Shown here piece by piece: positions 1-64,000 of a stretch of 64,000 nt of DNA. Position numbers and translations under genes: made by a program. The stretch is from Prochlorococcus sp. AG-355-N18 (lineage in GTDB: Bacteria > Cyanobacteriota > Cyanobacteriia > PCC-6307 > Cyanobiaceae), in assembly GCA_003278535.1 (NCBI GenBank), contig QCEG01000001.1:186001-250000 (forward strand). The letters run 5' to 3'. Within the stretch, counting starts at the first letter, position 1, and each line of letters opens with the position of its first letter. The notes below the pieces were generated by a model. The model saw nothing but the letters and a program-made list of their open reading frames with translations. It was not told the origin of the DNA and made no database searches.

Positions 1-526
1 CAAATCTGTCATAAGAGAAACCAGTTACAAGTAGACTATCTGAAAGATTAGAGGGATTCGATACTTTAAGTTCACTATCATTGCAGAATGAGCCTAAACC
101 TATACAGGCTGAATATAGTTCATTTAAATAAGGTACTGATATAGCGCCTATTATTGGCTTGTTTTTATATAAAAGACCAATAGAAGTCCCAAAAAAAGGA
201 TATCCATGGGAATAATTTGTTGTACCGTCTAATGGGTCAATACACCACGTTAAATCCGAAGATTTGGTTAATTTACCCGATTCCTCCGCATTTATAGATA
301 TGTTTGGTGTCTCTTCTAATAAATATTCTTTTATTTTATTTTCAACTTCCAAATCTACATTGGTAACTAGATCACCCTTCCTACCCTTTGATGATATTTT
401 CTGAATTTTATTGTAATTAACTTTTAATATCTCATTACCCATTTGAGCGGAATTCTTGGCTATTTCATACAAAATGGATAAGTTTACTTGATTTGCAAGT
501 TCCTCTATTTCACTTAATTCAAACAT
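1..526 (-). CDS. Inositol monophosphatase family protein (3' part cut by window edge)
   Basis: About 175 codons are visible, from the ATG at 526 to the window edge, so the C-terminal third or so is missing. The family hydrolyses phosphate monoesters such as inositol-1-phosphate, histidinol phosphate or fructose bisphosphate with Mg2+. Visible signatures are the acidic NAEESG segment near residue 80 and the metal-binding WCIDPLDGTTNYSHG block near residues 93-107, both characteristic of IMPases. The substrate cannot be told from this; a histidinol-phosphatase-like role is possible. The start lies only 5 nt downstream of the ferredoxin stop on the same strand, so the two are probably co-transcribed, ferredoxin first. 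Confidence 0.88.
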   Translation of the reverse strand, partial: MFELSEIEELANQVNLSILYEIAKNSAQMGNEILKVNYNKIQKISSKGRKGDLVTNVDLEVENKIKEYLLEETPNISINAEESGKLTKSSDLTWCIDPLDGTTNYSHGYPFFGTSIGLLYKNKPIIGAISVPYLNELYSACIGLGSFCNDSELKVSNPSNLSDSLLVTGFSYDRF

Positions 527-531
527 GATAG

Positions 532-906
532 TTAATCTTCCTCAAATTCCCAAGGTGGCGCAACTCTTGTATTTCCCCTCCCAAAATATTGTCCAAATTG
601 TAAATCGTAAACTTCATCTTCATATGTAGTTTCTACCTCAAGATCTGAAGTTGCTTTAGCGACACAAAGAAGTGCATAACCTTTGTCTTTTAATGCCTGA
701 GATACACCCATAGCTTCAGGTTGTTGTAAGGTGCCAGATTTAATTTTAACTGCACAACTTGTACAGCAACCATTTCTACATGAAAATGCAAGTTTGAAAC
801 CTTTTTTTTCAAATTCCTTAAGTATATACTCGTCGCTATTAACCTGCTCTTGGTAGACCTTTCCGGTTTCTTTATTTTTAATCGTGACTGTGAAAGTCTT
901 TTTCAA
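532..906 (-). CDS. Plant-type 2Fe-2S ferredoxin with C-terminal extension
   Basis: A 124-aa ferredoxin, longer than the roughly 97 aa of photosynthetic PetF. Cluster ligands are clear: C43, C48 and C51 in SCRNGCCTSC and C81 in LLCVAKA, giving the exact C-x4-C-x2-C-x29-C spacing. An additional cysteine (C47) sits beside C48. After the ferredoxin fold an acidic and aromatic tail of about 25 residues (YFGRGNTRVAPPWEFEED) follows, which is not part of the standard fold; it could mediate partner docking. It acts as a one-electron carrier in the cytosol or stroma-like space. It is probably not the main PetF, because of the tail and divergence. It is followed by the IMPase-like gene after 5 nt. Confidence 0.9.
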   Translation of the reverse strand: MKKTFTVTIKNKETGKVYQEQVNSDEYILKEFEKKGFKLAFSCRNGCCTSCAVKIKSGTLQQPEAMGVSQALKDKGYALLCVAKATSDLEVETTYEDEVYDLQFGQYFGRGNTRVAPPWEFEED

Positions 907-955
907 ATAACTTTCCTCAAAAATGGGATGAAAAGGGGTTAAAATGATTATCTTG

Positions 956-1042
956 GGAGAGGTGGCCGAGTGGTTGAAGGCGCAGCACTGGAAATGCTGT
1001 ATAAGGGCAACTTTATCGAGGGTTCGAATCCCTCTCTCTCCG
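956..1042 (+). tRNA. tRNA-Ser (anticodon GGA)
   Basis: An 87-nt class II tRNA. Acceptor GGAGAGG pairs with TCTCTCC (one G-U), discriminator G at 1042. The anticodon stem CAGCA/TGCTG encloses loop CTGGAAA with anticodon GGA at 990-992, reading UCC and UCU serine codons. A long variable arm follows, then T arm GAGGG-TTCGAAT-CCCTC. CCA is not encoded. Confidence 0.97.
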
Positions 1043-1157
1043 TTTTATATTAGTTTATTTTGGTTAGCTACATCAACAACTTTGTCTTTATGAAATTTTT
1101 AAAATTGATAGTAATCTTTTTAACAAGTTATAAATAATCTTATTTATTTAAATTAAG

Positions 1158-1187
1158 TTGAAAATATTTGATTTTTACTATTATATA
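1158..1187 (+). promoter_or_regulatory. Candidate sigma70-type promoter for dnaK
   Basis: TTGAAA (1158-1163), an 18-nt spacer and TATATA (1182-1187), 67 nt before the dnaK ATG. The region is AT-rich so chance matches are common. No CIRCE (HrcA) inverted repeat TTAGCACTC-N9-GAGTGCTAA is present between tRNA-Ser and dnaK. Confidence 0.3.
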
Positions 1188-1254
1188 AAGATATCTAAGA
1201 TAAAAATTAATTAAATTATTAGTAAATTTTGCTTTAATTTAGCGATCTAAAATC

Positions 1255-3252
1255 ATGGGGCAAATAGTTGGAATTGATTTAGGTACTACTAACTCTGTTG
1301 TGGGAGTTATAGAAGCTGGTCGTCCAATTGTTATTGCTAATTCTGAAGGTTCTAGAACTACACCTTCAATAATTGGATTTACAAAAGACAAAGAAATAGT
1401 AATAGGAGACCAAGCTAGAAGACAACTTGTTCTAAATCCCAAGAATACCTTTTATAACCTAAAAAGATTTATTGGTAGTGACTGGGATGAATTAGATGAG
1501 AATAGTATTTCTGTTCCTTACAACGTAAAGGCTAATAATACTGGAAGCGTTAGAGTTCTTAGTCCAAATACAGAAAGAGAGTATGCACCAGAAGAGTTAG
1601 TGAGCTCATTAATTAGAAAATTAATTAATGATGCTGAAACATACCTTGGAGATACTGTTGACTCTGCAGTTATTACAGTTCCTGCTTACTTTAATGAATC
1701 TCAAAGGCAAGCTACAAAAGATTCTGCAATATTAGCTGGTATCAAGGTAGATAGAATTCTAAATGAACCTACTGCTGCTGCTCTAGCTTATGGTTTTGAA
1801 AAAAGTTCTTCTAATAATGTTTTGGTTTTTGATTTAGGAGGAGGAACATTTGATGTTTCATTATTAAAAATATCTAATGGTGTATTTGATGTTAAAGCCA
1901 CTTGCGGCGATACACAGTTGGGAGGAAACAATTTTGATTCAAAAATAGTTGATTGGCTTGCAGAAAAATTTCTAGCTAAACATGATATTGATCTAAGAAG
2001 GGATAGACAAGCTTTACAGAGATTAACTGAGGCTGCTGAAAAAGCTAAATGTGAATTGTCAGGATTACAAAAAACAAAAATATCTTTACCATTTATCACA
2101 ACAGGTAAGGAGGGGCCATTACATATTGAAGAGACCCTAGATAGAAAAATATTTGAATCATTATCACAAGATTTACTTGATAGATTATTAGAGCCTGTGC
2201 AAATAGCTTTAGATGATTCTGGATGGAGCGAAGAAGATATTGATGAGGTAGTTCTCGTAGGTGGCAGTACAAGAATCCCAATGGTTCAACAGCTAGTGAA
2301 GACTCTTGTTCCAAATAATCCTTGTCAATCTGTTAATCCTGATGAAGTTGTAGCAATTGGAGCCGCGATACAATCTGGAATTATTAGAGGTGATTTACAA
2401 GATTTACTCCTTAATGACGTTACTCCCTTATCGTTAGGTTTAGAAACTATTGGTGGTCTTATGAAGGTACTCATTCCTCGTAATACGCCAATACCAGTTA
2501 GACAATCTGATGTTTTTAGTACTTCCGAAGCTAATCAATCATCAGTTGTTGTTCAAGTACGCCAGGGAGAGAGGCCTTTAGCCTCTGAAAATAAATCACT
2601 TGGTAAATTTAGACTATCAGGAATTCCTCCAGCTCCAAGAGGGATACCTCAAGTCCAGGTAGCATTTGATATTGATGCTAATGGTCTTTTAGAAGTAAGT
2701 GCAACCGATAGAACAACTGGAAGAAAACAAACAGTTACAATATCGGGAGGTTCTAATTTAAATGAACAAGAAATAAATTCGATAATTGAAGAAGCCAAAG
2801 CAAAAGCTAATGAAGATAGGAAGAGAAGATCTGTAATTGATAGAAAAAATAGTGCTTTAACTCTTATTGCGCAAGCTGAGAGAAGACTTAGGGATGCTTC
2901 ATTAGAATTTGGCCCTTATGGGGCCGAAAGGCAACAACGAGCTGTTGAGTTAGCTATTGAAGATGTTGAAGAGTATATAGATGACGATGATCCTCAAGAA
3001 TTAGAAATTTCAGTAAGTGCTCTACAAGAAGCATTATTTGGCTTAAACAGAAAATTTGCGGCAGAAAAGAAAACTGATAATAATCCCTTACAGGGCATAA
3101 AAAATACATTTGGATCATTAAAGGATGAACTCTTTTCAGATGATTATTGGGATGATGATCCTTGGGATAATCAAATGAATAGGAATTCTAGAAATTCGAG
3201 GTATGGTAATTCTAGGGACGATGATCCATGGGACAATGACTACTTCCTCTAA
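1255..3252 (+). CDS. dnaK: Hsp70 chaperone DnaK
   Basis: A 665-aa Hsp70. The ATPase domain opens with GIDLGTTNSVVGV (residues 6-18), contains phosphate loop FDLGGGTFDVS (about 192-202) and adenosine-binding VLVGGSTRIP (about 334-343). The substrate-binding domain begins near residue 390 (NDVTPLSLGLET). The tail, rich in Asp, Trp and Asn (DDPWDN repeated), does not match the EEVD-like or DDxxK tail of E. coli DnaK and suggests one of the divergent cyanobacterial DnaK paralogues rather than the main stress-induced one. It folds and remodels proteins with ATP. A DnaJ-like co-chaperone gene overlaps its 3' end by 17 nt, so the pair is translationally linked. Confidence 0.95.
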   Translation: MGQIVGIDLGTTNSVVGVIEAGRPIVIANSEGSRTTPSIIGFTKDKEIVIGDQARRQLVLNPKNTFYNLKRFIGSDWDELDENSISVPYNVKANNTGSVRVLSPNTEREYAPEELVSSLIRKLINDAETYLGDTVDSAVITVPAYFNESQRQATKDSAILAGIKVDRILNEPTAAALAYGFEKSSSNNVLVFDLGGGTFDVSLLKISNGVFDVKATCGDTQLGGNNFDSKIVDWLAEKFLAKHDIDLRRDRQALQRLTEAAEKAKCELSGLQKTKISLPFITTGKEGPLHIEETLDRKIFESLSQDLLDRLLEPVQIALDDSGWSEEDIDEVVLVGGSTRIPMVQQLVKTLVPNNPCQSVNPDEVVAIGAAIQSGIIRGDLQDLLLNDVTPLSLGLETIGGLMKVLIPRNTPIPVRQSDVFSTSEANQSSVVVQVRQGERPLASENKSLGKFRLSGIPPAPRGIPQVQVAFDIDANGLLEVSATDRTTGRKQTVTISGGSNLNEQEINSIIEEAKAKANEDRKRRSVIDRKNSALTLIAQAERRLRDASLEFGPYGAERQQRAVELAIEDVEEYIDDDDPQELEISVSALQEALFGLNRKFAAEKKTDNNPLQGIKNTFGSLKDELFSDDYWDDDPWDNQMNRNSRNSRYGNSRDDDPWDNDYFL

Positions 3253-4162
3253 AAAAGACTATTTGTCGATTTTGGGTTTATCCTCCCATTTCGATGATAA
3301 AGAACTTAAAAAGGCCTTTCGAAGAGAAGCTAGAAAATGGCATCCGGATTTAAATAAAAACGATCTTAATGCAGAAGAAAGATTTAAGTTAATTAACGAA
3401 GCATACGAATATCTGCGCAATCCAAATAATAGTAAAAATATTGCGGAGGAAAATATAAATTATGATTATGAAAATAATAATTTCGAGAAAGGGTTTCCTG
3501 ATTTTCAAGATTATCTTGATTCATTATTTGGATATGAAAACTCACCAAAGAATTACGATGCATATGATGATGAATCATTTGAGCATGAACCGATAAATAC
3601 AAATAATGTTGAATTTAACAATTATCAATACCCTACAACCTCTCCAGAAGAGCCTCCTCCAGTTAAGCTTCACCAAGATATTGAAACAATTATTGAATTA
3701 ACTCCTGATGAGGCCTTAAATGGAACTTCAATTTTAATTGAACTTGAAGATGAAACTGTAGTAGAAGTTGATACACCTCCTTTCGCGGGAGATGGATGGC
3801 GATTAAGACTTGAAAATATTGCAAGAGGAGGTAAAGATCATTATCTACAGTTAAAAGTTCAAACGGAAAGTGGTCTTAGAATTGATGGTCTAAGAGTTCT
3901 TTATAAATTAGAGTTATTTCCTCATGATGCTCTCCTAGGTTGCGCAGTGGAGGTTCCTACCCTTGATGGAAATGTCACCCTTCAAGTGCCACCAAAATCA
4001 TCTACGGGAAGAATGTTACGTTTGAAAGGTAGGGGTTTAACTTACGAAGATAATGTAGGTGATCAATATGTTGAAATCTTGGTAGTGATACCTGCTGATA
4101 TTAATGATGAAGAAATTGCTTTATATACAAGATTACAAGAATTATCACTTTCTGATTCTTAA
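3236..4162 (+). CDS. dnaJ: DnaJ-like co-chaperone (type II, no zinc finger)
   Basis: Start chosen at ATG 3236, which begins MTTSSKKDYLSILGL; an in-frame ATG at 3203 would add 11 non-J-domain residues lying inside dnaK. The 308-aa product has an N-terminal J domain with HPD at residues 36-38, an Asn/Asp/Glu-rich linker (about 75-155), then a DnaJ C-terminal substrate-binding region (from about 160). There is no CxxCxGxG zinc-finger repeat, so it is a CbpA-like type II J protein. It stimulates DnaK ATPase. The overlap with dnaK strongly implies that these two form a dedicated pair. Confidence 0.9.
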   Translation: MTTSSKKDYLSILGLSSHFDDKELKKAFRREARKWHPDLNKNDLNAEERFKLINEAYEYLRNPNNSKNIAEENINYDYENNNFEKGFPDFQDYLDSLFGYENSPKNYDAYDDESFEHEPINTNNVEFNNYQYPTTSPEEPPPVKLHQDIETIIELTPDEALNGTSILIELEDETVVEVDTPPFAGDGWRLRLENIARGGKDHYLQLKVQTESGLRIDGLRVLYKLELFPHDALLGCAVEVPTLDGNVTLQVPPKSSTGRMLRLKGRGLTYEDNVGDQYVEILVVIPADINDEEIALYTRLQELSLSDS

Positions 4163-4195
4163 TCAAATATCATGTAAATAGAAAAATCGATACTT

Positions 4196-4579
4196 ATGAA
4201 CATATTTGTTCTTTTATATAATTCAGGAACAGATAAGGAAGGAATTCATTCAATCGAACTTAAAGGAAGGACAATTGTTCTTATGTTTGAAGATAAGGAT
4301 GATGCAACAAGATATTGTGGTCTTCTAGAAGCTCAAGATTTTCCTTTGCCAACGGTTGAGATGATTAACATAGAGGAAATAAAAGATTTCTGTATTAAAT
4401 TAGATTATGAATGCAAATTAGTAGAAAAAAATTTTGTACCTAAAACTGCAGAAGATAGGTTATTAATTTCACCACCACAGAAAAACCTAGAAGTTGAAAA
4501 TTGGGAGGAAGACAATAATAGTAATAAAGATAGCATTGATATAAACACTATTAAGGAAAACCTTGAAAAGTTGCTTTAG
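4196..4579 (+). CDS. DUF3110 family protein
   Basis: A 127-aa acidic protein starting MNIFVLLYNSGTDKEGIHSIE. The first 85 residues look like the cyanobacterial and plastid DUF3110 domain (FVLLYN...EGIHSI, MFEDKDDATRYCGLLEAQDF). The last 40 residues are low-complexity and rich in Glu, Asn and Asp. Function is not established for the family. It follows dnaJ by 33 nt on the same strand and may share its transcript. Family assignment comes from recognised sequence pattern only. Confidence 0.75.
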   Translation: MNIFVLLYNSGTDKEGIHSIELKGRTIVLMFEDKDDATRYCGLLEAQDFPLPTVEMINIEEIKDFCIKLDYECKLVEKNFVPKTAEDRLLISPPQKNLEVENWEEDNNSNKDSIDINTIKENLEKLL

Positions 4580-4616
4580 CTACTAAGATATTTATTAATT
4601 ACTAAACAAATAAAAC

Positions 4617-5054
4617 ATGACTACTGCATTATTTGAAACAGAAGTTGGGAACATTAATATTGAATTTTTCTTTGACGACGCACCTAATACAGTTAAAAAC
4701 TTCACGAGCCTAGTTAGTGATGGTTTTTATGATGGCCTAGCATTTCACAGAGTGATTCCTGGATTTATGGCTCAAGGTGGTTGTCCAAATACTCGTGATG
4801 GAGCATCAGGTATGCCGGGAACTGGTGGGCCTGGATACAATATAAAATGTGAAATTAATTCCAATAAACATCTAAAAGGCTCACTTTCTATGGCTCATGC
4901 AGGAAAGGATACAGGTGGGAGTCAGTTTTTCATAGTTTATGAACCACAACCTCATCTAGATGGAGTTCATACCGTTTTTGGTAAGACTGGTGATATGGAT
5001 GTAGTGCTAAAACTTACTAATGGGTCAAAGATTCTAAAGGCAACTTTAAAGTAG
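4617..5054 (+). CDS. ppiB: Cyclophilin-type peptidyl-prolyl cis-trans isomerase
   Basis: A 145-aa single-domain cyclophilin without signal peptide, hence cytosolic. Typical blocks are present: the catalytic [13 protein letters not shown] (around 48-60), [14 protein letters not shown] (around 68-80), GSLSMAHAG and [24 protein letters not shown] (around 100-123). It accelerates proline isomerisation in protein folding, which suits its position behind dnaK and dnaJ. It ends 3 nt from the convergent open frame behind ribBA. Confidence 0.93.
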
Positions 5055-5057
5055 TTT

Positions 5058-5321
5058 TTAGCCTGCAAAAACAATACTAAATGTCTCTTTATCTAGATTA
5101 AATTTTCTTGTAGATGAATATAAGATTTCATTATTTATTGTAAATTTAGTATTAATCAATTTGATACTACTTTTTGGGTGTAATGCTTGTTCAATGTTTC
5201 TTGAAACAATTATTCCAATCTTTGTACTATTTTCATAATTGGATAAAAACTGAATAAATAATTCTATATTCTTTATTTCTTCATCAGTAATGTTGGAATT
5301 GGTTCTATTCTGATCATGCAA
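5058..5321 (-). pseudogene. Open frame in phase with ribBA after an internal TGA (detached C-terminal part or small hypothetical gene)
   Basis: 87 codons if started from TTG at 5319-5321; there is no ATG. The frame is the same as ribBA: after the ribBA TGA (5349-5351) nine further sense codons (NRPKLVWRI) lead directly into this ORF without another stop, so the open stretch after TGA is 96 codons. That length is unlikely by chance in such AT-rich DNA. The most economical reading is that ribBA homologues carry this C-terminal extension and that TGA replaced a sense codon such as TGG (Trp). A separate small protein started from TTG cannot be ruled out. No domain is recognised. Confidence 0.5.
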
Positions 5322-5348
5322 AATTCGCCAAACTAATTTTGGTCGATT

Positions 5349-6794
5349 TCAAAAAGCCAATAATCTTGGAGTACTTTCTAGTTTAATATTAATGTTCTTA
5401 TCACTACAAAATTTAATAACTTTATTTTTTATTGGAACTAGATCAATAGATTTATAATTCCCATCAAGAAAAATTGATATAAATGGATCAATATTCCTGG
5501 AATTAGGATTATCTTCATCAATCATGTGTCCTAACTTCGTTTTTTTTACACTCAAGTATTCTGCATTATTATCGTTAGGACAAATTACTAATGGAACTCT
5601 TTCAATAACCTCTATTCCATAACCACCTAATCCAGCAATCTTTCTAGGATTGTTTGTAAGTAATTTCAGTTTTTTTATACCTAGATCGGTTAATATCTGT
5701 GCTCCAACGCCATAATTTCTGAGATCAGCTGGAAAACCTAATCTTTCATTAGCTTCTACAGTATCTAATCCACCATCCTGTAAGCTATAAGCTTTTAATT
5801 TATTTATTAGACCAATACCTCTACCTTCTTGTCTCAAGTAAACAACAACTCCTTCTTCCTCCTTTTCTATCCTTGATAAAGCAGCCTCTAACTGCGGTCT
5901 ACAATCACAACGTAAAGATCCAAAAGCATCGCCTGTTAAGCACTCTGAATGCATTCTTACTAGTACAGGCTCGCTTAATTTTGATGATTTTTGTTTAACT
6001 AATGCAACATGCTCTGAACCATCAAGTTCATTAACATATCCATAAGCTTTGAAATTACCAAAAATACTTGGAAGTACAGCATCGGATTTCCTAAATACAA
6101 ATCTCTCAGTTTGAAACCTATAACTTATTAAATCAGCTATGGATATTAATTTCATTCCCCACTGTTTTGCATACTCTTTAAGTTGTGGAAGTCTTGACAT
6201 GGAACCGTCAGGATTTTGTATTTCGCAAATCACTCCAGCGGGGTAAAGACCCGACATTGCCGCAATATCTACTGCCGCTTCGGTATGACCTGCCCTTTTT
6301 AATACTCCACCTTTTTTAGCTCTTAATGGGAAAATATGTCCTGGCCTCCTTAAATCATCAGGTTTTGTATTTGGGTTTATAGCAACTTGAATAGTCTTTG
6401 CCCTGTCTTCAGCGGAAATTCCGGTAGTAACATTGTTTTCAGGTCCAGCATCAATTGATATCGTAAAAGCTGTTTGATTCTCATCTGTATTTCTATCTAC
6501 CATCAATGGTAAATCTAAAGAGTCAAGCTTTTCACCTTGCATAGCTAGGCATATAAGACCACGTCCCTCAGTAGCCATAAAATTAATTTGTTGTGGAGTT
6601 GCAAACTGAGCTGCACATATTAAATCTCCTTCATTTTCTCTTCTTTCATCATCAACAACAATTATGCATTCTCCATTTCTTATAGCTGCTAACGCATCGC
6701 TAATAGGATCAAATTCAATTTTAAAAGATTCATTTATATCCAAAATTGTTCCATTATTTGTTTTGGGACTTGTTTCTTTCATTATTCCTATCAA
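5349..6794 (-). CDS. ribBA: Bifunctional 3,4-dihydroxy-2-butanone-4-phosphate synthase / GTP cyclohydrolase II
   Basis: 481 aa, fusing the first enzymes of both branches of riboflavin synthesis. The RibB half (about residues 27-225) contains DDERRENEGDLI and ATEGRGLICLAM; the RibA half (about 230-420) contains the zinc-ligand block SECLTGDAFGSLRCDC (about 282-297), RQEGRGIGL and TNNPRKI. A C-terminal extension of about 60 aa is not needed for either activity. Start may be ATG 6794 or ATG 6782 (MKETSP). The frame stays open for 96 more codons beyond the stop, see the adjacent entry. Both catalytic cores look intact, so the enzyme should be functional even if the tail is lost. Confidence 0.95.
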   Translation of the reverse strand: MIGIMKETSPKTNNGTILDINESFKIEFDPISDALAAIRNGECIIVVDDERRENEGDLICAAQFATPQQINFMATEGRGLICLAMQGEKLDSLDLPLMVDRNTDENQTAFTISIDAGPENNVTTGISAEDRAKTIQVAINPNTKPDDLRRPGHIFPLRAKKGGVLKRAGHTEAAVDIAAMSGLYPAGVICEIQNPDGSMSRLPQLKEYAKQWGMKLISIADLISYRFQTERFVFRKSDAVLPSIFGNFKAYGYVNELDGSEHVALVKQKSSKLSEPVLVRMHSECLTGDAFGSLRCDCRPQLEAALSRIEKEEEGVVVYLRQEGRGIGLINKLKAYSLQDGGLDTVEANERLGFPADLRNYGVGAQILTDLGIKKLKLLTNNPRKIAGLGGYGIEVIERVPLVICPNDNNAEYLSVKKTKLGHMIDEDNPNSRNIDPFISIFLDGNYKSIDLVPIKNKVIKFCSDKNINIKLESTPRLLAF

Positions 6795-6870
6795 TATAGA
6801 AAAAAAGTGTTTTAGTTACCTTAAATTCAACACTTTATAATCCTATCTCAAAGTCTGCCAATTCAAAGAA

Positions 6871-7926
6871 ATGAATGTTGCAATAGTAGGTGCTACTGGT
6901 TACGGCGGTATTCAAGCTGTAAATCTATTAAAGAAAAATAAAAAATATAAAATTACATTTTTAGGAGGTAATAAAACATCAGGTTCAAAGTGGAATGATA
7001 ATTTCCCTTTTATTTATCTAGAAAATGATCCTTATATACAAGAAATTTCAGTAGATAATATTTCAAAAAATGCAGATGTTGCTTTGCTTTGCTTACCAAA
7101 TGGCATATCTTCTACCTTAACAAGGCAATTATTAGATAAAGAACTTAAAGTTATTGATTTATCTGCTGATTATAGATATAAGTCTCTAGATGAATGGGAA
7201 AAAGTATATTCCAAAGAAGCTGCTATATATAAAAGGAATGATGATGATTTATGTAAAGAGGCGGTCTACGGTCTTCCTGAAATAAATAAAGAAGCCATTT
7301 CAAATGGAAGATTAATTGCATGTCCAGGATGTTATCCAACATCTGCTCTTATTCCATTAGTTCCTTATCTCTCGCAGGGAATTATTGAAAATGAAGGTAT
7401 AGTAATTGATTCTAAAAGCGGAACTTCTGGAGGTGGTCGAGAACCAAACCAAAAGCTACTCTTATCAGAATGTGGAGAAGGTTTATCAGCATATGGATTG
7501 ATAAACCATAGACATACCTCTGAGATCGAGCAAGTAGCATCATTAATTTCTGGAAATAAAATTGAACTACTTTTTACACCTCATTTAGTTCCAATTTCAA
7601 GGGGTATGCATTCGACTATATATGGGAGATTAAGAGACCCAGGACTAACTTCTGATGATTGCAGAATTCTTTTGGATAATTATTATAGAAATTTCAAAAA
7701 TATTAAAGTCTTACCTGTAGATATATTCCCTTCAACAAAATGGGCTAAAAATACAAACCAAATTTTCCTTTCTGTTAAAGTAGATATTCGAAATGGAAGG
7801 ATAGTTATATTATCTGTAATTGATAATTTGTTAAAAGGACAGACTGGGCAAGCAATTCAAAATTTAAATATAATAAGCGGATTTTCAATGAATGAAGGTC
7901 TTGATTTAACTAATAATTTTCCTTAA
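6871..7926 (+). CDS. argC: N-acetyl-gamma-glutamyl-phosphate reductase
   Basis: 351 aa. NADP-binding N-terminus VAIVGATGYGGIQAVNLL (3-20), catalytic cysteine C154 in CPGCYPTSA, and SGTSGGGREP (about 182-191) with HRHTSEIEQ identify ArgC. It reduces N-acetylglutamyl phosphate to the semialdehyde in arginine biosynthesis. Its 3' end overlaps the convergent purN by 17 nt, so both C-termini are encoded by the same base pairs. Confidence 0.96.
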   Translation: MNVAIVGATGYGGIQAVNLLKKNKKYKITFLGGNKTSGSKWNDNFPFIYLENDPYIQEISVDNISKNADVALLCLPNGISSTLTRQLLDKELKVIDLSADYRYKSLDEWEKVYSKEAAIYKRNDDDLCKEAVYGLPEINKEAISNGRLIACPGCYPTSALIPLVPYLSQGIIENEGIVIDSKSGTSGGGREPNQKLLLSECGEGLSAYGLINHRHTSEIEQVASLISGNKIELLFTPHLVPISRGMHSTIYGRLRDPGLTSDDCRILLDNYYRNFKNIKVLPVDIFPSTKWAKNTNQIFLSVKVDIRNGRIVILSVIDNLLKGQTGQAIQNLNIISGFSMNEGLDLTNNFP

Positions 7927-8566
7927 AATTACTTCTTATTAAAAAACCAGCATGAGAGATTGAGTGAGGTAAAATTTTATGCTCAAGAATATGTATTCTT
8001 TTGGAAAGCGATTCAATATTATCATCATCTCTTATTGACAATGCAGCTTGCATTATCAATGATCCACTATCTACCTCCTCTTCAACAAAATGTACTGAAC
8101 AACCAGTTATTTTTGATCCATTTAATATAGCGTCCTTTATCGCAGAACCACCTTTATATGAGGGAAGTAATGAAGGGTGAATATTAATAATTTTATTCTT
8201 AAATTTATTAATAAAGAAGGGAGTGACAATTTTCATCCAGCCTGCCATTACAATAAGTTCAACATCAAAATTATTTAAAGTATTAATAATTTCTAATTCA
8301 AATAGATCTTTTTGCGAAAAGTCTTCACTTCTTATTATTTTGTGAGGAATTTTTACACTTTCAGCTCTTTTAATACAACCTGCATCATCTTTGTTAGTTA
8401 TAAGAACTTTTATATCTATATCTAATTCTTCTTTTTCTGAAAGATTAATTAACTCCTGAAAGTTTGTTCCATTCCCAGAAGCAAGAACACCTATTTTTAA
8501 TTTCGGGGAAAATCTTCTAAATTCAGATATCTCAGGCGAAATTATGTAATTAAATGATTTATCCAA
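7910..8566 (-). CDS. purN: Phosphoribosylglycinamide formyltransferase
   Basis: 218 aa. GART-type formyltransferase: KIGVLASGNGTNFQELI (24-40), MAGWMKI, and the folate-binding active-site segment IHPSLLPSYKGG. It transfers formyl from 10-formyl-THF to GAR in purine synthesis. About 22 residues precede the usual N-terminus. It converges with argC and overlaps it by 17 nt. Confidence 0.95.
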   Translation of the reverse strand: MDKSFNYIISPEISEFRRFSPKLKIGVLASGNGTNFQELINLSEKEELDIDIKVLITNKDDAGCIKRAESVKIPHKIIRSEDFSQKDLFELEIINTLNNFDVELIVMAGWMKIVTPFFINKFKNKIINIHPSLLPSYKGGSAIKDAILNGSKITGCSVHFVEEEVDSGSLIMQAALSIRDDDNIESLSKRIHILEHKILPHSISHAGFLIRSNFKENY

Positions 8567-8744
8567 AGTTTTTTTTATTCAATGATAAATTCATATGAAA
8601 CAAAAAAAACCTCCAGTTTAAATATTTATATTCAAAAACATATTTATTTGCATATAAAAATTTAAACAAATTTAAATGATTCAAATCTATGTAGTATTCA
8701 TATAGATATAATTAAATAATAAATAAAGGAAACAAATATATAAA

Positions 8745-10328
8745 ATGAATGGAGAATTAAACTCTTGGGATAAATTCTGTAATTATCTTTGGTTTGATAA
8801 AAAATTAAATATTTGGTTAGACATAAGCAAGATTAATTTCACTATTAAAGAGATTAAAAATTTAGAAGAGAAATTTATAGATGTATTTTCATCAATAAAA
8901 GAATTAGAAAATGGCGCAATCTCAAATATTGATGAAAATAGACAAGTAGGTCATTATTGGCTTAGAAATCCGTCAATTTCTCCATCTTCAAAAATAGGTG
9001 AGGAAATTAGCGCAGATATTGATTCAATCTCTGAATTTGGGAAACAAATTTTAAATGGAGATATTAAGAATAAGAATCAACAGAACTATACTGATGTTCT
9101 ATGGATAGGAATTGGTGGAAGTGGTTTAGGACCATTACTTATTACAGAGTCACTGCAGAAGTGCTCTAGAGGCTTAAATTTTTCTTATATCGATAATGTT
9201 GATCCTTTTTTAATTAGCGAAAAGTTAGAAGAGTTATCTGACAAATTATCCACAACATTATTTGTAGTTGTAAGCAAATCTGGTGGTACGCCTGAACCTA
9301 GAATTGCTATGGAAATTATTAAAAGTCATTGTGAAAATAATTCTCTTGAATGGAATTCTAATGCTATAGCTATAACAATGAAAGATAGTAAATTATTTAA
9401 AAAGGCCACTTCTGAAAATTGGTTAAAAATATTTAATTTGCAAGATTGGGTTGGAGGAAGAACAAGTATTACAAGCTCTGTGGGATTGCTTCCATTAGCT
9501 CTTATTAATGAAAATATATTTGAATTCATTAGAGGTGCATCATTAATGGATGAGGCCACGCGTATAAGTGATTTTAAAAATAATCCCGCAGCATTATTGT
9601 CATCTGCTTGGTATTTAACTGGGAATGGTGTTGGGAAGAGAGATATGGTCGTATTGCCATATAGAGATAGGTTACAGGTATTTAGTAAATATCTTCAGCA
9701 ATTAGTAATGGAATCATTAGGAAAGAAATTCAATAGGAATGGTGAAGTAGTTAATCAAGGTATTTCCGTTTTTGGTAATAAAGGATCTACAGATCAGCAT
9801 GCTTATGTTCAGCAACTGAGAGATGGTATTGATAATTTCTTTTGTATTTTTATTGAATTATTAGATTCTCCATCTACTAATATTTTTGATGAAAAAGAGA
9901 ATCCTAAAGAATATCTTTCTGGTTTTTTACAAGGAACCAGATCAGCACTCTCTAGTGAAGACAGACAAAGTATCACTATTACTTTAGAGAAGTTAAATTG
10001 TTTTTCACTAGGGGCCTTAATCGCTTTATTTGAGAGGGCTGTATCCTTCTACGCTGAATTGGTAAATATAAATGCATATGATCAACCTGGAGTTGAAGCT
10101 GGAAAGAAAGCAGCTGCAAATATTATTGAGTATCAACAAAAAGTAAGTAATTTATTAGATGAAGGTGGAGAATATTCTATAAATGACATAACATCATTAT
10201 TTGATAATTCAGTTAGTGAACCCATATTTTTTATACTCCGTGAAATGTGTTTCGGTAATGATAATTATTTAGTTAAGGGCGATTGGTCAAATCCAAATTC
10301 ATTAGTTATTCAAAAAATAAATTCTTAA
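8745..10328 (+). CDS. pgi: Glucose-6-phosphate isomerase
   Basis: 527 aa. Phosphosugar-binding motifs are GIGGSGLGP (around 122-130), [10 protein letters not shown] (around 177-186) and the C-terminal region VEAGKKAA with DQPGVE. It interconverts glucose-6-phosphate and fructose-6-phosphate in glycolysis, gluconeogenesis and glycogen turnover. The 178-nt gap upstream to purN is a divergent promoter region. The last 4 nt overlap the stop of convergent leuS. Confidence 0.95.
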
Positions 10329-12895
10329 ACAACAATATTCATAATTTTTCCTTTAACAATAATTATTTTTCTTATTTCCTTATCTTGAGTCCATTTTAAA
10401 ATATTAGGTCTCTTAACAGTCAATTCTTTAATTTGATCTTCACTCATATCATTATTAATATTTACTTTGTCTCTAACTTTTCCATTCACTTGTATTACTA
10501 GTTCATATGAATCTTCCTTTAGTGCCTCGGCATTAAATGAAGGCCAGTGTTCTAAATGTACAGATTTTTTAAATCCTATAACATGCCATATTTCTTCTGC
10601 AATGTGAGGTGCAAATGGAGCCAACAAAATACAAAATGTTTTTAAAGCATCAATTTTTAAATTATTGTTTACGTCATTAATGGAATTTGATAATGAATTA
10701 TAAAACTTCATTAGTTCTGAAATCGCAGTATTAAATTGATTATTTAATATGTCATTTGAAATTTCTTTTATAGCGATATTCATTGACTTTATTAAACTTT
10801 TTTCTTTATCTGGATAGGAATTAGATTTACTATTTACATCTTTTGCACAATTTATATAAAGCTTCCAAATCCTGCTTAAAAATCTAAATTGTCCTTCAAC
10901 ATCAGTATCTCCCCATTCCAAATCTTTTTCTGGTGGTGCTTTAAATAATATAAACATTCTTGCTGTATCTGCTCCATATTTTTTAATTACTGATTCAGGG
11001 TCTATTCCATTATATTTAGACTTAGACATCTTCTCGAAAAGAACATCGAGTTTAGAATTGTCAATTGGATCTGTAGGATTTGATAAGTCAGTAATATCGG
11101 AAGGAGAAACATATTTACCAGTTTTATTGTTTTTATAGGCAGCCGCCTGAACCATTCCCTGCGTTAATAGTTTTTTGAAAGGTTCATCAATTTCAAATAG
11201 TTCATTATCCCTCAAGGCTTTAGTGAAAAATCTTGCATATAACAAATGCAATATTGCATGCTCTACCCCTCCAACATATTGATCTACAGGCAACCACTTA
11301 TTGATTTCAATCTTTTCAAATGGCTTATTAGAACATTTTGAAGATGGATATCTTAAAAAATACCATGATGAACACATGAAAGTGTCCATAGTATCAGTTT
11401 CTTTTCTTGCCTCTATTCCACATTTTGGACATGTAGTATTTATCCAATTATTATTATCACCTAAAGCATTAATCTTGTTAGCCGATATTTCTATATCTTT
11501 TGGTAAGGAAACAGGTAATTCCGATTGCTTTAATGGAACAGATCCACATTTTTTGCAATTAACTATGGGTATCGGACATCCCCAATATCTTTGTCTAGAG
11601 ATTAACCAATCTCTTAGACGATATTGAATCTTATTTTCAGCCCATCCATTATTTACTCCCTCCTCTGAAATTTTTATTTTAGCAATAGTATTTTCTATTC
11701 CATTGTATTGATTTGAATTAATAAGATATCCTTTTTCTACATAAGCTTCTTCAAGCTCTTTATTTTGTTCACTTTTATCCTTTATTATTACCTGTTTAAT
11801 ATCAATATTATTTTTCTTAGCAAATTCAAAATCTCTTAGATCATGAGCAGGCACGCCCATAACAGCACCTGTACCGTATTCATCGAGAACATAACTTGCC
11901 ACCCAAATAGGAATAGGTTCAGAATTAACTGGATTTATTGCTTTTAAGTTAGTTTTTATTCCAATTTTTTCAAGTTCATTATTTTTATTATTTTTCAAAT
12001 ATTGTTTAAGATTTTCTAAATCTTGTATTGTTTCTTGATCAGAAATTTTTTTTACTAATGAATGATTAACAGAAATTGCTAAATAAGTAACTCCAAATAA
12101 AGTATCTGGCCTTGTTGTGAATACAGTAATTTTCTCTTCTGGATTGGTATTGATATTGAAATTAATATTTGAACCAATTGACTTTCCAATCCAATTATCT
12201 TGCATTATTTTTACTCTTTCTGGCCAGTTATCTAATTTTTCTAAATCCTTCAATAACTCATCAGCATAATTAGTAATTCTTAAAAACCATTGCTTTAATA
12301 ATTTTTTTTCAACTACTGCACCAGATCTCCAAGATTTACCATCTGAATCAACTTGTTCATTCGCTAGGACTGTATTATCTATAGGATCCCAATTAACTTC
12401 TGATTCCTTCTGATATACAAGACCTGCCTTGTATAACTCTAAAAATAGATATTGAGTCCAAATATAATAATTTTCATCACATGTTGCAAATTCCCTATCC
12501 CAATCAACTGATAGTCCCAAAAGCTTTAATTGTGACTTCATATGAGAAATATTTTTTTTAGTCCAGACACTTGGACTAATTCCTCTTTCAATCGCTGCAT
12601 TCTCAGCAGGCAAACCAAAAGCGTCCCAACCCATTGGATGTAAAACAGATTTGCCCTTAAATCTTTGGAATCGAGCTATTAAGTCTGTAATAACATAATT
12701 CCTAACATGTCCCATATGGAGATTACCTGAAGGGTAGGGAAACATTGATAAGGCATAAAATTTATCACTATTCTCAGTTAATTCATCGGTTTTGTATAAA
12801 TTGTTTTCTGTCCATATTGACTGCCATTTTTTTTCTATTTCAGATGGATTATATAAATTGGTATCAGCCTCATATTGTTTATCGGGAGAAATCAC
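10325..12895 (-). CDS. leuS: Leucyl-tRNA synthetase
   Basis: 856 aa, a full-length bacterial class I LeuRS. HIGH motif appears as HMGH (60-63) in [15 protein letters not shown] is exact ([10 protein letters not shown] near 620). The editing domain between them carries TTRPDTLFG and [15 protein letters not shown]; two zinc-like cysteine pairs (NCKKCG and TTCPKCG) sit in the insertion. It charges tRNA-Leu in the cytosol. It overlaps pgi by 4 nt in a tail-to-tail arrangement. Confidence 0.97.
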
Positions 12896-13002
12896 TTAAT
12901 TTTTATTTGTTAAATTATTATTTTAATATCCATTGTATAAAATAGAAATAGATTGTTAAAAGGAATAATTTATAATTAAAATTTAAAATATATTATCTAC
13001 AA

Positions 13003-13863
13003 ATGAAAAATATAACTTTTGAAAAATATCAAGGTAACGGAAATGATTTCGTAATAATAGATTCTAGAGGAAATGAATTGTATAAAAATTACAAGACAAA
13101 TAAAATATTTGATATAAAAAAAATTTGCAACAGGCAATTTGGTATTGGAGCAGATGGTGTGATTTTTATAGAAGAACCTAATGAAGATAATTATGCAAAA
13201 ATGATAATTTTTAATTCTGATGGTTCTGAAGCACAAATGTGTGGAAACGGAATTAGGTGTTTAGTTGAGTATCTCCACGTAAATGACTCAATGAATAATA
13301 AAAATATAGAATATAAAATTGAGACTAAAGCAGGTTTAAAAATTGCACAATATTTAAATGATGAAATTACAGTAAAAATGGGAGTTCCAATTTTAGAATG
13401 TAAAAATATTCCAACAACAATTGAAAAAAAAATAAATTCAATTCCTTCACACGAATTTATTGAGAAAGATTTTAATAATATGGGTTATGCCGTAGGAATG
13501 GGAAATCCTCATTTAATATTCTTTGTAAAAGACATAGAGTCAATTGTTCTCTCCAGACTTGGTCCTATATTTGAAAAAAATGAATTATTTCCTGAAAAAA
13601 CTAATGTGCATTTTTGTCAAATTTTAAATAGAGATAATATTAAAGTAAAAGTATGGGAAAGGGGGGCAGGAGCAACCTTAGCTTGTGGAACAGGTGCCTG
13701 TGCTATCCATGTAGCAGCTTATAAATTAGGCCTTTGTAATTCACAAACCATAGTAACCTTACCAGGAGGTAATCTTAAAATTGATTGGTCAAAAGACGAT
13801 TGTGAAGTAATGATGACCGGTAATGCTAAAAAGGTTTTCTCAGGATCAATGTTAGTAAATTAA
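13003..13863 (+). CDS. dapF: Diaminopimelate epimerase
   Basis: 286 aa. The two catalytic cysteines are C80 in MCGNGIRC and C228 in ACGTGACA; the N-terminus FEKYQGNGNDFVIID is also diagnostic. It converts LL- to meso-diaminopimelate for lysine and peptidoglycan. Its TAA stop overlaps the ATG of the next gene by 1 nt, heading a tightly packed run dapF, cysteine desulfurase, DUF1995 gene and dacB. Confidence 0.96.
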   Translation: MKNITFEKYQGNGNDFVIIDSRGNELYKNYKTNKIFDIKKICNRQFGIGADGVIFIEEPNEDNYAKMIIFNSDGSEAQMCGNGIRCLVEYLHVNDSMNNKNIEYKIETKAGLKIAQYLNDEITVKMGVPILECKNIPTTIEKKINSIPSHEFIEKDFNNMGYAVGMGNPHLIFFVKDIESIVLSRLGPIFEKNELFPEKTNVHFCQILNRDNIKVKVWERGAGATLACGTGACAIHVAAYKLGLCNSQTIVTLPGGNLKIDWSKDDCEVMMTGNAKKVFSGSMLVN

Positions 13864-15035
13864 TGGAAAATAATTTTATTTATTTAGATAATGCATCCAC
13901 AACTCCATTATCTGAGAATGTTTTAAATATTATTAATTCAACTTACAGGAATTATTGGCATAACCCTTCATCTACATATGAGCTAGGGATAAAATGCTCT
14001 ACATATCTTGAAAAAATTAGATCTAAAATTGCTTATTTATTTGAAGCTGATGCAGAGGATATAATTTTTACATCTGGTTCTTCGGAATCGACAAATATTG
14101 TATTTAATAATATTTATGAGAACTTTAAAAATGGGAGGGTTGTTATTTCAAATGTTGAACATCAAGCAACAACTATTTGTGCTAATAAACTAAGAAAACA
14201 AAATTGGAATATTTACGAATGGATGGTAAATAATGATGGAATTTTAAATATTTCTAATATCGAAAACATTTTAAACAAAGATACAAAGCTTGTATCAATT
14301 ATTTGGGGACAAAGTGAAATTGGGACAATACAACCTGTCAAATTTATTGGTACCAAATGTGAAGAATTAAATATAATGTTTCATTTAGATGGAACTCAAA
14401 TATTAAGTAATGGAATATTCAGTTGGAAAGATCTTAAATGTGATTTTTTAAGTTTATCTGCTCATAAATTTGGCGGTCCAAAAGGGATCGGTATTCTTTT
14501 AACAAAAGAAAAGTCTAGACAAATTTTAAAAAATAATGACATATCACTTACTCAGGAATTTTCAATTAGACAAGGGACACAAGCTTTGCCATTAATCGCT
14601 GGAATGTATGAATCATTAAAGAATATTAAAGGAAAAATAAAATTATATGATTACATAACTGAATTTCCTTCTAATAATATTAATAAACTCAAAAATTATT
14701 TTTTTCAAAAAATTAAGGATAATAATCATATAAAGATTACGGGTAGTATTAACCATAGACTTCCCAATCATATTTCGTTTCTACTATTAAATAAACTATT
14801 TGAGCCTATAAGGGCCTATAAGATTGTTAATTTCATGTCAGAAAATAAAATAGCCATAAGTAGTGGAAGTGCTTGTTCAAGTTCATCTGGGAAACCTAGC
14901 TCAACACTTAAAAATATTGGTTTAAAAGATGATGAACTATATTCAAATATTCGTGTTACTTTAGGTTCAATAAACAATAAGTCAGAAATAGATAAATTTT
15001 TAGAACTTATTCAAATATGTATTGAAAAATTTTAA
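13863..15035 (+). CDS. Cysteine desulfurase (NifS/IscS-like class V aminotransferase)
   Basis: 390 aa PLP enzyme. N-terminus IYLDNASTTPLSENV is typical of NifS/IscS; the PLP lysine is K202 in SAHKFGGPKG; catalytic cysteine is C338 in SGSACSSSSGKPS, with the longer loop of the IscS/NifS (group I) type rather than SufS. It would release sulfur from cysteine for Fe-S clusters or tRNA thiolation. Which paralogue role it fills is not decided. ATG overlaps the dapF stop by 1 nt and its own stop overlaps the next ATG by 1 nt. Confidence 0.92.
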   Translation: MENNFIYLDNASTTPLSENVLNIINSTYRNYWHNPSSTYELGIKCSTYLEKIRSKIAYLFEADAEDIIFTSGSSESTNIVFNNIYENFKNGRVVISNVEHQATTICANKLRKQNWNIYEWMVNNDGILNISNIENILNKDTKLVSIIWGQSEIGTIQPVKFIGTKCEELNIMFHLDGTQILSNGIFSWKDLKCDFLSLSAHKFGGPKGIGILLTKEKSRQILKNNDISLTQEFSIRQGTQALPLIAGMYESLKNIKGKIKLYDYITEFPSNNINKLKNYFFQKIKDNNHIKITGSINHRLPNHISFLLLNKLFEPIRAYKIVNFMSENKIAISSGSACSSSSGKPSSTLKNIGLKDDELYSNIRVTLGSINNKSEIDKFLELIQICIEKF

Positions 15036-15661
15036 TGAAAACCAATTACAGACTACCTAAAGATTTAAATGAATCTCTTAAGAATATGGAGGATGCAATT
15101 ATTCCAAGTTTATTAGATTCAAATAAAAGATTTACTATAGAATTTAATTTTGAAGGATTGAAGTTTAACAGAATTGGAATAACTATTTACAAGATATTGT
15201 CTAAAAATAATAATGTATTTATAACTTTTGCTGATCAAGGTGCTGTGGCTTTGGCACAAAGAGACTATCCAGATATTAAAGATAAAATTTTTACTTTTAA
15301 ATCATTTAATGAATCAAATAATTTAAATAATATAGATAGTGCAATGATATCGATACTACCTCAGCCATATGATTTCGATTCATTTGAACCAATGTCTGAT
15401 AATTATCAAGGTACGCATTATTCATTAAATCCAAAATTTGAAGATGCCAATATTGGTATAGGAAGTGTTATTAGAGAGCGACGTAAAAACTTTGTCAAAA
15501 CATGGAAAAATATTTATTTTCTGCAGCCTTTAAATAAAGCTGCTCTTATGCATATTTATCCAAATAATTGGTTGCTTTTCAAAGAAGAAAATAAAAGATA
15601 TTTCTTTAAAAAAGAATTTGAAATTAAACCCGACAATGAATCTATTTTTGTGAATTTATAG
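15035..15661 (+). CDS. DUF1995 family protein
   Basis: 208 aa, soluble. The opening YRLPKDLNESLKNMEDAIIPSLLDSNKRFTIEF (in part) and the segments VFITFADQGAVALA and WLLFKEENKRYFF match the pattern of the DUF1995 family of cyanobacteria and chloroplasts; a plant relative (LPA3) aids photosystem II assembly. The biochemical role here is unknown. It lies in the dapF-dacB operon, with 1-nt overlap at the 5' end and 1 nt between its stop and the dacB start. Confidence 0.72.
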   Translation: MKTNYRLPKDLNESLKNMEDAIIPSLLDSNKRFTIEFNFEGLKFNRIGITIYKILSKNNNVFITFADQGAVALAQRDYPDIKDKIFTFKSFNESNNLNNIDSAMISILPQPYDFDSFEPMSDNYQGTHYSLNPKFEDANIGIGSVIRERRKNFVKTWKNIYFLQPLNKAALMHIYPNNWLLFKEENKRYFFKKEFEIKPDNESIFVNL

Positions 15662-15662
15662 A

Positions 15663-16886
15663 TTGAATGTGATAAAAAAAATTTATTCATTTTTCTTAAT
15701 TGTTTTTGTATTAGTAACATCTCCTTTCTTAATAAGATATTTACTAGCAAATCAGAAAATTACTATTTTAAATAGTATTTATTTTAATTTCCCGGGAATA
15801 ATTACTAAAAACAAAATATGTCCTAATTATGATGCTTTATTGAATCAAACGCTTGATGATTCTTTTAGTGTATCGATTATTAATAATAAAGGGGAAATAA
15901 TAAGTTCCTACAATGAAGATGTTCCAAGGTTGCCGGCATCTAATCAAAAATTATTCTCATCAGCTTATGTTTTAAGTAAATATAAATTAAATAATAATTT
16001 AAAAACTTCCTTATTTAAAAATAAAAACGATTATTATTTACACGGTCAAGGTGATCCAGATCTTAATTATGAAGATATAATCGAACTAATTTCATATGTT
16101 AAAGACAATAAAATTATTAACTTTAATATTGTAGAAATTGATTCAAAATTATATTGGCCTAATGGCTGGACAAATACTGATAAACTTTACGAATATGGAT
16201 CTCCAATTACATCTCTTGCAATAGAAAGTAATCACAATAAATATGATGATATTTATTCATTAAAAATTTTTATTAAAAATTATTTAAAAAATAAATTTCC
16301 AAATTCAAAAATAAATATAGTTTTTTTTGATTCAGAAAAAACTTTTTATTTACAAAATATTAAAGAGATAAATAAAATATATTCAACTCCAATTATTTCA
16401 TTATTAACTCTAACAAATTCTGAAAGCCATAATTTTACAGCTGAATCTCTCTTTAAAAATGCCTCAAATACATGGAACGATAATGATTATATAAAATTGA
16501 AAAGATGGCTTGAAAATAAAGGCCTCCCAACAACTAAAGCATACTTTGCAGATGCTAGTGGGTTGTCTCGAAAAAATAAAATTACAACAAGGTTAGTTGT
16601 ATTGTTTTTACATAAAATGAGATATTTTAATGATTTTAAAGCTTATCAATCTACACTTTCAATTACTGGGGTAAGAGGAACATTAGCTAAAAGATTTGTA
16701 AATAGTGAATTGTCTGGAAAGTTTTTTGGGAAAACTGGGACTCTTTCAAATGTCTTTGCATTATCTGGTTTTTTATATAAAAATGAAAGGCCAATAATTA
16801 TAAGTATTATCCAAAATTCTGATAAAATTGATAAAGAAAAAGCTTTTAAATTATTACATGATCTTTATTACTTGAAATCTTGTTAA
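15663..16886 (+). CDS. dacB: D-alanyl-D-alanine carboxypeptidase, PBP4/S13 family
   Basis: 407 aa from a TTG start; a GTG at 15669 is an alternative. A hydrophobic signal or anchor (about residues 8-30) sends it to the periplasm. Serine hydrolase motifs: S93-x-x-K96 (ASNQKLF), the SxN-box region SGLSRKN (299-305), and K357-T-G in FGKTGTL. It trims or hydrolyses peptide crosslinks of peptidoglycan, consistent with co-transcription with dapF, which supplies meso-DAP. It is somewhat shorter than E. coli DacB, having a smaller insertion domain. Confidence 0.88.
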   Translation: MNVIKKIYSFFLIVFVLVTSPFLIRYLLANQKITILNSIYFNFPGIITKNKICPNYDALLNQTLDDSFSVSIINNKGEIISSYNEDVPRLPASNQKLFSSAYVLSKYKLNNNLKTSLFKNKNDYYLHGQGDPDLNYEDIIELISYVKDNKIINFNIVEIDSKLYWPNGWTNTDKLYEYGSPITSLAIESNHNKYDDIYSLKIFIKNYLKNKFPNSKINIVFFDSEKTFYLQNIKEINKIYSTPIISLLTLTNSESHNFTAESLFKNASNTWNDNDYIKLKRWLENKGLPTTKAYFADASGLSRKNKITTRLVVLFLHKMRYFNDFKAYQSTLSITGVRGTLAKRFVNSELSGKFFGKTGTLSNVFALSGFLYKNERPIIISIIQNSDKIDKEKAFKLLHDLYYLKSC

Positions 16887-16894
16887 TAAAAATA

Positions 16895-17368
16895 TTATTT
16901 AAAATATTCTTTTAAATCCCTCTCAACAGAGGGGGGTACCATGTGATTAATTTCACCACCAAATTTTGCAACTTCTTTTACTAAAGAACTACTGAGAAAA
17001 CTATAATTTGTATTTGTGGATAAAAATATAGTTTCAATATCATTATTAAGAGATTTATTTGTATGAGCAATCTGAAGTTCATACTCAAAATCACTCATTG
17101 CTCTTAAGCCTCTAAGAATAAGATTAGCTTTTAGATCATTTGCACAATCTACAGTTAGACCAGAATAAGAAATAACTTCAATATTAGGTAAATGAGAAAG
17201 AGAATTTTTTATTTGTATTATTCTTCTTTCAAGATTAAATGTTGGTGTTTTAGAAGTATTTTCTAAAACAGCAACTACTAGATTGCCAAATATTTTTTCA
17301 GCTCTTTCTATTAAATCAATATGCCCGTTTGTTAAAGGATCGAATGTACCAGGATAAAGAATTTTCAT
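16895..17368 (-). CDS. coaD: Pantetheine-phosphate adenylyltransferase
   Basis: 157 aa, the normal CoaD length. Nucleotidyltransferase signature [19 protein letters not shown] (5-23), [12 protein letters not shown] and the C-terminal [13 protein letters not shown] are diagnostic. It catalyses the penultimate step of coenzyme A synthesis. It converges on dacB with 8 nt between stops and diverges from the flavin-reductase-like gene. Confidence 0.96.
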
Positions 17369-17427
17369 GAATTTATTATGTTCGAATAAGAAATTTAGTT
17401 AAAATAAGTTTATTAGATATATCAATT

Positions 17428-17916
17428 ATGACATTAAATCTAGAAGCAAAAAAAATCTTATTAAGAAAAATACCTCACGGATTATTTATTTGTGGAGTTA
17501 GAGACGAAGATAAAAATGAAGTGAATGGATTTACTGCAAGTTGGGTGACTCAAGGTTCCTTCACTCCACCATTAGTCGTAATGGCTGTTAGAGCAGAAGG
17601 TTCTAGTCATGAAATAATAAAGTCCACCAATAAGTTCTCATTAAATGTCCTCAAAAGTGATCAAAAGGATCTAGCAGCTGTTTTCTTTAAACCCCAAAAA
17701 GCATTAGGAGGCAGATTTGAATCTGTTGAATTTAATTTAGGTGAACTTGGATTGCCTATTTTAGTTGATGGTGTTGGTGGAGTTGAATGTAATGTTGTTG
17801 GAAGTGTTATTCATGGAGACCATACAGTTTTTGTAGGAGAAGTTCAATCTGCTTATTTGAATAATGATGTTGACTCTCTAAATTTATCTTCAACTGGCTG
17901 GAATTATGGAGGTTAA
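17428..17916 (+). CDS. Flavin-reductase-like FMN-binding protein
   Basis: 162-aa single-domain protein of the flavin reductase-like fold: GLFICGVRDEDKNEVNGFTASWVTQGSFTPP (in part) at residues 18-48 is the FMN-binding signature, and FSLNVLKSDQKDLAAVF follows. In larger cyanobacterial flavodiiron proteins the same domain is a C-terminal module; here it stands alone. The electron donor and substrate are not known. It precedes uvrC by 9 nt, probably as one transcript. Confidence 0.8.
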   Translation: MTLNLEAKKILLRKIPHGLFICGVRDEDKNEVNGFTASWVTQGSFTPPLVVMAVRAEGSSHEIIKSTNKFSLNVLKSDQKDLAAVFFKPQKALGGRFESVEFNLGELGLPILVDGVGGVECNVVGSVIHGDHTVFVGEVQSAYLNNDVDSLNLSSTGWNYGG

Positions 17917-17925
17917 TCTTAATAT

Positions 17926-19884
17926 ATGAGTAATTCATCTATAGAAACAATAGATAACAAATATAATTTTAAAATTGAATATAAATTAATTAATAATAAA
18001 GAATTACTAAAATCAAGATTATCCGAAATTCCAAAGTCATCTGGTTGCTATCTTTTTAAAGATATAGATAATAATTTACTTTATATTGGTAAATCTAAAA
18101 AACTACGCAGTAGAGTAAGTAGTTATTTTAATAATTTTTCAGATTTAACTCCAAGATTAAGTTTGATGGTTCGTCAAATAACTGAGATAGAAATTATAGT
18201 CACAGATAGCGAATATGAAGCACTAAATTTAGAGTCAAATTTAATAAAAACAAACAAACCATACTTTAATATTCTTTTAAAGGATGATAAGAAATATCCA
18301 TATCTTTGCATAACATGGAGTGAAAAATATCCTCGAATATTTATTACAAGAAGAAGAAGAAATAGAAATAATTTGGATAGATATTATGGACCTTATGTAG
18401 ATGTCGGATTATTAAGGAGAACATTATTTACGATAAAAAAAATATTTCCACTTAGACAAAGGCCAAGGCCAGTCTATAAAGATAGAACTTGTTTGAATTA
18501 TTCAATAGGAAGATGTCCAGGAGTTTGCCAAGAAGTAATATCATCTGACGATTATAAAAAAATAATGAAACAAGTATCTATGATATTTCAAGGAAGGAAT
18601 GATGACTTAGAAATATTTTTACAAAAAAAAATGTTGCAATTTTCAAATGATTTAGATTATGAAAATGCAGCAAAAATAAGGGACCAAATTTCAGGTTTAA
18701 AATTATTAACTGAATCACAAAAAATATCAATACCTGATTCTTCAATTAATAGAGATATCTTTGGAATAGTTTCAGAAAAAAATGTAGCTAGTATACAAAT
18801 TTTCCAAATGAGATCTGGTAAGCTTATTGGAAGAATTGCCTATAGTCAAAAATTAAATAATGAAGATGAAGATCTTATTTTACAAAAGATATTAGAAGAG
18901 CATTATATGAATGTTGAAGCCGTAGAAATACCATCAGAAATTCTTATTCAATATAACCTTCCAAAACAAGCAACCATAGAGGATTGGTTAACGGAGCTAA
19001 GAAAAAAGAAAGTAAAAATCTTAATCCCAAAAAGAAATAAAAAACATGAAACTGTAGAAATGGTTTTAAAAAATGCGAAATTGGAATTAGATAGAATATT
19101 AAATGGGATACAAGATAATGAATCATCAATTGAGGATCTTGCCCAAATACTTGAATTAAGCGAACAACCTAAAAGAATTGAAGGTTATGATATTAGCCAT
19201 ATACAAGGTAGTGACCCTGTAGCATCACAAGTCGTTTTTATTGATGGGATTCCTTCTAAACATCATTATAGGAAATATAAAATAAAAGATCCAAACGTTT
19301 TTGTAGGACATAGTGATGATTTTGCTTCGATATATGAAGTAATACATAGAAGGTTTAAAAAATGGTCAAGATTTAAAAAAAGCGGAGGGGATTTTTCAAT
19401 ATTAAATGATAAAACGAATAGTAAATTAGACAATGAACTTCTATCAGATTGGCCTGATTTAATAATGATTGATGGAGGGAAAGGACAATTAAATGCAGCT
19501 ATTAAAGCATTAAAAGAATTAAATCTTGAGGAAGAAGTAACTATATGTTCATTAGCAAAAAAAAATGAAGAAATATTTATTCCAGGTTTTACTAAGTCTC
19601 TTGATACTGATGAAAATCAAAAAGGAGTTCTTCTGTTAAGAAGGGTAAGAGATGAAGCGCATAGATTTGCATTATCTTTTCATAGAGACAAAAGATCTAA
19701 GAGAATGAATAGATCTCAATTGTCTCAAATCAGTGGATTAGGACCATCTAGAATAAGAGAATTGCTTAAGCATTTTAAATCAATAGAAGCGATAAGAATA
19801 GCTAGTAAAGAGGATTTATCAAAAGTTAAAGGACTTGGAAAAAATTCAGTAAATGATATATATGAATATTTTAACGAGTTATAA
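17926..19884 (+). CDS. uvrC: Excinuclease ABC subunit C
   Basis: 652 aa. N-terminal GIY-YIG nuclease (about 33-115; GCYLFKD and LLYIGKSKKLRSRV), UVR motif for UvrB contact (about 240-275, DLDYENAAKIRDQI), RNase H-like 5' nuclease with DISHIQG (about 423) and MIDGGKGQLNAA, and C-terminal helix-hairpin-helix (SGLGPSRIRELLKHF and VKGLGKNSV). It makes the dual incision in nucleotide excision repair. An N-terminal extension of about 30 residues precedes the nuclease. Confidence 0.96.
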   Translation: MSNSSIETIDNKYNFKIEYKLINNKELLKSRLSEIPKSSGCYLFKDIDNNLLYIGKSKKLRSRVSSYFNNFSDLTPRLSLMVRQITEIEIIVTDSEYEALNLESNLIKTNKPYFNILLKDDKKYPYLCITWSEKYPRIFITRRRRNRNNLDRYYGPYVDVGLLRRTLFTIKKIFPLRQRPRPVYKDRTCLNYSIGRCPGVCQEVISSDDYKKIMKQVSMIFQGRNDDLEIFLQKKMLQFSNDLDYENAAKIRDQISGLKLLTESQKISIPDSSINRDIFGIVSEKNVASIQIFQMRSGKLIGRIAYSQKLNNEDEDLILQKILEEHYMNVEAVEIPSEILIQYNLPKQATIEDWLTELRKKKVKILIPKRNKKHETVEMVLKNAKLELDRILNGIQDNESSIEDLAQILELSEQPKRIEGYDISHIQGSDPVASQVVFIDGIPSKHHYRKYKIKDPNVFVGHSDDFASIYEVIHRRFKKWSRFKKSGGDFSILNDKTNSKLDNELLSDWPDLIMIDGGKGQLNAAIKALKELNLEEEVTICSLAKKNEEIFIPGFTKSLDTDENQKGVLLLRRVRDEAHRFALSFHRDKRSKRMNRSQLSQISGLGPSRIRELLKHFKSIEAIRIASKEDLSKVKGLGKNSVNDIYEYFNEL

Positions 19885-19972
19885 ATATTAATTAATTTTT
19901 GAAAAATAGATTTCTTGATATTGTTAAATATAATTATATTAAAAATATATATTTTTAAATTAATCTAGTAAT

Positions 19973-20539
19973 TTGGCAGCTGAAGCATATCTCTGGTTTA
20001 AATCATTTCACATTATGGGTGTAATCGTTTGGTTTGCAGGACTTTTTTATTTAGTAAGGCTTTTTATATACCATGAAGAATCTAAAAATATGGATAATGA
20101 ATTAAAAATTGCCTTTAATAAACAATACACCTTGATGGAAAAAAGGCTGGCAAATATAATCACAACACCTGGGATGATATTAGCTTTAAGTATGGCTATA
20201 TGCATGGTTATTATGCAACCAAGTTGGTTAAGTGAGAAGTGGTTGCAAATTAAAATTTCTTTTGTATTAGCATTAGTAATTTATCATTCTTATTGTTATA
20301 AAATAATGTATTCATTACAAAATGGCACTTCAACCATTTCAGCAAAAAACCTTAGATTATTAAATGAATTGCCTACTTTATTATTATTTATAATTGTACT
20401 TTTAGTTATTTTTAAAAATAATTTTCCAACTAGTGTTGCTACATGGAGCGTAGTTGGACTAGTTATTTTCATGTTGGCTTCAATACAATTATATGCAAAG
20501 ATTAGAAAGAAAAATGAGAATTCATTAAGTAATGAATAG
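19973..20539 (+). CDS. hemJ: HemJ-type protoporphyrinogen IX oxidase
   Basis: 188-aa membrane protein from TTG start at 19973 (no in-frame ATG fits the N-terminus AAEAYLWFKSFHIMGVIVWFAGLFYLVRLF). Four hydrophobic segments and the FHIMGVIVWFAG motif with its histidine are typical of HemJ (UPF0093), the protoporphyrinogen oxidase of most cyanobacteria, serving both chlorophyll and haem synthesis. The conserved KRL...TPGM and K-I-S-F-V-L patterns are also present. It overlaps the following PHP gene by 8 nt. Confidence 0.85.
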   Translation: MAAEAYLWFKSFHIMGVIVWFAGLFYLVRLFIYHEESKNMDNELKIAFNKQYTLMEKRLANIITTPGMILALSMAICMVIMQPSWLSEKWLQIKISFVLALVIYHSYCYKIMYSLQNGTSTISAKNLRLLNELPTLLLFIIVLLVIFKNNFPTSVATWSVVGLVIFMLASIQLYAKIRKKNENSLSNE

Positions 20540-21179
20540 GGAAGACTTAGTAAAATTAACTTCTAATATTAATAAAAATAGTTGTCCTAAAAATATTAAT
20601 TTTCACTGTCATACAAAATTTAGTGATGGAAGTCTAGAACCATATGAACTTTTAGAACAAGCTTATAAAAATAACTTGAAATTTTTATCAATAACCGATC
20701 ATCATACAATTAAAGCTCATGAGTATATTAAAAAAAATAATATACTCAAAAATTATCCTAATGATTCTTTTACATTAATTTCGGGAATAGAAATTAATTG
20801 TTTGATTCTTGGATGTTTAGTACATGTAATTGGATTGGGAATAGATATAAAAAGTAAATATCTAAATCCATACATCCTTGGAGAGTCACCAATAGGTAAT
20901 GATTTAAATATTAAATCAGTTATTAAATCAATAAATTTAGCTGGTGGTTTATCATTTCTTGCACATCCAGCGAGATACAGGATTCCCTTTTATAAATTAA
21001 TTCCAGAGGCCAAAATACAAGGTATTGATGGAATAGAGGTTTGGTACGATTATGAACTTAATGAAGTATGGAATCCTAGTTTATTTGTTTGTTCAGAAAT
21101 AGATAAATTAGCAGATAAATATTCAATGCTAAAAACATGCGGAACTGATAGTCACGGACTTTCGCTATTAGGTAGATAA
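20532..21179 (+). CDS. PHP-domain metal-dependent phosphoesterase
   Basis: 215 aa. PHP motifs in order: FHCHTKFSDGS (about 25-35), ITDHHTI, SGIEINC, FLAHPARY (about 145-152) and CGTDSHG near the C-terminus; together these provide the usual histidine, aspartate and glutamate metal ligands. Relatives (TrpH/YciV group) act on nucleotides or RNA 5' ends, but the substrate is not known here. It is short for the group, with a small insert. It ends 1 nt from the convergent cobN. Confidence 0.82.
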   Translation: MNREDLVKLTSNINKNSCPKNINFHCHTKFSDGSLEPYELLEQAYKNNLKFLSITDHHTIKAHEYIKKNNILKNYPNDSFTLISGIEINCLILGCLVHVIGLGIDIKSKYLNPYILGESPIGNDLNIKSVIKSINLAGGLSFLAHPARYRIPFYKLIPEAKIQGIDGIEVWYDYELNEVWNPSLFVCSEIDKLADKYSMLKTCGTDSHGLSLLGR

Positions 21180-21180
21180 T

Positions 21181-24100
21181 TCAGAATTCGTTTTTTTCAA
21201 TTATTGAATCAGTATTAATAATTATGTTCTTTAAATTTTCAATGACATCTGATGAACAATTATTCCACATTTTTCTATTGACAATTTCAAGAAATCTTTG
21301 TGCAATATCTCTTAAAGCCCATGGATTATTCTCTAGAAAGAAATTCTTAAGATCCAGATCACATAACCATGATTTATAAACTTCCTCATAACACCAATCT
21401 GAGACTACTTCAGTAGAAGCATCAAAAGCATATAAGTAATCTAGTGTAGCTGAAAATTCAAACGCTCCTTTATAACCATTATCCTTCATTCCATTTATCC
21501 ATTTAGGGTTAAGTATTCTTGATATAACAACTTTATTAATTTCATCTTGTAATTTTGATATTTTAGATAATCCAAATTTTGATAAATCACCATGATACAT
21601 TTCAGGTAATTTACCGCTCAATTTTTTTACTGCTGAGGATAATCCGCCCTGAAACTGATAATAATCATCAGAATCTAAAATATCATGTTCCTTATTATCT
21701 TGGTTATGAACAACTAACTGCACATTTTTAAGAGCATTTTCTAATGACTTTTTATCCTCTATAGGTTCAAGATTATCACTGTAAATCCACTTACTCCAAT
21801 TAAGAAAAGATTCTCCAAAATCATCAATATTATCCCAATTAGAATTTGAAATTAATTCTTGCAGACCAGCTCCATATGAACCTGGCGCTGACCCAAATAT
21901 ACGATTAATTGAATCACCTTCCCTTGAAGCCCCAGCAAGAGGGTTAAATATATCATCCTCATTAAGATTAGAAACAAGATTTATTGCTTTAGAGGTTAAT
22001 TTAACTAACTGTGGAAATGCATCTCTAAACATTCCCGAAATCCTTAAAGTAACATCAACCCTTGGTCTTTCGAGAACAGATAAAGGAATGATTTCTAGAT
22101 CAACTACTCTTCTTGAAGGCCCATCCCAAATAGGCTGTACTCCTAATAAATATAGTATTTGACAAATGTCTTCACCACCATTTCTCATTGTGGATGTTGC
22201 CCATACAGATATTGCTATATTTCTTAAATCTTCTCCACTATCTTGTTTGTATAAATCAAGTATTTGTGAAGCGGACTGACAACCAACACTCCATGCTGAT
22301 TCAGTTGGCAGCCCTCTCGAATCAACTGAAAAGAAATTTTTACCAGTGGGTAAAGTTTCGGTTTTACCTCTCGTAGGGGCTCCAGATGGACCACTTTTTA
22401 CATATTGTCCATTTAATGAATTAATAAATGATAATTTCTCACTATATGAAGAATTAATGATTGGATATAGAATCTCTTTTTTTAATAATAAAAAATACTT
22501 ATTATGTTTTTTTTCATTAAAGAAATAGTCTATAATTTTCTGATTTTTATATTTTTCTAGATTTTTTATATTGGTATTCTTTTTGTAAAAAAACAAATAT
22601 ATTAAATACTTTGCTTGTTGTTCCAAAAAATCAATAGCCATTCTAAAGTTTAAAATGTTTTTATTGGAAAAAGTCAATAATATTTTTTTATCCTTTTCAC
22701 TTAACATTTGATCATATTGATTTGTCCAAGGATTCAAATCTAGTTTTAAATGTTTTGCTATATATTGAATAACACCAATTCGGTTGGCATTTGGTACTCT
22801 TGCAATACACAAGAATAAATTTATTTCATTAATGTCATTCTGCCGATTGCCAAAAATATGCAAACCTGTCCTAATTTGAGATTCTTTAATTTTGCAAAGA
22901 AAGGAATCAATTTCTTCTATTTGATTATTTTTATTCTTTAAAGTAATTTCGCTAAAATCTTTTTTAATTAATTCAAAAATGGATTTTTCTATTATTTCAA
23001 TCCGATTAGAATTTAATAATTTTGCTTCAAAATATTCGTCTAAATAATTTTCTAATATTGAATATTTTCCATATAATTCTGATCTATCCAAAGGAGGGGT
23101 TAAATGATCAATAATTGTTGCAGCAGTTCTTCTTTTAGCTTGGGATCCTTCTCCAGGATCATTTACGATAAAGGGATATATGTTTGGTATTGCAGGACAA
23201 ATAATATTTGGAAAACATTTATTGCTTAAACCTATAGATTTACCAGGTAACCATTCAACAGTCCCATGTTTACCAATATGGCAAATAGCATTTGCATTAA
23301 AAACTTTTTCAATCCAAAAATATTGTGCTAAATATCTATGGGGAGGTGGAAGATCGGGAGAATGAATATCTCTATCAGTGAAAGCGTCATAACCTCGTTG
23401 AGGTTGTATCAATAATGTTATTTTTCCAAATCTAATACCATTTATTGAGAAGCCTTTCTTATCTAGATCGATCGCATCAGATGGTCTACCCCAACGACTA
23501 ACAATAATATTTTTGGGATCAAGTTCTAAATAATTCCAATATTTTAGATATTCACTGAGTGGTAAGTAATCTAATGGTTTATTATTTTGAGATTCAATAT
23601 CATTAGTTCTAGTTTTTATAAGAATTGACATTAATTCCGAAGAATCTTGAGGATAATTACAAGATCCAAGGTCATAACCTTCTTCTTTTAACCAATTAAA
23701 AATATTTATTATTGAAGATGGTGTATTTAGACCAACCCCATTACCGATTCTTCCGTTCTTTACTGGATAATTACTTATTACTAAACAAATTCTTTTATCA
23801 AAATTATTAAGTTTCTGAAGTTTCACGTAATTTGTTGCAAATTTTGAAATCCATTGAATACCTACTTGATCAGCTTTGTAACTAGTTATTTCACTATATA
23901 GTGTATTTTTCTTAGAAATAATTTCTTTAAATGCTGAAGGACAGGTAGTAATTCTTCCATCAAATTCGGGAATAATTATTTGCATTAATAAATCAGATGA
24001 ATTCATTCCAATAGATGAATTTACCCACTTTTTTCTTGATCTATTAGAAGAAAGAAGTTGTAAAATTGGAATTTTAAGAAAAGTAAAAATATTTGCTGAA

Positions 24101-24918
24101 TTTTCAATTAAATCGTTATTTTTTATTTGAGATGAAGAAAATGAAGTTGTGGTAATTATTAGTTTAATATCTTCTTTTTTAAAAATGTCTATTAATTTGT
24201 TCTGAATAATATGATCTTTTAATGTTGAAATAAAAAATGTTTTAGGAGATAGTCCGCATTTTCTTAATTGCATGTTAAGTTTTTCGTTTACTTCAATTTC
24301 ATTAGCCAAAAAAAGTGATTTATAGGATATTATTCCTATCTTTTCGCCTTTTTCATTTTTCCAATCATATAAGTAGGGATCTGCATAAAAAGTAATATTC
24401 AAAAAATGATCAGGAATTAATTTTTCATCTTCAACTAAATAATTTAAAGAATTAAGAAACTTTCTATAATTATCCAGTCCTCCAGATCTTAGTAATCTAG
24501 AAATATTTAATGCAATATTTTTATCTATACTACTTATTTCACATAAGGAAATTTCCTGATCAATGGTACCTGATAGGATTACTAACTTCCTTTTTTTATT
24601 AACTGCTTGCCAATTTAAAAGTTGTTCAATTCCATAGTTCCATGTACCTTTATCTCCAAATATTCTAAGTACGACAACTTTTGCATAATTTATTGTTTTT
24701 AATAAATAATTATCTATTTGAGCTGAGGAATTTAAATTAGAAATTTCTAAAGCTCTTATATTATTTTTTAATGAAGCAAATTCTTTTTCTAACAATAAGT
24801 TTGATATAAGATTTAAATCAGCCTGGACACTTGTTATAAAAATAAAATCTGCAGCTGGTTGCTCAATTAAATCATCCTTATTCTTTTCATTTCCTGCTAT
24901 ATTTAATATCCTGTGCAT
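21181..24918 (-). CDS. cobN: Cobaltochelatase subunit CobN
   Basis: 1245 aa, the large subunit of the ATP-dependent chelatase inserting cobalt (Co2+) into the corrin ring. Signature blocks include the PQRGYDAFTDRDIHSPDLPPPHRYLA region (in part), AICHIGKHGTVEWLPGK, PNIYPFIVNDPGEGSQAKRR (in part) and GASREGDSINR. Related to magnesium chelatase ChlH, but lacking ChlH features and shorter; the call CobN rather than ChlH rests on the overall pattern. In cyanobacteria the ChlI/ChlD-type subunits probably assist. Together with cobU and metH in this window it shows a B12-making, B12-using cell. Confidence 0.9.
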   Translation of the reverse strand: MHRILNIAGNEKNKDDLIEQPAADFIFITSVQADLNLISNLLLEKEFASLKNNIRALEISNLNSSAQIDNYLLKTINYAKVVVLRIFGDKGTWNYGIEQLLNWQAVNKKRKLVILSGTIDQEISLCEISSIDKNIALNISRLLRSGGLDNYRKFLNSLNYLVEDEKLIPDHFLNITFYADPYLYDWKNEKGEKIGIISYKSLFLANEIEVNEKLNMQLRKCGLSPKTFFISTLKDHIIQNKLIDIFKKEDIKLIITTTSFSSSQIKNNDLIENSANIFTFLKIPILQLLSSNRSRKKWVNSSIGMNSSDLLMQIIIPEFDGRITTCPSAFKEIISKKNTLYSEITSYKADQVGIQWISKFATNYVKLQKLNNFDKRICLVISNYPVKNGRIGNGVGLNTPSSIINIFNWLKEEGYDLGSCNYPQDSSELMSILIKTRTNDIESQNNKPLDYLPLSEYLKYWNYLELDPKNIIVSRWGRPSDAIDLDKKGFSINGIRFGKITLLIQPQRGYDAFTDRDIHSPDLPPPHRYLAQYFWIEKVFNANAICHIGKHGTVEWLPGKSIGLSNKCFPNIICPAIPNIYPFIVNDPGEGSQAKRRTAATIIDHLTPPLDRSELYGKYSILENYLDEYFEAKLLNSNRIEIIEKSIFELIKKDFSEITLKNKNNQIEEIDSFLCKIKESQIRTGLHIFGNRQNDINEINLFLCIARVPNANRIGVIQYIAKHLKLDLNPWTNQYDQMLSEKDKKILLTFSNKNILNFRMAIDFLEQQAKYLIYLFFYKKNTNIKNLEKYKNQKIIDYFFNEKKHNKYFLLLKKEILYPIINSSYSEKLSFINSLNGQYVKSGPSGAPTRGKTETLPTGKNFFSVDSRGLPTESAWSVGCQSASQILDLYKQDSGEDLRNIAISVWATSTMRNGGEDICQILYLLGVQPIWDGPSRRVVDLEIIPLSVLERPRVDVTLRISGMFRDAFPQLVKLTSKAINLVSNLNEDDIFNPLAGASREGDSINRIFGSAPGSYGAGLQELISNSNWDNIDDFGESFLNWSKWIYSDNLEPIEDKKSLENALKNVQLVVHNQDNKEHDILDSDDYYQFQGGLSSAVKKLSGKLPEMYHGDLSKFGLSKISKLQDEINKVVISRILNPKWINGMKDNGYKGAFEFSATLDYLYAFDASTEVVSDWCYEEVYKSWLCDLDLKNFFLENNPWALRDIAQRFLEIVNRKMWNNCSSDVIENLKNIIINTDSIIEKNEF

Positions 24919-24990
24919 TTTTATATATAAATAAGGTTTAGAATACGTAAGTAGGATAAAACAATTTTACCTTAATTAAATAAATTAAAT

Positions 24991-25905
24991 ATGCATGAAT
25001 TTCTTCCATACGCCTGGTTCGAAGGTAAATGTATTCCATTTAAAGAAGCAAAAATATCAATAGCTACTCATGCACTACATTACGGTACTGCTGCATTTGG
25101 AGGAATGCGCGCGATACCTAACCCAACAAACAAAGAAGAATTCCTTTTGTTTAGAACTGATAAACATATAAAAAGATTATCTCAAAGTGCAAAATTACTC
25201 TTAACTGAAATTTCTGAAGAATATATTTTTAAAGCCTTAGAAGAAGTTATAAAAAGAAACATGCCAGAAAAACCTATTTATATAAGACCATTTGTATATA
25301 CAAGCGATTTAGGTATAGCGCCAAGGTTACACAATATTGAAACAGATTTCTTTATTTATTGTATTGAACTAGGAGATTATCTATCCCCAGATGGTGTTTC
25401 TTGTAGAATGAGTAGTTGGACAAGACAAGAAGATAGATCTCTCCCTTTAAGAGGAAAAATAAGTGGAGCATATATTACTAGTTCATTAGCCAAAACAGAA
25501 GCTAGTTTATCGGGTTTTGATGAAGCCCTGCTATTAAATTCAAGTGGTAAGGTAAGCGAAGCTAGTGGTATGAATTTATTTATTGTAAGGAATGGAGACT
25601 TAATCACTCCTGGTGTTGATCAAGATATCCTTGAGGGGATTACTAGAGCTAGTGTAATTGAATTAGCAAAATCATTTGGAATAAATGTAATTGAGAGGCC
25701 TGTTGATAAAACAGAATTATTAATAGCAGATGAAGTTTTTCTAACTGGTACAGCAGCAAAAATTACACCAGTTAAAAAAATTGAATCAACTGAATTAAAT
25801 GTTGAAAGACCAATAATGAATAAATTAAAAAGTAAGCTTATAGAAATAACAGAAGGTCGTTCTCAAGACTATGATAATTGGATAACAAGAATTTCACTGA
25901 AATAA
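24991..25905 (+). CDS. ilvE: Branched-chain-amino-acid aminotransferase
   Basis: 304 aa class IV PLP enzyme. YAWFEGKCIPF...HALHYGTAAFGGMRA is the typical start; PLP lysine lies in LRGKISGAYITSSLAK; EASGMNLFIV and LEGITRASV follow. It transaminates leucine, isoleucine and valine. Divergent from cobN with a 72-nt shared promoter gap and 18 nt before metH, with which it is likely co-transcribed. Confidence 0.94.
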   Translation: MHEFLPYAWFEGKCIPFKEAKISIATHALHYGTAAFGGMRAIPNPTNKEEFLLFRTDKHIKRLSQSAKLLLTEISEEYIFKALEEVIKRNMPEKPIYIRPFVYTSDLGIAPRLHNIETDFFIYCIELGDYLSPDGVSCRMSSWTRQEDRSLPLRGKISGAYITSSLAKTEASLSGFDEALLLNSSGKVSEASGMNLFIVRNGDLITPGVDQDILEGITRASVIELAKSFGINVIERPVDKTELLIADEVFLTGTAAKITPVKKIESTELNVERPIMNKLKSKLIEITEGRSQDYDNWITRISLK

Positions 25906-25923
25906 ATTAATTTTTACCTAAAA

Positions 25924-28900
25924 ATGGAATCTTTCAGAACCTATCTAAAAAGAGATGAAAAACCATTAATTATTTTTGACGGAGGTACTGGAACATCATT
26001 TCAGAACTTAAATCTTACTGCAGATGACTTCGGAGGAAAAGAATTAGAGGGATGTAATGAAAACCTTGTTTTATCGTCGCCAGAGGTGGTTGAGAAGGTT
26101 CATAATTCATTTTTAGAAGCAGGTTGTCATGTTATAGAAACTAATACATTTGGAGCCTCATCAATAGTTCTTGATGAATATGATATTGCGGATAAGGCTT
26201 ATGAGATAAATAAAAATGCGGCATTTATAGCAAAAAAAGCTGCTGCCAAATACTTATCAGTTGATAAACCAAGATTTGTAGCAGGTTCAATTGGCCCAAC
26301 AACTAAATTACCCACCTTAGGACATATAGATTTTGATGAATTAAAGCAATCATATAAAGAACAAATTTATGGTCTTATAGATGGAGGAGTTGATCTTCTT
26401 TTGATTGAAACTTGTCAGGATGTTTTACAAATTAAATCTGCCTTATTAGCCTCAAAAGAAATTCTTGAAAGTAAAAATATTGATATACCTTTAATGGTAT
26501 CTATAACAATGGAAACAACAGGTACTATGCTTGTTGGATCTGATATTGCTTCTGCATTAACAATATTAGAGCCATTTAATATAGATATCCTTGGACTTAA
26601 TTGTGCAACTGGCCCTGAGCAAATGAAGGAACATATTAAATATTTGTCTGAAAATTCTCCCTTCGCTATAAGCTGTATTCCTAATGCAGGTCTTCCTGAA
26701 AATATTGGTGGTGTAGCTCACTATAGATTAAAGCCAATAGAATTAAAGATGCAGTTAATGAATTTTATATATGACTTTAATGTTCAATTAATAGGTGGAT
26801 GTTGTGGGACAACTCCTGAACATATAAAATACCTTTCTTCAATAATCGATGAAATTATTGATAATGACAGGACTAACAATATTGGAAAAAAAAATTCAAG
26901 TGGTTTTATTCCATCTGCCTCATCAATATATAATTCTGTGCCATATAAACAAGACAATTCAATTTTGATAGTAGGAGAAAGATTAAATGCAAGTGGATCG
27001 AAAAAGGTAAGAGAGTTATTAAATAACGACGATTGGGATGGCTTAGTTGCAATTGCCAAGCAACAACAAAAAGAAAACGCTCATGTTCTTGATGTAAATG
27101 TCGATTATGTAGGCAGAGACGGAGTGAAGGATATGAAAGAAATAACTTCAAGACTAGTTACCAATATAAATTTACCATTAATGATTGACTCTACAGATGC
27201 TGAAAAAATGGAAAGTGGATTAAAGTCAGCTGGTGGTAAATGTATTATAAATTCAACCAATTACGAAGATGGCAATGAAAGGTTTGATCAAGTTCTAAAG
27301 TTAGCCTTAGGGTACGGTTCAGGTCTTGTTGTCGGAACAATTGATGAAGATGGAATGGCAAGGAATTCAGAAAAAAAATATAAGATTGTCAAACGAGCGA
27401 TCAATAGAACAAGAGAATGTGGTTTGTCAGATTATGAGTTATTTTTTGATCCATTAGCTTTGCCAATATCTACAGGGATAGAAGAAGATAGATTAAACGC
27501 TAAAGAAACTATTAGTGCTATATTAAAAATTCGTGAAAATTTCCCAGATATTCATATCATACTTGGGATATCCAACATTAGTTTTGGTCTTTCACCATTA
27601 TCAAGAATTAATCTAAATTCAATATTTTTAGATGAATGCATTAAAGCAGGATTAGATTCTGCTATCATTGCACCAAATAAAATTTTGCCATTATCAAAAA
27701 TTTCTGAAGAAACTAAAAAGCTTTGCATAGATTTGATTTATGATAAAAGAAAATTTGAAAATGATATTTGTATTTATGATCCATTAGTAGAATTAACAAA
27801 GGCTTTTCAAGATTTATCTATTCAAGATTTCAAAAAAGCATCTTCAGAAAATAAAAATCTTACTCTTGAAGAAAGTCTGAAAAATCATATTATTGATGGA
27901 GAAAAAATAGGATTAGAGGATCAATTAAATAAAGCGTTAAAAAAATATAAACCTCTTGAAATAATTAATACCTTTTTACTAGATGGGATGAAAGTTGTAG
28001 GAGATTTATTTGGCTCAGGTCAAATGCAATTACCATTTGTACTCCAATCCGCTGAAACAATGAAATTTGCGGTTTCAATATTAGAACCACATATGGAAAC
28101 TGTAGATGAAAACATATCAAATGGAAAACTCTTAATTGCAACTGTCAAAGGCGATGTTCATGATATTGGAAAAAATTTGGTTGATATAATACTTACAAAT
28201 AATGGTTATGACGTTATAAATCTTGGAATAAAGCAAGATGTTTCAGCAATTATAGATGCACAAAAGAACCACAATGCAGATTGCATCGCGATGAGCGGAT
28301 TACTTGTTAAATCAACTGCTTTTATGAAAGATAATTTAGAGGCTTTCAACAAGGAAGATATTACTGTACCAGTAATATTAGGAGGCGCAGCCTTAACTCC
28401 AAAATTTGTAAATGAGGACTGCAGCAAAATATATAACGGGAAAATATTGTACGGAAAAGATGCTTTCACTGATCTCAAATTTATGAATGAATATATGGAT
28501 AATAAAAAAAAGGGTAATTGGTCAAATACAGAGGGGTTCATTAACAATGAGGGTATAAATATTAATTTGGCCTCATCAAAATCCAACTCTCAATCTGTTA
28601 AAAAATCAATATCTATAGATATAGAGACTTCTAAATTAAAATTAAAAGAAAATTTTATAAGATCAAAATTTATAAATGAAGAAGAACCAATTCAAGCTCC
28701 TTTCTTGGGAACGAAGGTCTTGAACGACGTTGATATAGATTTAAATAAGTTAATTTTTTATTTAGATAAAAAGGCACTTTTTAGCGGACAATGGCAAATA
28801 AAAAAAGGAAAAAACCAAAGCGTAGATGAATACAATAACTATTTGGATTCATACGCTAAACCATTGTTAGATAAATGGTTAGATACAATTATAGAAAAAA

Positions 28901-29490
28901 AACTTATCTCGCCCAAAGCAGTTTATGGATATTTCAGATGTGGGAGAAAAGATAATAGTATTTTCTTATTTGATGAAAAATCATTAAATAAAATTTCACA
29001 ATTTAACTTTCCGAGACAAAAATCTGGGAATAATTTATGCATAGCTGATTTTTATTGTGATTTGAAAAATGATAAACCTATAGATATATTTCCAATGCAG
29101 GCAGTAACGATGGGCGATATTGCTAGTGAATATTCTCAAAAATTATTTAAAGAAGATAGATATAGCGATTATTTATTATTCCATGGACTTACAGTGCAAT
29201 TAGCAGAAGCTCTAGCTGAGTATGTCCATGCAATAATACGAATTGAATGTGGTTTTAGGACTGAAGAACCAGACAAAAATAAAGAAATACTAGCTCAAAA
29301 ATATAGAGGAACTAGATATTCTTTTGGTTATCCTGCCTGTCCAAAAGTATCTGACTCAAACATACAATTACTATTGTTGGATGCAAAAAGAATAAACCTG
29401 ACAATGGATGAATCTGAACAACTTCATCCAGAACAAAGCACTACAGCAATTATTTCACTACACTCAAAAGCTAAATATTTTAGCGCTTAA
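25924..29490 (+). CDS. metH: Cobalamin-dependent methionine synthase
   Basis: 1188 aa with all four MetH modules: homocysteine-binding domain with zinc cysteines (GGCCGTTPEHI near 291-301), methyl-THF pterin domain (about 345-610; VGERLNASGSKKVRELL, DVNVDYVGRDG), cobalamin cap and binding domain (about 645-880) whose axial histidine is in DVHDIGKNLV (near 744-753), and C-terminal activation domain (about 900-1188) with EYVHAIIRIECGF and RGTRYSFGYPACP. It methylates homocysteine using methyl-B12. No B12 riboswitch is visible in the 18-nt gap upstream or before ilvE. Confidence 0.97.
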   Translation: MESFRTYLKRDEKPLIIFDGGTGTSFQNLNLTADDFGGKELEGCNENLVLSSPEVVEKVHNSFLEAGCHVIETNTFGASSIVLDEYDIADKAYEINKNAAFIAKKAAAKYLSVDKPRFVAGSIGPTTKLPTLGHIDFDELKQSYKEQIYGLIDGGVDLLLIETCQDVLQIKSALLASKEILESKNIDIPLMVSITMETTGTMLVGSDIASALTILEPFNIDILGLNCATGPEQMKEHIKYLSENSPFAISCIPNAGLPENIGGVAHYRLKPIELKMQLMNFIYDFNVQLIGGCCGTTPEHIKYLSSIIDEIIDNDRTNNIGKKNSSGFIPSASSIYNSVPYKQDNSILIVGERLNASGSKKVRELLNNDDWDGLVAIAKQQQKENAHVLDVNVDYVGRDGVKDMKEITSRLVTNINLPLMIDSTDAEKMESGLKSAGGKCIINSTNYEDGNERFDQVLKLALGYGSGLVVGTIDEDGMARNSEKKYKIVKRAINRTRECGLSDYELFFDPLALPISTGIEEDRLNAKETISAILKIRENFPDIHIILGISNISFGLSPLSRINLNSIFLDECIKAGLDSAIIAPNKILPLSKISEETKKLCIDLIYDKRKFENDICIYDPLVELTKAFQDLSIQDFKKASSENKNLTLEESLKNHIIDGEKIGLEDQLNKALKKYKPLEIINTFLLDGMKVVGDLFGSGQMQLPFVLQSAETMKFAVSILEPHMETVDENISNGKLLIATVKGDVHDIGKNLVDIILTNNGYDVINLGIKQDVSAIIDAQKNHNADCIAMSGLLVKSTAFMKDNLEAFNKEDITVPVILGGAALTPKFVNEDCSKIYNGKILYGKDAFTDLKFMNEYMDNKKKGNWSNTEGFINNEGININLASSKSNSQSVKKSISIDIETSKLKLKENFIRSKFINEEEPIQAPFLGTKVLNDVDIDLNKLIFYLDKKALFSGQWQIKKGKNQSVDEYNNYLDSYAKPLLDKWLDTIIEKKLISPKAVYGYFRCGRKDNSIFLFDEKSLNKISQFNFPRQKSGNNLCIADFYCDLKNDKPIDIFPMQAVTMGDIASEYSQKLFKEDRYSDYLLFHGLTVQLAEALAEYVHAIIRIECGFRTEEPDKNKEILAQKYRGTRYSFGYPACPKVSDSNIQLLLLDAKRINLTMDESEQLHPEQSTTAIISLHSKAKYFSA

Positions 29491-29499
29491 ACTAAATCT

Positions 29500-29718
29500 T
29501 TAATTGTTTTCCAAATATTCAATAATTTCTTCCTGTAGTTCTTCCATCGTTTCATTATCACCAAGATCAAGTCCCTCACCCGCCGCGTCCTGTGTTAACT
29601 CAAGATAATATGAAGCACCATCACTAGATAAAAATTCTAATGCGGAAGTTTCATCACTATCTTTAAAAGCTTCATAAAGAGCTTTAAATGCTATGTTTTC
29701 AGTAAAGTCCCAATCCAT
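29500..29718 (-). CDS. Small acidic hypothetical protein (72 aa)
   Basis: 72-aa, strongly acidic soluble protein (many Glu and Asp, two Lys). No family recognised. Convincing as a gene because of its own spaced AAGG-like ribosome site (about 11 nt upstream), a 100-nt leader and a clean fit between metH and the divergent DUF2237 gene. Its 5' leader holds a GTGAGGAGG tract 29 nt before the ATG, too far to act as the ribosome site; see the regulatory entry. Confidence 0.65.
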   Translation of the reverse strand: MDWDFTENIAFKALYEAFKDSDETSALEFLSSDGASYYLELTQDAAGEGLDLGDNETMEELQEEIIEYLENN

Positions 29719-29746
29719 AATGAAAAAAACCTTATTAGAATTATTA

Positions 29747-29760
29747 CCTCCTCACCCCCC
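29747..29760 (-). promoter_or_regulatory. GTGAGGAGG leader motif, complementary to the Yfr1 core
   Basis: On the minus strand the leader of the 72-aa gene reads GGGGGGTGAGGAGG. The 8-mer GTGAGGAG is the exact complement of CUCCUCAC within the ACUCCUCACAC unpaired core known for the cyanobacterial small RNA Yfr1. The motif is 29 nt upstream of the ATG. Base-pairing regulation is an inference. Confidence 0.3.
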
Positions 29761-29817
29761 ATACTCGTCAACCTTTTTTTAAGAAATGTTGGTGTTTTAT
29801 TATTATTTAAAAAATCT

Positions 29818-30201
29818 ATGACCATAAATAATCAAGATCAATTGAATGTCCTAGGAGAAAAAATTGAGGTTTGTAGTTGCGCACCTATGACAGGCTGGTT
29901 CAGAGATGGATTTTGCAACTATGACAAAAATGATGGAGGTAATCATTCCATATGTTGTGTAATGGATGATAATTTCCTGAAATATAGTAAATCACAAGGT
30001 AATGATTTAATAACTCCCATGCCTATTTATTCATTCCCAGGACTAAAGGATGGAGATCATTGGTGTATTTGTCTTGATAGGTGGAAGCAAGCATTATTAG
30101 ACGGTCTTGCACCAAAAGTCATATTAGAATCAACGAATATTGTAGTCTTAGAATCAGTACCCCTGGAAAAATTAAAAGAATATCAATTTAATAAAAAGTA
30201 A
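29818..30201 (+). CDS. DUF2237 family protein
   Basis: 127 aa. The sequence NVLGEKIEVCSCAPMTGWFRDGFCN and GNHSICCVMDDNFLKYSKSQGNDL (each only part quoted as motif) with DGDHWCICLDRWKQA is the typical DUF2237 pattern: a small cysteine-rich protein found in many bacteria and in algae. Eight cysteines (for example in CSC, CC and CIC) could bind a metal. Function unknown. It is followed 48 nt later by the Ap4A-phosphorylase-like gene. Confidence 0.8.
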   Translation: MTINNQDQLNVLGEKIEVCSCAPMTGWFRDGFCNYDKNDGGNHSICCVMDDNFLKYSKSQGNDLITPMPIYSFPGLKDGDHWCICLDRWKQALLDGLAPKVILESTNIVVLESVPLEKLKEYQFNKK

Positions 30202-30249
30202 TTACAAATTTATTATTTTTTTTAAAATAGTTATGATAATTTTTTTTAA

Positions 30250-31080
30250 ATGAGTTTAGAAATATATTGGAAAAAAGCACTAGTGCAAACTCAATTATCA
30301 ATTGATGACGAATCGTTACATCCTCTCAAAACTGATATTATTACGAGAGATTTATATTTAAAAGACGACTTCATAATTAGGAAACTCGATACTTCAAAAT
30401 TTAATAAAAAAAAATTTTATGGTCCTAAGCAGAATCCATTTTGTCCCTGGGAAAAGATACTAGAAATTGATAAAATCGGTGATAATCATCAACTAATATT
30501 AAATAAGTACCCTGTACAAAAAGGTCATATTTTACTTATTACAAATGAATGGAAACCTCAAAATGGATGGTTAGATATTAAAGATTGGAGAGCGATACAA
30601 CAAGTTAATAAAGATACTAGTGGATTATGGTTTTTCAATAGTTCTCCAATTGCAGGTGCAAGTCAACCTCACAGGCATTTTCAACTTCTGCGTAGATCTA
30701 GAGGTGAGATATCATGCCCTAGAGAAAAGTGGTTTTTAAACATGAACTCATATCAAGATAATAATAGTAAGCTTAAAAAAAATATTATTGTATCCAAATT
30801 TAATTTTTTAGAAAATTCATCATCTCTTTTTGAATTTTATTTAGAATTATGCATGAAATTAGGACTTGGGGATCCTGTCAGGGATAAGAAACCAATACAT
30901 CCTTACAATATTTTAATAACTAATAAATGGATCGCTCTTATTAAGAGAAATAAAGATCATATCCATGGTTTCAGTATTAATGGTTTAGGATTTGCAGGAT
31001 ATCTATTAGTAACTGAAAAATCAAATATCAGTTATTTAAAGAAATTTGGCCCTGAAAAACTTCTAGAAAGTTTTGTTTGA
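30250..31080 (+). CDS. ATP adenylyltransferase / Ap4A phosphorylase-like HIT-superfamily protein
   Basis: 276 aa. Resembles the GalT/HIT-like Ap4A phosphorylases: KQNPFCPWEKILEI, HQLILNKYPVQKGHILLIT, and the catalytic histidine triad variant QPHRHFQLLRR (about 139-149). C-terminal part carries HPYNILITNKWIALI. Such enzymes split Ap4A with phosphate into ATP and ADP. Length and motif order fit. Sulfate or other nucleotide substrates are possible. Confidence 0.83.
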   Translation: MSLEIYWKKALVQTQLSIDDESLHPLKTDIITRDLYLKDDFIIRKLDTSKFNKKKFYGPKQNPFCPWEKILEIDKIGDNHQLILNKYPVQKGHILLITNEWKPQNGWLDIKDWRAIQQVNKDTSGLWFFNSSPIAGASQPHRHFQLLRRSRGEISCPREKWFLNMNSYQDNNSKLKKNIIVSKFNFLENSSSLFEFYLELCMKLGLGDPVRDKKPIHPYNILITNKWIALIKRNKDHIHGFSINGLGFAGYLLVTEKSNISYLKKFGPEKLLESFV

Positions 31081-31083
31081 ACA

Positions 31084-31305
31084 CTAGTTAGTTACTTCAA
31101 CTTCTTTATCCCTTTTTATTTGGCTTTCTAGAACTTCTATAGATGCTGTTATAGATGCGATTTTACGTTCAAGTGAGTCTTTAATATAATTAAGCATTTC
31201 TAATTTCTTATTTTGATAAAAACTCTTTTTTTCTTTAGATGACTTGAAATTACAATTTAACATTTTTGTTTGATTATAAAAAGATACTTCATTGACTTGT
31301 GACAT
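31084..31305 (-). CDS. Small hypothetical coiled-coil-like protein (73 aa)
   Basis: 73 aa, basic, no membrane segment. The C-terminal half (about 35-70, YIKDSLERKIASITASIEVLESQIKRDKE) has heptad-like spacing suggesting a helix or coiled coil. No family recognised. It converges on the Ap4A-phosphorylase-like gene with 3 nt between them and is divergent from the RHH-J gene. The frame choice is supported by the lack of any competing ORF. Confidence 0.55.
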   Translation of the reverse strand: MSQVNEVSFYNQTKMLNCNFKSSKEKKSFYQNKKLEMLNYIKDSLERKIASITASIEVLESQIKRDKEVEVTN

Positions 31306-31406
31306 AAAAATAAATTGGTTTTAATTTAAAAACAATATTACATATGGACTTTCAATTTTTTTTGAATAAAATTAAATAAATTCCTTACTATTAAAGAAAA
31401 AAATTA

Positions 31407-32417
31407 TTGAATATTCCTGAAAATTCAAATACAAAAAGAATTTCAATTGATTTACCTAAGGAACTAATTTCCAGGTTTGATCAATTACGAAAAGAGTGGG
31501 GATTTAGAGCAAGAGGACCTGTAATAGAAAAGATACTAAAAGAACTTCTTCAAGAAGATGATTTACTACCTAAGAATCAACAGCAAGAAATAGACTTTAA
31601 CGAGAAGAATAATAATGAAAATTTGAGTATTGATGAAGATACTGCATTGGTATTAATTAAATCAGAAGTTAAAAATGAAGTTAATGAGATATTTTTGAAA
31701 AAAAGAGTTTCAAATAACAATCAATATAATGAAAAAGCTAACTCAAACATAAGCCTTCCCAATTTTGTTGAAAAAAAAGTAAAGAATCTAAGAAGAAGTA
31801 TTAATAGTGAAAAATCAAATGAGAATATTAATGATATTCAAATTAATACAATTAAAGAAACTGAATTAATAAAATGTCGAATTGAGTTAATTAGTCATTG
31901 GAAAACCTTATATGGATCAGTTCCTAATGATCATGTAGTAGAAGCTTCTATGGATTGGTTTGGAAGGGATATATGGCCAAATCTTGAAGGAACTGAAAAT
32001 CTACCATTTACATGGAGTGCAGCCAATAAATTAATGTCTGAATTATGCCCATTTTGGATAAAGAAAAATCCATCCCTTGAAATTGTTTTATTAATGATTG
32101 GCGTTTTAGAAGACCCTTTTGCAACATCAGATCTAGTTAATAGGATACCAACTCTTATGAGAAGGTTTGTAAGTAGTTTTAAGCGAAATAACAGATCAAA
32201 TTCATTTGAAACGTTGGACTCAACGATGACAGTACATGGAGCACTTAAATTATTGAATTTATCAACATCCGCAGGATCAGCTCATACGTTTCGTAAAATT
32301 AGGGAGGCCTATAAATCAATTGCCTTAGAGACGCATCCAGATGCTGGAGGATCAACAGATCAAATGAGAAAATTAAATGAAGCGTATCAATTGCTAAAAA
32401 ATCTATATAGAAAATAA
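31407..32417 (+). CDS. Ribbon-helix-helix / J-domain fusion protein
   Basis: 336 aa from TTG at 31407 (no ATG upstream of the conserved-looking N-terminus). Residues about 9-45 (TKRISIDLPKELISRFDQL, then GPVIEKILKELL) look like an Arc/MetJ-type ribbon-helix-helix DNA-binding domain. A low-complexity Asn/Glu/Lys-rich linker follows, then a globular part (about 150-270, SHWKTLYGSVPNDHVVEASMDWFGRDIW) of unknown type, and a C-terminal J domain (about 276-336) with the HPD triad in ETHPDAGGSTDQMRKLNEAYQLL. It would therefore couple DNA binding to Hsp70 recruitment. Palindromic repeats begin 10 nt after its stop. Confidence 0.78.
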   Translation: MNIPENSNTKRISIDLPKELISRFDQLRKEWGFRARGPVIEKILKELLQEDDLLPKNQQQEIDFNEKNNNENLSIDEDTALVLIKSEVKNEVNEIFLKKRVSNNNQYNEKANSNISLPNFVEKKVKNLRRSINSEKSNENINDIQINTIKETELIKCRIELISHWKTLYGSVPNDHVVEASMDWFGRDIWPNLEGTENLPFTWSAANKLMSELCPFWIKKNPSLEIVLLMIGVLEDPFATSDLVNRIPTLMRRFVSSFKRNNRSNSFETLDSTMTVHGALKLLNLSTSAGSAHTFRKIREAYKSIALETHPDAGGSTDQMRKLNEAYQLLKNLYRK

Positions 32418-32426
32418 TATACATAT

Positions 32427-32475
32427 TCTTATATAAGACTTATTATAAGTCTTTTGAAAAGTCTCACATAAGATT
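32427..32475 (+). repeat. Palindromic repeat copy 1
   Basis: Starts with the perfect 12-mer palindrome TCTTATATAAGA (32427-32438), then AAGACTTA-TTA-TAAGTCTT (32435-32453) and the block TATAAGTCTT-N6-AGTCTCA (32444-32466). By eye 36 of 49 positions match copy 3 at 33120 in the same orientation. Confidence 0.7.
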
Positions 32476-32595
32476 ACTGAGAAGGGTAAAATTGTTTCCC
32501 TTCAGCAACTAACTATTATTAAAAAATATTGAAGCAAATATTAAATACTAGTTGAAATAAAAAATTTACTTTTAAAAATTTAGTGGTATTTTGTT

Positions 32596-32637
32596 TCTCA
32601 TATGAGACTAAATATAAGTCTTATATGTAGTCTCATA
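32596..32637 (+). repeat. Palindromic repeat copy 2 (nested palindromes)
   Basis: Contains TCTCATATGAGA (32596-32607, perfect), a 10-bp inverted repeat TATGAGACTA/TAGTCTCATA (32601-32610 and 32628-32637) and, in its loop, ATATAAG-T-CTTATAT (32612-32626). The block TATAAGTCTT-N6-AGTCTCA (32613-32635) is identical outside N6 to that of copy 1. Confidence 0.7.
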
Positions 32638-32824
32638 ATAGATAAGTACGATAAAGAAATTTGTCAATTTGAACAGTCCTTTCCCAAACTGCTTAATGCC
32701 TGGGAAATTTAAAATTTGATAAATAGAAAATTTTTGTCCTTTTAATGTCCAAGAAAAAAATAATAGTTAAAAAGTATTGATATTATTAACTTTTAAATCC
32801 TGCTGTACTGCCTTAAAGACAGTA

Positions 32825-33085
32825 CTACTTGGATTGAAGCTTTTCAATGGCTGTTTGTTTATCAATACTAGGGACATCACTTAATCCGTTAGCATCAAAC
32901 CAAGGTGCGCTAGCCCAATCAAAACCTTCGCCAAAAGTATTATCTGGTGCAGTTATATACCAGTGGCATGAAGCATCTGGTATGTCAACAGCACATTTTG
33001 ACCAATCATCTGACCACTGAGGGACTTGTACCCACAGCACTGATGACAGAAGCAGAGATAGCAAATTAATCATGAACTTTATCAT
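32825..33085 (-). CDS. Small exported hypothetical protein (86 aa)
   Basis: 86 aa with a clear N-terminal signal peptide (MIKFMINLLSLLLSSVLWVQV, about 20 residues, ATG at 33085 or at 33073). The mature part of about 65 residues is acidic and rich in Trp (WSDDWSKC, CHWYITAPDN, FDWASAPWFDANG) with two cysteines that could form a disulfide in the periplasm. No family recognised. It stands alone between repeat copies 2 and 3, separated from neighbours by long non-coding stretches, unusual for this genome. Confidence 0.65.
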   Translation of the reverse strand: MIKFMINLLSLLLSSVLWVQVPQWSDDWSKCAVDIPDASCHWYITAPDNTFGEGFDWASAPWFDANGLSDVPSIDKQTAIEKLQSK

Positions 33086-33119
33086 ACTACATTAACTACT
33101 ATTATAGGATTATTATCTA

Positions 33120-33168
33120 TCTTATATAAGAATTATACATAGACTCGTTTATAGTCTCATATAATATT
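33120..33168 (+). repeat. Palindromic repeat copy 3
   Basis: Begins with the same perfect 12-mer TCTTATATAAGA (33120-33131) as copy 1 and ends with AGTCTCATATAATATT. The middle is diverged (ACATAGACTC-N6-AGTCTCA). Copies 1 and 3 lie 693 nt apart in direct orientation and bracket the exported-protein gene. Confidence 0.65.
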
Positions 33169-33178
33169 AGTAATACAC

Positions 33179-35623
33179 TTAATTCCTCAATTTAGTGTTA
33201 AAACATTTTTCAACATTAGAAATTATATTAGAATGAATTGATGTAATGTCAGAGTCCAGTAATGTTTTATCTTTATCTCTATAAGATAATCTAAATGTAT
33301 AACTTATATGATCATCTCCAAATTTAGTATCTTCAAAAACATCAAGTAATTTTACATCCTCTAAGAGATTCTTTCCTGTTTTTCTTATTTGTGATGTAAT
33401 TTCGCTAATTAAAAATTTCTTATTGAAAACAAAATTTATATCCCTTTCCATTTTCGGAACAATTGGGAATTGCTTATATATTGGAATCCATTTATTTTTT
33501 CTTGTACTAGCTCCCAAGAGGTTAGAAACATTTATGTTAAATAAATAAACTTTTTTTAATGACTTCTTTTCTAATATTAGTTTGGGATGTATTTCACCAA
33601 AATAACCTGCATCTTTCCCTTCAATAAATAATTTAGCTGTTCTTCCTGGATGAAGAAAATCAATTGAATCAGTCGGTTTATCATCAATTTTAATGTTCAA
33701 AGATGATAAAGCCTCCTTTAACTTTCCTCTGGCCTGGTAATAATTAAGATCGTTATCCTTACCCGAATCTATCCATTTTCCAAATTTTTTATTTCCATAA
33801 ATTGCACCATTCAGAACTTCTTCTTGAATGAACTCAGTTTCCTTTTTAAAAACATTTCCAATTTCAAATATATAACAACTTGCTTGTCCAGCTTTTATAT
33901 TACGGTTCACAATCTCCAAATGTTCTTTCCAGATATTATCTCTAAGACAGCTTGTTTCTAATAATAAAGGATTAGAAATCTTTATAAGTTTTTCATCATC
34001 ATCAGAAACAAGAGAGTAGCTTAGTACCTCGTTAAAACCATTTTCTATAAAACCATTTTTTACTTTTCTCAATGCCAACTGTTCTGATGACAATTTTCCA
34101 GGCTTAATTGGATTAGGAAGTTTTAAGTCGAATCTGTCATACCCTATTAATCTAGCTATTTCTTCAATTAAATCTATTTCTCTTGTTAAATCATGTGATC
34201 TATTAGGAATTACTGCTACATCCCAGCCATATTCTTTATTCTTTAAAGTACAACCTATGAGTGTTAATTTATCAACTATTTCATTATCAGATAGATTTCT
34301 TTTTTCAAATTGATCATTAATTATTAATGGACCAAGAATTTTATGTATTCGATTTCTCCGTAGTTTAATAAATATATCCTCATTACTTATTAAATTTGAA
34401 GTATTGATGATTGGTGAATTAATAGAAAAATATTCTTCTAAAAGATTAATTGCCCTGGTTACTGCACTTATTGTATTTTTTGATGAAATCCCTTTTTCAT
34501 ACCTGCTGCTAGATTCTGTTCTTATGCCAACCGCCTTGGAAGATTTTCTTATAGTAACTGGATTAAAAACAGCACCTTCAAGGTAAATAGATGAGGTAGT
34601 ATTACTTACAGAAGTCTCTAAACCTCCTATAACCCCAGCAATAGCTACCGGTTTATCACAACAAGTAATAACTGTGATATTGTCATTTAAATCATATTCT
34701 TTACCATCCAAGCAAATAAGGCTTTCATTATACTTGCCTTTTCTTACAGAGAAATCTTCTGGAGAAACTTCCTTACCAATTAAGTTTGACAGTTTATCTT
34801 TATCAAACGCATGCAAAGGTTGACCTTGTTCTAAAAGAATATAATTTGTCAAATCAACGAGAAGATTAATAGATTTTATACCTGATTTTTCTATACGGTC
34901 TTTAAGCCAATTTGGCGATAATTTCTCTCCATTTACTCCATCAATGCAGCTTATTGTATAAATGCAATTGGATTCTATAGCCTCTGGACAAAGTTTAATT
35001 CCCTTAAGTAAATGAATATCGTATTTATGGTTTAATTCTGGAAAATTTAATGTGGATTCTAAAAGGGCAGAAATTTCACGGGCTATACCTATAACTGACA
35101 TTCCATCAGGTCTATTAGCTGTAATGGCTAAATCATATATAAAATCATTTAATTCAAGCAAGTCAGACCCTGGAGTGCCCAATTCATGTTTTAGAGCCAA
35201 ATCTTCATCAATGATCTCTATCCCCTCGCTAGAGTCCTCTAAACCCAGTTCCTGCATTGAACATATCATTCCTTCACTCATAACACCTCTAATTTCACTT
35301 CTTTTAATAGCTAAATCAACTGCATTTAATTTCGCTCCGACAGTAGCAACATAAACATGAATATTTGGTTTAATATTGCTCGCACCACAGATAATTTGTA
35401 AATTCTTTGAATTACCAATATCGACTTGGCAAATTGAAAGTTTGTCAGATCCTTCGTGTTTTAAAACAGATAATACCTTACCTAAAACAACACCATTTAC
35501 ATTTTTTGAACAATCTTCTAATGATTCAACCTCAAATCCACCAATAGACAATTTCTCAGAGAGATCTTCAGGGCTAGAAGTAATTTCTACTAAATTTTTT
35601 AACCAATTTTGAGAAACTTTCAT
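33179..35623 (-). CDS. pheT: Phenylalanyl-tRNA synthetase beta subunit
   Basis: 814 aa, the usual PheT length. N-terminal tRNA-binding OB fold (about 40-150, VLSVLKHEGSDKLSICQVDIG in part, ICGASNI), B3/B4 editing region, B5 domain (about 420-495; IPNRSHDLTREIDLIEEIARLIGYD in part) and the C-terminal anticodon-binding ferredoxin-like domain (about 720-814; KQFPIVPKMERDINFVF, YRDKDKTLLDSDI). With PheS it charges tRNA-Phe. It is divergent from rpmG. Confidence 0.96.
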   Translation of the reverse strand: MKVSQNWLKNLVEITSSPEDLSEKLSIGGFEVESLEDCSKNVNGVVLGKVLSVLKHEGSDKLSICQVDIGNSKNLQIICGASNIKPNIHVYVATVGAKLNAVDLAIKRSEIRGVMSEGMICSMQELGLEDSSEGIEIIDEDLALKHELGTPGSDLLELNDFIYDLAITANRPDGMSVIGIAREISALLESTLNFPELNHKYDIHLLKGIKLCPEAIESNCIYTISCIDGVNGEKLSPNWLKDRIEKSGIKSINLLVDLTNYILLEQGQPLHAFDKDKLSNLIGKEVSPEDFSVRKGKYNESLICLDGKEYDLNDNITVITCCDKPVAIAGVIGGLETSVSNTTSSIYLEGAVFNPVTIRKSSKAVGIRTESSSRYEKGISSKNTISAVTRAINLLEEYFSINSPIINTSNLISNEDIFIKLRRNRIHKILGPLIINDQFEKRNLSDNEIVDKLTLIGCTLKNKEYGWDVAVIPNRSHDLTREIDLIEEIARLIGYDRFDLKLPNPIKPGKLSSEQLALRKVKNGFIENGFNEVLSYSLVSDDDEKLIKISNPLLLETSCLRDNIWKEHLEIVNRNIKAGQASCYIFEIGNVFKKETEFIQEEVLNGAIYGNKKFGKWIDSGKDNDLNYYQARGKLKEALSSLNIKIDDKPTDSIDFLHPGRTAKLFIEGKDAGYFGEIHPKLILEKKSLKKVYLFNINVSNLLGASTRKNKWIPIYKQFPIVPKMERDINFVFNKKFLISEITSQIRKTGKNLLEDVKLLDVFEDTKFGDDHISYTFRLSYRDKDKTLLDSDITSIHSNIISNVEKCFNTKLRN

Positions 35624-35724
35624 ATATATTTTTTAATCAATGATAATAAAAGAAATGAGTATATCTTCAAAAAAGTTTGTTGAAGATGTACAATAGAAAA
35701 TTATACAACAAAGTATTAATTAAA

Positions 35725-35919
35725 ATGGCGAAAAAAGGGACAAGAGTTGTAGTGACCCTGGAATGTACTGAAGCTAGGACAAGCACAGATCCTAAGAGAT
35801 CAAATGGTGTCTCAAGATATACTACTGAAAAGAATCGTAGAAATACAACCGAAAGATTAGAACTAAAAAAGTTTAATCCTCATTTAAACAGAATGACAAT
35901 TCACAAAGAAATTAAGTAA
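35725..35919 (+). CDS. rpmG: 50S ribosomal protein L33
   Basis: 64 aa from ATG 35725 ([17 protein letters not shown]); an upstream in-frame ATG at 35677 would add 16 residues foreign to L33. The ending [14 protein letters not shown] and [11 protein letters not shown] are classic for the cyanobacterial and plastid L33. It is followed by rpsR after 17 nt. Confidence 0.96.
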
Positions 35920-35936
35920 TCAAATCAAATTAAATC

Positions 35937-36158
35937 ATGACTAATTCAATTTTTAAAAAACAATTATCACCTATCAAACCAGGAGATCCTATTGACTATA
36001 AGGATGTAGAACTACTAAAAAAATTCATAACTGAGAGAGGCAAAATCCTACCAAGAAGAATGACAGGTTTAACCTCAAAGCAACAAAGAGATCTCACATT
36101 AGCTGTTAAGAGAGCCAGAATTGTAGCTCTTTTACCATTCGTAAATCCTGAAGGATAA
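35937..36158 (+). CDS. rpsR: 30S ribosomal protein S18
   Basis: 73 aa. [27 protein letters not shown] and [20 protein letters not shown] (both given as pattern, not in full) are the S18 core that binds S6 on the small subunit. Co-transcribed with rpmG, as in plastids. The downstream RNB exonuclease gene begins 45 nt later. Confidence 0.97.
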
Positions 36159-36203
36159 CTTCATATTAAATATAGTTGGCACTATAATTAATAACTCAAA
36201 TAT

Positions 36204-37388
36204 TTGAAAGATTTAACTTATTTAAAAACATATATTATTGACTCTGATGATCCACATGAGGTCGATGACGCTATTTCATTAGAAATAAAAGAAGGAAATA
36301 AAAAAAATTTATGGATACATATTAGTAATCCATGCAAACTCTTTTTGCATGACTCTGATGTTGATTTAAATGCTAGAAAGAGAAATAGCAGTTTATATTT
36401 AATTGATCAATATGTCCCAATGCTTCCTAAGGATATTCTTGAAAAGGCAAATCTAGCTCAAAATAAAGTTTCAGAAACTATTAGTGCAGCAATAGAATTC
36501 AATGACGATGGATCAATAAATAAATATGAAATAACTGAAGCAATAATAAAACCAAAATATCAATTAACATATGAAGATGCAAATGAAATATTAGAAATAG
36601 AACCCAAAGAAGAAATAGAATTAATTGAGATTAAAAATTTATTAAAAAAAAGTATTACATTCAGAAAGAAACAAGGAGCAATTATTTTTGAAAGTCCTAA
36701 TAACAAAATTAAATTATATGAGGATAAGATTATACTAACTAAATTAGAGAAAACAATATCACAAATTATAGTTGCAGAATCAATGATATTAATGGGTTAT
36801 GTAACAAGTTTATTTATAGATAAATATGATTTAGCGGCTGCATTTAGGATACAAAAAATAAACTGCAATCCATCTGAAATACTAGATAGATACAATGATA
36901 GTATTATTAAATATATAATATTAAAACAATATATGGGAAGAAGTTACATAACTACTAAGCCAGGAATTCATGAATCATTAGGCCTTAAAATGTATGTACA
37001 ATGTACATCTCCATTAAGAAGATATCTTGATTTAATTATACAAAGGCAAGTCTATAACAAAATTAATAATTACGAAGTTCTAAGTAAAGATTCAGTCTCT
37101 AAGATTATTGATTATTCAAAAAATAGACAATTAGAGAATAATAATATATTTAAAAATGATAAATTTAAGTATTTAAAATTATTTTTTAAGAATGAAAAGA
37201 AACCTTTTTATAAAATAATATTTGTTAAGTGGATTAATCATAAAAAAAATATTGCTTTGGTTTATTTTTCTGATTATACACTAGAAATACTAATTACTCT
37301 TTTTGTATCAATAGAAATATATAGTAATAAAATATATAAAATTAAATATATTATAAATGATAGTAATCTTTTAGAATTTATATATTAA
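36204..37388 (+). CDS. RNB-domain exoribonuclease (RNase II/R family), short form
   Basis: 394 aa from TTG 36204. It begins almost directly with the catalytic RNB motif TYIIDSDDPHEVDDAISLE (residues 6-24), whose aspartates bind Mg2+, and later has CTSPLRRYLDLIIQRQ (about 270-285). The N-terminal cold-shock domains of RNase II/R are absent and the C-terminal region is short, without a recognisable full S1 domain. It should degrade RNA 3' to 5'. Following rpmG and rpsR, it may take part in rRNA or mRNA processing. A second RNB protein is encoded at 52033. Confidence 0.85.
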   Translation: MKDLTYLKTYIIDSDDPHEVDDAISLEIKEGNKKNLWIHISNPCKLFLHDSDVDLNARKRNSSLYLIDQYVPMLPKDILEKANLAQNKVSETISAAIEFNDDGSINKYEITEAIIKPKYQLTYEDANEILEIEPKEEIELIEIKNLLKKSITFRKKQGAIIFESPNNKIKLYEDKIILTKLEKTISQIIVAESMILMGYVTSLFIDKYDLAAAFRIQKINCNPSEILDRYNDSIIKYIILKQYMGRSYITTKPGIHESLGLKMYVQCTSPLRRYLDLIIQRQVYNKINNYEVLSKDSVSKIIDYSKNRQLENNNIFKNDKFKYLKLFFKNEKKPFYKIIFVKWINHKKNIALVYFSDYTLEILITLFVSIEIYSNKIYKIKYIINDSNLLEFIY

Positions 37389-37455
37389 TAAGATAATAAA
37401 TATAATGGATTGTTATTAGTTTAAAAATATTTGTTAGTATTAATAAAAAAGCTTT

Positions 37456-39000
37456 ATGACTTTTGTCATTACTACACCTTTATACTATGTTAATGATAAA
37501 CCTCATTTAGGAAGTGTATATACAACAATAATTTGTGACTCAATAGCTAGGTATAAAAGGCTTGCAGGTGAAGATGTTATTTTCATCACTGGTGTTGATG
37601 AACATGGTTTGAAAATACAAAGAACAGCTAATGAAAAGGGTATTGAACCAAAATCACATTGTGATGAAATCTCAGAAGTCTTTAATAATAATTGGAATGA
37701 TTGGAATATATCCTTTGACAAATTTATAAGAACAAGCTCAAAAAATCATGAATTTGTTGTTAATGAATTTTATGAAAGAGTAAAAGCATCAGATGATATC
37801 TATATGGGAGTTCAAAAAGGTTGGTATTGTGTCGGTTGTGAAGAATTTAAAGATAATCCAGAAAACTCATCAACATACAAGTGTCCAATACATCAAAAAA
37901 ATCTAGAATGGAAAAATGAAGAGAATCTCTTTTTTAGGCTTTCAAAATATCAAAAAGAAATCGAGAAAATAATAAACGAACCTTCTTTTATAGAGCCAAT
38001 AGAAAGAAAGAATGAAATTATAAATTTTGTTTCTAGAGGTTTAAAGGACTTTTCAATTTCAAGAACAAATGTTATATGGGGAATTCCAGTCCCTGGTTAC
38101 GATAACCATACCTTTTATGTGTGGTTTGATGCTTTACTTGGATATGTAAGTGCCATTAGTTCAGATGCGACAGAACATTCATTGGAAGAATCAATTAATA
38201 GAGGATGGCCAGCTGATGTTCATTTAATTGGTAAGGATATTCTGAGATTCCATGCTGTATATTGGCCTGCAATGCTCATTTCTGCCAAAATGAGAGTTCC
38301 TAAAAAGGTTTTTGGGCACGGATTTCTTACAAGAGAGGGGCAAAAAATGGGTAAAAGCTTAGGAAATGTACTCGACCCTGATTTATTACTTACAAAATAT
38401 GGAAATGATCCTGTAAGGTGGTACCTCATTAAAGACATATCATTAGGAAATGATGGAGATTTTCAAGATAAAAGATTTGTTGACATCATCAATAATGACT
38501 TAGCTAATACAATAGGTAATTTATTAAATAGAACATCATCTATGTCTAGAAAATGGTTTGATAATAAAGTGCCAAATAATGAAAAAATTTTAAGTGAAAA
38601 TAAATTAGAGAATTTTGCCAAAATTGCAGTTGAAAAATATATTTATAATTTTGATAACTACAAATTAGATTTAGCAGCTAATGAAGTACTTAGCTTAGCA
38701 ATTAATACAAACTTGTATTTGAATGATAATCAGCCATGGCTGCTAATAAAAGAGAAAAATAATCTACCTCTAGTTAGAGAAATTATTTATAACGTTTTAG
38801 AAAGTACCCGCATAATAGGATTATTATTACTACCTTTATTGCCCGAATTATCTACAAAAATTAATGAACAACTTGGCTCTATATTCAGAGAGGAAATTCC
38901 TTGGAAAAAACAATTAATTTGGGGATTATTAGTTAGCAACTCAAGTCTTCCTAAACCTACTCCAATCATAAATAAACTTGAGTATGAGCAAAAATTATAG
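37456..39000 (+). CDS. metG: Methionyl-tRNA synthetase
   Basis: 514 aa, short MetRS without C-terminal tRNA-binding dimerisation domain. TTPLYYVNDKPHLGSVYTT carries the HIGH equivalent (residues 4-22); KMGKSLGN is the KMSKS equivalent (near 298); a zinc knuckle WYCVGCEEF...KCPIHQ lies around 122-150. It charges both tRNA-Met species. Its last 17 nt overlap the lptC-like gene. Confidence 0.96.
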   Translation: MTFVITTPLYYVNDKPHLGSVYTTIICDSIARYKRLAGEDVIFITGVDEHGLKIQRTANEKGIEPKSHCDEISEVFNNNWNDWNISFDKFIRTSSKNHEFVVNEFYERVKASDDIYMGVQKGWYCVGCEEFKDNPENSSTYKCPIHQKNLEWKNEENLFFRLSKYQKEIEKIINEPSFIEPIERKNEIINFVSRGLKDFSISRTNVIWGIPVPGYDNHTFYVWFDALLGYVSAISSDATEHSLEESINRGWPADVHLIGKDILRFHAVYWPAMLISAKMRVPKKVFGHGFLTREGQKMGKSLGNVLDPDLLLTKYGNDPVRWYLIKDISLGNDGDFQDKRFVDIINNDLANTIGNLLNRTSSMSRKWFDNKVPNNEKILSENKLENFAKIAVEKYIYNFDNYKLDLAANEVLSLAINTNLYLNDNQPWLLIKEKNNLPLVREIIYNVLESTRIIGLLLLPLLPELSTKINEQLGSIFREEIPWKKQLIWGLLVSNSSLPKPTPIINKLEYEQKL

Positions 39001-39607
39001 ATTAATAATATTCCTTCCATTATTTATGCTTGGTTGCGCCCCAAATGTAATTGATGAAAATAAAGTTATACAAAAAATAGACAGTCTAGATATGACTATT
39101 TTTTCTAAAAGCGGAGATAAAATATATTCTATTACCAGTCCAAATTCAAGTTATGACAATATTGAATTAAAATTCGAATTAAAAAGTCCTATTATTAATA
39201 TTCTAAATGGGAAAGAAACTAAATATATTATTAGTTCAGAAGAATCTACATTATCAGACAATAATAAACTCTTGAAAATGAAGGGGAATGTTAAATTAAA
39301 AACCTTAAAAAAAAATGAGGATTTTTTAAATGCTGATAATTTTATTTGGGATATAGAAAATACTAATTATCTATTAGAGGGAAATATAAGATTTGAAAAT
39401 CAAAATATCATCTTAAATTCAGGAAAAGCCATATTGGGGGCAGATAACATAATTGAATTTTTCAATCCAGTAAAATATGTTATTAAAGATGAAAATAACG
39501 AAAATAAATATGAAATAAACTCAGAAAATGCTTTCTATAATTTAGATACTGAATCAGTAAGTTTTGAAGCAAAAGATAAAAGAGTTAAATCAATAATATA
39601 TTTTTAA
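38984..39607 (+). CDS. LptC-like lipoprotein (lipopolysaccharide export)
   Basis: 207 aa from ATG 38984; a TTG at 38978 is an alternative. N-terminal lipoprotein signal IIFLPLFMLGCAPN with lipobox cysteine (about residue 18), then a beta-rich domain typical of LptC (KLLKMKGNVKLKTL, ADNFIWDIENTNYLLEGNIRF, NSGKAILGADN). It would sit in the inner membrane facing the periplasm and help pass LPS to LptA. It starts within metG and its stop overlaps the convergent CCB-like gene by 4 nt. Confidence 0.8.
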   Translation: MSKNYRLIIFLPLFMLGCAPNVIDENKVIQKIDSLDMTIFSKSGDKIYSITSPNSSYDNIELKFELKSPIINILNGKETKYIISSEESTLSDNNKLLKMKGNVKLKTLKKNEDFLNADNFIWDIENTNYLLEGNIRFENQNIILNSGKAILGADNIIEFFNPVKYVIKDENNENKYEINSENAFYNLDTESVSFEAKDKRVKSIIYF

Positions 39608-40230
39608 ATTTTATTTTTTGAGAAAATATTATTAATTTTTTTGGACCAGTTATTAATCCATTTTTCATCAGACTTCGTAAAACACTTAGCACTCCAGCCT
39701 CCAATCAATATGAAAGCCTTATTATTTATAGGTACAATTAAAATAGATGGAATTTCAGAACAAAAATTATAAAATTCATCTCTTCCAGGATAAAATTTAG
39801 TGTTTGCCAATGATATTAATTTCATATCTTTAATAGATCTCAGACAAGTTTCCCCAGGTTTAAAATCGTTACTTGAAGTGATACCCCTCCTCAATATATT
39901 AACGCCATCATTGTGGATTAATATTGTTGCTGCTGCTGTAGAAGTTAATATCGCTTCAGAACCCCATGCAAGTTCATCAATAACTTCATTCGGCATGTTT
40001 CTATCGAAGAGAAACTTATTTTCTCCTTTTAAAACAGCTTTCTCACCAGCTATGGGTTGGAATTGTTTAAATAAAAAACCTATCAAAATAATAATTAACG
40101 AAGCTATTGCAGCTAACACTTGTGCTCTTTCAAGCTCAGGAGTGATTGTTTCTATTGAAATGAAATTTGCTATCTGAAAAATAAAGAGTATTACACCGAC
40201 TGATATTAATGATTTCCCATTGAATCCCAT
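39604..40230 (-). CDS. Cofactor assembly of complex C protein (CCB2/CCB4-like)
   Basis: 208 aa. Two N-terminal membrane segments (about 10-28 and 38-56) are followed by a soluble domain with LAWGSEAILTSTAAATILI and FKPGETCLRSIKDMKLISLANTKFYPG, a pattern of the CCB2/CCB4 proteins. In algae these attach the unusual covalent haem c(i) to cytochrome b6. The family call is from recognised pattern and length. It overlaps the lptC-like gene tail to tail. Confidence 0.78.
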   Translation of the reverse strand: MGFNGKSLISVGVILFIFQIANFISIETITPELERAQVLAAIASLIIILIGFLFKQFQPIAGEKAVLKGENKFLFDRNMPNEVIDELAWGSEAILTSTAAATILIHNDGVNILRRGITSSNDFKPGETCLRSIKDMKLISLANTKFYPGRDEFYNFCSEIPSILIVPINNKAFILIGGWSAKCFTKSDEKWINNWSKKINNIFSKNKI

Positions 40231-40341
40231 ATTTTAAATATGTTATTTCTAATTAAATTATGCAAATATTATATTGTTTAGTACATTTAAAATTACTCAA
40301 ACATATGGTTTTTAATATATAATTAATCAAAACCTTTCAAA

Positions 40342-40653
40342 ATGAACCTAAACATCAATAAATATATACTTTCCCTTATCTTTACTGGCTTTATTTTTAT
40401 TCTTATCCCTTCGACTTCATACGCAAATGAAATAAATAGTATAAATACATATTTTGGTATTGCTCCACAGAAGACTGTTATAAATTACGAAAAGAGTCAG
40501 CCCTCATCTATAGACAACCCTGTAGTGGATCCAAATTTTAACACTATGCGATCAAAAGATACTGAGAGTTCAACTGCTACTTATATAGTTATAGGTTTGT
40601 TAATTGCTGCCACAATTATTCCTTTAGCAACATGGTGGTATTTCTCTAAATAA
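40342..40653 (+). CDS. Small exported membrane protein (103 aa)
   Basis: 103 aa with a signal peptide (about 1-28, ending SYANE) and a single C-terminal transmembrane helix (about 80-98, TYIVIGLLIAATIIPLATWWYF). Topology predicts a 50-residue periplasmic or lumenal segment and a tiny cytosolic tail. No family recognised. It precedes cobU by 10 nt and may share a transcript with it. Confidence 0.65.
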   Translation: MNLNINKYILSLIFTGFIFILIPSTSYANEINSINTYFGIAPQKTVINYEKSQPSSIDNPVVDPNFNTMRSKDTESSTATYIVIGLLIAATIIPLATWWYFSK

Positions 40654-40663
40654 TAGAGAATTT

Positions 40664-41224
40664 ATGAATGCCAAGGATTTAAGTATTAGTGAATATTCAT
40701 CTTATATAGTTTTTATTACAGGGGGGACAAAGAGTGGCAAAAGTGAATTCGCGGAGCATCTTGCAAAGGAAGTAAAAAAATTATCATATGTTGCCTTATC
40801 TGAAAACAATTTGGATGATAAAGAATGGCAAGATAAAATTAATTTACATCGAAAAAGAAGGCCAAAAGATTGGCAATTAATAGAAACGACAGATCTATTA
40901 AATACACTCAGGAAAGAAGATGGACCATTATTAATAGATTCTATTGGCGGATTCGTTATGAAAAGTATTGGCAAGAAACAAAATGAATGGTCAACAAAAA
41001 TGAATTCACTTATAAGTCTTTTATTGAAAAGAAAAAACATAACAATTATTGTTGGAGAACAAGTAGGTTGGAGTCTGATCTCAGAATATAAAATTGGTAA
41101 TACATATATTGAAAGAATAGGCGAACTACAAAAAAGAATAACCAAAATATCTAAAGATAATTGGCTGGCTATAAATGGCAGAGCAATCAAAATAGATGAA
41201 ATAAGTATTGAAATACCTACTTAA
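40664..41224 (+). CDS. cobU: Adenosylcobinamide kinase / guanylyltransferase
   Basis: 186 aa. P-loop GGTKSGKS (20-27), the RKRRPKDWQLIET block (about 64-76, containing the phosphorylated-histidine region equivalent in CobU) and LLIDSIGGFV. It phosphorylates adenosylcobinamide and attaches GMP in the last steps of B12 assembly. The nearby presence of cobN and metH supports the pathway. trmL starts 2 nt after its stop. Confidence 0.9.
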   Translation: MNAKDLSISEYSSYIVFITGGTKSGKSEFAEHLAKEVKKLSYVALSENNLDDKEWQDKINLHRKRRPKDWQLIETTDLLNTLRKEDGPLLIDSIGGFVMKSIGKKQNEWSTKMNSLISLLLKRKNITIIVGEQVGWSLISEYKIGNTYIERIGELQKRITKISKDNWLAINGRAIKIDEISIEIPT

Positions 41225-41226
41225 AA

Positions 41227-41709
41227 TTGGAAGTCGCTCTTTTTGAACCTAGAATCCCACAAAATACTGGTAATATTGCCAGATCATGTGCTGCGTTTAA
41301 TATACCTTTAAATCTTATAGAGCCCTTGGGTTTTAAGTTAGAAGATAAATATTTAAAAAGAGCAGGATTAGACTATTGGCCTCTAGTAACTGTTTATCAG
41401 TTTGAGAATTTTGAAAAATTTTTAGCGTCAAAATCAACAAAAAGAATAATTTCTTTTAGTAAAAAAAATGGATTATATTTAAATGATTTTAAATTTAAGC
41501 AAGATGATATTTTGCTATTTGGGAGAGAAGATTCAGGATTACCAGATTCCATTATTGATAAAAGCGACTATTTAATATCAATATTTATGCCGAATATACA
41601 GACTGGAAACAATGATCAAAAAGGTGTAAGAAGTCTAAACCTTTCTGTAGCATGCGGAATTGCTATATATGAGGCCCACAAACAAATAAATTTTAAAAAT
41701 GGTAATTAA
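41227..41709 (+). CDS. trmL: tRNA (cytidine(34)-2'-O)-methyltransferase
   Basis: 160 aa from TTG 41227. SPOUT-class knotted methyltransferase: VALFEPRIPQNTGNIARSCAA (3-23, quoted in part), YLKRAGLDYW, LLFGREDSGLP (about 97-107) and VRSLNLSVACGIAIYEA. It methylates the wobble base of some leucine tRNAs. Lies 2 nt behind cobU and 29 nt before tRNA-Met. Confidence 0.93.
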   Translation: MEVALFEPRIPQNTGNIARSCAAFNIPLNLIEPLGFKLEDKYLKRAGLDYWPLVTVYQFENFEKFLASKSTKRIISFSKKNGLYLNDFKFKQDDILLFGREDSGLPDSIIDKSDYLISIFMPNIQTGNNDQKGVRSLNLSVACGIAIYEAHKQINFKNGN

Positions 41710-41738
41710 GTACAACCAATGCCTTACAATATTCCCAT

Positions 41739-41812
<74 letters not shown>

Positions 41813-41879
41813 TTTTCAATACTTTTCAATTAAAGGATATAGGTGAAATTTTAATTTAATTAAAATATTAAAGACAATA

Positions 41880-42167
41880 ATGTTTAATTCACTCGGCTCA
41901 GTCCTAGATCAAAAAAAATCTAAAGCAAAATATCCAGAAGCAAGAGTTATAGTTCTTGATGACAATTTTAATACTTTTCAACATGTCGCAAATTGTCTTC
42001 TAACAATTATCCCAAACATGAGTGAACAAAGAGCATGGGATCTAACCATCAAAGTTGACAAGACAGGATCTGCAGAGGTTTGGAGAGGTAATCTTGAACA
42101 GGCAGAGTTATATCATGAGCAACTATTCAGCAAAGGATTAACAATGGCTCCAATTAAGAAAACATAA
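41880..42167 (+). CDS. clpS: ClpS-like Clp protease adaptor
   Basis: 95 aa. ClpS core: ARVIVLDDNFNTFQHVANCLLTIIP (about 22-46, in part), TIKVDKTGSAEVWRGNLEQAELYHEQL (in part) and GLTMAPI. ClpS hands N-degron substrates to ClpAP/ClpC. It has an uncharged N-terminal extension. Cyanobacteria often carry two ClpS types; which one this is cannot be settled here. It is the last clearly core gene before a patch of small accessory genes. Confidence 0.82.
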   Translation: MFNSLGSVLDQKKSKAKYPEARVIVLDDNFNTFQHVANCLLTIIPNMSEQRAWDLTIKVDKTGSAEVWRGNLEQAELYHEQLFSKGLTMAPIKKT

Positions 42168-42178
42168 AATAAGTAAGA

Positions 42179-42430
42179 TTGACAGAAAATTTTTGGCTTA
42201 TAAATTCGAATCGTTCAAGGGTTAAAAGGTTTTCAACGAATAATCAAAATAAAGATAAAATTTTTGAATATATGTTTATTGACTAAGGAAGAATTCTTGG
42301 TTTATTAGGAAAAGAACCACCTCTTATGACAACCAGAGAAGAACTTAAAGTTAATAAAGCTAGAGATGAATAAAGAAAGTTAATCCCTCAAGGTTGGAGG
42401 AGAACCAAACCAGTTTGGGAAGACTATTAG
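42179..42430 (+). pseudogene. Broken DUF1651-type gene with two in-frame stops
   Basis: One continuous frame from TTG 42179 to TAG 42428 (84 codons) with TAA at two internal positions (after ...EYMFID and after ...NKARDE). Conceptual translation keeps landmarks of the small cyanobacterial DUF1651 family: FWLINSNRSRVKRF at the start, GLLGKEPPLMTTREEL in the middle and IPQGWRRTKPVWEDY at the end. Family knowledge places a Trp at the second stop (LW..L..GW), so TGG to TAA or TAG is likely. Remarkably no frameshift has accumulated, so inactivation looks recent. DUF1651 function is unknown. Confidence 0.7.
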
Positions 42431-42783
42431 TATCCAATATTGTTACTAGGATTAGTTATATAAATTATGAGATTGAGGACGTAGTTAGCAGGTAAATTTA
42501 ATGGCTTTAAAAGTAGTAAAGCCATTCCTTGAGTCACATTAAATTCTTTATTTTTCATAAAAAAAAAAAGTCTCATTTTAATTATAAAAAGACTGTCAAA
42601 TACAAACTAAAAGTACTAAAAAAAGATTAATGAGGATTTATTGATTAATGATTTTCAAGATATCTAATATCTAAAACTTATTTTAAAAAATTATATATTA
42701 AGGATTACTTGTTATTTTTTTTAAACAAAAAAATCCACGTTTTAATTTAATAATCCCTGAAATCAGTTTCTTATAAATACCAA
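42431..42783. other. 353-nt stretch without a convincing gene
   Basis: Holds the hairpin at 42500-42526, a poly-A tract near 42560-42569, and TTTCTTATAAA (42767-42777) directly before the 49-aa ORF. No ORF above 30 codons with a plausible start was noted. Confidence 0.5.
42500..42526. terminator. Strong 9-bp hairpin AATGGCTTT/AAAGCCATT
   Basis: Perfect 9-bp stem (42500-42508 and 42518-42526) with a 9-nt loop, about 70 nt after the DUF1651 remnant. The T-run is poor on the plus strand, so a factor-independent terminator is only one possibility; a small RNA structure is the other. Confidence 0.4.
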
Positions 42784-42933
42784 ATGAAGTATCTCATCTC
42801 AAGCAAAAGATCAAGAGCTTTATTTGGTATTGGAATAGTTGCTATAAGTATTGGATTAATATCAAAAAAAGTAATTAACAATCCAGCTGGAGGATGTATG
42901 AAAGATACTCAAGAAATAACCTTTAATATCTAG
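42784..42933 (+). CDS. Small membrane protein (49 aa)
   Basis: 49 aa from ATG 42784 to TAG 42931. Positively charged N-terminus (SSKRSRA), one transmembrane segment (about 13-29, LFGIGIVAISIGLIS), then a short tail with a cysteine (PAGGCMKDTQ). No family recognised. It is preceded by TTTCTTATAAA seven nt before the ATG, a motif also near the 56-aa gene at 45361. Confidence 0.5.
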   Translation: MKYLISSKRSRALFGIGIVAISIGLISKKVINNPAGGCMKDTQEITFNI

Positions 42934-42956
42934 CAATTAATCATCTTAAATTTTCT

Positions 42957-43346
42957 TTAATTCTTAAATCCAGTTAACTTTGATAACTCTTTTAGTGAAA
43001 GTACACCTAAAAGTAGTTTTCCATTTATTTCCCATGTGGGAAACCCTTTAATTTGTTTATCAATGCATAATTGAGTTTGACTGTTTATGCCATCTCTTGC
43101 ACATTCAACTACATTAAGTTCTCTATAAGCTTGTTTACCAAATAATTCACTTTGATTAAGGCAATTAGGACACCAATATGCTGAATATTTAACTACACCA
43201 ATATCTTTAAGGTATTTTGCCAACTCGATTGATTCCCTAGTGCTTTCTGAGGTGACTATAAGTTCTCTCTGATTAATTAAGTGGGAGCTATGTAAAACAC
43301 TTGATAAAGGAAGCAAAACTAATAGTGAGATTAATAGGCGTTTCAT
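42957..43346 (-). CDS. Exported thioredoxin-like protein, VKOR C-terminal type
   Basis: 129 aa. Signal peptide (about 1-18), then a thioredoxin-like domain with C59-P-N-C62 in KYSAYWCPNCLNQ, and two further cysteines C82 (VECARDG) and C94 (TQLCIDKQIKGFPTWEING). The pattern CPxC...ELFG...V-E-C...LC...GFPTWEI strongly resembles the thioredoxin domain fused to cyanobacterial VKOR, here standing alone and exported. It probably exchanges disulfides in the periplasm or lumen. Its ATG overlaps the stop of the upstream 50-aa gene. Confidence 0.83.
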   Translation of the reverse strand: MKRLLISLLVLLPLSSVLHSSHLINQRELIVTSESTRESIELAKYLKDIGVVKYSAYWCPNCLNQSELFGKQAYRELNVVECARDGINSQTQLCIDKQIKGFPTWEINGKLLLGVLSLKELSKLTGFKN

Positions 43347-43495
43347 TTATTTACTACTTTTCCTCCATATTTTCTAACTATCTTATCAAGCAAAATTCGT
43401 ATATCTTTATTCTTAAGTTTCTCTATTTGCTGGAGATTTTCAAGAAGATCACATATTTGATCCTGTTTATCTTCATTTAATTCACTTACAGCCAT
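43343..43495 (-). CDS. 50-aa protein translationally coupled to the thioredoxin-like gene
   Basis: ATG 43495 to TGA 43343; stop and the next ATG overlap as ATGA, typical of coupled genes. The product is helical-looking and charged (MAVSELNEDKQDQICDLLEN..., ...KDIRILLDKIVRKYGGKVV) with one cysteine and no signal peptide. No family recognised. The coupling suggests it acts with or regulates the thioredoxin-like protein. Confidence 0.55.
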   Translation of the reverse strand: MAVSELNEDKQDQICDLLENLQQIEKLKNKDIRILLDKIVRKYGGKVVNK

Positions 43496-43587
43496 TTATA
43501 ATTTGAGTTTTTTATATTCCAATTTTAAATCAAAAGTAAATTTAAATACCTATTGTATTTATATTTTTTTATTGCTATTTTTTTAAA

Positions 43588-43626
43588 GCGGGCTAAGGTT
43601 CATATCTCCACGAGGATTTAGTCCGC
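43588..43626. ncRNA. Isolated GC-richer hairpin, possible small RNA element
   Basis: GCGGGCTAA (43588-43596) pairs with TTAGTCCGC (43618-43626) with a single G-T position, in the 270-nt gap between the 50-aa gene and the RHH gene. T-rich DNA lies before it and A/T tracts follow on both sides. Its base content stands out. It could be a terminator serving either strand or a stem of a small RNA. Confidence 0.35.
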
Positions 43627-43748
43627 TGAATTTTTAAAGATTCAATTTATTTTGGATCCCTCTTTATGAAGTTGATTAGAAATATTCAAAAAATTTATCT
43701 TTGCTTAATTTCTTAAATTTCATTGAAAAGCATTCTCATGAAAACATT

Positions 43749-43765
43749 AATAGTGTGACACTATT
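43749..43765. promoter_or_regulatory. Palindrome AATAGTG-TGA-CACTATT at the 3' end of the RHH gene
   Basis: Perfect 7-bp inverted repeat with 3-nt centre. It shares TAGTGTNACACTA with the operator-like element upstream of the same gene (44144-44178), so it may be a second binding site for the encoded regulator. Confidence 0.4.
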
Positions 43766-44130
43766 TATTCCATAATGTTGTTATTTCGCTTCATAACTTT
43801 CTTAAAATACTTAAACTCAATAAATTCATGCATCATTTTGATATTATCAGATAATACTTTTTTATTAACTGCATATTCGTCCACATTAAGTGGAGATTTA
43901 TTATTATCAGAAAATGTTTGGTGATCAAAAGAAAAGTTTATAAAATCGTCTTTATCATTCTGATTTAGGCCATAAGATTCATGTAACACACCTCGAGACC
44001 TCAACGCTTCCTCAACCAATAAACCTGTGACTTTTGACTGACTAAACTCATTAGCTATGCACAATTTTTCAATAATTTCATGCACTTCTTCGCTTGGCAA
44101 AAAACCAATTCTTTTCCTCGGAGAGGGCAT
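43765..44130 (-). CDS. Small ribbon-helix-helix-type DNA-binding protein
   Basis: 121 aa. The N-terminus (about 1-50, RKRIGFLPSEEVHEIIEKLC, SQSKVTGLLVEEALR) has the beta strand, helix and helix arrangement of Arc/CopG-like regulators; the C-terminal 70 residues are not recognised. The upstream region carries a near-perfect inverted repeat with TAGTGT half-sites, which fits autorepression. No toxin gene is obviously adjacent; small divergent genes lie on both sides. Confidence 0.6.
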   Translation of the reverse strand: MPSPRKRIGFLPSEEVHEIIEKLCIANEFSQSKVTGLLVEEALRSRGVLHESYGLNQNDKDDFINFSFDHQTFSDNNKSPLNVDEYAVNKKVLSDNIKMMHEFIEFKYFKKVMKRNNNIME

Positions 44131-44143
44131 AATTAAAAAAAAT

Positions 44144-44178
44144 TAGTGTCACACTTGCATATTATAAGTGTTGCACTA
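44144..44178. promoter_or_regulatory. Candidate operator upstream of the RHH gene
   Basis: TAGTGTCACACTT (44144-44156) and AAGTGTTGCACTA (44166-44178) are inverted with two mismatches and a 9-nt spacer, 14 nt upstream of the RHH ATG. The left arm alone is close to the perfect palindrome near 43757. Confidence 0.5.
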
Positions 44179-44206
44179 TATTTGATTTAAGTCAACTAAT
44201 TTTGCT

Positions 44207-44377
44207 ATGCATATTTTATTATTGCCTGTCGGATTTATTCTTTGGTATCTGGCTTATGAAGCAAAACCTATTATTGAAGCAAAACCTATTATTAATGATG
44301 AAGTAACACTTAATTGGGAAGAAAAAAATACAATTAAAAGAACTAAACTTTTAAATATAATCAACGAAAGCTTTTAA
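44207..44377 (+). CDS. Small hypothetical protein with internal duplication (56 aa)
   Basis: ATG 44207 to TAA 44375. N-terminal membrane segment (HILLLPVGFILWYLAY) and a charged C-terminal half. Contains a tandem 6-residue repeat EAKPII EAKPII, encoded by an exact 18-bp duplication. Divergent from the RHH gene across the operator-like element, so it may be under its control. It converges with the 59-aa gene, overlapping by 4 nt. Confidence 0.45.
   Translation: MHILLLPVGFILWYLAYEAKPIIEAKPIINDEVTLNWEEKNTIKRTKLLNIINESF
44258..44293 (+). repeat. Exact 18-bp tandem duplication
   Basis: GAAGCAAAACCTATTATT occurs at 44258-44275 and again at 44276-44293 with no change, which implies a recent slippage event. 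It preserves the reading frame of the 56-aa ORF. Confidence 0.95.
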
Positions 44378-44553
44378 AATTTACTGTTAATCGATTTTGA
44401 CCATTCCTTGTGCTTATTATCTAGATCTGAGATTAACTGTTTTTGATAAGTAAATTTGAGTTGATTTTCGTTAAGTGAATTTTTTGTGATAATCATCTCT
44501 TTAGAGAAAAAATAAGGAGTGTTAGAGTTAATAATTTTTTTTTTGACTTCCAT
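44374..44553 (-). CDS. Small basic hypothetical protein (59 aa)
   Basis: ATG 44553 to TAA 44374. Lys- and Asn-rich, soluble, starts MEVKKKIINSNTPYFFSKEM. No family recognised. Overlaps the 56-aa gene tail to tail by 4 nt. Whether it is expressed cannot be judged from sequence. Confidence 0.4.
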   Translation of the reverse strand: MEVKKKIINSNTPYFFSKEMIITKNSLNENQLKFTYQKQLISDLDNKHKEWSKSINSKF

Positions 44554-44714
44554 ATAATTAATTCATCTATTTTTTTTTATGACTTAAAAGGTTATAGTCT
44601 CAATATTTTTATATTCTTTTTATATTTCCTGCATATGCGTTTTTAGCACGTTTGTAAAAAATATTAGTTTATTAAATAAAAAAAGCTATATTTAAACAAA
44701 ATATATTTTTTATC

Positions 44715-44888
44715 ATGAATCTAAATGAGAGGGGTGTTACTGTTGGAGATTTACTAATAATACTAATAATAATAATCACTTCTACAATATTAATTAAATC
44801 ATTTAGCAAGGATAAGAAAACAACAATTAATTATAGTAATCAAGAGCAAGTTTCTTATAAGAAAAATTACTTTCAAAAATTTATTTGA
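44715..44888 (+). CDS. Small membrane protein with prepilin-like N-terminus (57 aa)
   Basis: ATG 44715 to TGA 44886. A short polar leader (MNLNERG) is followed by VTVGDLLIILIIIITSTILIKSF, a hydrophobic stretch with an acidic residue at +5 after the glycine, similar in layout to type IV prepilins (G then FTLIE). The C-terminal 30 residues are Lys/Asn/Tyr-rich. This resemblance is suggestive only; a plain one-helix membrane protein is the default call. Confidence 0.5.
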   Translation: MNLNERGVTVGDLLIILIIIITSTILIKSFSKDKKTTINYSNQEQVSYKKNYFQKFI

Positions 44889-44998
44889 ATAGCTTATATA
44901 AATCATTTAAAAAACTCTTAATTAATTCAATTGACTATTAAGTATCTCTTATGTAAATTTCAAGAATTAATAATTTTCAAACAATGAGTTTATGTATT

Positions 44999-45205
44999 TT
45001 AAATATTTTGATGAAATGATTTAGATCTTTCCCATTTCAAGTTATCCTTTAAATCATTAATATCATTTGATATTGAAACTAAATTAACCATTTGAAGAAT
45101 TTGACTTTTATTTAATCTATTAATAACAATGAGTTTATTTAACATTTCTAAAACAGATTTATCATTAATATTCATTGTATGGATAAAAAAACTATGATCC
45201 TTCAA
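44999..45205 (-). CDS. Small hypothetical protein (68 aa)
   Basis: 68 aa from ATG 45205, or 58 aa from ATG 45172 (MNINDKSVLEML). Helical, amphipathic pattern with many Asn and Ile, no membrane segment, no family recognised. It stands alone on the minus strand between two plus-strand small membrane proteins. Confidence 0.45.
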   Translation of the reverse strand: MKDHSFFIHTMNINDKSVLEMLNKLIVINRLNKSQILQMVNLVSISNDINDLKDNLKWERSKSFHQNI

Positions 45206-45296
45206 TTCAAATACTTTATCTTATAACTCTAAAAATATCATTATATATTTTATGCTAAATATAAAAAATATTTATAGAATCGTCAAAAATAAAACT

Positions 45297-45337
45297 TTTT
45301 CTTATAAGAAAATATCTTAAGCTCACTTTCTTATAAA
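45297..45337. promoter_or_regulatory. TTTTCTTATAAGAAAA palindrome and TTTCTTATAAA box upstream of the 56-aa gene
   Basis: Perfect 16-nt palindrome at 45297-45312, then TTTCTTATAAA at 45327-45337, 23 nt before the next ATG. The 14-mer TTTCTTATAAGAAA also occurs at 44851-44864 and the half form at 42767-42777. It may act as a -10-like promoter box or operator. Confidence 0.35.
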
Positions 45338-45360
45338 TTCGTTTATTGTAAAAAGTAAAA

Positions 45361-45531
45361 ATGAAAAAAAACTCTAAGAAAGAATACCTTAATAGAGATG
45401 AAGTTAATGAAATGATTGAATCAGCTTTAAGGAGACATAATAGAAGATCTACAATAATATCAAGCGTACTTGGCTGGATCCTAATAGGAGGTTATTCGTT
45501 TGGACTTTTTCAAGCAGTTCAAAATGTCTAG
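45361..45531 (+). CDS. Small membrane protein (56 aa)
   Basis: ATG 45361 to TAG 45529. Highly charged N-terminal half (KKNSKKEYLNRDEVNEMIESALRRHNRRS, Lys/Arg-rich) and one C-terminal transmembrane helix (about 33-52, IISSVLGWILIGGYSFGLF). N-inside topology is expected. No family recognised. Confidence 0.55.
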   Translation: MKKNSKKEYLNRDEVNEMIESALRRHNRRSTIISSVLGWILIGGYSFGLFQAVQNV

Positions 45532-45594
45532 TTAATCTTTAATTTAAAGTAGAACTTGCTAGATGATAAATTAATATAAGACCAAGTATTTATT

Positions 45595-45816
45595 ATGAGG
45601 GAATATATTGAGGCAAATCTTACAGAAATAAGAAAATATTTAATAAAACGAAAACAGTATACTTCAAAATTAAATAATGCTTCGATAATGGAAGAATTCA
45701 AAGAATGGAGCAAAGATCCATTACCTGAGACAGAATCAGTCTGGACTTTACCTGACTTAACGAGAAATGAAAGATTAAAAAATTTTTGTCGCTCAATTAA
45801 AAAGGAAATAAGATAA
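45595..45816 (+). CDS. Small soluble hypothetical protein (73 aa)
   Basis: 73 aa, mixed charge, no membrane segment. The segment KEWSKDPLPETESVWTLPDLTRNERLKNFC (in part) looks like a structured peptide with Trp and Pro. No family recognised. Its stop is 4 nt from the convergent 52-aa membrane protein gene. Confidence 0.55.
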   Translation: MREYIEANLTEIRKYLIKRKQYTSKLNNASIMEEFKEWSKDPLPETESVWTLPDLTRNERLKNFCRSIKKEIR

Positions 45817-45820
45817 GTTT

Positions 45821-45979
45821 TTAACTACCTAGTTGTATATGATTTACCTTTAAGTAAAAATAACCCGCAAATCCAACTATATTCAAAATCACAACGAAAA
45901 TCCAAGCTCCTATTGGCTGATTAGAATCAAATTTTTTTATTTTAACTTTTTCCTTTAGTCTTTCAATATATTTTGCCAT
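45821..45979 (-). CDS. Small membrane protein (52 aa)
   Basis: Start chosen at ATG 45979 (MAKYIERLKEKVKIKK), typical Lys-rich cytosolic start; an upstream ATG at 46009 would add ten hydrophobic residues. One membrane helix (about 24-42, IGAWIFVVILNIVGFAGYFYL). No family recognised. Confidence 0.5.
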   Translation of the reverse strand: MAKYIERLKEKVKIKKFDSNQPIGAWIFVVILNIVGFAGYFYLKVNHIQLGS

Positions 45980-46282
45980 AATAAAAAATATTAAAAAGAA
46001 TATTTCCAATTATAGAGAGTTAAATTTTAAGGAATCTTAAATAAAATAAAATTTCTTTTAATTCGATTTTTTATTTTCAAGCCTGTTAATGGGATATTTA
46101 ATTATCTCCTTTTTGAGATTTTTTAAAAGTTTATTGTGATTCAAAATTGTAAATTTCCTAGTAAAGGAATAGTGCCATTTCATTGAATTAAAAAAAAACT
46201 TGCTAATTCATTATTAATAAAATTATAATAATTATTACGGTCAATCAGACCATACATAATTTAATTAAGGACAAATTTATTC
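45980..46282. other. 303-nt gap upstream of the peroxiredoxin gene
   Basis: Contains a weak terminator-like hairpin (46104-46119) and, near the 3' end, GGTC-AATCA-GACC (46240-46252 region) shortly before the peroxiredoxin ribosome site AAGGA. No ORF. The length suggests a regulated leader for an oxidative-stress gene. Confidence 0.4.
46104..46124 (+). terminator. Weak hairpin ATCTC/GAGAT followed by T-run
   Basis: 5-bp stem 46104-46108 with 46115-46119, 6-nt loop, then five T. Stem is short and AT-rich, so low confidence. Could end a short transcript on the plus strand. Confidence 0.3.
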
Positions 46283-46867
46283 ATGAGCTTAAGAGTTGGC
46301 CAAGAAGCACCAGACTTTAGTGCTACATCAGTATATGATCAAGAGTTTAAGGAGATTACACTTTCAGGTCTAAGAGGTAAATGGGTTGTTCTATTCTTTT
46401 ACCCACTAGATTTTACATTTGTATGTCCAACTGAAATCACCGCATTTAGTGATAGATACCAAGATTTCTCGGGACTTAATACGGAAATACTTGGGGTATC
46501 AGTTGATAGCAAACACTGTCATTTGGCTTGGATACAAACCCCAAGAAATGAAGGTGGTATAGGTGATATTAACTATCCGCTAGTTTCTGACTTAAAAAGA
46601 GAAATTTGCCAGGCGTACAATGTTCTAAATGATGATGGAGAGGCTGATAGAGGTTTGTTTCTTATCAATCCTGAAGGAGTAGTTATGCATACGACTGTTA
46701 ACAAGGCTCCTGTAGGTAGAAATGTTGATGAAACGCTAAGGATTCTTCAAGGTTATCAATACGTTGCGGCAAACCCTGATGAAGTATGTCCAGCAAACTG
46801 GACTCCAGGGGAGAAAACAATGTTAGAGGACCCCAAAGGTAGTAAGGAATACTTTTCTGCGCTATAG
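46283..46867 (+). CDS. 2-Cys peroxiredoxin
   Basis: 194 aa typical 2-Cys Prx. Peroxidatic C48 in [13 protein letters not shown], resolving C169 in DEVCPANW. N-terminal [12 protein letters not shown]. It reduces H2O2 and organic peroxides using thioredoxin. Lacks a full GGLG/YF motif region that would predict strong over-oxidation sensitivity (the tail ends KEYFSAL, so YF is partly kept). Stand-alone transcript with a 300-nt leader. Confidence 0.95.
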
Positions 46868-46882
46868 AAGAATTAGAAACAT

Positions 46883-47635
46883 TTAAGTGAGTATTGAGTA
46901 GTAAATAATTATAAAAAAATAAAAAATAAATATATTCAAAAATGGGGCAAAATCCTCTTTTTGAGGTTTGGGCACTATCCAATCGCTCAAATTAGTTTTA
47001 TATGATAAGAAGGACCATGTATAAAAAGAAATTTCTATTACAACGAGGATAAAAAGATTAATTAAATTTAAGTCATTTAAACCAAAATATCTATAAATAT
47101 GAAAATGATCATCAACACTAATATTATTTATTTGAAGATGCCAAAGATAGATAGAAATCAAAATAAAATTTACCAATATTATTTTTTTTAAAAGAAACCT
47201 AGATTTCTTAAAAATTAATAGAATAGAAACTAAAAATATTAAAAAACTTAACTGTGGAATATCCGGTTTTGGTACATTAATTCCTTCAAGAAATAAATTA
47301 AATATAAGATCAAAATTTATATATATATAATCAGCTATTAAGTAAGAGAGAAATATTAAATTTATTGCTACTAAGAATAATAATCTTTTTCCTTTAATTA
47401 TTTTTATACTAAGGGTTTTATCATTTGTGAAATTATAGTATGTATAATTTTTTAAAGAGTTTAAATACACCAAAGATGGACATATTGCACCGCTCAAATA
47501 GTAAAGGATTGAATAAAAGGAAATATTATTAATATTGAGTGAATACAAATTAAACCATTGTTTTTGTACAAATGGAAGAATAAGTAAGAATGAAAGTGTA
47601 ACTAATAACTTAGTTGTATTGTTTTTAATTATCAA
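46883..47635 (-). CDS. Polytopic membrane protein of unknown function (250 aa)
   Basis: 250 aa with about seven hydrophobic segments (approximately 8-24, 38-55, 84-105, 125-142, 148-165, 190-210, 230-248). Segments YYLSGAICPSLVYLNSLKNY and WIVPKPQKEDFAPF stand out but no family was recognised. It lies between peroxiredoxin and the FtsH homologue, 32 nt after the FtsH homologue's stop on the same strand, so both may be co-transcribed and might function together in the membrane. Confidence 0.65.
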   Translation of the reverse strand: MIIKNNTTKLLVTLSFLLILPFVQKQWFNLYSLNINNISFYSILYYLSGAICPSLVYLNSLKNYTYYNFTNDKTLSIKIIKGKRLLFLVAINLIFLSYLIADYIYINFDLIFNLFLEGINVPKPDIPQLSFLIFLVSILLIFKKSRFLLKKIILVNFILISIYLWHLQINNISVDDHFHIYRYFGLNDLNLINLFILVVIEISFYTWSFLSYKTNLSDWIVPKPQKEDFAPFLNIFIFYFFIIIYYSILT

Positions 47636-47667
47636 GAAAATATTTTTTTTAATTTAAAACAATTAAA

Positions 47668-49422
47668 TCAAACTTTCAACAATTTAGAAGTTGTTAATTT
47701 AAAAACTTTTTTATCTATGGTTTCTTGATTTAAAAGTATATCAACTAATTTATCTAGTAAGACTCTATTTTTTTTCAATATTTTTATTGAATTATTTAAT
47801 GAAATTTTTGAAATATTTATGATTTCATTGTCTATTCTAGTACTCGTATTTTCTGCTATAAGAGGCTTTCTTCTAAATAATCCATCTCCTAAATACATTT
47901 CATTATTATCAGGCTCCATTGAAATTGGACCAATAATTGAAAATCCATATTTTGTAACCATTTCCCTTACGATATTTGTCGCATAAGAGATATCATTTAT
48001 GGAGCATTGTGTAATTTCACCTTCACCAAATACTATCGTTTCTGCTGCTCTTCCAGCTAGAGCAATTTCAATTTTTGAAAATAATAATTTTTTTGAAATC
48101 AATCCACTAGAAATTACATCTTCGTCAGGGCATATTTTTGTATATCCACCTATAGATCCAGATCTAGGTAAAATCGTAATTTTATCAACTGATTCAATTC
48201 CATTTCTCACAGCAGATACAATTGCTCTACCTACTTCGTTATAGGCAATAATTTTTTTCATATTAGGAGAAGTAATTAATGAGCTTCTCAGGCCAATAGT
48301 AATTTTATCAAGAGCATTTTCTATATGAAGATCACTGATTATTTTAGATTCGTCTCTTGCGCAGTGAATAGCACTCTCGTTCATCAAGTTTGCAAGATCT
48401 GCTCCCGAAAATCCTACTGTTCTAGAAGCCCAATATCCTAAGTCAACTTCGCTTGAAAGTGGTTTGGAAAGTGAGTGAACTGAAAGAATTTTTTTTCTTC
48501 CATCTAAATCTGGAAGCATTACTTCAATTTTCCTATCAAATCTACCTGGTCTTAATAATGCTGCATCCAAAATATCTGGTCTATTTGTTGCTGCTAAAAC
48601 AATAATCCCAGAATTATCAGCAAAACCATCTAATTCAGTTAGAAGCTGATTAAGGGTTTGTTCTCTTTCATCATTTCCACCTCCGATCCCAGACCCTCTT
48701 TGCCTACCAATGGAATCAATTTCATCAATGAAAATTATACAAGGAGATTTTTCCTTAGCCTTAGAAAACAGGTCACGAACTCGGCTTGCTCCAACACCAA
48801 CAAAAAGTTCTACAAACTCTGATGCCGATATTGAGAGAAAAGGCACTCCTGATTCACCAGCAATTGCTTTAGCTAATAATGTTTTACCTGTTCCCGGCGG
48901 GCCTATTAGAAGAACTCCCTTAGGAACTTTTGCACCAAGATTTTCAAATTTTTTTGGTTCTTTCAAAAATGTTATTACCTCTTTTAATTCCTCAGCGGCT
49001 TCAGGGACGCCAGCTACATCATCGAATCTCGTTTCTACATCATCAATAGTTACAAATTTAGCTTGATTTTTGGTAAAACCAAAAGCTCTGGAAGCCAATT
49101 TTGATGTACTCCTCAAGATTAAGACTATAGCTAATATGAAAATCAGGAAAAGACTTATTGAAGCAAATGAATTAGCTGCTGAGGCTTCTTTTCTACTATT
49201 GTTAATACTTAGATCTACCTTATTTTCAGTGGCCTTTTCAAGGATTAATTGATCGTTGTAAAGGATAGGTATTTTAAATTTATCCCCATTTTTATAGAGA
49301 ACATCAATTTCTCTCTGCCTTGGATAGAAAAATATTGATTCTATTTTCCCCGTCTCTATATCTTCCAGAAGATCCGAATAACTTGATTTAGAATCTGAAT
49401 ATGAGAATTTTGATCTAAACAC
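47668..49422 (-). CDS. FtsH-like AAA protein without zinc-binding histidines (pseudoprotease)
   Basis: 584 aa from GTG 49422; the codon string upstream has a stop three codons back, so no N-terminal membrane helix can be added. One membrane segment lies at about 89-105. The AAA module is intact: [19 protein letters not shown] with RPGRFDRKI. The peptidase part reads YNEVGRAI where active FtsH has YHEAGHA, so N395 and R399 replace both zinc histidines, while the later acidic ligand region ([14 protein letters not shown]) persists. It should unfold or hold membrane proteins rather than cleave them, like plant FtsHi, possibly as a subunit of hetero-oligomers. Confidence 0.93.
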
Positions 49423-49444
49423 TAATCTTTATAAGTGATTAATA

Positions 49445-49458
49445 AAGCATATATGCTT
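49445..49458. promoter_or_regulatory. Perfect palindrome AAGCATATATGCTT in the FtsH-rpmF divergent gap
   Basis: 14-nt perfect palindrome 23 nt upstream of the GTG of the FtsH homologue and 96 nt before rpmF. Could be an operator; AT-rich palindromes also arise by chance. Confidence 0.3.
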
Positions 49459-49553
49459 ATTTAAAAAATTGACGTATATAAACAAAATATACTCAAAAGT
49501 TTTGGAGATAACCAGTTAAAGGTTATATTATTATATGGAAATAAAGAAACAGA

Positions 49554-49724
49554 ATGGCTGTACCTAAGAAGAAAAAATCTAAGAGCAAAAGGAACCAAAG
49601 GCACGCTGTTTGGAAAGGAAAAGCAGCAATAGCAGCTCAAAAAGCTATATCTTTAGGTAAATCAGTTTTAACTGGGAAAGCTCAAGGATTTGTTTATCCT
49701 ATCGAAGAAGATGAAGAAGAGTAG
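49554..49724 (+). CDS. rpmF: 50S ribosomal protein L32
   Basis: 56 aa from ATG 49554 ([25 protein letters not shown], in part). The lysine-rich start and RHAVWKGK are typical of cyanobacterial L32. The C-terminal tail is acidic (EEDEEE). Divergent from the FtsH homologue. Confidence 0.96.
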
Positions 49725-49727
49725 CTT

Positions 49728-50054
49728 TTAAGATCCTAATTTAAATGCTTCAAGTATAACTCCATAAATTGCACCAATTCTTAATTTATCAACTACGGTC
49801 CATAGAAAATAGAATTTTGAACTTGCGGCAGGTTTAATTCTTATAATGATTTCAATCAAAATAATAATTATTGGGACCATTATCAACTCATTTTTACCTT
49901 CAGATATAAATTTAGTAATAAAATTTGCGAACAAAAAATAACCTGTCAAAACAGAAATTAGACTAATAGATTTTGTTCTCCAAGTATCACTTAGAAAACC
50001 AAAAAATAAATTATTTAACTGGTAGGTAATTCTTGAAAAATTAGTTTTTTGCAT
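49728..50054 (-). CDS. ycf20: Ycf20 / DUF565 membrane protein
   Basis: 108 aa from ATG 50054 (MQKTNFSRITYQLNNLFFGF); an ATG at 50078 would add eight hydrophobic residues within the HAD gene. Ends YGVILEAFKLGS, the signature close of Ycf20. Three membrane segments. In algae Ycf20 relatives influence photoprotection or light-harvesting; exact role unknown. Its start overlaps the upstream HAD gene by 14 nt. Confidence 0.85.
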   Translation of the reverse strand: MQKTNFSRITYQLNNLFFGFLSDTWRTKSISLISVLTGYFLFANFITKFISEGKNELIMVPIIIILIEIIIRIKPAASSKFYFLWTVVDKLRIGAIYGVILEAFKLGS

Positions 50055-50805
50055 TACTAAAAGATAGTAAATAATCACTTAGAAAGTCATAGTCAATATA
50101 TGATTTTTTTAGTTTAGGGCCTTTAATTACATTTGCCACATTATTCTGATCACCAAGACTGTCTAAAATACAATCTAATTTAATATTTGCCTCAAGAACA
50201 ATTGGAATATTTGAAGGAACAAAAATTGTTGGCAAGTTAGCTGCCAAGGAAGATTTCAATCCTGGATTGGAGTCCTCAAAAACAATTGAGTTGTTTTTGT
50301 TTATACCACTTAATTGGATTGCCTTTAAATATGGTAATGGATTTGGTTTCTTAGCTTCAACGTCTTCGCTTGAAATAATGAACTCAAAAGGGTTGAAGCC
50401 ATTAAAAAGATAATCAACAAGTAGATCTACCTGAATTCTTGAACTTGAAGTAACAATAAATTGTCTTATTTTTTTTCTATGTAATTCATTTATTAATCTA
50501 AAAACACCCGTTTTTAAACTAACGCAATTTTTCTTTATAATTTCTAAATAATGAAACTGCTTTGTTTCATGAATTTTGAGAATTAAATCTTCTGAGAAAT
50601 TATCATTATTAGATTTAGCATAATAAGCAATCCTATTTTTGCCCCCATTTATCTTCAGAAGTTTTATATATGTATTAGTATCCCAATTCCAATCAATACC
50701 AAGGTCATTAAAAGCATTATTAAAAGCAGGTAAATGGGCCTCTAATTCAGTATTTGCGATGGTACCATCTAAATCCCAATAAACACCTTTCAGATAAGTC
50801 ACCAA
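50041..50805 (-). CDS. HAD-superfamily hydrolase (beta-phosphoglucomutase/CbbY-like)
   Basis: 254 aa. Motif I YWDLDGTIANTE (9-20) with nucleophile Asp, motif II VTSSS (about 118), motif III region KKPNPLPYL (about 154) and motif IV FEDSNPGLKSS (about 174). The cap domain is helical. Substrate could be a sugar phosphate or phosphoglycolate; not resolvable. Followed by overlapping ycf20. Confidence 0.88.
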   Translation of the reverse strand: MVTYLKGVYWDLDGTIANTELEAHLPAFNNAFNDLGIDWNWDTNTYIKLLKINGGKNRIAYYAKSNNDNFSEDLILKIHETKQFHYLEIIKKNCVSLKTGVFRLINELHRKKIRQFIVTSSSRIQVDLLVDYLFNGFNPFEFIISSEDVEAKKPNPLPYLKAIQLSGINKNNSIVFEDSNPGLKSSLAANLPTIFVPSNIPIVLEANIKLDCILDSLGDQNNVANVIKGPKLKKSYIDYDFLSDYLLSFSNAKN

Positions 50806-50817
50806 AAAGAATTTCTT

Positions 50818-50895
50818 TTACTTACGGTAAAATACAAGAGCAATTATTGCTGGTCCTGCTAACGCAACTACAGCCAAAGGAATAAGTGTTGCCAT
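50818..50895 (-). CDS. Tiny one-helix membrane peptide, possibly Psb30/Ycf12-like
   Basis: 25 aa (MATLIPLAVVALAGPAIIALVFYRK), ATG 50895 to TAA 50818. One transmembrane helix with the A-G-P-A-I-I centre and a basic C-terminus, reminiscent of the small photosystem II subunit Psb30 (Ycf12), but shorter. Starts close before the HAD gene, with 12 nt between its stop and the HAD ATG, in the same direction. The assignment is tentative; a different small photosystem or cytochrome subunit is possible. Confidence 0.45.
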   Translation of the reverse strand: MATLIPLAVVALAGPAIIALVFYRK

Positions 50896-50977
50896 GATTA
50901 ATGAATATGTTTTGTGATACTATTTTTACAAATAAATGACGAAAATGTACTGATACGTTACAAGATTGAATTAAATT

Positions 50978-51325
50978 ATGAAATCATGGACATGTATAGA
51001 AAATTGTGGGGCTTGTTGTAAATTCGACTTGAACGAAAGAAGCGATTTGGCTAACAAACTGAACAAAGAAGATATAGCTTTGATAGATTCGATGACGGCT
51101 AAAGACGGTTGGTGTAAAAACCTGGACAGAGAAAATAAAAAATGCTTAATTTATGAAACCAGACCACATTTTTGCCGTGTAAGTGAATTTTCAACTACAT
51201 TTAAAGGATATTTGAAATCTGGTGATAAATTTTTAATAGATTGCTGCAAACAACATATTTCATCAAATTATGGATACCAAAGTAAAGAGATGAAAACTTT
51301 TAGAATTGCTGTTTCAGGAAAATGA
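50978..51325 (+). CDS. YkgJ-family cysteine cluster protein
   Basis: 115 aa. Pattern C-x3-CGACC in MKSWTCIENCGACCKF (6-15), then WCKNLD, KCLIYETRPHFCRVSEF (about 55-71) and DCCKQH. This is the metal-chelating UPF0153/YkgJ arrangement (zinc or iron), function unknown. ATGA overlap with the first UPF0016 gene suggests co-translation; a role in metal supply fits the neighbours. Confidence 0.82.
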   Translation: MKSWTCIENCGACCKFDLNERSDLANKLNKEDIALIDSMTAKDGWCKNLDRENKKCLIYETRPHFCRVSEFSTTFKGYLKSGDKFLIDCCKQHISSNYGYQSKEMKTFRIAVSGK

Positions 51326-51648
51326 ATAGTAAATTAGAAAAAAAAGAAAACAATCTAGAAAAAAGTTTTTTTTCAATATTTATAACGACTTTTACAACAA
51401 TTTTTATTGCTGAACTTGGTGATAAAACTCAGATAGCCACATTAATGCTTTCTGCCGAATCGGGCAGGCCAATAGTTGTTTTTCTTGGAAGTTCCCTAGC
51501 ATTAATAAGCTCTAGCATAGTAGGAGTTCTTATTGGTAAATGGGTATCAAAAAAAATATCTCCTAGCAAATTTGCTTTATCTACTGGTACTTTAATGATA
51601 TTGATAAGTATATTTTTAGCTTATGAAACATTCAAAAATTATTTATAA
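51322..51648 (+). CDS. Half-size UPF0016/GDT1 family transporter, first subunit
   Basis: 108 aa, one UPF0016 repeat: IFIAELGDKTQIATLML (about 31-47) with the E-x-G-D-K-T metal-binding motif, followed by two or three helices. A 25-residue charged N-terminus precedes it. Full-size family members carry two such repeats and export Mn2+ or Ca2+. Stop is directly followed by the next gene's ATG (51649). Confidence 0.88.
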   Translation: MNSKLEKKENNLEKSFFSIFITTFTTIFIAELGDKTQIATLMLSAESGRPIVVFLGSSLALISSSIVGVLIGKWVSKKISPSKFALSTGTLMILISIFLAYETFKNYL

Positions 51649-51960
51649 ATGGTTTTAAGTTTATTACTATCAACATTTCTAACCGTTTTCATAGCTGAAT
51701 TAGGTGACAAAACTCAACTAGCTACTTTAACTATAAGTGGCACTTCAAATAAACCATTAGCAGTTTTTCTAGGATCTTCTTCAGCACTTGTTTTTGCAAG
51801 TTTACTAGGAGCTTTAACAGGTGGTTCTATTTCAAGTTTTTTACCCGAAGTAGTTCTTAAGTCAATAGCCTCCATTACATTTTTCATTATTGGTATAAGG
51901 CTTTTTATTAACTCTTTCACCATCGAAAAAGAAGAAAAAGAAGAGAAAGAAAATAATTAG
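51649..51960 (+). CDS. Half-size UPF0016/GDT1 family transporter, second subunit
   Basis: 103 aa, a second repeat: VFIAELGDKTQLATLTI (about 14-30), with a Glu/Lys-rich tail. The two genes are adjacent without any spacer, so a heterodimer rebuilding the two-repeat transporter is the natural reading. Mn2+ export is the likely function by family knowledge; half-size pairs have been described as heteromeric manganese exporters in cyanobacteria. Confidence 0.88.
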   Translation: MVLSLLLSTFLTVFIAELGDKTQLATLTISGTSNKPLAVFLGSSSALVFASLLGALTGGSISSFLPEVVLKSIASITFFIIGIRLFINSFTIEKEEKEEKENN

Positions 51961-52032
51961 TTTTAAGCTTGGATAATAAGGTGTAATAATGAAATGTATA
52001 CCTCTAAATTAATTTATAATTTCATTTAGATC

Positions 52033-54255
52033 ATGTTCACATCATCTTCAATAATTGATAATCTTAATCAGTCAGAAGGGTTAGAATATAAAAAATTATG
52101 CAGATTATTAAAAATAACAAAGAAATCTGATAAAGATAAATTAGATATTGCTTTAACAGCTCTAGAAAAACTTGAAATAATTAATAAAAATGAAAATGAT
52201 GAATATACCTGCATAAAGGATAATGATCATCTTGTCGCCAAAATAAGATGTAGTAGCAAAGGCTACTGCTTTGCTGTGAGAGGAAAAGACAAAGAAGATA
52301 TCTACATTAAAGAAAATCTACTTAACTATGCATGGAATGGAGATAAAGTTTTAGTAAGGATAATAAAAGAGGGATATAGAAGAAGATCACCTGAAGGAAT
52401 AGTTGATTGTATCCTTGAAAGATCAAATCAAATACTTCTTTCTAAAGTAGAAATAATAAACAATGATGTATATGCAATCCCAATAGACGATAGGATCCTC
52501 TCTAAAATTAAACTTCCAAAAGAGAATAAAAAATACACGTTCAATCCAGACAATAAGAATATAGTAAAAGTTGAGATTGATAGATTCCCCATAGGTCAAG
52601 AAGAAGGACTAGGTCACGTGATACAAGAACTAAAACTAAACAATAATGAAGCTTATGATACTGACTTTGTTTTATCTAAAAGCAATATCGTTAAATCATG
52701 CGACTTTAATCATATTGAATCAAAAAAAATAGAACAAAGGGAGAGGATAGACCTTACAGATAAAAACTCTTATTTATTCAAAAGTTGGAATTCTAAGAAT
52801 TCTCCAATGCTCCCAATGATTCAAATAGAGCAGGGAAAAAATAAAAATACTAAATTATGGATACATACAAATAATCTTGCAGAAAGAGTAGATCTAAATA
52901 GTAAAAAATCTCTAGAAATATTATCCAAAGGCTTTGAATCATTACCCTTATTAAATGATTGGCAAAACTACCTTGGTGAAGCCATTAGAAATGATTCTGA
53001 ATTTAAATTTGGTGAAAAGAATGAAGCAATAAGCCTCTGTGTCAATTTAAATAGTGATAATGAAATAATTGATTGGTCATTTCATCTTACTTTAGTAAAG
53101 TGCACTCTTATTGTTGGAAGTGATCATACTGACGCGCTTCTATCTAGAAAAAGTAAATCAAGAATAACTTCTCGGATATTAAAACCTATAAAGGAATATA
53201 TCGACGATTTAGATAAAATACTTGAAATTTCATGTTCATTCAGACAAACACATCTTTTGGAGGGTAAGGTTGAAATTCCTGCGCCACTAAATAAAATTGA
53301 ATCACTAGAAGAATTTTTTATTCACAATCCAGCTGAATATTCAAAAGGATATTTTGAATCTTTAAATAAAGAAGATTGCCAAACTTACCTTTCACCAATA
53401 CTTTATGAAGCTAATTTAATATGGTTCAAACATTCAAATCAATATTGCTTAAAAAGTGCAGGATACAATTCAAATGGAATAGATTACGTTAATGCAAATG
53501 AAATCATCAAATATTCAGAATTTATTGATAATGATATTGAGCTTAATGAAGATGGTAATTTGACATTTAGTCAAGTAATTAAATTATGTGGCGATGATAA
53601 TAAAAAAAGAATCTTACATAAACTTCTAATTAATGAATTTAAGGACAATGAAATAAGGTTGATATCTAAAAATCCTGATAATGATGAATCAGAAAAATTA
53701 TTTATCTCTCCATGGACAATTCCTGGATTTGACTTCACAAATCTTATAAACCAATATTGTATTTTTAATATGCTAATTAATGGTAAGAAATCAAAGAAAA
53801 ATAATATAAATGCAAGCAATATATCTGAAAGTAATTCATTAAACTTAGTAAATTGGGATATATTTAATTCATCAATTTCAAAAAATCTAGAAATATTATT
53901 TAACAAGTTTATGATGGATAAACTTAATGAATTTAAGTACAAAGTTAACCAATATAAATCTAATATGATAAATATAAAAAAAGTAAGAAAAGCAGAAAAA
54001 TTGCTAGGTAATATTTATAGTGGATTTATATTATCAGTGCAAACATATGGTTTCTTTGTTGAAATTTCAGAACTAAATGTAGAGGGTTTAGTACACGTCA
54101 GCACTCTTAATAATGATTGGTATGAATATAGGTCAAGGCAAAATCTATTGATTGGAAGAAAATCTAAAAAATCATATAAAGTTGGAGATGCAATAGAAGT
54201 AAAAATAATAAAAGTAGATATTCTTAAATATCAAATTGATCTAGAATTAACATAA
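52033..54255 (+). CDS. Zam-like RNB-family protein with degenerate catalytic motif
   Basis: 740 aa. N-terminal OB/cold-shock-like part (about 70-180, KIRCSSKGYCFAVRGKDKEDIYIKENLLN in part), an RNB-like middle (about 240-600), and a C-terminal S1 RNA-binding domain (about 660-740, NIYSGFILSVQTYGFFVEIS in part, EGLVHVS). Where active RNase II/R has IDxxxARDxDDA followed by VHIAD, the sequence reads SPMLPMIQIEQGKNKNTKLWIHTNN: the aspartate cluster is absent. So it probably binds RNA without exonuclease activity. Active RNB is encoded at 36204. The name Zam comes from a cyanobacterial acetazolamide-resistance homologue. Confidence 0.75.
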   Translation: MFTSSSIIDNLNQSEGLEYKKLCRLLKITKKSDKDKLDIALTALEKLEIINKNENDEYTCIKDNDHLVAKIRCSSKGYCFAVRGKDKEDIYIKENLLNYAWNGDKVLVRIIKEGYRRRSPEGIVDCILERSNQILLSKVEIINNDVYAIPIDDRILSKIKLPKENKKYTFNPDNKNIVKVEIDRFPIGQEEGLGHVIQELKLNNNEAYDTDFVLSKSNIVKSCDFNHIESKKIEQRERIDLTDKNSYLFKSWNSKNSPMLPMIQIEQGKNKNTKLWIHTNNLAERVDLNSKKSLEILSKGFESLPLLNDWQNYLGEAIRNDSEFKFGEKNEAISLCVNLNSDNEIIDWSFHLTLVKCTLIVGSDHTDALLSRKSKSRITSRILKPIKEYIDDLDKILEISCSFRQTHLLEGKVEIPAPLNKIESLEEFFIHNPAEYSKGYFESLNKEDCQTYLSPILYEANLIWFKHSNQYCLKSAGYNSNGIDYVNANEIIKYSEFIDNDIELNEDGNLTFSQVIKLCGDDNKKRILHKLLINEFKDNEIRLISKNPDNDESEKLFISPWTIPGFDFTNLINQYCIFNMLINGKKSKKNNINASNISESNSLNLVNWDIFNSSISKNLEILFNKFMMDKLNEFKYKVNQYKSNMINIKKVRKAEKLLGNIYSGFILSVQTYGFFVEISELNVEGLVHVSTLNNDWYEYRSRQNLLIGRKSKKSYKVGDAIEVKIIKVDILKYQIDLELT

Positions 54256-54320
54256 ATAAATTTCTAAAAAACATTATGGAAATATTAATCAAAAAAAATT
54301 AAGATAACTTTTTAAGAATT

Positions 54321-54764
54321 ATGTTTAAGAAAAAGTATTTAATTTTATCTCTTTTTTTAATAATAATTATTCAAACTTTATTATTTACAAATAATAATCA
54401 GAAGACTTCATTTAGATACTTTAAATGGACTCTCCAAGAAGTAAGCATAGGTAAGTTGATCTGTATTTCGTTTTTTTCTGGTTTATTTGTAAGCACTTTA
54501 TTAAATACAACAATTACTAGTACTAGTTTCAGAAAAAAAACTTTCGAAAATGTTGAAGATGATTTTGTATCTAGTAATAATGATGAAGAAGTGGAACCAA
54601 ATGTTGAGATGCCTCCACAAAGGGACATTAGGGAAACTCAACCAACAATTTCTGTTAATTACAGAGTAGTCAAAAATATGAATGATAATAATTTTAAAAA
54701 AGATCAAAATTATCCAAATCAAGATATTAAAGATGACTGGGATAATGCTGATAATGATTGGTAG
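54321..54764 (+). CDS. Two-helix membrane protein with acidic tail (147 aa)
   Basis: Two hydrophobic segments (about 6-22 and 45-63) form a hairpin, with SFRYFKWTLQEVSIGKLI between them, loosely like the LapA/DUF1049 layout. The C-terminal 80 residues are hydrophilic and end in a short acidic Asp/Trp/Asn tract (DDWDNADNDW). No firm family. Lies 65 nt after the Zam-like gene and 58 nt before the DUF2996 gene. Confidence 0.6.
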   Translation: MFKKKYLILSLFLIIIIQTLLFTNNNQKTSFRYFKWTLQEVSIGKLICISFFSGLFVSTLLNTTITSTSFRKKTFENVEDDFVSSNNDEEVEPNVEMPPQRDIRETQPTISVNYRVVKNMNDNNFKKDQNYPNQDIKDDWDNADNDW

Positions 54765-54822
54765 AAAAATAAATTAATTAAAAAATGTTTTTTTAATTTA
54801 TACTGGAATAAAGGATTTTATT

Positions 54823-55389
54823 ATGGAAGAAAATTTAGACAAAAATAATGATGTAAATAAAGAAATATCTAACAACAGTAATAAATCAAACTCTGAGGAA
54901 ATAAAAGGACCAAAATCTGAAAAGGTTATCAATATGGATACAAATAATGGTGATTCTGCTACTAAAGTTGTTATAAAAAATGAAATTAATACTACCGAAA
55001 AACCTACAACAAAACCCAAAAAAGAACTCCCAGTAGAGAAAAAGCCTTTTCAAGAATTTATTAAAATACATCTAATTCCCTCACTTATAGAGGAAATTAA
55101 TAAAAGAGGATTTGAAATTAACAATATTAACCTCACTAACACAAATAGACCTATTGCTGGGGATAAATGCTGGGTAATAAATTGTGAAATTAAAGATATA
55201 TGTAACTTTTGGTTATCCTTTGAGAAGGATGACATTAGTTCATTAAAAAGTATTTCTTTATCAAAACCTAATCAAAAACCAAGCATTATTGAATCTTTTC
55301 TTATTGACGAAAAAAGAATTACCCTAAAATTAATTATTTCAAGAGTTCTTCAAAGATTGAATGGGCAAAAGTTAATAGGAGTTAATTAA
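54823..55389 (+). CDS. DUF2996 family protein
   Basis: 188 aa. The first 70 residues are low-complexity (Asn, Lys, Glu), followed by a conserved-looking domain (about 72-188, KPFQEFIKIHLIPSLIEEI in part, GDKCWVINCEI, ISRVLQRLNGQKLIG). This matches the cyanobacterial and plastid DUF2996 pattern. Function unknown. Located 80 nt upstream of acsF, which is a hint of a link to chlorophyll synthesis or photosystem assembly. Confidence 0.7.
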   Translation: MEENLDKNNDVNKEISNNSNKSNSEEIKGPKSEKVINMDTNNGDSATKVVIKNEINTTEKPTTKPKKELPVEKKPFQEFIKIHLIPSLIEEINKRGFEINNINLTNTNRPIAGDKCWVINCEIKDICNFWLSFEKDDISSLKSISLSKPNQKPSIIESFLIDEKRITLKLIISRVLQRLNGQKLIGVN

Positions 55390-55469
55390 AAAAACAATAA
55401 CACCAAGTTAACTTTTCCCTCGAAAATACAAATCATAGTAAATAATAGTATTAATAAACCGATTAAAAA

Positions 55470-56642
55470 ATGGCTCAATCAACTGTTGAATCAAAGAATA
55501 AAAAAGATATTAATAATGGAAAGATACCAGCAAAAGAAACAATTTTGTCCCCAAGATTCTATACAACAGACTTTGAGGCAATGGAAAATATGGATTTATC
55601 AATAAACGAGGAGGAATTGGAAGCTATATGTGAGGAATTTAGGAAAGATTACAATAGACATCATTTTGTAAGAAATAGTGAATTTGAAGGCGCTGCAGAA
55701 AAATTAGATCCTGAGACAAGAGATCTTTTTGTTGATTTTCTCGAGGGAAGTTGTACTTCAGAATTTTCAGGTTTTTTACTTTATAAGGAACTCAGTAAGA
55801 GAATTAAAGTCAAAAACCCACTACTTGCTGAATGTTTTGCTCATATGGCCAGAGATGAAGCAAGACATGCAGGATTTTTAAATAAATCAATGAGTGACTT
55901 TGGACTTCAGTTAGATTTAGGTTTTTTAACAGCCAATAAAGATTACACTTATTTCCCTCCAAGAAGTATTTTTTACGCCACTTATTTATCCGAAAAAATA
56001 GGTTATTGGCGATACATAGCAATTTATAGGCATCTCGAAAAGAACCCTGATAGCAAAATTTTTCCACTATTTAATTACTTTGAAAATTGGTGTCAAGATG
56101 AAAATAGACATGGGGATTTCTTTGACGCATTAATGAAAGCACAGCCACGTACCGTTAAATCTTTAAGCCAAAAAATTACCATTGGGGGGTCTACTTTTAC
56201 ACACCCATTATTTGACTACTTCCATAGGTTTAGATATTTTTTGAATAATCTTCCATTAACATCTAAGTTATGGTCTAGGTTCTTTCTATTAGCTGTATTT
56301 GCAACTATGTATGCAAGGGATTTGGGAATTAAAAAAGATTTCTACAGTTCTTTAGGTTTAGATGCCAGAGATTATGACCAGTTTGTTATTAATAAAACAA
56401 ATGAAACTGCAGCTAGAGTTTTCCCAGTAGTAATGGACGTTTATGATAAATCTTTTTATGGGAGATTAGATAAAATAGTAGAGAATAATATGATTCTTTC
56501 CGACATTGCAAACAGTGATGGAAATAAAGTATCTAAAACTTTTAAAAAATTACCTAAATATTTATCAAACGGTTATCAGTTATTAAGACTATACTTATTA
56601 AAACCTCTTAATAGTAAAGATTTTCAACCCTCGATTAGATAA
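55470..56642 (+). CDS. acsF: Magnesium-protoporphyrin IX monomethyl ester oxidative cyclase
   Basis: 390 aa, aerobic cyclase forming ring E of chlorophyll. Diiron ligand motifs RDEARHAGF (about 129-137) and QDENRHGDF (about 209-217) are clear, plus [19 protein letters not shown] (about 90-108). Membrane-associated and oxygen-requiring. Core gene of oxygenic phototrophs. Confidence 0.96.
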
Positions 56643-56673
56643 TCTTTAATACAGAGAAGATTTATAGACTCAT

Positions 56674-58095
56674 ATGCTTTCGTCACAAATTAAATCAAAT
56701 GAAATTGTTTTTGGTAGTTGCAATAAAGATTTATTAGAAGAAATTATTTTTTATGGGATTGGACTTGGTGCTGATTTTGTAGAAATATTTATAGAGAATA
56801 CCGACAACTCAAGCGTTTTAGCTGAAGAGGATTTTATTACAAGTGTAAGTCCATCATTTGGGAGGGGTGCTGGCATTAGAATCTTCAAAGGGAAAAAGGA
56901 TGGATTTGTAAGTACAAATGATTTAACAAAGCATGGCTTGATGAGATCGGTATCTCAGGCTATTGAGATGTTAGACATAACAGACAACAAAAAAGAAGTA
57001 TTTAACGGTTTAAATCAACATAGGGACTATAGTTTATCCAAAAAAAAATGGATTAATGAAGTCCCATCTATTCATGAGATAAGTGAAAAACTACTAGTCA
57101 GCACAAAGTTTTTAAAAAATAATAATAAAATAATAACTAGAAAAGGAAGTTACTCAAGAAGTCTTCAGGAAGTAATTATAGCCTCCAGTGACGGAACCTA
57201 TGTCTCAGATATTAGATTGCATCAAACAGTTGGACTCAACGTAATTGCAAGTGATGCCCAATATAGATCTAGTGGAAGTAGAAGATTTGGATCATCAGGA
57301 ATGCCTAATGAATTCAGATTATGGGATAACGAAAAAGCAGCTAATGATGTGTTTGAAAGTTCAATGAACATGTTGTATGCAGATTATGTTGATGCAGGAC
57401 AAATGCCTGTTGTATTAGCCAATAAATTTGGTGGCGTTATATTTCATGAAGCCTGCGGTCATTTACTTGAAACTACTCAAATAGAGAGAGGAACAACACC
57501 ATTTGAGAATAAATTGAATGAAAAAATTGCACATGAATCTGTAACAGCAATAGATGAAGGGATATCAGAAGGTTCCTTCGGTTCATTATCAGTAGATGAT
57601 GAAGGTATGGAACCCGAAAAATCAGTTCTTATAAAAGATGGAATTTTAAAAAAATTCATATCCGACAGGGCAGGTGAATTAAGAACTGGCCATAAAAGAA
57701 CAGGAAGTGGAAGAAGACAAAATTATTCTTTTGCTGCAGCTTCAAGAATGAGAAATACTTATATAGCTAAAGGTGAGCACTCTAAAGAGGATTTAATCAA
57801 TAGTATTAGTGAAGGTCTTTACTGCAAATCAATGGGTGGTGGCAGTGTAGGTGCTACAGGACAATTTAATTTTGCGGTAGAAGAAGGATATCTTATTAAA
57901 AATGGAAAATTAACTAGTCCAGTAAAGGGAGCAACATTGATCGGTGAGGCTAAAGAAGTTATGCCAAAAATATCAATGTGCGGAAATGATCTCGAATTGG
58001 CTCCTGGATTCTGTGGATCCATTAGTGGAAGTGTCAACGTAACTGTTGGCCAACCTCATATTAAGGTTGATTCAATCACTGTTGGCGGAAGATAG
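56674..58095 (+). CDS. tldD: TldD-family metalloprotease subunit
   Basis: 473 aa. Zinc motif FHEACGHLLE (about 258-267, HExxxH type of the TldD family), DEGISEGSFGSLSVDDEG (in part) and the C-terminal GSVNVTVGQPHIKVDSITVGG (in part). TldD forms a heterodimer with TldE/PmbA that cleaves unfolded peptides, for example precursor peptides. The partner gene follows after 3 nt. Confidence 0.93.
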   Translation: MLSSQIKSNEIVFGSCNKDLLEEIIFYGIGLGADFVEIFIENTDNSSVLAEEDFITSVSPSFGRGAGIRIFKGKKDGFVSTNDLTKHGLMRSVSQAIEMLDITDNKKEVFNGLNQHRDYSLSKKKWINEVPSIHEISEKLLVSTKFLKNNNKIITRKGSYSRSLQEVIIASSDGTYVSDIRLHQTVGLNVIASDAQYRSSGSRRFGSSGMPNEFRLWDNEKAANDVFESSMNMLYADYVDAGQMPVVLANKFGGVIFHEACGHLLETTQIERGTTPFENKLNEKIAHESVTAIDEGISEGSFGSLSVDDEGMEPEKSVLIKDGILKKFISDRAGELRTGHKRTGSGRRQNYSFAAASRMRNTYIAKGEHSKEDLINSISEGLYCKSMGGGSVGATGQFNFAVEEGYLIKNGKLTSPVKGATLIGEAKEVMPKISMCGNDLELAPGFCGSISGSVNVTVGQPHIKVDSITVGGR

Positions 58096-58098
58096 GAT

Positions 58099-59451
58099 AT
58101 GAATTCAAGAGAAATCACAACTCAAATCTCCAAAGCTGCAGATTTACTAAATCTTAAAAAATGGGACTATGGAGCAAGCTTTTCTAATGATTATTCTGTT
58201 CAAGTAGATAGAGGAGAGGCTAAACAACTTAAGGCATCACAAAAGCAAATTTTAACTTTAAGAGTTTGGAATCAATCTAATCTTGTTGGTATTACTACAA
58301 CAAGTGATATCAGTGAATCTGGTATTAAAAAAGCTCTTAAGCAAGCAAATATAGCTTCTGATTTCGGCAATAAGAATGAAACCACAGAGTTTTCACCTCT
58401 AGCGAAGGATCCTATTAAAGTTAAGGAAGTTAAAAAAAGAAATCCTGTTGGAATAAAAAAATTACTTACACTTTTAAGAGGAGCGGAAGTAAAACTAATA
58501 GAAAGTCATGAATCCATAAAATCTGTTCCATATAATGGTTTATCTGAGAGTTTCTTTGAGAGAGTTTATGCAAATAGTGAGGGTGCCTTCAGGAGTTATA
58601 CAAAAAGTCAAGCTTCACTTTATTTATATGCAAGAGCAGAAGAGAAAAATAAGAAACCTCGTAGCTCAGGTTCTGTAAAACTTGGATATGGAGTTGAAGA
58701 TATAGATATAGAGACGTGTATTAAAGAAGCTTCTAATAAAACAATTTCTCATTTAAATTATTCATCCATTAAAACTGATAAATATTTAATATGTTTTTCA
58801 CCAGAGTCTTTTTTAACGATCATTAATGCCTTTAGTTCAATGTTTAATGCTAGAAGCATTTTAGATGGAGTCAGCTTATCTAATAAAAATTCTATTGGAG
58901 AGAAACTATCTACAGAAGCACTTAATATTTATGATGATGGTCTTCACGAAAAGAATATTTCTTCATCACCATTTGATGGAGAGGGAACTCCCACCAAAAG
59001 ACTATGTCTAATTAACAAAGGGAGAATTGAAAATTTCATACATTCTGAATCAACTGCAAGAATATTTAAAACAATCCCTACAGGCCACGCTGGACTAGGA
59101 TCAAAAGTCTCAGTATCTCCTGATTGGATAGTAGTTGAGAAGTCAGAGGAAAACTTTGATCTAAAAACATCATTAGATCACTCTACATATGAGGGAGAAT
59201 TTGTTTATATCGAAGAATTAAATGCAATCCATGCAGGTGTCAGAGCAAGTCAAGGTTCATTCTCTCTTCCATTTGATGGATGGCTCTATAAAAACGGTAA
59301 AAAAATCTCAATAGATTCTGCCACTGTAGCAGGGGATATTAAATATCTTTTTAAAAATATAGTAAATATTGAATCAAGCCAGGAGATAACAACAAGTGGA
59401 ATTTCTCCACATATATGGGTAGATGAATTATCAATTACTGGTGACGCGTGA
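58099..59451 (+). CDS. pmbA: TldE/PmbA-family protein
   Basis: 450 aa, homologous to TldD but without the zinc histidine motif, as expected for the non-catalytic partner. Begins with a domain carrying QVDRGEAKQLKASQKQ and RVWNQSNLVGITTTSD; later HSESTARIFKTIPTGHAG (in part) and NAIHAGVRASQGSFSLPFDGWLY (in part). Its 3' end overlaps the GTG start of fmt by 4 nt. Confidence 0.92.
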   Translation: MNSREITTQISKAADLLNLKKWDYGASFSNDYSVQVDRGEAKQLKASQKQILTLRVWNQSNLVGITTTSDISESGIKKALKQANIASDFGNKNETTEFSPLAKDPIKVKEVKKRNPVGIKKLLTLLRGAEVKLIESHESIKSVPYNGLSESFFERVYANSEGAFRSYTKSQASLYLYARAEEKNKKPRSSGSVKLGYGVEDIDIETCIKEASNKTISHLNYSSIKTDKYLICFSPESFLTIINAFSSMFNARSILDGVSLSNKNSIGEKLSTEALNIYDDGLHEKNISSSPFDGEGTPTKRLCLINKGRIENFIHSESTARIFKTIPTGHAGLGSKVSVSPDWIVVEKSEENFDLKTSLDHSTYEGEFVYIEELNAIHAGVRASQGSFSLPFDGWLYKNGKKISIDSATVAGDIKYLFKNIVNIESSQEITTSGISPHIWVDELSITGDA

Positions 59452-60434
59452 GAATAATATTCTGGGGAACACCTGAATATTCTATTGCAAGCCTTGATAT
59501 TTTTATTAAATCTAAGCACGAGGTTATTGCAGTAGTTAGCCAACCGGATAAGAAAAGATCTAGAGGAAATAAATTAATATCCTCTCCTGTTAAAAGCTTT
59601 GCCGAGCACGAATCCATAAAAATATATACTCCAGCAAAAATCAGGGACAATAAACATTTTATAAATGAACTTAAATCACTATCTTGTGATTTATTTATTG
59701 TTATAGCTTACGGGAAAATTTTACCCAAAGAGATATTGGAAATCCCAAAATTTGGTTGCTGGAACGCACATGCTTCATTACTTCCAAGATGGCGTGGTGC
59801 TGCTCCAATCCAATGGGCCCTAATAAAAGGCGATGAATATACTGGTGTAGGAATTATGAAAATGAATGAGGGACTAGATACCGGCGACTTATTATTGGAA
59901 GAAAAAATTAAAATCGATAATGACGATAATTTAAATACACTATCCGAAAAACTTAGTATTTTATCTGCAAAATTATTTTTAAATGCTACATCACAACTAG
60001 AAGAAAATATTTATAAAAATACGAATTCTCAATTAACAAAACAAAATCTCCTTGGGAGAGAAATTACTTATGCAAGAATGATTGAAAAATCAGACTTTAA
60101 AGTTGATTGGGGTATAGATGCAAATAAAATTTATCAAAAAATAAAAGCATTATACCCACGAGCTAATACAACTTTTAGAGGTAAAAACCTAAAAATACTT
60201 AATATCAAAGTTTTGAGTAGTGATGAAATTAAAAATGAAAAATACCTTTTCAAGAGCAATTATTCAAGACCGGGTATTATTCTTGCTGTAAAAGAAAATG
60301 AAGGAATAATAATTTCAACTAAAACTGATCCGATTATTTTGTTAGAAGCAAAACTTGAAGGCAAAAACATTTCTAGCAAAAAGCAATTGATTCAACAGTT
60401 AAATCCCTCAGTAGGTGAATGTCTCTCAGATTAA
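59448..60434 (+). CDS. fmt: Methionyl-tRNA formyltransferase
   Basis: 328 aa from GTG 59448, overlapping the pmbA stop. N-terminal RIIFWGTPEYSIASLD, catalytic SLLPRWRGAAPIQWAL (about 111-126; N, H and D residues of the formyltransferase fold lie here), NEGLDTGDLL, and a C-terminal OB fold from about 205. It formylates initiator Met-tRNA. Its stop overlaps the convergent TerC-like gene by 4 nt. Confidence 0.96.
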   Translation: MRIIFWGTPEYSIASLDIFIKSKHEVIAVVSQPDKKRSRGNKLISSPVKSFAEHESIKIYTPAKIRDNKHFINELKSLSCDLFIVIAYGKILPKEILEIPKFGCWNAHASLLPRWRGAAPIQWALIKGDEYTGVGIMKMNEGLDTGDLLLEEKIKIDNDDNLNTLSEKLSILSAKLFLNATSQLEENIYKNTNSQLTKQNLLGREITYARMIEKSDFKVDWGIDANKIYQKIKALYPRANTTFRGKNLKILNIKVLSSDEIKNEKYLFKSNYSRPGIILAVKENEGIIISTKTDPIILLEAKLEGKNISSKKQLIQQLNPSVGECLSD

Positions 60435-61144
60435 GTTTTAGATATTTTTTTAGAGAATCCCCAAATGAAAGTAAAAAGAATCAAAAAATAAAAATAATAG
60501 TCTGGAAGAATAGATTCTTTAATTAATGTATTTAGTAAAAGTTTAATCCCAACTATTAAAATTGCTACGTAACCGGCTGTTTCTAATCTAGAAAATATAT
60601 CCAGAAGTTTTAGAAAAATCCCGGATGTAAATCTTAAGGCTAATACTCCAATCACTGCTCCAAATATAATTAATATGTATTGATCGCTTATAGCTACTGC
60701 AGTAGTAATACTGTCTATGGAAAAAGCAAAATCAGTAACTGAAAGAAGGGCTACAACCCTTAAAAACCTAAAATTATTTTTATTATTGTCTGTCCCATTT
60801 TTAGAGTTTTCTATATCTGAATTTAAAAAAACATTAGAGAAGAATAAATATATTAAATAAAAACCAGCAAAAACTCTAATAAGAATAAATTTTAGAAGAA
60901 AATTAGATAATATGATAAGAATAATTCTAAATAATAAAGATATTGTTACACCAATATTTAAGGCTCTTGACCTTAATTCTGAACTGTCGAGAGATTTAGT
61001 AAGAGAAGCTAGTGCGACAGCATTGTCTGCCGATAATAATAATTCTAGAGCAATTAATATTGGTAAAAGTGTAAGGATTTCGTACCAACTGTCTACCTGA
61101 TCTAAGGTGGGTATAAAAGAATTTATTGCGGCTGAATCCATCAA
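60431..61144 (-). CDS. TerC-family membrane protein
   Basis: 237 aa with about seven hydrophobic segments. LLSADNAVALASLTKSL (about 38-54) and VTDFAFSIDSITTAVAISDQ (about 135-154) contain the paired acidic residues typical of TerC. Family members act in Mn2+ export or metalation and in plants in thylakoid biogenesis. Together with the UPF0016 pair it points to metal management. Overlaps fmt tail to tail by 4 nt and is divergent from mfd. Confidence 0.85.
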   Translation of the reverse strand: MMDSAAINSFIPTLDQVDSWYEILTLLPILIALELLLSADNAVALASLTKSLDSSELRSRALNIGVTISLLFRIILIILSNFLLKFILIRVFAGFYLIYLFFSNVFLNSDIENSKNGTDNNKNNFRFLRVVALLSVTDFAFSIDSITTAVAISDQYILIIFGAVIGVLALRFTSGIFLKLLDIFSRLETAGYVAILIVGIKLLLNTLIKESILPDYYFYFLILFTFIWGFSKKISKT

Positions 61145-61215
61145 ATATTATTCACAATCAGTATAAAATCTAATATAATATAACCGATATTTGTAATCAA
61201 GATTGTTAGCTATAA

Positions 61216-64000
61216 ATGAGTTTAAATACTTTAGTTGATTATATTTCGAACTCACAAATTACATCTGAATTAATAAAAAGAATTTCAAAAAATAATGAAT
61301 TAAATATTGTTGGTTCAAGTAGATATGCTAAATCAATAATCTTAGATAGCATCGCAAAAAAAGAGGAAAAAAATATATTATTAATTTGTCCTAATGTAGA
61401 AATTGCCTACAAATGGATTGGCTATTTTGAAAGTATAAATGATAAAGCAGTTTTATATTATCCTCCAACAGAACATCTACCATACGCATCAATTAATAAA
61501 TCCAAAGAGATTGAATTTAGTCAGCTTACTGTTTTATCGAAATTAATAAAAAAAGAGAAAAATGAACTTAATATTGTTATATCAACAGAGAGATCACTAC
61601 AACCTCATCTAATAAATAAAAACTTATTAGTTGAAAACAAGTTAGATTTGAAAAAAGGGGTTCGAATCGAGATTCAAGAATTAGCAAATAAACTTACTTT
61701 GCTGGGCTATAAGAAGGATAATTTAACTTCAACAGAAGGATTCTGGAGTAGGAGAGGGGAAATAATAGATATTTATCCTGTCAATCATGAGTTTCCAATA
61801 AGATTAGAATTTTTTGATAATGTAATTGAGAAAATAAGAGAATATGATCCCCATACACAGAAAACATTAGAAAGTATCAATAATATTGAAATAATACAGG
61901 CTGGATTTGATTTGCTAATAAAAGATAAGTTAAATAATTTATCTAAGAACAGTCTTTTTAATTCAGAAGATATAAATAAAAATAATCTTGATCGTTATTT
62001 AGGAATAATCGAAAAAGAACCCTCAAATATAATAGATTTTATAACTAGGGAAACAATTCTCGTAATTGATGAATTAGAAGATTGTAAAAAATTTGCAAAT
62101 AATTGGTATCTAGATTCAGAAAGTAATTTTGATAATTGTGCGCATGAATTAAATGAGAACCTTAAAAATAATGACATTAATTTAGAGGGCAAACCTAATT
62201 TGCATTTAAAGTTTGACGAGATATTAAATTCACTAGGAAATTTTAATTTAATAAAATTTTATGAATTTGAATCTAAAGTCAATATTGATAATAGGTTTTT
62301 GTTAAACGATAAAAGATTAAATTCATACTCTAAAAATATAGGAAAATTATCCAATGATATAAATAAAAATATAAAAAATAATGAAAAAGTATGGATATTA
62401 TCAGCACAACCATTGAGAACTAGGACATTACTTTTTGAGCACGAATGTAATGCAAACTTCTTAAATAATCCTAATGATATTGATGAAGCATTTAAGTCAA
62501 TTAATAATTCAACTCCTTTAATTTTAAAAAATAAGAACAATTATGAAATCGAGGGTTTTTATCTTCCGATATGGAAAGTTGTCCTAATAACAGATAAAGA
62601 ATTATTTTCACAACAATCTCTTTTTAATAATGTATTCATAAGAAGAAAAAAAAGAAGTGTCAATTCAAATATATCTTTAAATAAGATTAGCCCCGGTGAT
62701 TTTATAGTTCATAAAAATCATGGAATAGGTAAATTTTTAAAAATAGAAAAAATAAATATTACTGGAGATTCAAGAGATTATTTAGTCATTCAGTATCTGG
62801 ATGGGAAGATAAGTGTTGCCGCTGATCAACTTGGTAGTGTTAACAGATATAGATCAAGCGGGAAAATAAAGCCAAAAATAAATAAATTAGGAGGGACTGA
62901 ATGGGAAAGAATAAAAGATAAAAACAAGAAACAAATCAAAAAAGTGGCTGTCGATATTTTAAAACTTTATGCAAAAAGAGAAAAATTAAAGGGATACATT
63001 TACCCAGCAGACGGTCCTTGGCAAGATGAATTAGAGGAATCATTCCCTTATCAGCCAACACCTGATCAAATTACTGCTGTAGAAGAAATAAAATCTGATA
63101 TGGAAAGTGATAAGCCAATGGACAGGCTAGTTTGTGGAGATGTAGGATTTGGCAAAACAGAAGTCGCCGTTCGGGCTATTTTTAAGGCTATTTCATCAGG
63201 CAAACAGGTAATATTACTAGCACCCACAACAATCCTAGCTCAGCAACATTGGAGAACAATAAACAATAGATTTTCACCTTACCCAATAAAAGTTTCATTA
63301 CTAAATAGATTCAAAACCGTTAATGAAAGAAAGGAAATCTATGCAGGTTTGAAAAATAACAAAATTGATTTAGTGGTAGCAACGCACCAAATTTTAGGAA
63401 AAGAAATAGAAATGAAAAACTTAGGACTACTTGTCATTGATGAAGAACAAAGATTTGGAGTAAGGCAAAAGGAGAAAATTAAAAAAATCAAAACCAATAT
63501 AGACGTTTTAACTCTTTCGGCAACTCCAATTCCAAGAACTCTTTATATGAGTTTATCTGGACTAAGGCAAATGAGCTTACTCAATACTCCTCCTCCATCA
63601 AGAAGATCAATAAAAACCTATTTATCTGAAACAGATATGGATGTTATAAGAACTGCAATTAATCAAGAACTTGATAGGGGAGGTCAAATTTTTTATGTTC
63701 TTCCAAGAATTTCTGATATTGATCAGGCTGTAAACAAATTAAAAAATATGTTTCCCAGCTTAAAATTTATTATTGCTCATGGGCAAATGAACGAAACAGA
63801 GCTAGAAAATGCAATGATTGCTTTTAATAATGGAGAAGTAGATCTAATGATATGCACAACGATCATTGAAAGTGGATTAGACATCCCTAAAGTAAATACA
63901 ATCATTATTGAAGATTCTCATAAATTTGGGCTTTCACAACTTTATCAACTTAGAGGAAGAGTTGGTAGAAGCGGTGTACAAGCACATGCTTGGTTATTTT
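61216..64000 (+). CDS. mfd: Transcription-repair coupling factor (5' part, cut by window end)
   Basis: ATG 61216 to the window end, 928 codons without stop. UvrB-like N-terminal domains (about 1-300; SSRYAKSI, PPTEHLPYASINKS, STEGFWSRRGEIIDIYP), RNA-polymerase interaction domain (about 480-560; ISPGDFIVHKNHGIGKF), and the RecG-like helicase core with Walker A GDVGFGKTEVA (about 639-649), DEEQRFG (about 742) and SATPIPRTL. It releases stalled polymerase at lesions and recruits UvrA. Only the C-terminal third of the helicase and beyond is missing. Confidence 0.96.
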   Translation, partial: MSLNTLVDYISNSQITSELIKRISKNNELNIVGSSRYAKSIILDSIAKKEEKNILLICPNVEIAYKWIGYFESINDKAVLYYPPTEHLPYASINKSKEIEFSQLTVLSKLIKKEKNELNIVISTERSLQPHLINKNLLVENKLDLKKGVRIEIQELANKLTLLGYKKDNLTSTEGFWSRRGEIIDIYPVNHEFPIRLEFFDNVIEKIREYDPHTQKTLESINNIEIIQAGFDLLIKDKLNNLSKNSLFNSEDINKNNLDRYLGIIEKEPSNIIDFITRETILVIDELEDCKKFANNWYLDSESNFDNCAHELNENLKNNDINLEGKPNLHLKFDEILNSLGNFNLIKFYEFESKVNIDNRFLLNDKRLNSYSKNIGKLSNDINKNIKNNEKVWILSAQPLRTRTLLFEHECNANFLNNPNDIDEAFKSINNSTPLILKNKNNYEIEGFYLPIWKVVLITDKELFSQQSLFNNVFIRRKKRSVNSNISLNKISPGDFIVHKNHGIGKFLKIEKINITGDSRDYLVIQYLDGKISVAADQLGSVNRYRSSGKIKPKINKLGGTEWERIKDKNKKQIKKVAVDILKLYAKREKLKGYIYPADGPWQDELEESFPYQPTPDQITAVEEIKSDMESDKPMDRLVCGDVGFGKTEVAVRAIFKAISSGKQVILLAPTTILAQQHWRTINNRFSPYPIKVSLLNRFKTVNERKEIYAGLKNNKIDLVVATHQILGKEIEMKNLGLLVIDEEQRFGVRQKEKIKKIKTNIDVLTLSATPIPRTLYMSLSGLRQMSLLNTPPPSRRSIKTYLSETDMDVIRTAINQELDRGGQIFYVLPRISDIDQAVNKLKNMFPSLKFIIAHGQMNETELENAMIAFNNGEVDLMICTTIIESGLDIPKVNTIIIEDSHKFGLSQLYQLRGRVGRSGVQAHAWLF

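What the first reader, a model, noticed from the sequence alone, without database searches (positions are those of the whole stretch)
47668..49422. FtsH homologue that has lost both zinc histidines (bacterial FtsHi-like pseudoprotease)
Seen directly: YNEVGRAI replaces YHEAGHA at residues 394-401, while Walker A/B, the arginine-finger region and the rest of the peptidase fold are kept, and no nonsense or frameshift is present. The protein also begins directly with the soluble part before the second membrane helix; a stop codon three codons upstream of the GTG excludes the first helix. Plant chloroplasts have a set of such inactive FtsHi proteins with essential roles; a cyanobacterial counterpart with a shortened N-terminus may be an ATP-driven unfoldase or a regulatory subunit in mixed FtsH rings.
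Basis: partly seen in the sequence, partly recalled or inferred. Interest (0 to 1): 0.75.

Follow-up and report, generated by a model that had tools for sequence, protein, structure and literature searches.

The report
Inactivated FtsH1 protease fixed in Prochlorococcus
One of the four membrane FtsH proteases of Prochlorococcus, a tiny and very abundant ocean photosynthesiser, lost its zinc-cutting site once, early in the history of the group, yet its ATP motor has been kept ever since, so it probably works as a non-cutting partner inside a protease ring.

Summary
Window 47668-49422 (minus strand, GTG start, 584 aa) is an FtsH with NEVGR in place of HExxH; Walker A, Walker B, pore loop, arginine fingers and third zinc ligand (D477) are kept. 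It is no error: 43 of 44 same-genus rows read NEVGR, one NEGGR, with silent codon variation, and the coding pattern was found in 193 of 266 genomes of the genus. The gene is the orthologue of cyanobacterial FtsH1 ("FtsH 4" in MED4; published MED4 primers match the orthologue exactly). Outside the genus 30 of 62 rows keep HE[IV]GH. In a tree built without the zinc columns the inactive forms make one clade (99/97), and a tree of other FtsH genes agrees (97/97): the second histidine was lost once, to Lys/Arg, before core Prochlorococcus radiated; the first eroded later. The missing first membrane helix is not linked to this, as active orthologues lack it too. One FtsHi in P. marinus SS120 was already in print; in the open papers searched I found no account of the clade-wide, single-origin loss. 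Most likely it is an ATP-hydrolysing, non-cutting type-B subunit paired with active FtsH3. Partner and activity are untested.

The parts
47668..49422 (-). ftsH1-type pseudoprotease gene (named FtsH 4 in P. marinus MED4), 584 aa, GTG start
   Evidence: ORF; TIGR01241 647 bits; orthology by tree, neighbour gene and published MED4 FtsH 4 primers, both of which match locus L029 without mismatch
49207..49383 (-). residues 14-72, FtsH_ext domain (PF06480), kept although the first membrane helix is absent
   Evidence: 26.4 bits, cut-off 25.5
49114..49170 (-). residues 85-103, the only membrane helix before the AAA domain
   Evidence: hydropathy; AlphaFold helix 77-108
48520..48915 (-). AAA domain (PF00004), residues 170-301
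   Evidence: of 144 AAA-region columns (residues 128-375) at least 96% identical in 27 active rows, 118 keep that residue in at least 90% of 20 thinned inactive rows
48880..48903 (-). Walker A GPPGTGKT, residues 174-181
48715..48732 (-). Walker B FIDEID, residues 231-236
48532..48552 (-). arginine-finger motif RPGRFDR, residues 291-297
47701..48273 (-). peptidase M41 domain (PF01434), residues 384-574, zinc site lost
48226..48240 (-). NEVGR (residues 395-399) in place of HExxH; both zinc histidines replaced
47992..47994 (-). D477, third zinc ligand, kept here
49554..49724 (+). divergent upstream neighbour, small L32-like ribosomal protein gene, found beside inactive and active orthologues
   Evidence: sequence; motif test: 26 of 31 loci (16 of 16 inactive, 10 of 15 active or outgroup); name recalled from the motif

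Best explanation
The protein is the picocyanobacterial FtsH1 (type B) subunit. It lost its peptidase once, before core Prochlorococcus radiated, and was kept as an ATP-hydrolysing, non-cutting subunit. Most likely it alternates with the active FtsH3-type (type A) subunit in a mixed hexamer. There its AAA domain helps to pull substrates in and its empty M41 domain holds the ring together, while the FtsH3 subunits do all the cutting. Shown here: loss of the zinc site, fixation, single origin, intact ATPase motifs, purifying selection, and the intact sites of the other FtsH genes. Inferred: the absence of proteolysis, the ring partner, ATP turnover and the cellular role.
For: In the window's genus the zinc motif is NEVGR in 43 of 44 rows and NEGGR in 1, and the pattern is found in 193 of 266 genomes, 81 of 87 good ones. 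Codons vary silently at the changed residues: N is AAC in 35 rows and AAT in 9; R is AGA in 35, CGT in 7 and CGA in 2. Walker A, Walker B and the arginine-finger motif are present in 106 of 106 orthologue rows, counting FIDEVD in L050. Of 144 conserved AAA columns 118 are kept, against 22 of 53 in M41. dN/dS is 0.038 (AAA) and 0.121 (M41) in 11 genomes. There is a single origin in the gene tree without the zinc columns (99/97) and in a tree of FtsH2/3/4-type proteins (97/97). FtsH1 of Synechocystis pairs with FtsH3 in an essential complex (PMC11287208, passages). The picocyanobacterial gene is assigned to Synechocystis FtsH1 in PMC6300248 (passages), and both its MED4 FtsH 4 primers match our orthologue L029 without mismatch. 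A paper whose title reports dispensable type-B protease activity in the Arabidopsis heterocomplex appears in reference lists (title seen, content recalled; the paper is not held).
Against: No interaction, ATPase or protease data for this protein were found. MED4 FtsH 4 is not among the isoforms named as balanced at growth light (1, 2, 3) or light-induced (1, 2) in PMC6300248 (passages). The M41 domain evolves faster than the AAA domain, and the gene has longer branches than its paralogues. The published assignment to Synechocystis FtsH1 is called less obvious than the others.
Confidence: 0.58

Rival explanations
1. It forms its own hexamer or joins other proteins as a pure ATP-driven motor or unfoldase, without any protease partner, as the chloroplast FtsHi motor does.
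For: ATPase motifs intact in all 106 rows. Foldseek finds chains of the Ycf2-FtsHi motor complexes among the top PDB matches (8xqw, 8xku). Cytosolic domains of FtsH can form hexamers alone (PMC9020784, passage).
Against: Cyanobacterial FtsH1 is known to pair with FtsH3, and pairing is type-specific (passages). In the 50 Foldseek rows shown the model is closer to bacterial FtsH (42-50% identity) than to the chains of the FtsHi motor complexes (24-37%).
Confidence: 0.2
2. It is a decaying gene on the way to loss: once FtsH1 proteolysis was no longer needed, the site drifted and the rest is following slowly.
For: M41 is relaxed (22 of 53 columns kept). L084 has a very long branch and changed residues inside its ATPase motifs. 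Genome G085 (99% complete) shows only three FtsH-like matches at E up to 1e-100, all at paralogue level. dN/dS is higher than in the FtsH2- and FtsH3-like paralogues.
Against: ATPase motifs are kept in 106 of 106 rows, including L084, and the inactive form has one origin and long retention in small genomes; codons vary silently at the replaced residues. Absolute pN is close to that of FtsH2-like (0.0088 against 0.0085); the ratio is raised partly by a low pS.
Confidence: 0.15
3. It is still a protease, using an unusual metal site or a different mechanism.
For: E396 and D477 are kept in the window protein, and some sister forms keep the first histidine (HEIGK, HQIGK, HEAGR).
Against: No histidine is left in the motif in the genus (0 of 44 rows); the second site is Lys or Arg in 31 of the 32 changed rows outside it; the glutamate is also lost in several lineages (QIIGK, HQIGK, NTIGR, QQVGR, RNASK).
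Confidence: 0.05
4. Sequencing or assembly error.
For: None found.
Against: Same residues at the N and R sites in 44 of 44 rows, including one-contig genomes, and the pattern in 193 of 266 genomes.
Confidence: 0.01

Closest known systems
Cyanobacterial FtsH1 (Synechocystis slr1390), type-B partner of FtsH3; picocyanobacterial FtsH 4
   Same: Orthologous gene: tree, divergent L32-like neighbour, published isoform assignment and primers
   Different: Zinc site lost in core Prochlorococcus; first membrane helix missing in the picocyanobacterial orthologues checked
FtsHi of P. marinus SS120 (one inactive FtsH noted in PMC6460958)
   Same: Probably the same orthologue: L076, from a genome whose contig length I recall as SS120, reads NEAGK
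   Different: The passages count one FtsHi in one strain; here the whole clade, its single origin, the parent gene and the AAA constraint are shown
Plant and algal FtsHi1-5, Ycf2-FtsHi motor
   Same: AAA plus M41 fold with lost HExxH; one of them (FtsHi4) also has a single membrane helix (PMC6460958, passage)
   Different: Independent loss inside the cyanobacterial family; lower similarity than to ordinary FtsH
Arabidopsis thylakoid type A/type B FtsH heterocomplex
   Same: Precedent for a type-B subunit whose peptidase is dispensable (title only)
   Different: There the natural subunit is active (recalled); here the form without zinc site is the natural, fixed one

Membership tests
FtsH (peptidase M41, AAA) | Full-length FtsH profile above curated cut-off | tested here: met
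   TIGR01241 647 bits, cut-off 600; PF01434 151 bits, cut-off 29.9
FtsH (peptidase M41, AAA) | Zinc motif HExxH | tested here: not met
   NEVGR at 395-399
FtsH (peptidase M41, AAA) | Third zinc ligand Asp | tested here: met
   D477; lost in some sister forms
FtsH (peptidase M41, AAA) | Two N-terminal membrane helices | tested here: not met
   One helix; same in the 15 active picocyanobacterial orthologues checked
FtsH (peptidase M41, AAA) | Walker A, Walker B, arginine fingers | tested here: met
FtsHi (inactive FtsH), as a functional class | AAA and M41 domains present, HExxH absent, frame intact | tested here: met
FtsHi (inactive FtsH), as a functional class | No proteolysis in vitro | not testable with these tools
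   Inferred from the lost ligands only
Plant FtsHi lineage | Shared ancestry of the inactive form | tested here: not met
   The inactive forms nest inside active picocyanobacterial FtsH1 orthologues; no plant sequence was put in the trees, similarity only
Cyanobacterial FtsH1 (type B) | Orthology by tree, neighbour gene and published isoform | tested here: met
   no named Synechocystis sequence was compared, so the equation with slr1390 rests on PMC6300248 and PMC11262661
Cyanobacterial FtsH1 (type B) | Forms a heterohexamer with FtsH3 | not testable with these tools
   Known in Synechocystis, no data found for Prochlorococcus

The most novel reading that the evidence does not exclude
Before core Prochlorococcus radiated, an essential-type FtsH1 protease became a metal-free pseudoprotease by replacing the second zinc histidine with a Lys or Arg whose charge stands in for the zinc ion and keeps the M41 fold. 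It has since served as a built-in brake or motor subunit that halves the number of cutting sites in FtsH1/3 rings and so retunes nutrient-stress proteolysis. The position stays Lys or Arg (44 of 44 same-genus rows and 31 of 32 changed rows outside the genus) while the other ligand positions drift.
Probability: 0.22. Interest if true: 0.75.

Novelty: new member of a known kind. Interest (0 to 1): 0.5.

Why it matters
In Synechocystis the FtsH1/3 complex is essential and controls nutrient-stress regulators (PMC11287208, passages). In core Prochlorococcus the same gene has lost its zinc site in all 76 orthologue rows examined, yet is kept in very small phototroph genomes. This is a natural counterpart, placeable on a tree, of engineered protease-dead subunits. 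It makes it directly testable what a dead subunit adds to an AAA protease ring, and whether plant FtsHi are one case of a general path. It also warns that four ftsH genes in Prochlorococcus need not mean four proteases with functions parallel to those of Synechocystis, as is presumed in PMC11262661 (passage).

Tried and rejected
Kinship with plant FtsHi: rejected, because the loss nests inside active picocyanobacterial orthologues. Link between helix loss and protease loss: rejected. Sequencing error: rejected. Independent repeated losses of the second histidine: rejected in favour of one (1 change); the first histidine needs 4 changes there (lost or kept). Counted by residue inside the clade, the first position changes 7 times and the second 7 times. 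Lys/Arg constraint at the second histidine: only suggestive. Of 112 columns with 6-8 changes in the clade, 22 (this one included) are as strongly confined to two residues. The six good same-genus genomes without the pattern (G381, G401, G411, G432, G433, G490) show only matches at paralogue level. None of the genomes without the pattern is listed at 98% completeness or more (read by eye), so gaps in assembly are the simplest cause, but true loss is not excluded. The model (mean pLDDT 75, pTM 0.44) shows the M41 helices kept but is too weak for site geometry; no coordinates were inspected. Of seven published primers tried four matched a held locus exactly (MED4 FtsH 4 forward and reverse on L029, MED4 FtsH 1 on L114, MED4 FtsH 2 on L115); three matched none: the MED4 FtsH 3 primer, whose MED4 locus I had not fetched, and two MIT9313 primers, so MIT9313 itself was not identified among the loci and its FtsH 4 motif was not seen. 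Literature searches were made; beyond the single SS120 remark I found no account of inactive FtsH in Prochlorococcus, in this library of open papers only; PMC6460958, PMC8197885, PMC11287208, PMC11262661, PMC9020784, PMC6019477, PMC6300248, PMC5520375 and PMC12994072 were seen as passages, the last two without use.

Full report
What is there. The window lies on contig 1 of a 1.66-Mb assembly with 49 contigs. So the window's genus is Prochlorococcus; several same-genus contig lengths equal those I recall for the high-light strains MED4, MIT9515, AS9601, MIT9301 and MIT9312. The gene at 47668-49422 is on the minus strand, starts with GTG, and encodes 584 residues. A TAA stands three codons upstream of the GTG. 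It passes the FtsH family cut-off and the Pfam AAA, M41 and FtsH_ext cut-offs. HExxH is replaced by NEVGR at 395-399; D477 is kept.

The other FtsH genes. The genome has four FtsH genes. The other three read HEAGH, HEVGH and HEVGH. All 36 paralogue loci read (L087-L120, L122, L123) keep HExGH, also in genomes whose FtsH1 is inactive. So proteolytic FtsH is not missing from these cells.

How widespread. A coding pattern for YNExGR(A) hit 193 of 266 genomes of the genus, 81 of 87 of the good ones. Those without a hit include many partial genomes; the six good misses show only matches at paralogue level. Among 44 same-genus rows 43 read NEVGR and one NEGGR (L033 and L154 appear to be the same contig). 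Silent codon changes at these residues (N: AAC 35, AAT 9; R: AGA 35, CGT 7, CGA 2) show that the amino acids, not only the DNA, are kept.

Outside the genus. Of 62 orthologue rows, 30 read HE[IV]GH and 32 are changed: QIIGK 13, HEIGK 5, HQIGK 2, and one each of NEVGK, QQVGR, RESAR, HEAGR, NEAGK, NEIGR, RNASK, YEIGR, QIIGR, NEVGR, NTIGR and NEIGI. These rows are best matches and lineages that I chose, not a random draw. The second histidine position is Lys or Arg in 31 of the 32. The 32 rows are all the rows examined from genera g27, g34, g40, g50, g62 and g79 (genus codes). The row L076, from a genome whose contig length I recall as SS120, reads NEAGK; L056, recalled as MIT9211, reads NEVGK.

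One origin. I took 59 of the 106 orthologue rows, leaving out near-copies and some others, and dropped the five zinc-motif columns and the third-ligand column. In the resulting tree the 32 inactive rows form one side of a branch with support 99/97, in 98% of 200 bootstrap trees. The second histidine needs 1 change, the first 4, the glutamate 3, the aspartate 6. A second tree, from the FtsH2-, FtsH3- and FtsH4-type proteins of 23 genomes (all three in most, two in some), sets the same 17 genomes apart from 6 others with 97/97. The loss therefore dates to the base of this clade, after it split from lineages such as G111 that keep HEIGH. L084 is a long branch whose place is unsure.

Which FtsH it is. 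A divergently oriented L32-like neighbour was found by motif upstream in 26 of 31 loci: 16 of 16 inactive and 10 of 15 active or outgroup ones; the misses are L047, L058, L121, L156 and L159. Both MED4 qRT-PCR primers for FtsH 4 published in PMC6300248 match L029 without mismatch, and the reverse one matches the window at 48978 with two mismatches. That paper, and Table 1 of PMC11262661 (passages), equate picocyanobacterial FtsH 4 with Synechocystis FtsH1 (slr1390), the former saying that this link is less obvious than the others. No named Synechocystis sequence was compared here. In Synechocystis FtsH1 pairs with FtsH3, in a complex that is essential and controls nutrient-stress regulators (PMC11287208, passages).

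N-terminus. Hydropathy shows a single helix region before the AAA domain in the inactive rows and in 15 of 15 active picocyanobacterial orthologues checked; the three paralogues of the same genome have two. So the missing first helix is shared by active and inactive forms and cannot be part of the same event. The outgroup row L121 also showed only one helix above the threshold used, although its N-terminus looks signal-peptide-like by eye, so when the helix was lost is open. Whether the remaining helix sends the FtsH_ext domain outside was not tested.

Selection. In 11 same-genus genomes (Nei-Gojobori, 55 pairs, my own script, no significance test) dN/dS of this gene is 0.038 for AAA, 0.121 for M41 and 0.063 overall. 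For the FtsH2-like gene it is 0.011, 0.026 and 0.024; for the FtsH3-like gene 0.005, 0.011 and 0.010. The contrast with FtsH2-like is due in part to a low pS in this gene (0.127 against 0.282), since pN is nearly equal (0.0088 against 0.0085). Of 144 AAA-region columns that are at least 96% identical in 27 active rows, 118 keep that residue in at least 90% of 20 thinned inactive rows, but only 22 of 53 do so in M41; the M41 columns most changed include both histidines and the aspartate. The ATPase is thus guarded and the peptidase relaxed, although the M41 domain is still there. Its helices are predicted, with mean pLDDT 92 and 89 in the blocks 391-400 and 401-410 that carry the old site, in a model of modest overall quality (mean 75, pTM 0.44).

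Mechanism. The simplest reading is a dead type-B subunit in a ring with active FtsH3. For it: the parent gene is the FtsH1 type, whose known complex is mixed; pairing is specific to subunit type (PMC9020784, passage); [quoted passage not shown] Against it: I found nothing about partners in Prochlorococcus, and MED4 FtsH 4 transcripts are not named among the main or induced ones (PMC6300248, passages). A pure motor or slow decay remain possible.

What is known. PMC6460958 (passage), repeated in PMC8197885 (passage), states that one FtsHi was seen in P. [quoted passage not shown] The searches listed under Tried and rejected gave no further account. New here are the extent, the single origin, the identity of the parent gene, the separation of helix loss from protease loss, and the Lys/Arg preference at the second zinc position. 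The last is suggestive only: 22 of 112 comparable columns are as confined.

Noticed in passing
46283-46867 and loci: A peroxiredoxin gene (FVCPTE motif) lies downstream within the flank in 14 of 16 inactive-clade loci (the two misses have only about 1 kb of flank) and in 0 of 15 active or outgroup loci; it may simply mark the clade.
   Followed up: partly
window gene, 11 genomes: Synonymous diversity of this gene (pS 0.127) is about half that of the FtsH2- and FtsH3-like genes in the same genomes (0.282, 0.262); unexplained (recombination or a sweep?).
   Followed up: no
genome G085 (genus g49, 99% complete): Only three FtsH-like matches at E up to 1e-100, all at paralogue level, so the FtsH1-type gene may be missing there.
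   Followed up: no
51322-51648 and 51649-51960: Two tandem small membrane ORFs with ELGDKTQ motifs look like two half-size members of the UPF0016/GDT1 cation transporter family (recalled by motif).
   Followed up: no
L084 (genome G062): The most diverged inactive orthologue (Walker A GSPGTGKTH, RAGRFDK, zinc site RNASK); still in frame.
   Followed up: partly
L121 (genome G053): Outside the picocyanobacteria an FtsH1-like protein has, by eye, a signal-peptide-like N-terminus before the ext domain, which may bear on how the first helix was lost.
   Followed up: no
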